DNA of 33,600 nt from Candidatus Altimarinota bacterium. GTDB lineage: Bacteria > Patescibacteriota > Gracilibacteria > BD1-5 > UBA6164. The position numbers were made by a program, and so were the translations under genes. The stretch is from positions 1 to 33,600 of the forward strand of contig JAIUMN010000008.1 of assembly GCA_022565555.1 (NCBI GenBank). Direction: 5' to 3'. The notes under the pieces are model-generated. The model saw only the letters and a list, made by a program, of their open reading frames with translations, was not told where the DNA came from and did no database searches. How positions within the stretch are numbered: the first letter of the stretch is position 1; every line of letters begins with the position of its first letter. Of this stretch, positions 1-33,600 are shown piece by piece.

Positions 1-703
1 CATTGACTCCATTCAGTTCAAGCCACAGACGTGTTGCATTGACCCCAATAATACGCTGAAAGTAGGAAAAGTTTGTTCTGCGAAAATCTTCTATAGTCTT
101 AATATTTCGAGATATTCGAGTTTCAAGTCGTTTCCCAATAAAAGGAATGCTTGAAAGCGGAATTTTTTTAAAAATCTTTATAATCTCCTCTGAGTCAAGA
201 TATATATTCACTCCAAATGGTTTTCTTAACTTAGAAAATATTTTAGCCCTGAGGCGAGTATTTCCTCCTCATATCGTCACAGATATTCCGAGTTTAGAAA
301 GTATTTTTTTCTGAAGAAATAAAGCAAAATCATAAGAAGACATATTGTAATATTCAGGAACTCACGAGACATTACAAAACGCCTCATCAATACTAAAAAC
401 CTCTATTGCTTCACTATAATATGTAAGTATATGCATCAATTTTTCAGAGATTGATGCATAGTATAAAATATCTGGAGGGAAAAAATAACTCTTATCCTTT
501 GGAAGCATCCGTCTTGCTTCCCATACTGGAGTACCTGTTTTTACTCCCAAATACTTCGCGTTATAACTCGCTGCTACGATAATATCTCCTCATACACATA
601 CATATTTATCACGTAGTTCAGGGTGTCTCAATATTTCACATGCAACAAAAAAACTATCACAGTCCACATGAAACCACAGTTGTTTAGAGTATCGGAATTT
701 CAT
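1..703 (-). CDS. Y-family translesion DNA polymerase (DinB/UmuC-like), partial
   Basis: Error-prone polymerase that copies damaged DNA. The reading starts at ATG 703 with an N-terminal WFHVDCDSFF, the first catalytic Asp motif of the Y family, and continues to VFSIDEAF around residue 105, the second catalytic Asp-Glu pair. Next come the palm/thumb and a helix-hairpin-helix-like stretch (LSSIPFIGKRLETRI). The C-terminal little-finger part lies outside the window. Three or more in-frame TGA codons occur where Gly is expected, for example just before GDIIVAASYN and in ISVTIGGGNTR. The start codon touches a 49-bp palindrome (704-752) that probably binds a regulator. Family assignment is sure; I cannot separate DinB from UmuC with the end missing. 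The nearest neighbour is a divergent two-component system. Confidence 0.85.
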
Positions 704-752
704 AATATATATAATTTTTATATACTATTAGTATATAAAAATTATATATATT
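704..752. promoter_or_regulatory. 49-bp perfect palindrome, probable operator in the divergent promoter region
   Basis: Bases 704-727 are the exact reverse complement of 729-752 around a single central base at 728. The core reads TATACTATTAGTATA, flanked by AT-only arms. It abuts the start codon of the polymerase gene and lies about 95 bases upstream of the response regulator gene. A dimeric repressor or SOS-type regulator binding here is my inference. The sequence is not the LexA box of E. coli or Bacillus. Its length and AT content could also form a cruciform. Confidence 0.55.
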
Positions 753-847
753 TGTAAAGTTTTTTCCTCATACACTTCTATTACGCAGAAACTGTATTTT
801 AAATGATAAATCTATATACTGAAAACAATATTTTTTATCAAATAGCT

Positions 848-1528
848 ATGAAAGTACTCGTAATCGAGGATAATGATATCCTGAGAGACAATATCGTGAC
901 CTACTTGGATATCAAGTGATACAAGGCGAAATGACACGCTGACTACCACTGAGCGATGCTTGAGGTAGTGAACTATAAGCCTGACGTGATAATTCTGGAC
1001 CTTGGACTTGGGAGTGAGGAGTGAGATGGGAGAGATATATGTCGTGCTCTGAGAGAAAAGTGAGATAGTACACCAATATTGATACTGACCGCAAGAAGTC
1101 TCACTGAGCAAAAAATCGAGGGACTTAATATTGGAGCTGATGACTATATGGTGAAGCCTTTTGATTATAACGAACTGATCGCACGACTCGAAGCGCTCGT
1201 ACGTCGAAGTATGGGGCAAAAATGACAAATAGTGAGAGTATGAGATATCATCATCGATACTAGTTCTCATCAAGTGAAGCTCTCAGAGAGTGAAGTACGC
1301 CTCTCAAAACTTGAGTACGAACTCTTTCTCTATATGGCGCGTAATATAGGACGAGCTCTCACGAAGCAAGAACTTCTTGAAAAAGTCTGGGGCGAGTATG
1401 ACGCCTTTGAAGAAAGCCGAACCGTAGATATCCATATTGGATATCTACGTAAAAAGATTGGTGCAGAGATTATAGAGACGATGCGCTGAGTTGGATATAT
1501 TATACCTGATACATACCGACATGAATAG
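848..1528 (+). CDS. OmpR/PhoB-family response regulator
   Basis: A 226-residue transcription regulator of a two-component system. The receiver domain starts [11 protein letters not shown] with the acidic pair at residues 8-9; the phosphoacceptor Asp is residue 51 in VIILDLGLG, and the conserved Lys is in [10 protein letters not shown]. The C-terminal winged helix covers about residues 135-226 with [25 protein letters not shown] and the recognition region [15 protein letters not shown]. Seven or more TGA codons are read as Gly, including the one in MRGVGY, a near-invariant Gly of OmpR winged helices. The gene overlaps the downstream kinase start by 8 bases, so the pair is translationally coupled. 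Its target is unknown; autoregulation through the upstream palindrome is possible. Confidence 0.92.
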
Positions 1529-2435
1529 TTTAGAGCTTCTTGAGAAACATCGTCAAAAGATGGGACTCATCCTTGGTCTTATCATCCATATACTGCTCTA
1601 TATCGCTATTATCTGAACACAGAGCATCATCGTGTATTATGAACTGCGGGATATAAGTGATACTATATGGAGAGATACGGTGAGAGCATTGAGCTTCACG
1701 TTTTTGATACTGATCATCGCCACACCTTTTCTCTATAGTATACTTGCTTATCTTAGTTGTAGGGTGATGCACCGCATCTACAAGCCTATCAAGGAAAGCA
1801 TCAGTAATCTCGAGGATTTTGCTGAAAATATTAATCATGAGTTCAAAACAGGTATCTCTGAGATCATCTCAAGCTCAGAGCTAGCACGTGAGACAAAACT
1901 CTATGAAGAAACAAACGAAAAAGTACTCTGATCAGCAAAGAGACTTTCTGATATTCTCACTTCCCTCTCTGTGCTTATATATTTTGTAAATCTCGATTAT
2001 AAAAAGAAAAAAATAAATATTATAGAGTTTCTTGATATGAGTATTGAGGATTTTGAGATACGCTTACAAGAAAAAAATATTGAAATCATAAAAAAATATA
2101 ATCCCAAAGAAAAAATATATGTGTATATAGATAGTGCCCCTCTTCTTCTTTGTTTTCAAAATATACTCAAAAATGCTATTAGATATTCAGAAGTTTGAGG
2201 AAATATTGAGATAATCATAACGAGAATGTATTTTTGTATAAAAGATTATGGAATAGGGATTGCAGCTGAAAATAAGGAAAAAATATTTGAGAGGCACTTC
2301 AGAGAGAGTTATAGTTGAGGGTGAAATTGACTTGGACTTTCGCTTGTAAAAAAAATATGTACTATCTATAATTGGAAAGTAGAAGTTGAGAGTGAAAAAT
2401 GAGAATATAGTGAGTTTCGAGTCTATTTTTGATAA
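1521..2435 (+). CDS. Membrane sensor histidine kinase
   Basis: The partner of the response regulator it overlaps, 304 residues and thus short for the family. Two membrane segments (about residues 14-36 and 53-78) flank a small extracytoplasmic loop of about 20 residues, too small for a classical sensor domain; no HAMP domain is evident. The H box is NINHEFKTG with the phosphoacceptor His at residue 106; the usual Pro after KT is Gly. The ATPase domain has the N box NILKNAIRYS, the G1 box KDYGIGI and the G2 box SYSGGGNGLGLSLVKK. In that G2 box three glycines are TGA codons, which is the best single proof of the genetic code here. It likely senses membrane state or another membrane protein (inference). 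Confidence 0.9.
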
Positions 2436-2456
2436 TATCATACTTTTTTCATACAG

Positions 2457-2490
2457 GCATATTATATATTTAATATGCTTTTATTTTTTA
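2457..2490 (+). terminator. Rho-independent terminator after the two-component operon
   Basis: GCATATTA (2457-2464) pairs with TAATATGC (2471-2478) around a 6-base loop and is followed by a T-rich tract (TTTTATTTTTT). It lies 22 bases after the kinase stop codon. Confidence 0.65.
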
Positions 2491-2504
2491 ACATATATAA
2501 CCAT

Positions 2505-3263
2505 ATGAAAGCAATAAATATACTTATGGGTTCAATACTTTTTCTCAGCGCACTCTGATTTGCGTCTGCACATAATCACATGGAAGCAGAAACTACTACG
2601 ATGGAAAGTAATACTATTGTAGATATTGCAGTAGGAAATGAGGATTTTTCAACTCTTGTAACAGCAGTAGTTGAAGCAGAGCTTGCGGATACACTGAGTT
2701 CAGAAGGGCCATTTACAGTATTTGCTCCACTTAATTCTGCATTTGCAAATCTTCCAGAAGGAACTGTTGAAATGCTTCTTATGGAAGAAAATAGAGAGCT
2801 TCTAAGGTCAATTCTTACTTATCATGTAATTGCTGGAGATATTCGAGCATCAGCACTACAAAAAGGCTTGAGTGTAACGACAGTAGAAGGATGAGAAGTT
2901 CGCTTTGAGATGACCGGAGGAAACTGGTATATAAACTGAGCTCAGATAGTAGCAACTGATATCATAGCTTCTAATGGAATAATACACATTATAGATAATG
3001 TTATTCTTCCACCAGCAAATATGAGCGATATGGAGATGCAAAAAGAAATGCTTGAAGAAATACTAACTTGAGAAGAGATGGGTCTTGTCATGAGCTTCGA
3101 TAGAGCACTTCAAAATCTTCTCTCTGAAAGATCTGAAAGAATACAAGGCATGTTAATAAATAGAGTTCTTTCAACTGTAGATATTGCACTTTCTACAAAA
3201 GAACTTTCTATAAGCCAACAAAACATGCTTACATATATAAAGCTTCATATAGAACTCATGTAG
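2505..3263 (+). CDS. Secreted fasciclin (FAS1) domain protein
   Basis: 252 residues. An N-terminal signal peptide (about residues 1-22, MKAINILMGSILFLSALGFA) predicts export. One FAS1 domain spans about residues 38-165: it begins TIVDIAVGNEDFSTLV, contains the conserved block GPFTVFAPLNSAFANLP and the YHVIAGDI motif, and ends NGIIHIIDNVILPP. After it lies an acidic, Met-rich helix and a second helical region of about 80 residues of unknown role. FAS1 domains mediate adhesion in many bacteria, so a surface adhesion role in an epibiotic or predatory cell is plausible but inferred. It stands alone between two hairpin terminators. Three TGA codons are read as Gly (FASA signal, EGGEV, INGAQ). Confidence 0.88.
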
Positions 3264-3275
3264 TTTATATATTTG

Positions 3276-3317
3276 AAAAAAATAAGGAGGGCCGCAAAGG
3301 TTCTTCTTATTTTTTTA
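3276..3317 (+). terminator. Probable rho-independent terminator
   Basis: AAAAAATAAG (about 3276-3285) pairs with CTTATTTTTT (3306-3316), with a GC-richer 20-base loop between. It follows the fasciclin stop by 13 bases. The long loop makes it less certain than the others. Confidence 0.5.
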
Positions 3318-3339
3318 TAGAAAAATAAAGTTGAGAAAA

Positions 3340-3371
3340 TTGTATTTTTGAGATAATCTATATAATATAAT
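3340..3371 (+). promoter_or_regulatory. Candidate sigma-70-type promoter for the secretion/envelope operon
   Basis: TTGTAT (3340-3345) is followed by two overlapping TATAAT boxes at 3361 and 3366. The spacing is 15 or 20 bases, neither ideal. An alternative pair is TTGAGA (3331) and TAATCT (3354) with 17 bases. It lies 27-37 bases before the first gene of an eight-gene run. Confidence 0.45.
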
Positions 3372-3397
3372 CAATATATTATTGACTTCAGAAAGTA

Positions 3398-3814
3398 ATG
3401 CAGTACAAGATTCCTGTACAGATTGAAAATGAAGACCCTATATTTCTTGGGCTCAGCCTAAGACAACTTATGATTCTCATGATAGGATTCTCATTTGCTT
3501 ATCTTATATTTACAAGTCTAGAGCCTAATATTGGTCCTGAAATAGCACTTATTCCAAGTGGAATTGTTGCTATAATAGCTTTACTTATAGCTATTTTTAA
3601 ACAATACGAAATGACTTTTGTACCTTTTGTACTTGCCCTCATACTACTCAACTCGTTCTCAAGGGAGAGAAGATGGGAGCAATGAGTAGACTCATTTCAA
3701 CCAATTGATGTATGATTCCTAGTTACAACCGAGGCAAAAAAGAAAGATTCTATAGACCTCAGAGAAAAAATGGATACAATGCAAGAACTTCAAGAAAAAC
3801 TTAAAAAGATATAA
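3398..3814 (+). CDS. PrgI family membrane protein (type IV secretion-like)
   Basis: 138 residues. It starts MQYKIPVQIENEDPIFLGLS, a typical PrgI opening (short beta stretch, then LGLSLRQL), followed by two hydrophobic helices (about residues 24-42 and 48-80) and a charged C-terminal helix ending QELQEKLKKI. PrgI-family proteins occur next to VirB4/TraC genes in conjugative or type IV secretion loci of Gram-positive bacteria, and widely in CPR genomes. Here the next gene is TraC-like, which supports the call. Two TGA codons (after RRWEQ and in PIDVGF) are read as Gly. It is the first gene of a run that continues to 9227. Its molecular role is not known; an inner-membrane channel or platform part is inferred. 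Confidence 0.8.
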
Positions 3815-3886
3815 TTACTAATATATTTCTGAACTTAGAAAATAAAAAATAGGAATATTTAAAAAGTTGACTCAAATACTTATACT

Positions 3887-4597
3887 ATGCCAGTAAAAAC
3901 ATCAAAAAAAACGAGTCCTGATGGAAGTACACAACGTCATCTTCCCTTTTCTCAAATACGTGAAAATATTATTCTTCTTAAAGATAACTCAGCGCGCATG
4001 GTGCTAAAATGCAGTACAATAAATTTTCTCCTCAAATCAGAAGAAGAGCAAGATGCTATTATTATAAGCTTTCAACGTTTCCTTAATACACTTGATTTTC
4101 CTGTTCAGATTATGGTTCGATCAAATAAACTTGATATCGATGGGTATCTTGAGAAACTCAAAGAAAAAGCGGTAAATCAGAAAAATTCGCTACTCCAAAA
4201 TCAAACATATGAATATATAGAATATCTTAAAAAACTTGTAGAGGTAGCTCAGATTATGAAAAAAGAGTTTTATATTGTAGTACCGTTTGATATGGAGGAT
4301 AATCGCAGTGTAAAAGATACAGGAATATTTTGAGTATTTAAAAAGTTTTGGCAGTCATTTAATAACAGTGATGATATAGTAAAAATACGTGGGCAAATAC
4401 GGAAATTTTCGGATCTTAAAAAATGACTTGCAGGAAGAACTGGAACAGTAAAAACAAGTCTGGAAAGTATCGGTATACGGGCAACTGAGCTCGAAAAATC
4501 AGAGCTTGTAACCCTCTTATCTGACTATTATAATCCAAGTCTTTGAAATCTACAAACTATGAAAAGTGATATTTCTCAATATAATTTAGTTTCATAA
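3887..4597 (+). CDS. TraC-like / VirB4 N-terminal domain protein without an ATPase domain
   Basis: 236 residues. The opening THRHLP-type segment (STQRHLPFSQIRENIILLKD) and the block FLNTLDFPVQIMVRSNKLDI match the N-terminal domain that precedes the ATPase in TraC/VirB4 proteins. The middle LVEVAQIMKKEFYIVVPFD also fits. The protein ends before any Walker A motif, so the ATP-hydrolysing part is missing or encoded elsewhere. Such stand-alone TraC-like proteins paired with PrgI are known from CPR genomes. I infer a cytoplasmic adaptor at the base of a secretion or pilus machine. In-frame TGA codons occur in TGIFGVF, LKKGLAG and SLGNLQ. The next gene starts 8 bases downstream. Confidence 0.72.
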
Positions 4598-4605
4598 TAT
4601 ATATT

Positions 4606-4968
4606 ATGCGGATATTTTTATATATATTTCTCTGATATTTAAGTATAGTACAAACTTATGCCTTAAGTATTGATATACAAGGTAATAGTAATAACATACT
4701 AGGTATTGATAATACAAGACTTCGGGAATGACGAGTTGGACTGAGTGATATTCCTCTCGCGATTCGTAATGCTATAGATTTTTTTATGGGAATAGCTGCA
4801 ACAGTTGCGGTAATATTTATTGTTATTTGAGCCTACAAGATACTCTTTGGATCACTTCAACAAGATAAAACAAAGTGACGTGATACTATTATTGCAGCGC
4901 TTGGAGGGTTTGCCCTTGCCGCTCTTTCTTGGATGATTATTCGGCTGATAATTTCTAACTTTTCATAA
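4606..4968 (+). CDS. VirB2/TrbC-pilin-like small membrane protein
   Basis: 120 residues. A signal peptide (about residues 1-19, ending VQTYA) is followed by a short polar part and two hydrophobic helices (about 54-76 IAATVAVIFIVIGAYKILFG and 91-117). A positively charged turn (QQDKTKGRDT) lies between them. This arrangement is typical of VirB2-type pilins and of the CPR pilin-like proteins linked to type IV secretion genes. The neighbours PrgI and TraC-like fit this. No sequence motif proves polymerisation, so the assignment rests on topology and context. TGA codons read as Gly include positions in the signal peptide (FLGYLS) and the first helix (VIGAYK). Confidence 0.6.
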
Positions 4969-4969
4969 C

Positions 4970-5437
4970 ATGTCAAACTCAGAAATGTATTATACATGGA
5001 ACTTTCAGGATACAAAACATCGTAGTCCTATGTGGTATATTATAGCACTCTCACTTGCATGAGGACTCATAATATTTTGATTTCTCTCAAAGCAATATGG
5101 AATGAGTATTGTGCTATTACTTATTATTGGATTATATTTCTTTTTAGAAAATAATACTGATGATGAAGTATCCGTTCAAATAACAAATCTTGGGATAAAT
5201 GTACAAGGAAGCTTTTATGATTATAGTCGTATACAATCATTCCGATTTATATATGATGGAGGAGAGGCTATATATTTGAGAATAAATATAAAAAAGTCAT
5301 GAATAAGTAGCATGAATATTCGTGTAGATAATGATATAGTAGCAAATATACGTCCAATACTTGTCCAATATATTGAAGAAGATGCAAAGTCAGAAATTAC
5401 TCTTCTTGAAAAGATTATCCATACACTCAAACTCTAA
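4970..5437 (+). CDS. Membrane protein with two helices and a PH-like cytoplasmic tail, unknown function
   Basis: 155 residues, starting one base after the stop of the pilin-like gene. After a polar N-terminus there are two adjacent hydrophobic segments (about 22-37 and 43-57) that form a hairpin. The C-terminal 95 residues are a beta-rich domain (VSVQITNLGINVQGSFYDY, then SFRFIYDGGEAIYLRINI) followed by a helix. The pattern resembles bacterial PH-like domain proteins, but I recognise no family with certainty. Three TGA codons are read as Gly. Tight spacing suggests co-function with the pilin and PrgI genes. Confidence 0.7.
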
Positions 5438-5457
5438 AATATACCTTATTTTTACGT

Positions 5458-5880
5458 ATGAAAATATTATCAAGCATACTTTGAAATGCACTTATACTCT
5501 ATCTTATCACTTTTCTTCTTGCATGAAATCCTGAGAGAGCAATTAGTGATGGAGTACTTCTAGGGTGTAGTAACTGTGATTACACTTCCCTAGAAGCACT
5601 AAAGACATATGTACTTGGAGGAATAGTACTCTGAATTATTAATATTACTATACGTCCTATTTTGCGTATATTAAGCCTTCCTTTCTTCTTTTTATTTTTC
5701 TGACTACTCAGCCTTGTGATAAATGGAGTCATACTCTATCTCTTTTCCTATATACTCAATGAGATACTGATTATTCCTTGAGTCGGTTATACAATAGTAG
5801 GAACTATTAATTTCATAATTGCTGTTGCAATTTTTACTTTTTTCAATACACTCTTTTCGTTTTTACTTTTTAAACGTTAA
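5458..5880 (+). CDS. Phage holin family 4 (PF04020-type) membrane protein
   Basis: 140 residues with four hydrophobic helices. The block NITIRPILRILSLPFFFLFF followed by GLLSLVINGVILYLFSYI is characteristic of the Phage_holin_4_2 family, which despite its name is common in bacterial chromosomes and has no proven lytic role there. A Cys-containing insert (LLGCSNCDYTS) lies between helices 1 and 2. Six TGA codons are read as Gly, all in or next to membrane helices. No phage genes lie nearby, so it is not evidence of a prophage. The secG start follows 2 bases after its stop. Confidence 0.78.
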
Positions 5881-5882
5881 AA

Positions 5883-6101
5883 ATGTACTCTCTTCTTTTA
5901 AATTTTCAGATAATTATCTGTATACTTCTTATTGCTATCGTTCTTATTCAAAACAAAAGTGTAAGCCTGAACCTTACAAGTATGAGTTGATCCGCAGCAT
6001 CTAACACTAAAAGATGACCTGAAAAAGTACTTCACAATGGAACTATTGTAATCTGAACTCTCTTTATCCTTAATTCTGTACTTCTTTTCATACTTGCGTA
6101 A
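5883..6101 (+). CDS. secG: Preprotein translocase subunit SecG
   Basis: 72 residues with two membrane helices. The first ends in IAIVLIQNKS, like the VLLQ motif of SecG. The loop SGSAASNTKRGPEKVLH corresponds to the conserved RRG-E-K segment, and the second helix is TIVIGTLFILNSVLLFILA. SecG assists SecYE-dependent export. Standard translation would give only a fragment because three TGA codons (SGS, RGP, IGT) are Gly. It sits between a holin-like gene and a solute-binding protein gene, within the same plus-strand run. Short length and motif agree with the family. Confidence 0.8.
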
Positions 6102-6136
6102 GGTATATCATAGTATTACCCCCTTTTTTTCTTTAC

Positions 6137-8317
6137 ATGAATTATCATATACTTCATAAGTTTAAAAAATACCTATTACTTCTCAGTATTATACTTTTTT
6201 TTCTCACTTGAAGTCATCTCTCATACACCTATCTCACACATGATGCTGATTTTGAAGCAATCCCAGGTGGTACTATTTCTGAGGCTATTGTATGAAGCTT
6301 TCCTCACTTCAATCCACTCCTTCCATCAAGTGATCATAATAGCTATATTAATGGTCTCTTATATCGATCACTCTTAAATTATGATCAGGAAAGCAAAAGA
6401 TTTACTTCAGATATTGCAAGTTGTAATCTTGAAAAACTTTGAAGTATAGAGTGTGTTCTTGAGGAAAATATCCGCTGGTCTAATGGTCAAAATATTACAG
6501 CTGATGATATAATCGCAACCTATGATATAATCAGACAAACATGAGTTCATCCCCTCTACAGCTCACTTCTTGAAAACGTAAGTATAAGGAAAAATGGAAA
6601 TGTTATTAGCTTTACGACTTGAACTCGAGATATCAATATTCTTTCTCTATTCTTACAGCCAATTCTTCCAAAAAGTATTGTGGATACGCTTAATAGCGAA
6701 ACAGTTGAATGAAAACTCTCAGATGTAAATGGTGTGTTTTCTTGAATGTTTACTGTATCCAATATTATCATAGATGAAACAACTGGAGTATCACGCATCA
6801 CTCTTGAACGTAATAATAATTATTCTCAAAATCCTACCTATATTGAATATCTTATCATCAATCTGTTCCGTGATGAAAATCATCTCTTACAAAACAGAAG
6901 TAGTTCATTTAATATAAAATATGACCGAAATTGAATTATAGCAAACTCTATACCAAGACTACAGTCTCATCACTTTATAGTTCCGCAATTTACTTCACTT
7001 TTTTATAATACCCAAAATATTGATTTACAACTAAGGAGTCATCTTAATACATTAATAAAACGAGAAGGTCTTGTCAGCTGACTTTGAAATACGAAAGTTG
7101 AGGCAATATATAATCCATTTTTTAGTGAAAGACTTATAGAAAAACAACAAGAAGATAACTTTTCTTTTGAGTCATACTTAAATTCAAGATGATATTATAG
7201 TAAAAATGAACTCCTTAGACAGCTTGATGCAAAGCAAAAAATCACCCAAGAATCAGAGCTTTTCGCAGATAGTGAAGCTCAGGATACAAGACCATTACAA
7301 GAAGAACTCACTATCGTAAGAAGTCCAACAACACAAAAATATAACTTTGTAAACTCAGATAATATCCTTATAGAATGATCAGTTCCAGCTGGTGTGAGTG
7401 CAGTATATGTAAATGATTATAGACTTCAATGATTCTCAGAAGGTGATAGAGTATTTTTTTATAGACTTCTTGGAAATTTTGATTCAATCACTGATGGTGA
7501 AAATAAATATGATATATATTTTGAAATAAATGGGGAGAGGGCGCTCCAAGAAACTTTTTTTTACTACCTTATAGAAGACGAGGAGGAGCTTGATGATTTT
7601 AGAAATAATTTCTTCCGACAAGAAGGTCAAAGCACCCCGAATCAGAATACACAACTTGATGATTTATTAGAAATACAGATAAGTCGTGAAGAAATCAATA
7701 ATCTTCCTGCAAATAGGTATTATACTCCGTCATGAGAAGTATTTCGCTTAAAGCTTACTTCTGTACAAACTGATATACTTCTTACCGAAGCCCTACAAAT
7801 AGTGAGATGAAAACTAGAAGATAATTGAATAGAGCTTGAAATAGAAAGTATGAGCTTAGGGGAGCTTACAAATGCATTACGAAACGAAAGTGTAGAATAT
7901 GATATGATTCTTTTAGGTATAGATGTATGATATTTTAGTGGAAATATATTTCCTTACTTTCACTCATCACAAGTGGAAAATGGGTATAATTTATCAAAGT
8001 TTTCTAAACTATGACTTGATATACTTCTTGAAGAACTTCGATCAGAAATACTTACACGAAGTGAAGAAGAAGAGCTACAAGAGAAGATACTCAGCATCCT
8101 TGAAGAGGAGCAACTTATGAAAACACTTTATAGTAATAAATACAAACTTCTTATAGATAGAAATATACGTAGAGAAGAGCTTCCAAAAAAATTCTCTAAC
8201 ACGCAATCGAGACAATTTATATTTAAGGATATGTATTTCAACGAATCACAAATGATTCAGTGGGATAATAAAAGTATAGTAGGTGGGTTACGTTTTATAA
8301 TTTCGAAACTTTTCTAA
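6137..8317 (+). CDS. Peptide/solute-binding protein (SBP family 5) with inserted Ig-like domain
   Basis: 726 residues, larger than typical DppA/OppA (about 500-550). A signal-anchor helix is at about residues 13-27. The SBP_bac_5 N-lobe follows with GGTISEAIVGSFPHFNPLLP, LLYRSLLNYD and ENIRWSNGQNITADDIIATY, all hallmark segments. The second lobe resumes near residue 527 (YTPSGEVFRLKLTSV) and includes DMILLGIDVGYF. Between them, about residues 375-500, lies an inserted beta-sandwich-like segment (ILIEGSVPAGVSAVYVN, then ENKYDIYFEINGE) like the Ig-like modules of CPR surface proteins, then an acidic linker. No permease or ATPase gene of an ABC importer lies next to it; the following gene encodes a polytopic membrane protein. 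It may bind peptides or act as a surface receptor. Confidence 0.82.
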
Positions 8318-8321
8318 GTAT

Positions 8322-9227
8322 ATGAGATATAATTTCTCACGTGATATATTATATCCAAGTATGGAAATAATACGGAATGATTCAAAGCTCAAAAAGTTTT
8401 ACTTTTTTCCTGGGCTTTTTTCGATGGTTTTCCTTTCACTTATTCTTACCTACCAAGGGATTTATACATATGTTGAGCTTCTCTGAAATACTGATGCAGC
8501 TCTTGAAGTTCTTTTGAATTTTTTCCACTCATGATATATTGTTGAAGTACTTATTTGACTTGCTATTGTATTTATTTCATATATCATTATTCTTCCAATA
8601 TTTGAGTGAGCCCTTATACGATACATAGATCAACGCAAGGATTGAAGTGCAAGTTGTAGTGAATCATTATGAGTTGGGATGTTTCGTTTTTATCCACTCT
8701 TTGAGTTTAATAGTATTGTAAGTATATTTAAGTTTATCTCCCTTGTAAACGCATACCTTTTTGCTTTAAGGCTCCTTGGATTAGACTTTATTTTTTCTCT
8801 CAATGTATTTTTTATGATAGCTTTTTTATTTTCTTGTATCATAAATATACTCCTCGCATATGCTCGCTTTGAGATAGTGCTTGAAAATAAGTCAACCTTT
8901 GATGCTATTGGAACATCAACACAAATCAGTCTTGTACATCTTAAAACTACTCTCAAACTCTATTTTATGATGTTCTTACTCAATATACGAGTGATTCTTA
9001 ACTTCATTCTATTTATACTTTTTCCCCTCCTTGCGCTCTCTATTACTTCATATATATGATCACTTCTTTTTACTACTATACTACTTGGTATACTTTGAGG
9101 AGTATTTTTATTCTTTATGCTCGCTTTATGATATCTTGCTTGAGTGCTTGAAGTGTTCACAAAAACAATGTGGTATAAGGCTTATAAAATCGGGAAAGAG
9201 AAGCTAGATAATATTAATAATACGTAG
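8322..9227 (+). CDS. Polytopic membrane protein of unknown function
   Basis: 301 residues starting 4 bases after the solute-binding protein stop. I count six likely membrane helices, with a cytoplasmic-type loop (YIDQRKDGSASCSESLGVGM) in the middle and a basic C-terminal helix (MWYKAYKIGKEKLDN). The arrangement is like DUF4013 or glycerophosphoryl-diester-phosphodiesterase membrane-domain proteins, but I do not recognise a motif that settles it. About ten TGA codons are read as Gly. It is the last gene of the plus-strand run and could form a pair with the binding protein. Confidence 0.7.
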
Positions 9228-9229
9228 AA

Positions 9230-9261
9230 GCATATTACATAAAATGTTTTATATAATATGC
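9230..9261. terminator. Palindromic hairpin between convergent genes
   Basis: GCATATTA and TAATATGC arms, extended by ATAAAA/TTTTAT, make a nearly perfect 32-base palindrome at the meeting point of two convergent genes. It lacks a long U tract on either strand. The outer 8-base arms are identical to those of the hairpin at 2457-2478. Confidence 0.45.
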
Positions 9262-9993
9262 TTTCATTGCCTTGAGGTGTTCTAAGACTCTCTCTGCATC
9301 TCATACTCATATCTCCTTAGCTGTAACTTTTAAAGAGATATCACCACTATAAGACTGTGCCTTGAGTTTCATAAGAAAGCTTTCAAGGGGTATGTAGGAA
9401 AGTCATCCTTCTCAAGTACCTGGAAGGATTCATTTCGTAACTGTATTTCTATCAGCAATATATACATTTTTAAGAGATGAACCAAGTACAGCAAGTGCTC
9501 TCATAATATCCATTTGTGAAGAGTTAGCTACTGCAAGTATATCGAGAGATGCATTACCTGTTACAGATTTAATCTTTTCAAAGCTTGCATTACGATACTC
9601 AGGGATAACGAAAAACAAGAAAGTACTTTCTACATTATGAACACAGAGATGTATATCTGTAGCTTTCTGGGCTTTTGAAAGTGTATGAAACCATTTTGTA
9701 TCTTTATCCATAATATGGGGAGGCGCAAAACTCAAAGAGTGTACTCAAAGTTTTTTTCCAAGCGTCAATATATCTTGAAACTTTTTTGTACTCATATCCT
9801 TTGAGGGTGCTGTGATAGATCTGATAGGGATATTATATAGTTTCGTAAGAGAGAGGATATAATCCCCATCCCAAAGATCAAAGTTCATAATACCTAATGA
9901 TATATCAAGTCCATCATATCCGGCTTTTTTTGCAAAATCAAAAACCCTATGGAGTCCATATCATGTGAGAGTAGAAGTTGAAAGTAACAGCAT
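9235..9993 (-). CDS. Sugar phosphate isomerase/epimerase-like TIM-barrel protein (AP endonuclease 2 fold)
   Basis: 252 residues. The start MLLLSTSTLTGYGLHRVFDF, followed by AKKAGYDGLDISLG, is the typical opening of xylose-isomerase-like TIM barrels. Later strands include YNIPIRSITAPS, GVHSLSFAPP and ATDIHLCVHNVE. The C-terminal TGEGGLSYIPLESFLMKLK followed by YSGDISLKV matches the usual G-G-x-Y/L-x-x-x-L end of the family, where SLKV replaces the common SLE. The metal-binding residues are only partly visible (H and E in VHNVE). Substrate unknown. It follows the serS terminator, so it is likely a separate unit. TGA is read as Gly in the first strand and in the TGEGG loop. Confidence 0.75.
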
Positions 9994-10029
9994 ATATATA
10001 GATTAAATAGCTACTAAAAATATAATACT

Positions 10030-10069
10030 ATAAAATACCTCTCTTTTCAAAAAAAGAGAGGTATTTTAT
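10030..10069 (-). terminator. Rho-independent terminator after serS
   Basis: An 18-base perfect stem (ATAAAATACCTCTCTTTT with its complement at 10052-10069) around a 4-base loop, 17 bases beyond the serS stop. The A/T-rich base of the stem supplies a U tract on either strand. Confidence 0.8.
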
Positions 10070-10085
10070 GTAAAAGATGCTAAAA

Positions 10086-11393
<1,308 letters not shown>

Positions 11394-11406
11394 AGAAAAA
11401 TATTAA

Positions 11407-11856
11407 TTAGTAAGTTTTTTTTAACATCATCTTTGCTTCCTTATCAAGTGTTCTTTCTTTGAGGGTTTGTTTTTTCTGATGTTGTTTTTTCCCTTTCACA
11501 AGCGCTACTCGCATCTTAATCAAACTCCCTGAAAAGTAAAGCTCAAGCGGGATAATACTATAACCTCCTTCTTTGATTTTCGAGCCATAGTATATGATTC
11601 TCTTTTTCATAAGAAATACTTTTCTTGGACGTATTGTCTCAAGATTACTTCAAAGTGAGAGACTTTGTTTCACTCCTATATGCATTGCTTTTACCCAGAG
11701 CTCATTATTAATAACAGAACAATAACTTCCCTTTAAATTTACTTGTTTTGCACGTATAGCCTTTACCTCATAGCCAAAAAGCTCGAGCCCAGCTTCCTGA
11801 GTCTCGAGTATTTCATAATCAAAGTATGCTTTTTTATTTTTAGTAATGAGTGTCAT
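11407..11856 (-). CDS. smpB: SsrA-binding protein SmpB
   Basis: 149 residues. It binds tmRNA and delivers it to stalled ribosomes. ITKNKKAYFDYEILETQEAG is the classic SmpB start; other landmarks are LFGYEVKAIRAKQVNLKGSY, IRPRKVFLMKKRI and PLELYFSGSLIKMRVALVKG. The basic tail KKQHQKKQTLKERTLDKEAK is the helix that enters the ribosomal A site. I chose ATG at 11856, because a longer reading would need a TTG start 12 bases upstream inside the preceding gene. One TGA (SLSLG) is read as Gly. The start lies one base after the stop of the M23 gene. Confidence 0.93.
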
Positions 11857-11857
11857 A

Positions 11858-13060
11858 CTATTTTTCAAACATTGTATCTATAAGTGAATAAACGTCTTGC
11901 CTTGATTGTCATTTTCAAGACCATGGCCACTTCATATATTCCATAAGAGTATAGGTTCCTTCACGACCCGGGGTAAATGGGGGTATTTTTACATCAAAGT
12001 GGAGATGAAAATCTTCATATCAAGTCCCGGGTACTCCAGTAATTCCTACAGTTCCTATATAAGATCCTCTTTCTATATACATACCATCTTGAAGTCCTGG
12101 ATTCACTTCATCAAGGTGAGAATAAAATATTACTTCTCCTTTAAGAGTTTTATGCCATACTTGATTTCACCTTAGGATATCTAGATTTTCTAGTTGTTGC
12201 TCATAACTCACATCACTTCAGTATACTATCTCTCGAAAATCATCTGCCTTGAAACCATCTCTTACTCGGACTATTATTCCATCATCAAGCGCTACTATAG
12301 GAGTTCAAAGTGGAGCATCGATATCCCACCCATGATGTACCCCATCAGTATATCATTCTCTATAAGGGCGTCCAGCATTTGGAACTTTATTAGCTTGTTT
12401 TTCTATATGATAACCAGGAACAGGTGAGATATACTTTTTTTGACGTCACTCTTGAATATCTCATATAAGACGTCTCATATATCCTATCTCTAAAGCTTGA
12501 TATTTTTTAAAATGATTCGGGAGAGTCTGGAGAGTTATGTTTTGATTATAATTTCGGAATACCCCTATTCATCTCAACCTTCTTGCAAGTTCATGATCAT
12601 ATCATGAAAGTTGAGCATCATCCATATCCAGAAGTACTGAAAATTCTTTATTGCGAGAAGAAAAAGACAATGTTCCAAGACTTCTTGAGATAATAATATC
12701 TTGATTTTTTAAAGCTACAGTAGAATTTTCACAGTGTTCATCAAGGTATTCAAGAAGAAAAAAGTGTATATCGCGGTATGAAAATTTATACTCTGAATGC
12801 GTATTACATACTGAATGAATTTTATATCACTTTATATTATCTGATCCGCGAAATACGAGAAGTACGCTACGCAATTCTTCATTATCAAGATATACAGTAC
12901 GTCAAAGATCTGAAACAAAACGTGCTTCGTTAGTTATTTTTAAGGTATTTTGAGAAGTATATATTTCTTGGGAACTTCAAAATACAAATCAATAACCACT
13001 CAATATACCGAGTCATATAACCACACTCACTCAAAAGATAATACTAAGTTTCTGAAGCAT
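11858..13060 (-). CDS. M23-family metallopeptidase (LytM-type, envelope)
   Basis: 400 residues. An N-terminal membrane anchor (about residues 5-26, a Gly-rich hydrophobic helix) is followed by a long unassigned region, probably extracytoplasmic. The C-terminal peptidase domain (about 235-390) has the Zn-binding HHGWDIDAP (HxxxD) motif and HLHFDV (HxH) near the end. These ligands are intact, so a peptidoglycan endopeptidase activity is expected. About twenty TGA codons are read as Gly; standard translation gives only scraps. It is the first gene of a unit with smpB and serS. An alternative role as a non-catalytic regulator is unlikely given the complete Zn ligands. Confidence 0.85.
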
Positions 13061-13095
13061 ACTTATAATTAAAAATAATCCTCAAGATTATATGA

Positions 13096-13131
13096 AAAAC
13101 CCCTTTTTTCTCAAGAGAAAAAAGGGGTTTT
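13096..13131 (-). terminator. Strong rho-independent terminator
   Basis: A stem of about 15 bases (AAAACCCCTTTTTT pairing with AAAAAAGGGGTTTT) around a short loop, just after the stop of the secreted Fn3-like protein gene. It separates that gene from the M23 peptidase gene. Confidence 0.85.
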
Positions 13132-13145
13132 ATGTTAAAAACTTT

Positions 13146-14015
13146 TTAACGGATAGAGTTAAATATCGCTTCGATCTCAGAAAGTCCAAGCTCAAATTCT
13201 TGCTTATATGCCTCAAGTTTTTCTATCATATACCCTACAAGCTGCCTATAACGAAGTTGTGAAGCTAGCTTTCCAAGTCTCTCTTGAACTAAATCAATAC
13301 TCGACACTATAGCAGCGGAAGAGAGATTTTGAGCTTCAAGACGTAATATAAATGTATCAATTATAAGATCAGCTCGTTTTTGAAGATTTGCACTTAATCT
13401 TGTTTCCATCTGAGTTTTTCAAACTTCATCTTTATATATTACTTCCTTTTTTTCATCTGTCTTTACTTTTTCTTCTTGATTTTTTTTCGCCGCATCTTCA
13501 CGAAGCTTTTTTAATCTTTCTTCTGCAGCCTTCTTGTCTTCAGTATTATCCTTAGTATCATCCTTTTTATACTCTTCGGCTACTTTATCTGAAGTATTTT
13601 TCTTTACATCTGTATCTGTAAGTAAAACTTTTACTCCTCTATCACAATAAATAGTGTCATCAAGCATTACAACACAGAGATTTATATAGATAAAATCTCG
13701 GGTATTTGGCCAAAAACTATAACTTGACTGTGAAGCATCATCTCATATGAAATGTCCGTCATTTTGTGGATAACTAGGTTGTGAGTTTTCTTTTGAAAAT
13801 GCAAGCTTATACCACTTAAAATTTCTTTTATCATCGTAAGCTGTCCATTTTAAATGAATTTGCCCATCTCTATAATCAGTTGACATATTAAAGTTATGAG
13901 ACAAGGTTTGTTGAGTCTTTGTATTTGAGGAGGTATTTTTTGTTTCTTCTCCTGCAAAAACGCTTGTGAGCGAAAGTAAGAATAATACTCAGAAACTCAA
14001 TGCTTTTGTATACAT
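13146..14015 (-). CDS. Secreted protein with Fn3-like domain and charged helical tail
   Basis: 289 residues. The signal peptide is MYTKALSFGVLFLLSLTSVFA. About residues 36-135 form a beta-rich domain with IHLKWTAYDD and NFKWYKLAFSKENSQPSYP, a pattern seen in Fn3-like modules of CPR surface proteins. Next is a highly charged Lys/Glu region (about 140-200) likely to be a coiled coil, then a C-terminal helical domain (METRLSANLQKRADLIIDTF). Two TGA codons within the mature part are read as Gly. Function unknown; probably an envelope or surface protein. It has its own promoter and terminator. Confidence 0.7.
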
Positions 14016-14049
14016 ATATGGTACAAATTATAATATAAATTACAGAGGA

Positions 14050-14077
14050 ATTATATCCTAGTATTCTTATATTCCAA
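14050..14077 (-). promoter_or_regulatory. Sigma-70-type promoter for the secreted Fn3-like protein gene
   Basis: On the minus strand TTGGAA (14077-14072) and TATAAT (14055-14050) are separated by 16 bases. The -10 box ends 34 bases before the start codon at 14015. Confidence 0.55.
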
Positions 14078-14103
14078 AGAAAATCAGATGACTCTTGTAA
14101 GTT

Positions 14104-15048
14104 TTATTTTTTAAAATACTTTAAAGCCTGTATCATCTTGTACTTTATAGGCTTATGTATTATGATACTACTTTCCGAAACATTTCGAGTATCTGGGGTA
14201 AGCTTAAGTTTAAAATCCGTGACTCACATAAGAGGTGAATCATACTCATCAGGAGAAGCGATTCCAAGAAAGTCATATATCTGGCATCATATTGCTTTCG
14301 CGAAACGTATAGCCTCCCATTGAAGGAGATATGGTGCCATGAGATTACGTTTGTGACTTGAGGATGCTCCATAATAGTAATACATAACTTCTTTATGCTG
14401 TATAAAAATACCTGCAGCAATAACTTCTTCTTCATGATATGCAAAAAAGAGAGAGCTTGTTTCCTGTTGTAAAAATACTTCATAATATGAAAGAGTATTT
14501 CACGTAAAATTATCACGACTTGTTGTTTCTTGCATGAGCATATGAAATATCTTGATATTTTCTAGACTTTTCTCTACTCTCTTTACTTCTACTCACTTTT
14601 TTGCAGCAAGCTTGATATTATACCTCCCTTTTTGCTTCATAGCTGATAAAATCTCATCTTCTGATTTTTCGAGATCAATCACAGCTGTATAAGGCGGAAT
14701 AAATTTTTTGTAGTATCAAGCTTTGAAGTCTCATATATTTTCTCCCAATAGGAGAAATGAATCTGCAGAATAGTCTAAAATCTCAATTTGGACAAAGAGG
14801 CAGTTCTCTTCTTTACAGAGTTCTTGAAGATTTTCTTCCAGTCTTTCTCCTACTTGTCCTTCAAAACCTATCAGAAAGAGTCAGTACTCTCAAAGTGAAA
14901 CTCTGCGTTTTTCGACGAAGATTTTTGTTTCGAATCCGGACTCTTTGGAGTCCGGACTCTGAATATCTTGCTCAATTACAAAATATTCCTGTGTTTGTCA
15001 GGAAGCAACGAGCATATCTTGCCATGATTGTGTTTGCCAAAGAGACAT
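14104..15048 (-). CDS. FemAB/FmhB-type aminoacyltransferase (peptidoglycan bridge formation)
   Basis: 314 residues. These enzymes add amino acids from aminoacyl-tRNA to lipid II to build the peptidoglycan cross-bridge. The start MSLWQTQSWQDML is typical. KQKGRYNIKLAAKKGVEV is the conserved K-R-N-I-x-x-A-x-K-G-V block, and the C-terminal YYYGASSSHKRNLMAPYLL with the following WEAIRFAKAIGCQIYDFLG is diagnostic of the fold. Eight or more TGA codons are Gly, including the ones in KKGVEV and AIGCQ. A GC-rich hairpin inside codons at 14935-14956 is noted separately. A strong alternative-frame ORF on the same strand is a shadow. The nearby M23 peptidase and secreted proteins fit an envelope cluster. 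Confidence 0.88.
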
Positions 15049-15079
15049 AGTTTATTGATTTTTTATCATTTACTGTTTA

Positions 15080-15107
15080 ATATTATGAATTTTTATATAA
15101 AATACAA
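15080..15107 (-). promoter_or_regulatory. Candidate promoter for the FemAB gene
   Basis: Minus-strand TTGTAT (15107-15102) and TAATAT (15085-15080) with 16 bases between, about 30 bases before the start at 15048. Confidence 0.45.
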
Positions 15108-15152
15108 AAGTAGTGAGTTATAAAATGATTATAATTACTAAGATATTTTAAT

Positions 15153-15533
15153 ATGCGCACTCATATCCTCCCTACATCACACGCAACTATATGTAATAAA
15201 AATTATACCCTCTATCAAGTATCAGAGATAGAGAGTTGTGCAGGAATATTTATGATACTCAATGATAGTGATGAAATAACAATTATAAGTACACAACAAC
15301 TTGAAAAATATCTCAGTAAAAATGAAGGGTGGGTTCATATCAGTATTTGTATCGACACGCCACCTGAAAGTACGTGAATTATGGCTCTTATAAGCTGAGT
15401 TTTTGCGCAACATAGAGTGAGTATCTTTCCAGTAGCCTCAGTTTCAAAAGCCCATATTTTTGTAAAAAATACTGAACTTCCACAAGCAAAAAAATGTCTT
15501 GAAGAACTTGGAATTAGCCATAGTCAGGCATAA
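15153..15533 (+). CDS. ACT-domain protein (aspartate-kinase-tail/CASTOR-like)
   Basis: 126 residues. The C-terminal half (about 70-125) is an ACT fold: STGIMALISGVFAQHRVSIF, then PVASVSKAHIFVKNTELPQA and KKCLEELGI. The N-terminal half (NYTLYQVSEI to IISTQQLEKYL) resembles the first ACT-like module of stand-alone ACT proteins. Such proteins bind small ligands, often amino acids; the ligand here is unknown. Two TGA codons (STGIM, LISGVF) are read as Gly, the second at the conserved Gly/Ala of the ACT helix. It is convergent with the YigZ-like gene. Confidence 0.8.
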
Positions 15534-15636
15534 TCTTATCCAACAAATACTTATAAATAACAAGCTTTAGAGCTGTATCCAATGCCTTATATACATTCAC
15601 TGATATCTTCACTCATCTATGTGTTCCCACATTGCT

Positions 15637-16140
15637 TTATGGTCTTCATTTGGTATTTCGAGTCGAAGCATAGTATTTTTTATTATAAGATACATGTGAG
15701 TAACACCCCCTAACCCTTTCCTTTCCTTTCCTTTCAAAAAATATCTTTGTAGCATCGATGACGTGCTTAAATCTATCTGTGTGGAGCTGGATTCATCAGA
15801 AATATCGCGTCACTATGAGAAGTGTATTTACCGCATTTTCTCTTTGAAGTTCACGAAGGATACACATACCAGCTCACTGTTCGCCATCATCATTTTTCCC
15901 TTCTAAAATACTTCCATTTACTTGCTTCACACGATAGGCATAACTATTATGCGTTGCTTTGTGGAAGTAGGGTTCTTTTTTGAGTTCTTGAAAATATTTT
16001 TTTACCTCATCGTAACTCTCGACATACAATACTGTCACGCTATAGTGAGATTTTCTATCTACTATGACGTCTCGGTACTCTATTCTTGGGCTTTTTAGCA
16101 CAAAGGAATTTCCAAAATCAAGCGAAAATTGTCAGTTCAT
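15637..16140 (-). CDS. YigZ/IMPACT family protein (UPF0029) with possibly phase-variable tail
   Basis: 167 residues. The IMPACT N-terminal domain is clear: VIVDRKSHYSVTVLYVES, then KATHNSYAYRV, LEGKNDDGEQGAGMCILREL and LLIVTRYFGGIQL, the last with two consecutive TGA codons at the conserved Gly-Gly. The family is linked to translation control, but its bacterial role is unclear. The usual C-terminal ferredoxin-like domain is missing. After residue about 130 the sequence runs through four copies of a 5-base repeat and ends in a short unrelated-looking tail. Adding one repeat unit would shift translation into a frame encoding about 45 more residues that look protein-like. The start ATG at 16140 gives MNGQFSLDFG. 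Confidence 0.78.
15715..15735. repeat. Pentanucleotide tandem repeat (CCTTT)x4 inside the YigZ-like gene
   Basis: Four exact copies of CCTTT (GGAAA... on the coding strand) followed by another C. A gain or loss of one unit changes the reading frame of the downstream codons, so this is a candidate contingency locus or a sequencing/assembly hotspot. Confidence 0.8.
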
Positions 16141-16272
16141 ACTCTCTATAATATGTAAACATATACACTATACTCTATAGACTTATACAAAAAATACAAG
16201 GCTTTACGTAGAGAGATTGCATTCTCAGGAAAAACTTACATAATGAGTCATATATATTTTTAAAAAATACTC

Positions 16273-17040
16273 ATGGAACCAAATCCAAACCTTGCCGTCC
16301 TCATCGACGGAGACAATATCCCCTCAGCCTATCTCAGTGAGATGATAGAAGAAATCACGAAGTACGGAAACCCAACGATTAAGCGAATATATGGAGACTG
16401 GACCAGACCAGGACTCTCCAAGTGGAAAAATCTTCTTCTGGAAAATGCTATCACTCCAGTACAACAGTACGGATATACGAGTGGAAAAAATGCTACAGAT
16501 TCCGCGATGATCATCGACGCAATGGATATCCTCTACTCTGAGAAAGTACAGGGATTTTGTATCGTATCCTCAGACTCTGACTTTACTCGGCTCGCTACTC
16601 GCCTACGTGAAGCTGGGAAACTTGTCATCGGTATCGGGGAAAAGAAAACTCCGAACCCATTTGTCGTGGCGTGTGATAGATTTATCTTCATCGAGATACT
16701 GAAAAAAGAAGCCCCCGAATCAAAAAATACCGAATCAAACTTCGATAAAGTTTGAGCAAAAGAGATCGCCCTCATTGCCTGAGCTGTGAGTGACCTCTCT
16801 GACGAAGACGGATGGGCATTTCTCGGAGACGTCGGAGGACTTATCCAAAAGAAGCAGCCAAGCTTTGACTCGCGTAACTATGGATTTGAAAAGCTCACAC
16901 CTCTTATCGTCTCAACTGGCAAGTTTGAGATAGATAAACGGGATAACGTGAAGTCACGCTATAAACTTGTCTATGTAAGAAATATTGAGGAGAAAAAAAA
17001 TATAGGGGTGAAAAGAAAGAGAATGGAAAGGGATGGGTAG
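16273..17040 (+). CDS. NYN-domain (LabA-like) protein with C-terminal OST-HTH/LOTUS domain
   Basis: 255 residues. The NYN (PIN-like) nuclease fold runs from LAVLIDGDNIP (first Asp pair) through KRIYGDWTRPG and ATDSAMIIDAMDILYS to GFCIVSSDSDFTRLATRLRE, so all acidic catalytic-site positions are present. The C-terminal part (about 162-240, ALIAGAVSDLSDEDGWAFLG then GFEKLTPLI) is an OST-HTH/LOTUS module, an RNA-binding winged helix; this pairing is known in LabA/MARF1-type proteins. Likely an RNA-directed nuclease. Only two TGA codons occur, against more than ten GGN Gly codons, and the gene is richer in C-ending codons than its neighbours, which hints at high expression or later acquisition. 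Confidence 0.9.
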
Positions 17041-17084
17041 GGACATATTTCAGATACTTAATTTTAATTTTCTAATATCTAAGT

Positions 17085-17387
17085 ATGATAAAAAATAAAA
17101 AGAAATATTTTATCGTAGGAATAGTATTTATTGTCATTGTTACTACTCTTTATTTACCCCAGTGTAGTAGAATATTAGGGGAACTTGGTTGATTTTGTGG
17201 ATATTCAACATGAGAATACTGTGAAAACAATAATGATTGTACACGCAGTGGTTGTTCTGGAGAAGTATGCCAGAGTAAATCTAGTCTTGGGTGATGAACA
17301 ATATGTGAAGCACGAGAATGTTATGACTGGAAAAAATATAATTTAGAGTGCGGATGTGTGAATAATAAGTGTCAGTGGTCAAAGTAA
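17085..17387 (+). CDS. Membrane-anchored eight-cysteine-cluster protein
   Basis: 100 residues, missed by standard-code reading. An N-terminal membrane helix (about 8-25, FIVGIVFIVIVTTLYL) is followed by a Cys-rich segment with CENNNDCTRSGCSGEVC, TICEARECYDWKKY and LECGCVNNKCQW. This spacing fits the small eight-cysteine-cluster family of unknown function, presumably exported and disulfide-bonded or metal-binding. Five TGA codons are read as Gly, two of them consecutive in SLGGGTIC. No operon partner is evident; it follows the NYN gene by 44 bases on the same strand. Confidence 0.7.
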
Positions 17388-17834
17388 TTTTAATGAGAGA
17401 ATGAGAGATCAGTAGCTGGATAGATGATAGATTTAATTTGACTTTAGAGTGCATAAGACTTTTTTACTTGTGAAAGCATAGTCATTTGTATGATATATTT
17501 TTAAGATATAATAGAGGTATACACAAATATATAATCTATAAAAATAAAATCGTTGAATTTGTGAAAGCATGCAATAAACAAATAGAATATTTTCAGAAGA
17601 GTGAAATAATTATATCACACGTATTTTAATCATATTTTATAACCCGAGAAACCCTAGGCATTGTAGATAGTGATAAAATGAGGATACACATGAAGCAGTA
17701 AGCAGAGAACTTAATGGAATCCTATAACCCTCTTCTTGCTTCAATCTCCTCAACTCAAAATCAGGTTAGTTATAATATATGGTATTTTAAGTAAATATGG
17801 CACTTATTTTTAGAAAAATTTTAATTAATCATTT
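17388..17834. other. Gene-free region of 447 bases
   Basis: No ORF with coding character in any frame under either genetic code. It holds a possible promoter (TTGTAT at 17486, TATAAT at 17507, spacing 15), a 12-base direct repeat TTGTGAAAGCAT at 17468-17479 and 17559-17570, and a stretch at 17641-17722 that resembles the right end of IS605/TnpB elements. A TATAAT at 17771-17776 may be the -10 box of the following SUKH gene, but I see no good -35. Confidence 0.6.
17641..17722 (+). mobile_element. Possible IS200/IS605 (TnpB) right-end or omega-RNA-like remnant
   Basis: From memory, TnpB right ends often carry a stretch of the form GAAGCAG..., GAACTTAA.GGAATCC just before a terminal hairpin. 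Here GATACACATGAAGCAGTAAG is followed by AGAGAACTTAATGGAATCC in the same order. The terminal GC hairpin normally found next is not evident, and no tnpB or tnpA reading frame remains upstream. If real, it is a decayed solo end. The match rests on recall only. Confidence 0.3.
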
Positions 17835-18872
17835 ATGAACTGAAAGAGCATAAAACACAAACACGGAAGGTATGAGAAACTATTAGATGGAAGTTATAAA
17901 CTAGTTGAGAATAATTATATTATAGATATAGCTCCTGAAGCTACTTTTGGATTTACATATGAAGTTCAAAGTGCTAAAAAACTACAATTTAAAGTTGTAA
18001 ACGATTGTATCTATCCAGATGGAAAAAAAACAACAACCCACTATTCTATTGAAAGCAATAAAGTAGTGGGATCGATTATTACTATTAGTAAGATAGAAGA
18101 TAGCGTAAAGGGTAAACTTATTTTAAGAGTAAGTTTTCCGGATAATAAAGAACTGGAAACACTTGAGCAAATATTTTTCCTATATGAAAAAGCAGAAGGA
18201 ATGTTGTTTCAAAATAAACCTTTTACCCCTGCTTTAGATCAAGATATCTTAGAATTTGAAAAAAAATATAGTACTTCTTTTTGTCATGACTATAAACAAT
18301 TCTTAAAAACATATAATGGACTTGACTTGTGCTGGTGGAGTCACGCACCTGAATTTGATAAAAACAAGAATGCTTATAGTTCAAATAAATATGGATTTGA
18401 ACAAACATATTATCCATTTTATGAAGATATGAGAAAGATAACTGAAAATTGGGAGTGGTTATACGAAACCGATAAGCTTTTTGGTTTAAGTAATAAAAAT
18501 CCATACTTAGATTTAAAATATTTTTTTATGCAAGATTTTTTGTACCATAATGACTTAGTAAAGTATGCTTACCCAATTGGAGAGGATGGAGGAGGTAATT
18601 GTCTAGTGCAAATTGCTCAAGGAAAGTACAGAGGAAAACTAGCTATGTTAGACCATGAAGTCTCTAGTGTTATGGTAGATTGGGTTGAGGGAAAAACACA
18701 AGATGTTTATAAAATCTCTCCTGAAAAAACTACACCGGACGATTTTCTTGATAACTGTTTCGAGTATGGAGGATTAACGCTGTATGAAATTGATTTTAAT
18801 AATTTTTTTACTCAATTACTCAAAAACCAGAAAGAATTATATGATCAATTGAAGCATAAATATAGCAAGTAA
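17835..18872 (+). CDS. SMI1/KNR4 (SUKH) family protein, likely horizontally acquired
   Basis: 345 residues. The C-terminal two thirds form the SUKH fold: PALDQDILEFEKKYSTSF, then CHDYKQFLKTYNGLDLCWWS, the block YAYPIGEDGGGNCLVQIAQG and MLDHEVSSVMVDWVEG. SUKH proteins are common immunity proteins against nucleases and other polymorphic toxins. The N-terminal 75 residues are a separate, unassigned beta-rich part. The gene has only one TGA codon (codon 3) against about twenty GGN glycines, and it uses TTA for Leu often, unlike its neighbours with CTT/CTC. This suggests transfer from a standard-code donor. No toxin gene lies next to it. The start ATG gives MNGKSIKHKH; a start further inside is possible. 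Confidence 0.8.
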
Positions 18873-18917
18873 TATGATAGTTATTTTTTATATCTCTATA
18901 GCAATAGAGGTTTATAT

Positions 18918-18946
18918 TTGTAAAATAGATAGATATCTCGTATAAT
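18918..18946 (+). promoter_or_regulatory. Sigma-70-type promoter for the ankyrin gene pair
   Basis: TTGTAA (18918-18923), 17-base spacer, TATAAT (18941-18946). The start codon of the first ankyrin gene follows 28 bases after the -10 box. Confidence 0.65.
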
Positions 18947-18974
18947 TATATTAATATTTATCTTACAATTTTGA

Positions 18975-20186
18975 ATGATTATAAATCTCCAAAATGTATT
19001 TTTCTCAGAGAACATAGAGCAAATCGAAAAGCTTATTGATGAAAATCCTAATATCTTTCAAGAATCTAAAGACTCTCTTCAGAAACAAATCATTGTGAAA
19101 CTTATATGACTTGAAAAGTATCAGACTATTCTCTCACTTGCAAAAAAAGGTGCAATCCTTATGGATATATATGAACTTGATAGCCTCGAGAGAAGCCTTA
19201 TAGAAGTTATATTTACTAATATACTATTTTACTCTCAAGCTCTCACCACCTTTAATCACGAGAAACTTTCACAGGAAGAACCAAGACAAGAAGCCTTGGT
19301 ATTTTTTGGAGAATTCATATCTTTGATAGAAAATATCGAAGAAAATATTGCAAACAGTTCGCTCCTAAAAATAGCCCTTGAGAAAAAATTACCCCGAGAG
19401 GCGATACAACTATTAATTGATGCAGGCTGTAGAGTGGATGAAATCGATACAAATGAAAATACCCTTCTTCACTTGAAACTTACTCCAGCACAAATGGAAG
19501 TATTAATCCAAAATGGTGCACCAGTGAATCAATATAATAAAGCAAATATCTCAGCTCTTGAAAAAGCAATAGATAATAATCAACCTGAACTTGTGAAGAT
19601 ACTTCTTGAAAATGGTGCTGATATCTCTGTTAAGAATAAAAATGGAAGCTCTTTGTTTCAATTTGCTCTGGTAGATAAGTGAGTGTATGAAATATATGAC
19701 CTACTCTGTGAGTATGGATCTCCAAATTTCGATGAACTTAATAATGATCAAACTATCTTTCTTTATGAATATATAAGAAGGATTGACACATACTCAAGTG
19801 AAGTCACTTATGAGTATCTGAGAAAAATACTGGGTCAAGGAGCAAGTGTTACAACACAATGCAAATATTACGATACCCTTACTACCCCGCTCGATCTCGC
19901 TATAAAAAAAGACTTTAAAGTATTTGAAATAGTATTACAATACTATAGTGAAGATATTAATCTCAGTGATGATACAGGAAATACACTCTTACATAAACTT
20001 TGTCTACTTGATATCAACTCTGATACCAATAAAGCAAGAGAACTCTATAAAAAAGTAAAACTCGTACTTGAAAAAGGAGCAGATACAACTCTAAGAAATA
20101 CAGAAGATAAACTCCCTCACGAGCTTGCTATTCTTGATAACGCAAAAGAGAAAATCGTACAATTACTTCTTAAACATACCTCCTAA
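18975..20186 (+). CDS. Ankyrin-repeat protein 1
   Basis: 403 residues, read through two TGA codons as Gly (VKLIGLEK and VDKGVYEI). The first 130 residues are helical and degenerate. Ankyrin repeats are visible from about residue 140: ENTLLHLKLTPAQMEVLIQNGAPVN, NISALEKAIDNNQPELVKILLENGADIS and, later, GNTLLHKL with VKLVLEKGADTTLRN near the end. (The repeats are given here as separate short units of one long array.) No signal peptide or membrane helix. The gene lies 2 bases from a second ankyrin gene, so they are probably co-transcribed and perhaps arose by duplication. Role unknown: partner binding, or an effector if exported. Confidence 0.82.
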
Positions 20187-20188
20187 TT

Positions 20189-21550
20189 ATGAGTAAATCA
20201 TTTTTAATTGCCTGTGAAAAAGGAAACAGAAAAATAGCTGAAATCTTACTAGAACAAGAGGTAACGGATGTTACTTATACAGATGAAAAAGGAAGAACAG
20301 CTCTCCACTACGCAGCACATAATGGCTATGTTGAAATTTGTCATAATCTTATTACGCAAGGTGCAGATATCAACTATGAAGATCATCAATGAGAGACTCC
20401 ACTGCACTTTGCAACACTCAAAAACCAAACTCAAGTGATTAAGCTTCTACTGAATCATGAGGCAAAAACTCAGATTACTGATAAAAATGGGAATAATCTC
20501 TTACATCTCTCCACGAAAAATGGACAAAAAGCTCTGTGTGAATTATTTTTAGAGAACGGATTAGAACTAGAAGGTGCGAATAATGATTGAGAAACAGCTC
20601 TTATGCTCGCTGTAATACATGGAAAAAAGATGCTGGTAGATATGTTTATTGAGAAAAGAGCAGATATATATGTAAAAAATAAACAATGAGATAATCTCCT
20701 GCATATCGTATTGCCTTCGGGAAATATACCTATCATAACGACACTACTAGAAAATGGTATATCAATCGATGAGGAAGATCATAAATCTGTAACTCCACTT
20801 CAATATGCATGTTATAACAATAACATAATGTTGGTACGATTATGTATGGAGAAAGGAGCTAATATTTTCCAAGATACTCCGAGTGGATTATCTCCTATCT
20901 ACTATGCCTGTGCCTATAATCAAAAACAACTCGTACAATTATTTTTAGAACAAGGCTTGGATGTTAATTTTCAAATCCCATCACAAAAAGAAGTCATGAT
21001 GGATGCATATCTCAATTTTATAGAGTCACGAGAAGATATATCCTCTGATAAACTCTATGATATCTGTACAAAATATGCAAGTGGTGGTGAGAGTTTACTG
21101 CATATTGCAACAAAAAATGGTCACCTCTATATGGTACAGTTATTACTTGATAATAGTGCTGATATAGATATCCAAGATGAGTCAGAAAATACCGCTCTCC
21201 ACTACGCAGCAGCAGGTGGAAAAAAAGATATCGTTGCGATACTTATCAAACATGGTGCAAATACTGATATAACGAATATTCGTGAACAAAAAGCTCTCGA
21301 TTATGCAAATATGAAAGGATATAATGAAATCGCAGTAATCATATTATGAAGTAAATCAGATAATATACATATTTGAGAGAGTATAACTTCTCAGGAAGAA
21401 GAATCTATACAGATAGACAATAACACTACTCAACAAAGTGATGATGAAATAGATTGAAAACTAAGAAAGCTAAAAGAACTTTTTAAAAAAGAACTTATAA
21501 GTGAAGAGGAATATATAAGAAAAAAAAGTGAGCTTCTCTCAATGATATAG
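20189..21550 (+). CDS. Ankyrin-repeat protein 2 with C-terminal SHOCT domain
   Basis: 453 residues with about ten ankyrin repeats from residue 2 to 385, well preserved (for example GRTALHYAAHNGYVEICHNL and GETPLHFATLKNQTQVIKLL). After an acidic, Gln-rich linker the protein ends in a SHOCT module of about 28 residues, KLRKLKELFKKELISEEEYI. SHOCT motifs occur at the ends of varied bacterial proteins and may mediate oligomerisation. Seven or so TGA codons, mostly at the Gly of the ankyrin turn (D-x-x-G-x-T-x-L-H/M), support the code. It follows ankyrin protein 1 by 2 bases and is convergent with ruvB without an evident hairpin. No export signal was seen. Confidence 0.87.
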
Positions 21551-21600
21551 AGACTTTGATATAACTAAAAATATAATTTTCAGCAAGTACTAAGCTCATT

Positions 21601-22620
21601 TTACTTTTCTTTACCTATATACCCCATTCCTACTCACGTAATCTTTCTTCCTCTTGGAGTGCGCTCTATAAAACCTATTTGCAAGAGATATGGTTCAACA
21701 ACATCTTCAAGCGTTGCTTCTTCTTCTCAAAGTATTGAAGCAAGTGTATTGAGTCCGACAGGACCTCACTGAAAATTTTTAATAATAATATCAAGATATT
21801 TTCTATCAAGTCCATCGAGTCACTTTTCATCTATCCCGATATCTTGAAAAACTTTAGTTAATACTCCTATATCAGCAATATCTTTTCCTATAGTATGGTA
21901 GTCTCTGAGTATTTTTAAAAGTCTATTAGCAATACGGGGAGTTCCTCGGGATTTTTCTGCGATAACTTGAAGTATATGTATTGGAAGCTCTATCTCAAGA
22001 AGTTGGCAATTATTTTTTATGATAGTTGCAAGATCTCTTATCTCATAAAAATCAAGCTTTAAGACATTTCCAAATCTATCACGAAGAGGCGCGGAAAGTG
22101 CTGAAAGTCGAGTAGTCGCTCCAATAAGAGTAAAAGGTTTGAGTGGAAGTTTCACGCTTTGAGCTCAAGTTCCTGAACCAACCATAATATCGATTTGAAA
22201 GTCTTCCATTGCAGTGTAGAGTATTTCTTCTACTTGTGGGCGAAGTCGATGTATCTCATCAATAAAAAGTATATCTCCTTCTTGTAGATTCGAAAGGATA
22301 CTTATAAGATCGGATTGCTTCTCTATAGCAGGTCATGAGGTTGTACGCAAATGGGACTCCATCTCGTGAGCCAATATACCAGCTATTGTGGTTTTTCCAA
22401 GACCAGGAGGACCATAAAAAAGTATGTGCTCGAGTGGATTTCCACGTATCTTTGCTGAACTGATGGCAACAGAGAGATGTTTCTTGAGTTGGGTTTGTCC
22501 AATATACCCCTCCAGAGTTTTTGGACGAAAAATATTTTGAAATACTGGAGATTCTTGAGTTCGCTCTTTTGGACTCACGACACGTTCAGTATTATGAGAT
22601 GTTTGAGAAGATGAAATCAT
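21601..22620 (-). CDS. ruvB: Holliday junction branch migration helicase RuvB
   Basis: 339 residues, the normal length. The motor of the RuvAB complex. [19 protein letters not shown] is the usual start of the AAA+ module; Walker A is GPPGLGKTT, Walker [11 protein letters not shown], sensor 1 LIGATTR and the arginine finger LRDRFG. The C-terminal winged helix has [24 protein letters not shown] and [13 protein letters not shown] codons stand at conserved glycines (for example GTGAQS and QGGPVG). No ruvA or ruvC lies nearby. It has its own divergent promoter facing ssb. Confidence 0.96.
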
Positions 22621-22648
22621 AGATAGAGTAAGAAGTAATTTAAGAGCT

Positions 22649-22676
22649 ATAGTATGTAAAAAATAATTTTTATCAA
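22649..22676 (-). promoter_or_regulatory. Candidate ruvB promoter
   Basis: Minus-strand TTGATA (22676-22671), 16-base spacer, TACTAT (22654-22649), 28 bases before the ruvB start. Confidence 0.45.
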
Positions 22677-22684
22677 AAAATAAT

Positions 22685-22713
22685 TTGCAAAAAATATATA
22701 GTGTGTATATAAT
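22685..22713 (+). promoter_or_regulatory. Sigma-70-type promoter for ssb
   Basis: TTGCAA (22685-22690), 17-base spacer, TATAAT (22708-22713). The leader of about 95 bases contains a small inverted repeat GAAATTC/GAATTTC (22743-22764) whose role is unknown. Confidence 0.65.
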
Positions 22714-22813
22714 GATTTCCGTATAGATGTTCTCTATTACAAGAAATTCAATTATGAGAATTTCATAGTTTGAGATAAATATACATGCGTTTTTATACCT
22801 TTACTTTAGTACT

Positions 22814-23272
22814 ATGGCTATGGATCTCAATAAAGTCCAAATAATTGGACGCATTACCCAAGATATCGAGGTAAAACAAACCCCTAACGGGAACTCTGTG
22901 ACTACTATCGCAGTAGCAACCAACCGAAGTTGGACCGACGGAGCAGGAATGAAGCAAGAACAAGCAGAATTTCATAATGTAGTTCTCTGGGGAAAAACTG
23001 CAGAAATAGCAGGACAGTACCTTGCAAAAGGTCGAAGAGTCTATATAGAAGGTCGTCTCCAAACTCGAAGCTGGGAAGCTCAAGATGGAAGTAAGCGATA
23101 CAAAACTGAGATAGTCTGAGAAAATATGATTATGCTTGATGGAAATCCTGCAAACAGCGGAGATTATACCCCACCTGCTCGAGACAATAGTCCTTCTAAC
23201 CCTACTCCTGCAGTAAAGCGAACAACTGCAAAGCAAGAGGAAGAAATCTCTATCGAGGATTTACCATTTTAG
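22814..23272 (+). CDS. ssb: Single-stranded DNA-binding protein
   Basis: 152 residues. The OB fold begins MDLNKVQIIGRITQDIEV and includes EFHNVVLWGKTAEIAGQYL, GRRVYIEGRLQTRSW and YKTEIVGENMIML. A Pro/Asn-rich linker leads to the acidic tip EISIEDLPF, the docking peptide for RecQ, PriA and other partners. Only one TGA is used among about thirteen glycines, and C-ending codons are frequent, as expected for a highly expressed gene. It has a near-consensus promoter and a strong terminator, so it is a single-gene unit. Confidence 0.95.
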
Positions 23273-23273
23273 T

Positions 23274-23322
23274 AAAAACTATAAAAAATACTGTGCAAAG
23301 CACAGTATTTTTTATAGTTTTT
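23274..23322. terminator. Bidirectional terminator between ssb and atpF
   Basis: A 23-base perfect stem (AAAAACTATAAAAAATACTG with G-T-G-C continuing, and its complement to 23322) around an AAA loop. It serves both convergent genes and overlaps the last codons of atpF. Confidence 0.85.
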
Positions 23323-23779
23323 CAACCTCTTTTTCTAAGAACTCTTTACTTGTATTTGGAGTATCAAACATCTTTTTATTGAGTCTGAGAGACATATCTA
23401 CGATATGAGATTTTACTTGTCAAAGCATAGAGATTCTCTCTTTTTCAAGCTCTCTTTTTCATCATTCTAAAACCGCAAGAGCATTGTCATGAGCTTCTTT
23501 GAGTATTGCCTCTGCTTTAAGTTTCGCAATATAACGAGATTCTTCAAGAAGTGCTTCAGAGCTTTTTTTAGCTGCGAGTAAAAGTGATTGTTTCTCTTGC
23601 TCTGCAAGCTGCATTTTTTCTTTATAATGTTCTTCTGCAAGCCGGAGCTTTTCAAGTTCTGCTTGTCTCTTTGCGATTCAAGCTGTAAGCTTCCTTCCTA
23701 TAAACCTATGAAAGAGATAGTAGAGTATTCCAAAGTTTATAAGTTGTGCGAGAAGAAGTCCGTAATGAAGTTCTAACAT
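23312..23779 (-). CDS. atpF: F-type ATP synthase subunit b
   Basis: 155 residues. The peripheral-stalk subunit that joins Fo to F1. One N-terminal membrane helix (YGLLLAQLINFGILYYLF) is followed by a long charged helix with KRQAELEKLRLAEEHYKEKM and ALLEESRYIAKLKAEAILKE, typical of subunit b. Four TGA codons are Gly, two of them consecutive (LEGGKRE). The gene lies 5 bases after atpE. The delta subunit gene, usually next, is not here; ssb follows on the other strand. Confidence 0.87.
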
Positions 23780-23784
23780 AGGTA

Positions 23785-24234
23785 TTATCCATTAAGAAGT
23801 CTAAAAGCTACTACGAGTCCGTAGATTGCGGAAGTTTCAGCAAGCGCAACAAAGAGTACCATAAACTGGAGTATTTGATTTTTCATCTCAGGATTACGAT
23901 TATACGCAAGAAGCGCTCCTTGTATGATTTTTCCTTCACCGTATCCGGCACCAAAACCTGCAAGTCAAATAGCAAGACCAGCCCCAAGAACATTAGTTGT
24001 ATCTGCTCCACTCATTCCTATTATCTGAAAGGCTATCACAAGTGCATAGATGACTGCTGACTCAACAAGGGCTACTCAGAGGATAGTATATACCATTATG
24101 GTATTAGTCATACGAGGTGACTTCCCCATAAGCTCTATAGCAGTTCCTCAAAGAGCTCATTGCCCCATTGCAACTCACGCTCATGCAAGTCCGACTGCAA
24201 GACCAGCAGCAAGTGATACGGCAGTAACATCCAT
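23785..24234 (-). CDS. atpE: ATP synthase subunit c, fused double hairpin with two Na+-type sites
   Basis: 149 residues, about twice the normal 75-90. It holds two complete c-type hairpins. Repeat 1 (about residues 8-72) has helix 1 with GVAMGQGALGG (Gln25), loop KSP and helix 2 with VALVESAVIYALV (Glu58, Ser59). Repeat 2 (about 82-147) has GFGAGYGEGKIIQ (Glu100), loop RNPEM and VALAETSAIYGLV (Glu133, Thr134). In Na+-binding c-rings the ligands are Gln/Glu at position 32 and Glu-Ser/Thr at 65-66 (Ilyobacter numbering). Both repeats carry them, so unlike many duplicated V-type subunits neither site is lost. About six TGA codons are glycines in helix 1 of each repeat and elsewhere. Between atpB and atpF. 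Confidence 0.93.
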
Positions 24235-24298
24235 AGTAATTTAGATAAAAAAATAATTATAATACTATCCTAGCATACTAGGTAAGTATTTGCAAAAA

Positions 24299-25141
24299 TT
24301 AAGCATTTCATTGCATCTGTGCGATACGTATAAATATAGCAACAAGAAGTGAAAAAACCATTGCTTGAATAGTTGCTACAAGTAAGCCTTGTAAAACAAC
24401 AATGATTGGAAAAATAATTGGAAACTCTACACCTCCTAAGAATTGAGTAAATTGTGAACTTATACTTGAGGTTCCTATAATTACCATTCCAAGCAATACT
24501 GTTCCGGAAGTCATATTTCAAAAGAGGCGAAAAGCAAGTGATATCACTTTTGCAAAAAGTCAGAGTATATCAAGAAATGCTAAAAATAAAGATAAAAGCA
24601 TATCTGCAATTTTTACCAAAGGAGCAAGTATAAAAAATTTCCAAGCAGGGAGTTTTCCTTGATGTAAAACAAAATACTTTTTTCCTGTCAATGGGATGTA
24701 ATTAAGGAAAAAATTTTTAAATCCGAGACTTTGTCCTTGAAGAAATAACATGAGAAATATAGAGAATCAAGAAAGAGCAAGGGTGAATTCTAAACTCGCA
24801 GTAGGCAAAATAATGTAGTTTGAGAGGAGAAATCCCCCCTCAGATGTAGATCAAAAAATTGGGGCTATAAAATCTATCATCACTCCACAAAGATTTGCAA
24901 AAAGTATTACAAAAAAAAGTGTAACTATATATCACTTTACAGAGCTTTTTTCTTCTTTCCCAAGTATTTCTTCATAAAAATAATATACTTTTTCATACAG
25001 ATATTCAAACGCTACCATTATATTACTTCTTGGGATAAATAGGAATCATAATATGATAAGTATAATAATTCCGAAAAGGAGTGAGAGTCACGTAAAAATA
25101 TGAGAAAACTCTGAAAGAAAAGCAAGTATCGATTGAAACAT
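24299..25141 (-). CDS. atpB: F-type ATP synthase subunit a
   Basis: 280 residues. The stator channel subunit that passes ions to the c-ring. The essential Arg is in LAFRLFGNMTSG, and the last helix block is FPIIVVLQGLLVATIQAMVF with the usual Q-A-x-V-F/ T pattern. About eight TGA codons are glycines, including the one in LFGNM. It is the first gene of the Fo cluster atpB-atpE-atpF, 64 bases from atpE. There is a plausible promoter upstream. Its partner c-subunit is a fused dimer, so the a/c interface must fit two slightly different sites. Confidence 0.92.
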
Positions 25142-25171
25142 AATAATATATAATAATCTAAAACTAGAAAT

Positions 25172-25200
25172 AGTCTAACATATAAAAATATATTATGCAA
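25172..25200 (-). promoter_or_regulatory. Candidate promoter of the atpBEF cluster
   Basis: Minus-strand TTGCAT (25200-25195), 17-base spacer, TAGACT (25177-25172), about 30 bases before the atpB start. Confidence 0.45.
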
Positions 25201-25297
25201 TAAAAATAAGAATACTATAGAGAGATGAATTAAAAATACTTGAAGCAAAGACTTTTATATGCTAGTATAATGTATATTATCTTATAAAATATAATAC

Positions 25298-25705
25298 ATG
25301 CTTAATCTATTTAGCCAAAAAGTAGAAACACTTAAGATATTTCAAGGGATTTCTAAAGATATCGTTGATGAAATCATGGGAAAATGTGAAAAGAAAGTAT
25401 TTCTTGCATGAGAAGTAATTATACACGAAGAGGAATACCCAAATGAAACTGCATATATTATTGAGTCGGGTCGAGTAAAAGTCTCAGTAAGTGAAAAAAA
25501 TATTGTTGAACTCACAGTATGAGACATGTTTTGAGAAATAGCTCTCTTAAATGATGAGCCTCGGACTGCAACTGTGACTGCACTTGAAGAAACAAAATGC
25601 CTTCTTATTACTCGTGAAATACTGTTTCATATGATTAATAATGATGATAATTCTATCAATAAGGAGATTATGAGGCGTATGGAAGAAAATCTCGAGCATG
25701 AATAA
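25298..25705 (+). CDS. Cyclic-nucleotide-binding domain protein (CRP-like effector domain only)
   Basis: 135 residues, a single cNMP-binding beta-roll: LFSQKVETLKIFQGIS, YPNETAYIIESGRVKVSV, and the phosphate-binding cassette GDMFGEIALLNDEPRTATV, which keeps the GE...R-A/T pattern needed for cyclic nucleotide contact. There is no DNA-binding helix-turn-helix, since the protein ends after a short C-terminal helix. It may signal by protein contact. Three TGA codons, two of them in the cassette (VGDMFGEIA), are Gly. It is divergent from atpB and ends in a hairpin terminator. Confidence 0.85.
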
Positions 25706-25726
25706 AGATATTCCTCACTTGATATA

Positions 25727-25764
25727 TTAAAAATAAACACTATACTTTGAGTGTTTATTTTTAA
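25727..25764 (+). terminator. Rho-independent terminator after the cNMP-binding gene
   Basis: A 15-base stem (TTAAAAATAAACACT with its complement at 25750-25764) around an 8-base loop, ending in a T tract. Confidence 0.75.
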
Positions 25765-25775
25765 TTAATTTTTCT

Positions 25776-25997
25776 ATGAAACATATAGGTATCGAACAAC
25801 AAATTAAAATAATCACAGGAGTAAAAATACTTATATTCCTATTGCTTGCGCAATTTTTATATCCTTGATTCATCTACATTGTATATATTATCGGGGCTTT
25901 CCTTATAGTATCATGACTCACATGAATCTGTCCTGCAGCAGCATTTCTTAAGAAACTCCCATATAACAAGAAAAAGAAAGGATTTTTTGGATTATAA
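25776..25997 (+). CDS. Small DUF2892 (YgaP-type) membrane protein
   Basis: 73 residues, too broken by TGA to show with the standard code. Two membrane helices (about 14-30 and 33-50) end in VSGLTGICPAAAFLKKL, matching the GLTG-x-CP motif of the DUF2892/YgaP membrane domain. Basic tail NKKKKGFFGL. Three TGA codons are Gly (YPGF, SGL, TGI). The role of these proteins is not settled; the Cys-Pro motif is the family hallmark. It lies between two hairpins and has no obvious partner. Confidence 0.78.
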
Positions 25998-26008
25998 GAA
26001 ATCTTTTA

Positions 26009-26054
26009 ATAAAAAATACCCTTAGAGAAGTACTTCTCTAAGGGTATTTTTTAT
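26009..26054. terminator. Bidirectional terminator between the DUF2892 gene and glmS
   Basis: A perfect palindrome: ATACCCTTAGAGAAGT followed directly by its complement, with A and T tracts on the two sides. It serves both convergent genes. Confidence 0.85.
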
Positions 26055-27889
26055 TCTACTGTCACAGATTTTGCCAAGTTCCTCGGCTTATCTACGTCTC
26101 GTCAAAGCTTCTCTGCAAGATAGAGCGCAAAGAGATAACTTGCAGTAAGTGAGGTAAAAACCGAAAGAAGTTCCGAAGTATCTGGAAGCTCAATACAATC
26201 AGTATAGACTTCTTTATGAGTATCATTTTTCGAAATAAATCCAAGGATTTTTCCTTCCCGTGCTCTTACTTCTTCAATATTAGAAATCGTCTTATGGTAA
26301 TGTTTTCCACTTGGGTTAAAAACTATTGTTGGAAATTCTGGACTCACAAGTGCTAATGGACCATGCTTCAATTCTCATGCAGAGTATGCTTCCGAATGAA
26401 CATAGGAGAGTTCTTTTATTTTTAGAGATGCTTCTAATGCTACAGGATACATCATATTGCGTCAGAGTACAAAAAAGTGCTTATAGTGTGCGTATTTTTC
26501 TGAGAGCTTTCGTATATGGGGGGCTTTGAGACATACTTCTTGTATCTTATCTGGAAGACTCGCGAGTTCTGTGATAATATCTCGAATTTCTGAGATTTGT
26601 AAATTTCGCTTTGAACCAAAACTAAGAGCCATCAATAAAAGTACTCCTACTTGCGCGATAACATTCTTCGTGCTTGCAACTCCTACTTCTATTCCCGCAT
26701 GACTAAAAAGTCACGCATCAGACATGCGTGCAATCGTTGAACCGACAACATTTACAATACCAAACGTTTTACACCCTTTCGCCTTCACTATCTTCATAGA
26801 TTCACGGACATCAGCAGTTTCACCAGACTGACTTAAAAACACATATAAAGTTTTCTTTTCTGGAAGGAAGATATCAGCAAGAAACTCACTACTAATAATC
26901 GTCTCGCAAGGGACTCCTGCATACTTACGAAAAAAATATCCTCCAACTCATCACGCAAAAGAACTTGATCCAGAAGCGATAATACATATCTTTTCTATCT
27001 CTTCTTCTGCAAGAACTTCAAGCGTTTCATTATGAATTATTTTTTCTTCAAAGTTAATACGACCAGAAAAAACATTTTCTAGAATACTCGGTATCTCAAA
27101 TATTTCTTTCTCCGTAAAACTCGAAAAATCTCAAAGCTCACTCATAGAACTTACCTCTCCTACTTCTTCAGCCTCTCTTTGTACACGTTCTCATGCCATA
27201 TAGATATGGTACTTTTTTGACTCTATTACTACCATTTCATTATCCTCAAGTATCGTAAAACTCTCAGTAAGTTGTGAAAGTGCATTAATATCACTAGAGA
27301 GGTACACTCCATTCTCTCCCTTTCAAACAATGAGTGGACTTCAGAGTTTTATGGCAATAATATGTTCTGGATGCTGTACATCTATAACAGCAAGTGAATA
27401 TGCTCACGTGAGTTTTTCGCTCACTTTTTCTATAGTAGATTTAAGATTTCCATCATACATATCCTCAATAAGTTTTGCAACAACTTCAGTATCTGTCTCT
27501 GAGTAATATGTATATTTTGTCTCAAGAGATTTCTTAAGTTCTTTATAGTTTTCAATAATTCCATTATGCACAATATAAAATCTTTGGCTCCCAGAATAAT
27601 GAGGGTGTGTATTAGACTCTGTCACTCCTCCATGAGTTGCCCAACGGGTATGAGCAATTCAAGAAGTAAAAAGTCATGATTGCTCATTTTTTTCTTTTTC
27701 TATTTTTTCATCCACTTTACTTGCAAGAGCTGAAACTCTTCCAACTGCTTTTTCTAAAAATATTTCTTTTTCTTCTCAGACACATATAAGACCCGCACTA
27801 TCATATCATCTATATTCAAGCATCCTCAGTCACTCAACAAGGTTTTTTCGACAATCCTCAGTTCACACATAAGCAAATATTCAACACAT
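26051..27889 (-). CDS. glmS: Glutamine--fructose-6-phosphate aminotransferase
   Basis: 612 residues, the standard length. It makes glucosamine-6-phosphate, the first step of amino sugar and peptidoglycan synthesis. The N-terminal glutaminase starts MCGIFAYVG with the nucleophile Cys2, followed by [24 protein letters not shown] and [12 protein letters not shown]. Two SIS isomerase domains follow ([34 protein letters not shown]), and the end [15 protein letters not shown] is diagnostic. Many TGA codons are invariant glycines, including Gly3. It is the last gene of a unit with a methyltransferase and an HTH protein. No glmS ribozyme was recognised upstream, and the 24-base gap to the preceding gene leaves no room for one. 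Confidence 0.96.
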
Positions 27890-27913
27890 AGCTTTTATGT
27901 TTAGAAATTAAAA

Positions 27914-28285
27914 CTATTTCATCATACTCTCAAACTCTCTTTTCGTCAAAACAATTACTGCCTCGCTGTGGTTTAGGTAGTAAGTGGTAATTTCTTTTTT
28001 ATCCTCTATATAAAGGCAAGAACGGCACTCTAAAAAAACGTGAAAGAAATCTCATAAGCATCAAGACTCTCGTGTAAATTTATAAAACTTTGCAAGTTGT
28101 GCATAATCTACTCCATACTCCTTTGAAAGGGCTCGAAAAGAAGTTTTTTGTACACAATGAATAATACAAGCTTTTGCAAATACAATACTTGAATGATTTC
28201 TTGGACAGAAGCCATATTTTTTACATATACGTAATACTTTATTGTATTCATTGCTCTTCAAAAGATGAAAACGAAGTATCCACAT
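27914..28285 (-). CDS. Small HTH protein, possibly from a transposase N-terminus
   Basis: 123 residues. The N-terminal half has helices and a helix-turn-helix-like segment, TSFRALSKEYGVDYAQLAKFY, of the kind that begins IS5-type transposases or related DNA-binding proteins. The remainder (FFHVFLECRSCLYIEDKKE, ending VIVLTKREFESMMK) has no DDE catalytic signature and is unfamiliar. Its ATG follows directly on the stop of the methyltransferase gene (TAA-ATG), so translation is coupled. It may be a domesticated regulator or a truncated transposase; I cannot tell. Two TGA codons are Gly. Confidence 0.6.
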
Positions 28286-28810
28286 TTATTTCTTTGTATA
28301 AATATGTATTTTTTGTTCATTTGGGGTTCAAAATGATTCTACCTTATGCATATATTCTTTTGGAAAAGAAAATGCATAGGAATAGAGTTTTGTACCTATT
28401 TTTGCTTCTTTTTCAAGCTTAGGAAGAACTGTATCTCTAATACTTTCTGGAAGTCAAAAAACAAATATATGCGTATATCTTCAAAAATCCTCTTTGAATG
28501 CATTTCATATCTTAAACTCCAGATTACTTTGTTTTCAAAAATATTTTCTCAAAAGTGAGACTACATAGAGATATGGAACTATTTCTATCCCTATAAACTG
28601 TGACTCAGGGTTTTTTTTAGCTAAAAATGAAACCACTCGTCCATCACCAGAACCTAGCTCTAAAAAAGATTCTCACGGCTTTATGTCTAATAAGTCTCAT
28701 AAGCGAAATATTGCTTCTTTTCTTGTAGGAACCCAAGGTGCAAGTGAGAGGGCTCATCTGAGAAAAAGAAGTATGATGATAATAATTATAAAAGAGAAAA
28801 GTAGAGACAT
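28286..28810 (-). CDS. Membrane-anchored class I SAM-dependent methyltransferase
   Basis: 174 residues. An N-terminal membrane helix (about 3-20, FSFIIIIIILLFLRGALSL) anchors a Rossmann methyltransferase: APWVPTRKEAIFRL, motif I FLELGSGDGRVVSFLA, motif II FIGIEIVPYLYV, and a later KIGNAFKEDF. This arrangement resembles the small membrane-linked methyltransferases found in archaea and CPR bacteria with lysine or lipid targets; the target is unknown. Several TGA codons are Gly. It starts 11 bases after the terminator of the atp F1 cluster and is the first gene of a unit with the HTH protein and glmS. Confidence 0.83.
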
Positions 28811-28820
28811 ATGTAAAAAT

Positions 28821-28858
28821 AAAAAAAATCTAGAAAAGTATACTTCTAGATTTTTTTT
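28821..28858 (-). terminator. Rho-independent terminator of the F1 cluster
   Basis: AAAAAAAATCTAGA pairs with TCTAGATTTTTTTT (28845-28858) around a 10-base loop that can close further. On the minus strand it is followed by a run of T residues, 11 bases beyond the atpC stop. Confidence 0.75.
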
Positions 28859-28869
28859 GTAAATAGTTT

Positions 28870-29301
28870 TTATTTTTTGAGATCATAAAGCTTAAGTTGC
28901 GCAATAGATTTCATAAGCATATCTTCAGCCTCGATAAACTTCTCCATATCAACCCTATCCTTTGCATGCTTATACTTCTCCATAAGCTCAAGTGCTCTTT
29001 CTTTCGCAGCCGAAGCCTGATCCATATCAACTTCTTCTATATCAATCAACATATCAGAAAGTATTTTTACTTCACTATAGTGAACCTCAAGAACTCATTT
29101 CCCTATTGCAAAATCTTCTCGCTGCTCCATATTATTCTCATCAAGGTATTTAATATAGAGAATACAAGGCTCAAGCGATGTCATCATAGGAGCATGGCTA
29201 TCAAGAAGAGTTATCTCTCATCATGTTGTCATAACAGTTACGGAAAGAGCATGATTATGAGAAAAATTTTCTCCAGAAAATGATAGAACTTTAAGTTTCA
29301 T
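28870..29301 (-). CDS. atpC: F-type ATP synthase subunit epsilon
   Basis: 143 residues. The rotor subunit that couples and regulates F1. The N-terminal beta sandwich has MTTGGEITLLDSHAPMMTSL, the epsilon equivalent of the common T-x-x-G-x-x-G-x-L-x-x-H-A-P motif, where two consecutive TGA codons encode Gly-Gly. The C-terminal helical pair (EVDMDQASAAKERALELMEK) is complete, and a regulatory role by helix extension is possible. It lies 18 bases after atpD and closes the cluster. Confidence 0.9.
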
Positions 29302-29319
29302 AGTGAATTATATTTAAAT

Positions 29320-30711
<1,392 letters not shown>

Positions 30712-30741
30712 AGAAACAAATTTTAAGTTTTAAAGTTTTAG

Positions 30742-31140
30742 TTAAATTTTCTTGTCCATTGCTTTATTACTCAGTTCATCAGCAATACTATTTTGCTCAC
30801 GTGGGATCCAATTATATGTAATCTCAAGACCTTTACTGTGATACTTGATATCCTGAGCAAGCTGCTTGAGATACTCATTTTTTATTTTCCAGTTGCCAGA
30901 GAGCTGTTCAATTACAAGCTTTGAATCCATAGAGAGTTCAATCTGAGTTGCCCCGAGCTCACGTGCTCGTTTGATACCATAGAGTGCTCCTGTATACTCG
31001 GCAACATTATTGGTTGTAATTCCGAGATACTTATATCGTCTCTCAAGAGCTTTTCACTCTTTGTCCGTTATATACACTCCTATACCGGCTTCTCAAGGAT
31101 TCCCTCTACTTCCTCCGTCTGTAAATACTCTCAGTAACAT
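30742..31140 (-). CDS. rnhA: Ribonuclease HI family protein
   Basis: 132 residues. It cleaves RNA in RNA-DNA hybrids. Catalytic residues are visible: Asp in VFTDGGSRGNPG, Glu in TNNVAEYTGAL, Asp in SMDSKLVIEQL and Asp in SIADELSNKAM. The arrangement with R-G-N-P-G and no basic protrusion is that of the short RNase HI type (like Bacillus YpdQ). Two TGA codons are Gly. It is inserted between the ATP synthase gamma side and beta genes, a location I do not know from other bacteria; whether function or chance placed it there is open. Confidence 0.9.
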
Positions 31141-31208
31141 ATTTGTATTTTTATTTGCCTATCAGTCAAACAAAGAAATACTTCTTTACTTGAGATGAGA
31201 GACAAAAA

Positions 31209-31598
31209 TTATTTAATCTCTTTATCTACATATATCCTAATTTCATCCTCATTATCCTGAGCTACATGAAGTGTATCTTCAGATTCATCTTGGATATATT
31301 TTTCTTTTTTATTTTCAGTTTTTTTCTTTTGAGTATAGCTCTGACTTGTATACTTTTCACCTTGGGTGTCAGAAGTAAGGGAAAGATAACATGATCTTCT
31401 CAATATAAGAGTTATAAGAAAAATCAATCACGCGAGTATAAAAAATACCATATTATATATCTCGGGATCGTAGATTGGTATATCTTTCCCAAAACTTAGT
31501 GCAAGTATTGGTATAATAAATCAAGTCAAAAATGCAATAGTAACTACATAAAAGACATAGAGTAATATATTAATAAGAATACGTGCGAGATTTGGCAT
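31209..31598 (-). CDS. Small membrane protein with two helices and acidic tail, unknown
   Basis: 129 residues. Two membrane helices (about 6-36, LINILLYVFYVVTIAFLTGF; and 47-66) are followed by a charged, Lys/Glu-rich cytoplasmic tail ending DNEDEIRIYVDKEIK. Two TGA codons are Gly (LTGF, LAGL). It starts 4 bases after the atpG stop, so it is very probably co-transcribed with the F1 genes. It has no match to AtpI or other ATP synthase accessory subunits that I can recognise, though a comparable assembly role would fit the place. Low confidence in any function. Confidence 0.7.
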
Positions 31599-31602
31599 AA
31601 TA

Positions 31603-32505
31603 TTAATCCTTAAGAGACTCTACTCAGGCAACAATTTCAGATACTTCTTTCGTAATCATCGATTGACGAGCTTTATTATAAGCGAGTGTCAATTGTGAAG
31701 CAATTTTTCCTGCATTATCTTTCGCAGCTTTCATCGCTACCATTCGAGCTGAATGTTCTGAGGCTTTTGATTCCAATAATACATCATACATCATCATATC
31801 AAGTATCATAGGTATAACTTCCGAAGCAATAGCCTCAATACTTGGTTCAATAATATAATCAGTAACGTCTGTTTCAATTTCAGTTATAATGTCTTCATCA
31901 TCAATAATGCTCATAAGATAACTCTTAATTGCAGCTTTATCAATAGGAAGGAACTCTCTTGCTACAGCAACTTGTTTGATAGAGTTTACAAAATGTGAGT
32001 AAAATACTACGATTTTTCCATACTCACCTGTCATAAAGCGTTCATAAAGAAGTTCCGTAAGACGTTTTACAAATCGAGTATCTATATTATCAGTAAAATC
32101 AGGTGAATAATCAGCAATAAGCTGGTTTCCTGTTCTCACTACAAATGAAGTTGCCTTTTTTCCAAGTGTAACATATTCAAATGAATGATCACTATGAGTT
32201 TTTGTATACTCGCTTACCTTTTTCATCACATTTATATTATACCCCCCACAAAGTCCTTTATTAGAAGTAATCATCACTGCAAGTGTCTTCTTACTATCAT
32301 TTGACTGAAAATAAGGGAGCTCTGTGAGAAAGTTCTCAACTCTTCAAAATATCTTCATCATTTCAATAACAAACTCTTTCTTGCTCATAGCAAGATCTTG
32401 GGCTTTTTTCATCTTTACTGTTGAAATAAGCTCCATTGCCTTTGTTATCTTAGCAGTATTTTTAATACTCCCAATTTTTCGTTTTATTTCTTTTGCGTTA
32501 GACAT
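31603..32505 (-). CDS. atpG: F-type ATP synthase subunit gamma
   Basis: 300 residues. The central rotor shaft. [20 protein letters not shown] is the classic start, followed by [20 protein letters not shown]. The Rossmann-like part has [18 protein letters not shown], and the C-terminal helix is [20 protein letters not shown] followed by [20 protein letters not shown]. The ending GVESLKD agrees with the family. The Gly of EIVAGV and one in IFGRVENF are TGA codons. It starts 5 bases after atpA. Confidence 0.95.
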
Positions 32506-32510
32506 AGATA

Positions 32511-33600
32511 TTATTTATAAAGTTCTGCTACCTTTGTAATGACATCCTTAAGCTTTGTTTCTGTTTCTTCAGATATCTCTTTTTTATCTCTAATATCAGA
32601 AATAATTGTTTTTTCATCATCAAGAGCTGCGTAGAGATCTTGTTCAAACTTAAGTACTTTATTTACCTCAATACCATCAAGATATCCTTTTCCTCCAGCA
32701 TAAAGTGCGCATACTTGTTTTGGCACTGGCACAGGACTATTAAGTCCTTGCTTCAAGAGTTCCATCATACGAGCTCCTCTCTCGAGTTGTTTTCGAGTTG
32801 CTTCATCAAGGTCAGATGCAAACTGAGAAAATGCAGCAAGTTCTCTATATTGGGCAAGGTCAAGTTTAAGGGTTCCAGAGTTTTTCTTCATCGCCTTCAT
32901 TTGTGCAGATCATCCGACGCGAGAAACTGAAAGTCCTACAGAAATAGCTGGTTTTTGACCAGAGTTGAAGAGATTCGTATCAAGAAATATCTGCCCATCA
33001 GTAATTGATATCACATTTGTTGGAATATATGCTGAAACATCTCCTGCTTGTGTCTCAATAATAGGAAGTGCTGTCATTGACCCTGAACCCATTTCATCAT
33101 TAAGCTTTGCTGCTCTCTCAAGAAGTCTAGAATGAAGAAAAAATACATCTCCAGGATACGCCTCACGTCCTGGTGGTCTTCTAAGAAGAAGTGACATCTC
33201 ACGGTATGCAGTAGCTTGCTTTGAAAGATCATCATAGATAATAAGTGCGTGTTTTGCATTATACATGAAGTACTCAGCCATAGCACATCCAGCGTATGGA
33301 GCAAGGTATTGCATTGCTGCAGGATCTGAAGCACCGGCTGAAACTACTATAGTGTAATCCATAGCACCTCTTCTTCTGAGATCCTCTACGATACGAGATA
33401 CTTTTCCTTCTTTTTGTCAAACTGCAACATATACACATATTACACCTTGTCCTTTTTGATTTAAAATAGTATCAATTGCTATTTGAGTTTTTCCAACTTG
33501 CCTATCTCCGATAATAAGCTCTCTTTGTCCTCGCCCTATTGGGACAAGAGCATCAATTGCCTTAATACCTGTTTCCATAGGTTCATGAACTGATTTACGA
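32511..33600 (-). CDS. atpA: F-type ATP synthase subunit alpha, C-terminal part
   Basis: About 362 codons, running off the window at 33600; the N-terminal domain is missing. The visible part begins before [20 protein letters not shown] and the Walker [16 protein letters not shown]. Later come [60 protein letters not shown], then [19 protein letters not shown] and SVSRVGGSAQMKAM. The alpha-specific Gln in the P-loop (RQVGKT) separates it from beta. TGA codons are Gly in AVGQKE and RVGGSA. atpH, usually just upstream of atpA, would lie outside the window. Confidence 0.96.

What the first reader, a model, noticed from the sequence alone, without database searches (positions are those of the whole stretch)
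3398..5437. Minimal PrgI - TraC-N - VirB2-like - 2-TM module without an ATPase
Four tightly linked small genes look like core pieces of a type IV secretion or pilus machine, yet the VirB4 ATPase domain is absent from the TraC-like protein and no VirD4, relaxase or VirB6 is near. It is followed by SecG and a surface binding protein. It could be a stripped-down secretion or attachment system for epibiotic life, powered by an ATPase encoded elsewhere.
Basis: partly seen in the sequence, partly recalled or inferred. Interest (0 to 1): 0.55.

Follow-up and report, generated by a model that had tools for sequence, protein, structure and literature searches.

The report
Secretion-system genes scattered across the genome
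Four neighbouring genes in a host-dependent ultrasmall bacterium encode real parts of a known molecular injection and pilus machine, and the motor that seemed to be missing is encoded elsewhere in the same genome, apparently as two separate protein chains.

Summary
Read with genetic code 25 (TGA=Gly), window 3398-5437 encodes PrgI (VirB3-like), a TrsD protein (N-terminal part of VirB4), a PF18895 type IV secretion pilin and a two-helix membrane protein. The order is conserved in the organism's family (Ca. Gracilibacteria): PrgI beside TrsD in 47 of 47 loci, pilin in 46, the fourth gene in 43.

It is neither minimal nor motorless. The genome also encodes VirB4, at least two VirD4-like ATPases and a candidate VirB6 on other contigs; 132 of 135 genomes with TrsD have VirB4. 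TrsD and VirB4 cover different stretches of single-chain VirB4 profiles, and the TrsD model resembles solved VirB4. So the "TraC protein without an ATPase" is best read as one chain of a two-chain VirB4 whose genes have drifted apart.

[quoted passage not shown] Details I did not meet in print: the two-chain reading, a candidate VirB6 in 75 of 79 genomes, and a pilin paired with a predicted PH-fold protein in 28 of 28 sister-family loci. Function is inferred.

The parts
3398..3814 (+). PrgI / VirB3-like membrane protein, 138 aa (code 25)
   Evidence: PF12666 43.1 bits over cut-off 27; beside TrsD in 47 of 47 family loci and found at 79 of 80 wider TrsD loci
3887..4597 (+). TrsD protein, 236 aa: read here as the N-terminal lobe of VirB4 on a separate chain
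   Evidence: NF045975 positions 92-233 of 894, E 1.9e-13; 37 of 37 aligned homologues match it; model resembles R388 TrwK/VirB4
4606..4968 (+). VirB2-like T4SS pilin, 120 aa
   Evidence: PF18895 41.7 bits over cut-off 26.6; downstream of TrsD in 46 of 47 family loci
4970..5437 (+). Gene D: 155 aa, predicted PH-like domain with a two-helix membrane hairpin after its first strand
   Evidence: 43 of 47 family loci; AlphaFold2 mean pLDDT 85.1; VIA Z up to 10.7 to PH-fold chains; found in 112 of 147 genomes; directly after a pilin in 28 of 28 sister-family loci

Best explanation
The four genes are one of at least four unlinked loci of the Patescibacteria type IV secretion system in a code-25 Gracilibacterium. 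SHOWN by sequence: PrgI (VirB3), TrsD and a VirB2-type pilin here; VirB4 preceded by a SpoIIE-type phosphatase across the C41/C33 contig break; a VirD4-like ATPase followed by a contig-cut pilin-repeat protein on C26, and another VirD4-like ATPase on C32; a polytopic VirB6-like candidate on C3. SHOWN by profile mapping: TrsD and VirB4 correspond to different stretches of single-chain VirB4. INFERRED: TrsD binds PrgI in the membrane, as the VirB4 N-terminal domain contacts VirB3 in solved systems; the VirB4 chain docks on TrsD to make a two-chain motor; it draws the pilin from the membrane into a pilus or channel at a VirB6 platform; VirD4-like ATPases feed substrates. INFERRED: gene D, a membrane-hairpin PH protein, is a dedicated cytoplasmic-side partner of that pilin (insertion, storage or handover). 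The likely role is host contact and protein delivery or nutrient capture rather than plasmid conjugation.
For: Curated profile hits. Full-length VirB4 from five genomes maps to CD1110-family VirB4 (752 positions) from 173-186 to 732-734, all over the cut-off (347-377 bits against 325); the window's TrsD maps to 3-129. On NF045975 the three TrsD proteins measured end at 233-236 and the five VirB4 proteins start at 233-292; in G140 the two touch at 233. hhalign finds no TrsD-like part in these VirB4 proteins (probability 0.3%). A Pontibacillus plasmid has PrgI-like, TrsD (hhalign 99.8%) and a 621-aa VirB4 side by side; pNP40 and a Brevibacillus plasmid have PrgI followed by one 795-804 aa VirB4. 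The TrsD model's 14 best Foldseek rows are all R388 T4SS entries containing TrwK/VirB4 (best E 1.8e-3, none at 0.001); VIA Z 11.2 over 182 residues, next unrelated fold 5.9. Co-occurrence 132 of 135. VirB4 N-terminal domains contact VirB3 (PMC12857230, passages).
Against: No interaction was measured or modelled as a complex. The TrsD model is moderate (mean pLDDT 73.8, pTM 0.61), and its matched TrwK range (10..409) is wider than the profile-mapped N-terminal stretch. Only 10 of 37 TrsD proteins match the CD1110 profile at E 0.01, though all 37 match NF045975. Direct similarity of TrsD to the N-termini of single-chain VirB4 is marginal: Brevibacillus E 3e-6, pFI430 0.0065, pNP40 0.2 in a search of nine sequences, and hhalign to pNP40 is not significant. 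A PDB sequence search with TrsD found nothing relevant. Three genomes have TrsD without a VirB4 match, one of them listed as 100% complete (G091), and ten have VirB4 without a TrsD match. The VirB6 call is weak.
Confidence: 0.82

Rival explanations
1. TrsD is an accessory paralogue of the VirB4 N-terminal domain (a free-standing adaptor), not a missing piece of the enzyme; VirB4 works as a shortened single chain.
For: TrsD resembles VirB4 only remotely; 10 of 147 genomes have VirB4 but no TrsD match. In solved systems VirB4 N-terminal domains also make dimer and VirB8 contacts (PMC12857230, passages), so a free copy could serve a second ring.
Against: The VirB4 chain lacks the matching profile region: about 50 residues precede the mapped part in a same-genus protein, and at most about 80 precede the C33 piece in the own genome; no TrsD-like part is found in VirB4. 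PrgI-TrsD-VirB4 are adjacent in L283, L284 (Abawacabacteria), L285 (Magasanikbacteria) and Pontibacillus.
Confidence: 0.25
2. Pilus or adhesion organelle only: the parts build an attachment pilus and no cargo is delivered.
For: PF18895 pilin matches are numerous (12 in the own genome); no PF03432 relaxase in the genome.
Against: VirD4-like proteins in 79 of 79 relatives and a VirB6-like candidate in 75 of 79 point to translocation; but VirD4-like genes may serve elsewhere, as PMC12102498 notes for Southlakia.
Confidence: 0.2
3. Conjugation or DNA uptake machine like Ced/Ted of Archaea.
For: VirB4 and one VirD4-like chain also hit CedB/CedD profiles, far below the cut-offs; T4SS genes of class ABY1 lie near competence genes (PMC12102498).
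Against: The best matches are conjugative VirB4 of the CD1110 family; 78 of 79 genomes lack a PF03432 relaxase match (other relaxase families untested); comEC is not essential in Southlakia (PMC12102498).
Confidence: 0.12
4. Decaying remnant of a mobile element.
For: Parts are scattered and VirB4 is not adjacent.
Against: Open reading frames and fixed gene order in all 47 family genomes with TrsD, from 19 of 20 genera; TrsD and VirB4 mostly single-copy through the class.
Confidence: 0.02

Closest known systems
[quoted passage not shown] PMC12102498)
   Same: Monoderm-type VirB4, TrsD, PrgI/VirB3, VirB2-like PF18895 pilins, VirD4-like proteins mostly away from virB4, relaxases rare; the paper already reports TrsD and PrgI away from virB4 in class Gracilibacteria.
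   Different: Here pilin and gene D stand in one row with the PrgI-TrsD pair; the paper reports VirB6 homologues absent in Gracilibacteria, while a candidate is found here in 75 of 79 genomes.
Essential T4SS of Southlakia epibionticum (SEML1_0006-0019; PMC10633639, passages)
   Same: Same class of machine, with essential pilins and no recognised relaxase.
   Different: One gene cluster there; at least four loci here.
Pontibacillus sp. ALD_SL1 plasmid locus (and, from recall, TrsC-TrsD-TrsE of pGO1-type plasmids)
   Same: PrgI-like, TrsD and a short VirB4 as three genes (Pontibacillus).
   Different: The three genes are adjacent; here VirB4 lies elsewhere.
CD1110-family single-chain VirB4 (Lactococcus pNP40, pFI430)
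   Same: PrgI-family gene directly upstream in pNP40; same ATPase family.
   Different: N-terminal part and ATPase are one 795-796 aa protein.
R388 TrwK/VirB4 with TrwM/VirB3
   Same: The TrsD model resembles VirB4; PrgI is the VirB3 counterpart.
   Different: Gram-negative system; one-chain VirB4.

Membership tests
Patescibacteria type IV secretion system (MPF_FATA-derived) | VirB4 ATPase of the monoderm (CD1110-like) type in the genome | tested here: met
   P0005 scores 332.6 bits against cut-off 325 although cut by the contig end; VirB4 in 142 of 147 relatives
Patescibacteria type IV secretion system (MPF_FATA-derived) | VirB4 inside the monophyletic Patescibacteria clade | not tested
   no tree was built
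Patescibacteria type IV secretion system (MPF_FATA-derived) | TrsD homologue | tested here: met
   NF041427 E 3e-4 (below its whole-protein cut-off); 28 of 37 homologues match it, 37 of 37 match NF045975
Patescibacteria type IV secretion system (MPF_FATA-derived) | PrgI/VirB3 homologue | tested here: met
   PF12666 over cut-off
Patescibacteria type IV secretion system (MPF_FATA-derived) | VirB2-like pilin | tested here: met
   PF18895 over cut-off
Patescibacteria type IV secretion system (MPF_FATA-derived) | VirB6-like polytopic protein | tested here: inconclusive
   own candidate L205:5476-7755 has no VirB6 hit in Pfam or NCBIfam; a relative passes PF04610 (26.8 against 25.9 bits), 1 of 13 aligned members hits PF04610, hhalign to seven PF04610-positive proteins 41%
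Conjugative (DNA-transfer) system | relaxase in the genome | tested here: inconclusive
   PF03432: none in the own genome, 1 of 79 genomes; other relaxase families were not searched
Conjugative (DNA-transfer) system | VirD4-type coupling protein | tested here: met
   own C26 and C32, 79 of 79 genomes; PF02534 48.9 bits and PF10412 37.8 bits, both over cut-off
VirB8 (for gene D) | NTF2-like extracytoplasmic domain | tested here: inconclusive
   the model matches PH-fold chains; absence of NTF2-like chains from the rows excludes nothing
VirB4 (for TrsD) | ATPase domain | tested here: not met
   no ATPase profile in TrsD; it is filed as the separate N-terminal chain, not as VirB4

The most novel reading that the evidence does not exclude
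Gracilibacteria run a two-chain VirB4 motor assembled from proteins encoded at unlinked loci: a PrgI-TrsD membrane anchor and a separate ATPase chain whose gene travels with a SpoIIE-type phosphatase. A new small class of pilin partner (hairpin-PH protein D, directly behind one pilin in this order) does a job that VirB8 or other factors do elsewhere. Separate loci would allow the anchor and pilin to be made at a different time from the motor.
Probability: 0.35. Interest if true: 0.55.

Novelty: new member of a known kind. Interest (0 to 1): 0.34.

Why it matters
T4SS genes are essential for growth of the one Patescibacterium tested by transposon sequencing (PMC10633639, passages), yet Gracilibacteria looked incomplete in the published survey. 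Showing where the other parts are, and that TrsD and VirB4 look like two chains of one motor, makes the machine testable in this lineage. It also gives TrsD, to which PMC12102498 says no function has been assigned, a concrete hypothesis: it is the VirB3-binding lobe of VirB4.

Tried and rejected
Reading with code 11 breaks the genes of the module; code 25 fits (a same-genus locus has 18% of its bases in ORFs over 100 aa with code 11 and 90% with code 25; PMC11452946 passages).

VirB8 for gene D: no support; the model is PH-like. Sequence search of TrsD against solved structures found nothing relevant, so the VirB4 likeness rests on NCBIfam profiles and the fold search. PF04610 alone misses VirB6 in the own genome; the candidate came through a relative. 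Of the five family-f1 PF04610 hits, two (G043 L144, G036 L147) fall in short three-helix proteins beside what look like pilus genes and were not used. A PDB sequence search with the VirB6 alignment gave only chance-like matches. Gene D beside a pilin outside the order: 0 of 32 loci with my pilin profile, which may be insensitive there; one of the 32 (L344) has no upstream sequence to test. VirB4 next to TrsD as a general rule: rejected, 3 of 80 loci (two of the 80, L241 and L244, end within 160 bases after TrsD) and 2 of the 132 genomes with both, the latter read by eye from the coordinates. My ORF picker chose wrong strands at times; counts were redone on six-frame ORFs. The picker also set the wrong code for some loci, which blurs a few ORF ends there.

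What the counts leave out: one search used all 47 TrsD loci of the own family (G013, 64% complete, has no TrsD match); 30 of them are only about 3.7 kb or less, so SecG and later genes are lower bounds. One search used 60 of the 65 genomes outside f1 that have gene D: all 28 of the sister families f2/f3 and 32 of 37 others (G086, G092, G122, G137, G144 not fetched). Genomes searched were 147 for TrsD, VirB4, PF04610 and gene D, 79 for VirD4-like, VirB6-like and PF03432, and 60 for PF18895. The lists are cut short.

Full report
WHAT IS THERE. The window is contig C8 (33,600 bases) of a 1.02 Mb, 49-contig assembly. It reads in genetic code 25. The nearest named relatives are titled Candidatus Gracilibacteria; PMC11452946 (passages) states that this lineage uses code 25. 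Four ORFs fill 3398-5437 on the plus strand: PrgI (138 aa), TrsD-like (236 aa), T4SS pilin (120 aa) and gene D (155 aa), with gaps of 72, 8 and 1 bases. Pfam gives PrgI 43.1 bits and T4SS_pilin 41.7 bits, both over the cut-off; gene D is only weakly DUF5673, though 17 of 30 aligned members match it at E 0.01. NCBIfam gives the second gene as the N-terminal part of VirB4_plasma (E 1.9e-13) and as TrsD (E 3e-4). No VirB4, VirD4-like or VirB6-like protein is found among the window's ORFs.

CONSERVATION. TrsD was sought in 147 genomes: 135 have it. VirB4 was sought in the same set: 142 have it. From those two tables 132 have both, 3 TrsD only (G001, G031, G091), 10 VirB4 only and 2 neither. In the own family (47 genomes with TrsD, 19 of 20 genera, all examined) PrgI lies beside TrsD in 47, the pilin in 46, gene D in 43, the holin-like gene in 35 and SecG in 33; the last two are lower bounds because many loci were short. 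A scan of named genomes kept the best 80 loci: PrgI in 79, VirB4 next to TrsD in 3 (L283 titled Ca. Gracilibacteria, L284 Ca. Abawacabacteria, L285 Ca. Magasanikbacteria), a pilin in 23 (20 of them right behind TrsD), D in 20. So PrgI-TrsD is a fixed pair and VirB4 has usually left it.

THE MISSING ATPASE. VirB4 is on contig C33, cut by its start. The end of contig C41 carries a SpoIIE-type phosphatase gene followed by a reading frame that ends in the same fifteen residues with which C33 begins, so at most about 80 residues precede the C33 piece and there is no room for a TrsD-like lobe.

TWO CHAINS. Full-length VirB4 from five genomes matches the CD1110 profile (752 positions) from 173-186 to 732-734, all over the curated cut-off. 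The window's TrsD matches positions 3-129. On NF045975 (894 positions) TrsD matches 92-233 (own), 99-236 (G107) and 92-233 (G140), and VirB4 runs from 292 (same genus), 274 (G107) and 233 (G140) to 892-893. Profile comparison finds no TrsD-like part in these VirB4 proteins. In plasmids of Bacillota both forms exist. Pontibacillus has a PrgI-like protein (116 aa), TrsD (274 aa, hhalign 99.8%) and VirB4 (621 aa, from profile position 172) side by side. pNP40 and a Brevibacillus plasmid have an annotated PrgI followed by a single VirB4 of 795 and 804 aa; pFI430 has a 796-aa VirB4 behind a 117-aa protein that my PrgI profile does not match. The pNP40 and pFI430 proteins cover the CD1110 profile from position 1-2 to 751. 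Direct similarity of TrsD to the N-termini of the single-chain proteins is marginal: Brevibacillus E 3e-6, pFI430 0.0065, pNP40 0.2 in a search of nine sequences, hhalign to pNP40 not significant. The predicted TrsD structure (mean pLDDT 73.8) has as its 14 best Foldseek rows only R388 entries that contain TrwK/VirB4 (best E 1.8e-3, none at 0.001); VIA gives Z 11.2, rmsd 3.9, 182 residues, against 5.9 for the next unrelated fold. That those chains are TrwK/VirB4 is taken from entry titles and chain length. PMC12857230 (passages) says VirB4 N-terminal domains contact VirB3 and VirB8. [quoted passage not shown]

OTHER PARTS. VirD4-like ATPases: own C26 (889 aa frame) and C32 (814 aa frame) among six matching pieces, and 79 of 79 genomes, with Pfam T4SS-DNA_transf and TrwB_AAD_bind over cut-off. 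In G024 the main one is followed by two proteins with three PF18895 stretches each and then a pilin; the own C26 gene is followed by a contig-cut protein that matches the first of these (E 2e-40). VirB6: PF04610 matches 15 of 147 genomes and not the own one. A 724-aa protein from G028 that passes the cut-off finds relatives in 75 of 79 genomes, 53 of 53 of good quality, own C3 44030-45655, beside a gatB-like gene (named from recall) in four of the five loci read: own, G024, G028 and G044, not G008. Its link to VirB6 is modest: 1 of 13 members hits PF04610 (E 1.8e-4), and hhalign with seven PF04610-positive proteins gives 41%, E 2.8e-4, over 47 columns. Relaxase PF03432: 1 of 79 genomes, not the own.

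GENE D. The AlphaFold2 model (mean pLDDT 85.1) has a strand, a two-helix hairpin and then the remaining strands and a helix. Foldseek gives no match at E 0.001 but PH and FERM domains on top; VIA Z is up to 10.7 against PH-fold chains. A shared fold shows no function. It occurs in 112 of 147 genomes, with one match in 110 of them. In 28 of 28 sister-family genomes with D a pilin is directly upstream, without PrgI or TrsD in the fetched 1.9-3.6 kb; in 32 loci of other families none is found. So the module of this window joins two pairs, PrgI-TrsD and pilin-D, and among the families examined they are joined only in the own one.

HOW IT MOST LIKELY WORKS. Shown: presence, order and co-occurrence of parts; complementary profile coverage. 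Inferred: TrsD on PrgI forms the membrane seat of the VirB4 motor; the motor moves pilin into a filament or channel at the VirB6-like platform; D assists this pilin at the membrane; VirD4-like ATPases supply cargo. The homologous system of Southlakia is essential for epibiotic growth, and its authors suggest that it may export proteins or serve another purpose (PMC10633639, passages).

STANDING. This is a member of the published Patescibacteria T4SS. That paper already reports that TrsD and PrgI of class Gracilibacteria lie away from virB4 and that VirB6 is absent there, perhaps through divergence. I did not meet the two-chain reading, the VirB6 candidate or the pilin-D pair in the papers found by the searches. 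Of those I read PMC12102498 at length and passages of PMC12857230, PMC10633639 and PMC11452946; the rest I saw only in listings.

Noticed in passing
G000:C41 6558-7769 (L297:979-2190); L034-L062: A SpoIIE-type phosphatase gene lies directly upstream of virB4 in 24 of 29 fetched loci of families f1/f2 (27 of 32 with three further genomes), in none of 25 loci of other families, and in the own genome. A possible regulator of the motor.
   Followed up: partly
L186:10387-12717; L180:10047-10550: Behind the main VirD4-like gene come proteins built of three T4SS_pilin-like stretches each, then a single pilin: perhaps a membrane platform made of fused pilin hairpins.
   Followed up: partly
L182:6432-6926 (own C15): A PF18895-matching protein sits among what look like type IV pilus genes (judged by eye from sequence and helix counts).
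   Followed up: no
L184:6629-8225 (own C19): A row of four small three-helix proteins, at least one matching PF18895: looks like a pilin array as described for other Patescibacteria.
   Followed up: no
window 5458-8317: A Phage_holin_4_2-type gene follows the module in 35 of 47 family loci, SecG in 33 of 47, and an SBP_bac_5 gene in 9 of the 17 longer loci.
   Followed up: partly
window 803-3263: A response-regulator-like protein, a histidine kinase and a fasciclin-domain protein lie just upstream of the module.
   Followed up: no
G040:C9, C1, C16 (L292, L293): One relative has two PF03432 relaxases and a second VirB4-like match in an 848-aa frame without TGA codons: a mobile element or contamination.
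   Followed up: no
L326-L358: Outside the order, seven of eight gene D loci looked at have a roughly 500-aa protein directly behind D.
   Followed up: partly
L083, L103 and other f2 loci: Several sister-family genomes gain ORF length when read in code 25 yet have few or no TGA codons inside the T4SS genes.
   Followed up: no

What the first reader, a model, noticed from the sequence alone, without database searches (positions are those of the whole stretch)
23785..24234. Fused double-hairpin ATP synthase c-subunit with two intact, non-identical Na+-type sites
The protein carries two c hairpins. Repeat 1 has Gln25/Glu58/Ser59; repeat 2 has Glu100/Glu133/Thr134. Both match ligand patterns of Na+-binding c-rings (Q-E-S, and the two-carboxylate E-E-T type). 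Known duplicated c-subunits, such as V-type NtpK, usually keep one functional carboxylate per four helices; here all sites are kept, within an F-type operon. The ring would alternate two kinds of site, and would have an even number of them. It suggests Na+ bioenergetics, as expected of an organism living on a host or in an anoxic habitat.
Basis: partly seen in the sequence, partly recalled or inferred. Interest (0 to 1): 0.68.

Follow-up and report, generated by a model that had tools for sequence, protein, structure and literature searches.

The report
Fused Na+-type ATP synthase rotor subunit
This tiny bacterium carries, beside an ordinary proton-type ATP synthase membrane motor, a second motor whose rotor subunit is two normal subunits fused into one with every ion-binding site kept, and in its relatives the same fused unit has been multiplied up to twelve times, apparently building a whole rotor ring from a single protein chain.

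Summary
Window 23785-24234 (-), genetic code 25, encodes a 149-aa F-type c subunit of two hairpins, with Q25/E58/S59 and E100/E133/T134. It lies in its own Fo' cluster (a'-c'-b'). It is not an assembly fusion: the same two-hairpin c occurs across Gracilibacteria and Absconditabacteria (SR1), including a complete SR1 chromosome. (1) Relatives carry the unit multiplied: single open frames of 4, 6, 10 and 12 hairpins, with 12 in six genomes from five genera. The carboxylate is kept in every complete hairpin, and odd/even repeats match window hairpins 1 and 2 in 194 of 202 cases. Counts of 2, 4, 6, 12 and 6+6 suggest a ring of 12 hairpins; one count of 10 does not fit. (2) The genome has one F1 but two Fo sets: this Na+-type one and a proton-type single-hairpin set heading the F1 operon on an abutting contig. 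On an F1 tree Fo type changes at least nine times, so one F1 lineage accepts either Fo. Na+ coupling is likely, not shown: sites are shared between neighbouring hairpins, and one of the two lacks a hydroxyl. It is a bacterial, F-type counterpart of the Methanopyrus 13-hairpin rotor.

The parts
23785..24234 (-). c' (atpE-like): double-hairpin F-type c subunit, 149 aa, code 25
24016..24234 (-). hairpin 1 (aa 1-73): Q25, E58, S59, A60, Y63
   Evidence: direct reading
23788..24000 (-). hairpin 2 (aa 79-149): E100, E133, T134, S135, Y138
   Evidence: direct reading
24299..25141 (-). a' (subunit a of the Na+-type Fo'), 280 aa, with the conserved Arg in LAFRLFGNM
   Evidence: PF00119 2.2e-25; tree: clade of Na+-type a subunits
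23312..23779 (-). b' (subunit b of Fo'), 155 aa
   Evidence: PF00430 2.1e-10
28870..29301 (-). epsilon subunit of the only F1
   Evidence: (TIGR01216 over cut-off)
29320..30711 (-). beta subunit of the only F1
   Evidence: (TIGR01039 over cut-off)
31603..32505 (-). gamma subunit
   Evidence: TIGR01146 over cut-off
32511..33599 (-). alpha subunit, C-terminal part, cut by the contig end; the N-terminal part is at G000:C14:2-424 with 4 residues missing between, preceded in transcription order by delta, b, single-hairpin c and a of a proton-type Fo

Best explanation
The gene encodes the rotor subunit of a second, Na+-type Fo motor (a'-c'-b') in a Gracilibacteria-type bacterium. Shown: two hairpins, both carboxylates and both Q/E and S/T ligands, its own a' and b', one F1 and a separate proton-type Fo in the same genome, and the same unit amplified to 4, 6, 10 and 12 hairpins in relatives. 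Inferred: six copies of c' close into a ring of 12 hairpins with 12 ion sites of two alternating kinds (Q25/E58 with T134/S135; E100/E133 with S59/A60). This ring docks on the same F1 that also serves the proton-type Fo, so the cell can use one F1 as an ATP-driven or ATP-making machine for Na+ or for H+. In an organism without a known respiratory chain, ATP hydrolysis pumping Na+ is the likelier direction. About 4 ions would pass per ATP (12 per 3) if the ring is c12.
For: Domain, ligands and fold; best solved fold A. woodii c1 4bem_J, TM 0.86. Same fusion in Gracilibacteria and SR1, including CP006913.1, and the amplified 4+4 form in complete chromosome CP042461.1. 12-hairpin single frames in six genomes of five genera, four of them with longest exact internal repeats of 20-65 nt, so the count is unlikely to be an assembly collapse. 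6+6 pairs stand with a single subunit a. Parity 194 of 202 hairpins. AlphaFold2 of a 12-hairpin protein: pLDDT 88, pTM 0.91. One F1 with two subunit a in G000, G003-G006, G012 and G019. Two-Fo one-operon order in relatives. Fo type changes at least 9 times on the F1 alpha tree, e.g. within genera g5 and g9. Purifying selection on c'. Proton-type c of the other Fo: V, E, A, I at the ligand positions.
Against: No measured ion specificity. The E/E site lacks the second hydroxyl (A60) and an E-E-T motif can be H+ specific. One relative has 10 hairpins (L104), which does not divide 12. Sharing of F1 is inferred from gene counts; a missing contig or hybrid rings are possible (genome 97.7% complete in 49 contigs). 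In the window genome Fo' is not in the F1 operon. Of other ion pumps only a Na+/H+ exchanger (present) and H+-PPase (absent) were looked for.
Confidence: 0.58

Rival explanations
1. Fo' is proton-coupled, or uses both Na+ and H+, despite the Na+-type ligands.
For: Burkholderia N-type c with E30/E61/T62/M63/Y66 is H+ specific; site E100/E133 has A60 where Na+ rings have Thr67; M. acetivorans with two Glu uses both ions (PMC3692424). Two papers on Absconditabacteria read their c subunits as H+ type.
Against: Site Q25/E58 with T134/S135 is the complete Na+ set, and the same genome already has a proton-type Fo, which would make a second proton Fo redundant.
Confidence: 0.3
2. c' and the single-hairpin c of the other Fo co-assemble into a hybrid ring, as c1 with c2/c3 in Acetobacterium woodii.
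For: A. woodii precedent (4bem); both Fo sets adjoin in one operon in most two-Fo relatives.
Against: Each c has its own a and b, the a subunits form separate clades, and many relatives have either Fo alone, so each ring works without the other.
Confidence: 0.12
3. Fo' is a relic or a recent transfer on its way to loss.
For: In the window genome it lies away from the F1 operon; some genomes of the family have one Fo or the other only.
Against: All three genes are intact, c' has dN/dS near 0.08, and the two-Fo state is kept in at least eleven genomes of four genera.
Confidence: 0.1
4. An assembly artefact joined two tandem atpE copies, or copy numbers in the relatives are assembly errors.
For: L108 and L110 contain internal exact repeats of 192 and 599 nt, so their exact counts are less safe; most genomes are short-read MAGs.
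Against: Hairpins of the window differ (41% identity, 11-nt longest repeat); same fusion in dozens of genomes including complete chromosomes; four 12-hairpin frames have exact repeats of 65 nt or less.
Confidence: 0.02

Closest known systems
Acetobacterium woodii F-type Na+ ATP synthase, subunit c1 (PDB 4bem chain J)
   Same: Double-hairpin c in an F-type enzyme; best sequence and fold match (E 5.8e-14; TM 0.86, 35% identity).
   Different: In c1 the second hairpin has Gln in place of the carboxylate and is mixed with single-hairpin c2/c3; here both Glu are kept and the gene has its own a and b.
Methanopyrus kandleri A-type subunit K, 13 hairpins in one chain (Lolkema and Boekema 2003, via PMC2359735)
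   Same: Fused hairpins that each keep the full ion ligands; a whole ring in one chain is the natural reading, as for the 12-hairpin relatives of the window gene.
   Different: Archaeal, A-type, 13 hairpins; here bacterial, F-type, 2 hairpins in the window and 4, 6, 10 and 12 in relatives, built from a repeated two-hairpin unit.
Methanothermobacter/Methanobrevibacter double-hairpin c (PMC2359735)
   Same: Two hairpins without loss of ligands.
   Different: A-type ATP synthase.
Enterococcus hirae NtpK (2bl2)
   Same: Double hairpin of the same fold.
   Different: V-type; one ion per four helices.
Fusobacterium nucleatum c11 ring, two-carboxylate Na+ site (PMC3692424)
   Same: E32/E65 pair with Ser66 and Tyr70, as in hairpin 2 (E100/E133/Y138).
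   Different: Single hairpin, one kind of site, 11 subunits.
Bacillus PS3 engineered single-chain c10 (PMC8809890)
   Same: A fused one-chain ring works in FoF1, so natural fused rings are mechanically plausible.
   Different: Artificial, proton type, linkers added.

Membership tests
F-type ATP synthase c subunit | ATP-synt_C domain and F0 subunit c model over cut-off | tested here: met
   PF00137 106.8 bits, two stretches; TIGR01260 61.9 over 43.95
F-type ATP synthase c subunit | Encoded with F-type a and b | tested here: met
   PF00119 and PF00430 neighbours
Na+-binding c-ring | Gln/Glu32, Glu65, Ser/Thr66, Tyr70 | tested here: met
   Q25/E58/S59/Y63 and E100/E133/T134/Y138
Na+-binding c-ring | Second hydroxyl (Thr67) holding the water ligand | tested here: inconclusive
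   S135 in hairpin 2, A60 in hairpin 1
Na+-binding c-ring | Measured Na+ binding or Na+-dependent activity | not testable with these tools
   needs protein
V-type K / NtpK | One carboxylate per four helices; V1 genes | tested here: not met
   Both Glu kept; the only catalytic subunits found in the genome are F-type alpha and beta
A. woodii c1 type | Second carboxylate lost; hybrid ring with single-hairpin c | tested here: not met
   c1 has Gln where the window has E133 (alignment); hybrid ring not testable
N-type ATPase | N-type (alternate F1F0) models over cut-off | tested here: not met
   TIGR03322 56.4 under 130.85; TIGR03305 587.1 under 752
Single-chain rotor (Methanopyrus type) | All hairpins of the ring in one chain | tested here: not met
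   Window gene has 2 hairpins; relatives L112, L107, L161 have 12; that 12 is the whole ring is inference
Code-25 Gracilibacteria/Absconditabacteria c family | Two-hairpin c unit next to its own a clade, TGA=Gly | tested here: met

The most novel reading that the evidence does not exclude
A bacterial rotary ATPase with a modular membrane motor: one F1 head serves two Fo motors, a proton motor with single-hairpin c and a Na+ motor with fused c, so the cell can couple ATP to either ion; and in sister genera the Na+ rotor ring has become a single 12-hairpin chain (or two chains of six), fixing a c12 ring with individually diversified sites, including positions where Arg replaces the first-helix ligand and may lock one or two sites of the ring.
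Probability: 0.42. Interest if true: 0.88.

Novelty: new variant of a known kind. Interest (0 to 1): 0.74.

Why it matters
How these non-respiring epibiotic bacteria use an ATP synthase is an open question in the papers on them (PMC8080830, PMC6851277). A Na+-type Fo beside a proton-type Fo on one F1 would give an answer that can be tested. The 12-hairpin relatives would let the ring size be read from the gene, and every site of the ring be changed singly without building artificial fusions. They also suggest that evolution has repeated, in bacteria and in the F-type enzyme, what was known to me only from one archaeon.

Tried and rejected
Assembly fusion: rejected. Fused c as V-type K: rejected. 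Second F1 elsewhere in the genome: none found. H+-pyrophosphatase as a partner ion pump: none; a Na+/H+ exchanger is present but says little. Reading ring size from the predicted structure: the 12-hairpin AlphaFold2 model is confident (pTM 0.91), but coordinates could not be inspected, and the PDB comparison matches only two-hairpin chains, so ring closure remains untested. Standard-code relatives of the same order (f2, f3): where the c was read, F-type single-hairpin c only; one of them, G043, also has a separate double c of V-type look. Tandem arrays of 4 or more hairpins outside the family: none among 288 genomes of the class at E 1e-6. Paper searches for c-ring or c subunit together with Patescibacteria or Gracilibacteria gave no paper; the Absconditabacteria search gave two that read their c as proton type. 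The library holds open-licence papers only, so absence of a report is not proof.

Full report
Observation. The ORF at 23785-24234 on the minus strand reads through as 149 aa only with TGA as glycine. It has two ATP-synt_C domains and passes the cut-off of the F0 subunit c model. The spacing of 33 between first- and second-helix ligands and a Tyr at +5 agree with the published Na+ sites of Ilyobacter and Fusobacterium (PMC3692424). AlphaFold2 gives four helices at pLDDT 92, closest to the double-hairpin c1 of Acetobacterium woodii. The two hairpins are 41% identical and share no exact repeat longer than 11 nt; the gene evolves at dN 0.16 against dS 1.9 relative to its nearest relative. It is a real, constrained, fused gene.

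How the sites are built. In the Na+ rings the carboxylate and Gln/Glu come from one hairpin and the Ser/Thr hydroxyl and a backbone carbonyl from the next (PMC2359735; PMC3692424). Hairpins 1 and 2 alternate in a ring of identical chains, so the sites are Q25+E58 with T134/S135, and E100+E133 with S59/A60. The first has the whole Na+ set. The second has two carboxylates and one hydroxyl but Ala where Na+ rings have Thr67. A two-carboxylate site with Thr and Tyr is H+ specific in the Burkholderia N-type ring (PMC5376962), so the second site could be less Na+ selective. This is inference from sequence.

Where it sits. c' lies between its own a' (24299-25141) and b' (23312-23779). The F1 genes epsilon, beta, gamma and the C-terminal part of alpha lie at 28870-33599 on the same strand. 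The whole genome has only one alpha and one beta but two subunit a and a third c hairpin on contig C14. C14 begins with the N-terminal part of alpha, preceded in transcription order by delta, b, a single-hairpin c and a; the two alpha parts are separated by only 4 residues when laid on a relative. So the window contig and C14 abut, and the F1 operon is headed by another Fo, whose c has V, E, A and I at the ligand positions and is of proton type. Relatives of the genus have both Fo sets in one operon, a'-c'2-b'-a-c1-b-delta-alpha-gamma-X-beta-epsilon. Genomes G000, G003-G006, G012 and G019 each have one F1 and two subunit a.

Relatives. A search of 60 genomes gave many tandem ATP-synt_C matches about 225 nt apart in the same family. 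Translated in code 25 these are single frames: 12 hairpins (900-905 aa) in L081, L107, L108, L110, L112 and L161, from five genera; 6 hairpins in L094, L099 (two genes), L100, L102, L106 (two genes) and L111; 4 in L083 (two genes, complete chromosome CP042461.1), L091 and L095; 10 in L104; 2 in many Gracilibacteria and Absconditabacteria, including complete chromosome CP006913.1. Every complete hairpin keeps the second-helix carboxylate. Odd-numbered hairpins are closer to window hairpin 1 and even-numbered to hairpin 2 in 194 of 202 cases, so the arrays are multiples of the two-hairpin unit. In four of the six 12-hairpin genes the longest exact internal repeat is 20-65 nt, short enough for reads to resolve; in L108 and L110 it is 192 and 599 nt, and in the 10-hairpin L104 it is 102 nt. 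Among 288 genomes of the class, counts of 4 or more were seen only in this family (E 1e-6).

Ring size. If identical chains close a ring, the number of hairpins per chain must divide the ring number. 2, 4, 6 and 12 divide 12, and the paired 6+6 genes stand with a single subunit a. This favours a ring of 12 hairpins, hence six chains and 12 sites in the window's case. The 10-hairpin L104 does not fit unless its assembly is short by one unit, and the species are related, so the argument is suggestive. A 12-hairpin AlphaFold2 model is confident (pLDDT 88, pTM 0.91), but its closure was not inspected. That one-chain rings can work is known from an engineered c10 (PMC8809890).

One F1, two Fo. Na+-type and proton-type a subunits form two separate supported clades. 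On a tree of F1 alpha, Fo type (Na+, H+ or both) changes at least nine times; within genus g5 the proton-type G029 is sister to the Na+-type G011, and within g9 the Na+-type G015 groups with proton-type G031 and G063 (quick tree; G062 was labelled as two-Fo from its hairpin count alone). The same F1 lineage thus works with either Fo. The simplest reading of the two-Fo genomes is that both motors share the one F1. This is inferred; hybrid rings or an unseen second F1 are not excluded.

Comparison. Closest by sequence and fold is A. woodii c1, which has lost one carboxylate. Closest in kind is the 13-hairpin rotor of Methanopyrus and the double c of Methanothermobacter, both archaeal A-type and with all ligands kept (PMC2359735). 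So a fused c with all sites is not without precedent, but an F-type bacterial family running from two to twelve hairpins, and paired with a second Fo, was not found in the held literature. Papers on these bacteria note an F-type ATP synthase of unclear role and no respiratory chain (PMC8080830, PMC6851277). Two papers read other Absconditabacteria c subunits as proton type.

Verdict. Observation confirmed; interpretation partly supported and extended. New variant of a known kind, of high interest because ring size, ion choice and the sharing of F1 are all testable.

Noticed in passing
L112 7367-10066, L107 6311-9019, L083 9749-10648, L091 923-1924, L095 945-1838, L102 1282-2631, L094 2449-3921: In many arrays the next-to-last hairpin (in L112 also repeat 7) has Arg at the first-helix ligand position, flanked by hairpins with Val in place of Ser66. 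Arg could lock that carboxylate, leaving one or two sites per ring without ion binding. L107 has Met at four other odd positions.
   Followed up: partly
window 31209-31598 (-): Unknown 129-aa ORF, apparently with membrane helices, between gamma and beta; conserved at this place in much of the family but with no Pfam match.
   Followed up: partly
window 30742-31140 (-): A gene that looks like RNase HI lies inside the F1 gene cluster between the unknown ORF and beta.
   Followed up: no
L081 6135-8843 and 9932-10417: One genome has both a 12-hairpin and a 2-hairpin c gene around a single subunit a; which one forms the ring, or whether both do, is unclear.
   Followed up: no
L104 9929-12193: 10-hairpin c gene (755 aa) in a 971-kb contig; the only complete count that does not divide 12.
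   Followed up: partly
window right end (33600) and G000:C14:1: The window contig and contig C14 of the same genome break inside atpA with four residues missing between them; they appear to be neighbours.
   Followed up: yes
window 18975-20186 and 20189-21550 (+): Two adjacent proteins that look like ankyrin-repeat proteins.
   Followed up: no
e.g. G189:C1:14760-15185, G126:C2:180966-181388: Several standard-code families of the same class have 160-190 aa double-hairpin c genes with hairpins about 246 nt apart; their type (V/A or F) was not determined.
   Followed up: no
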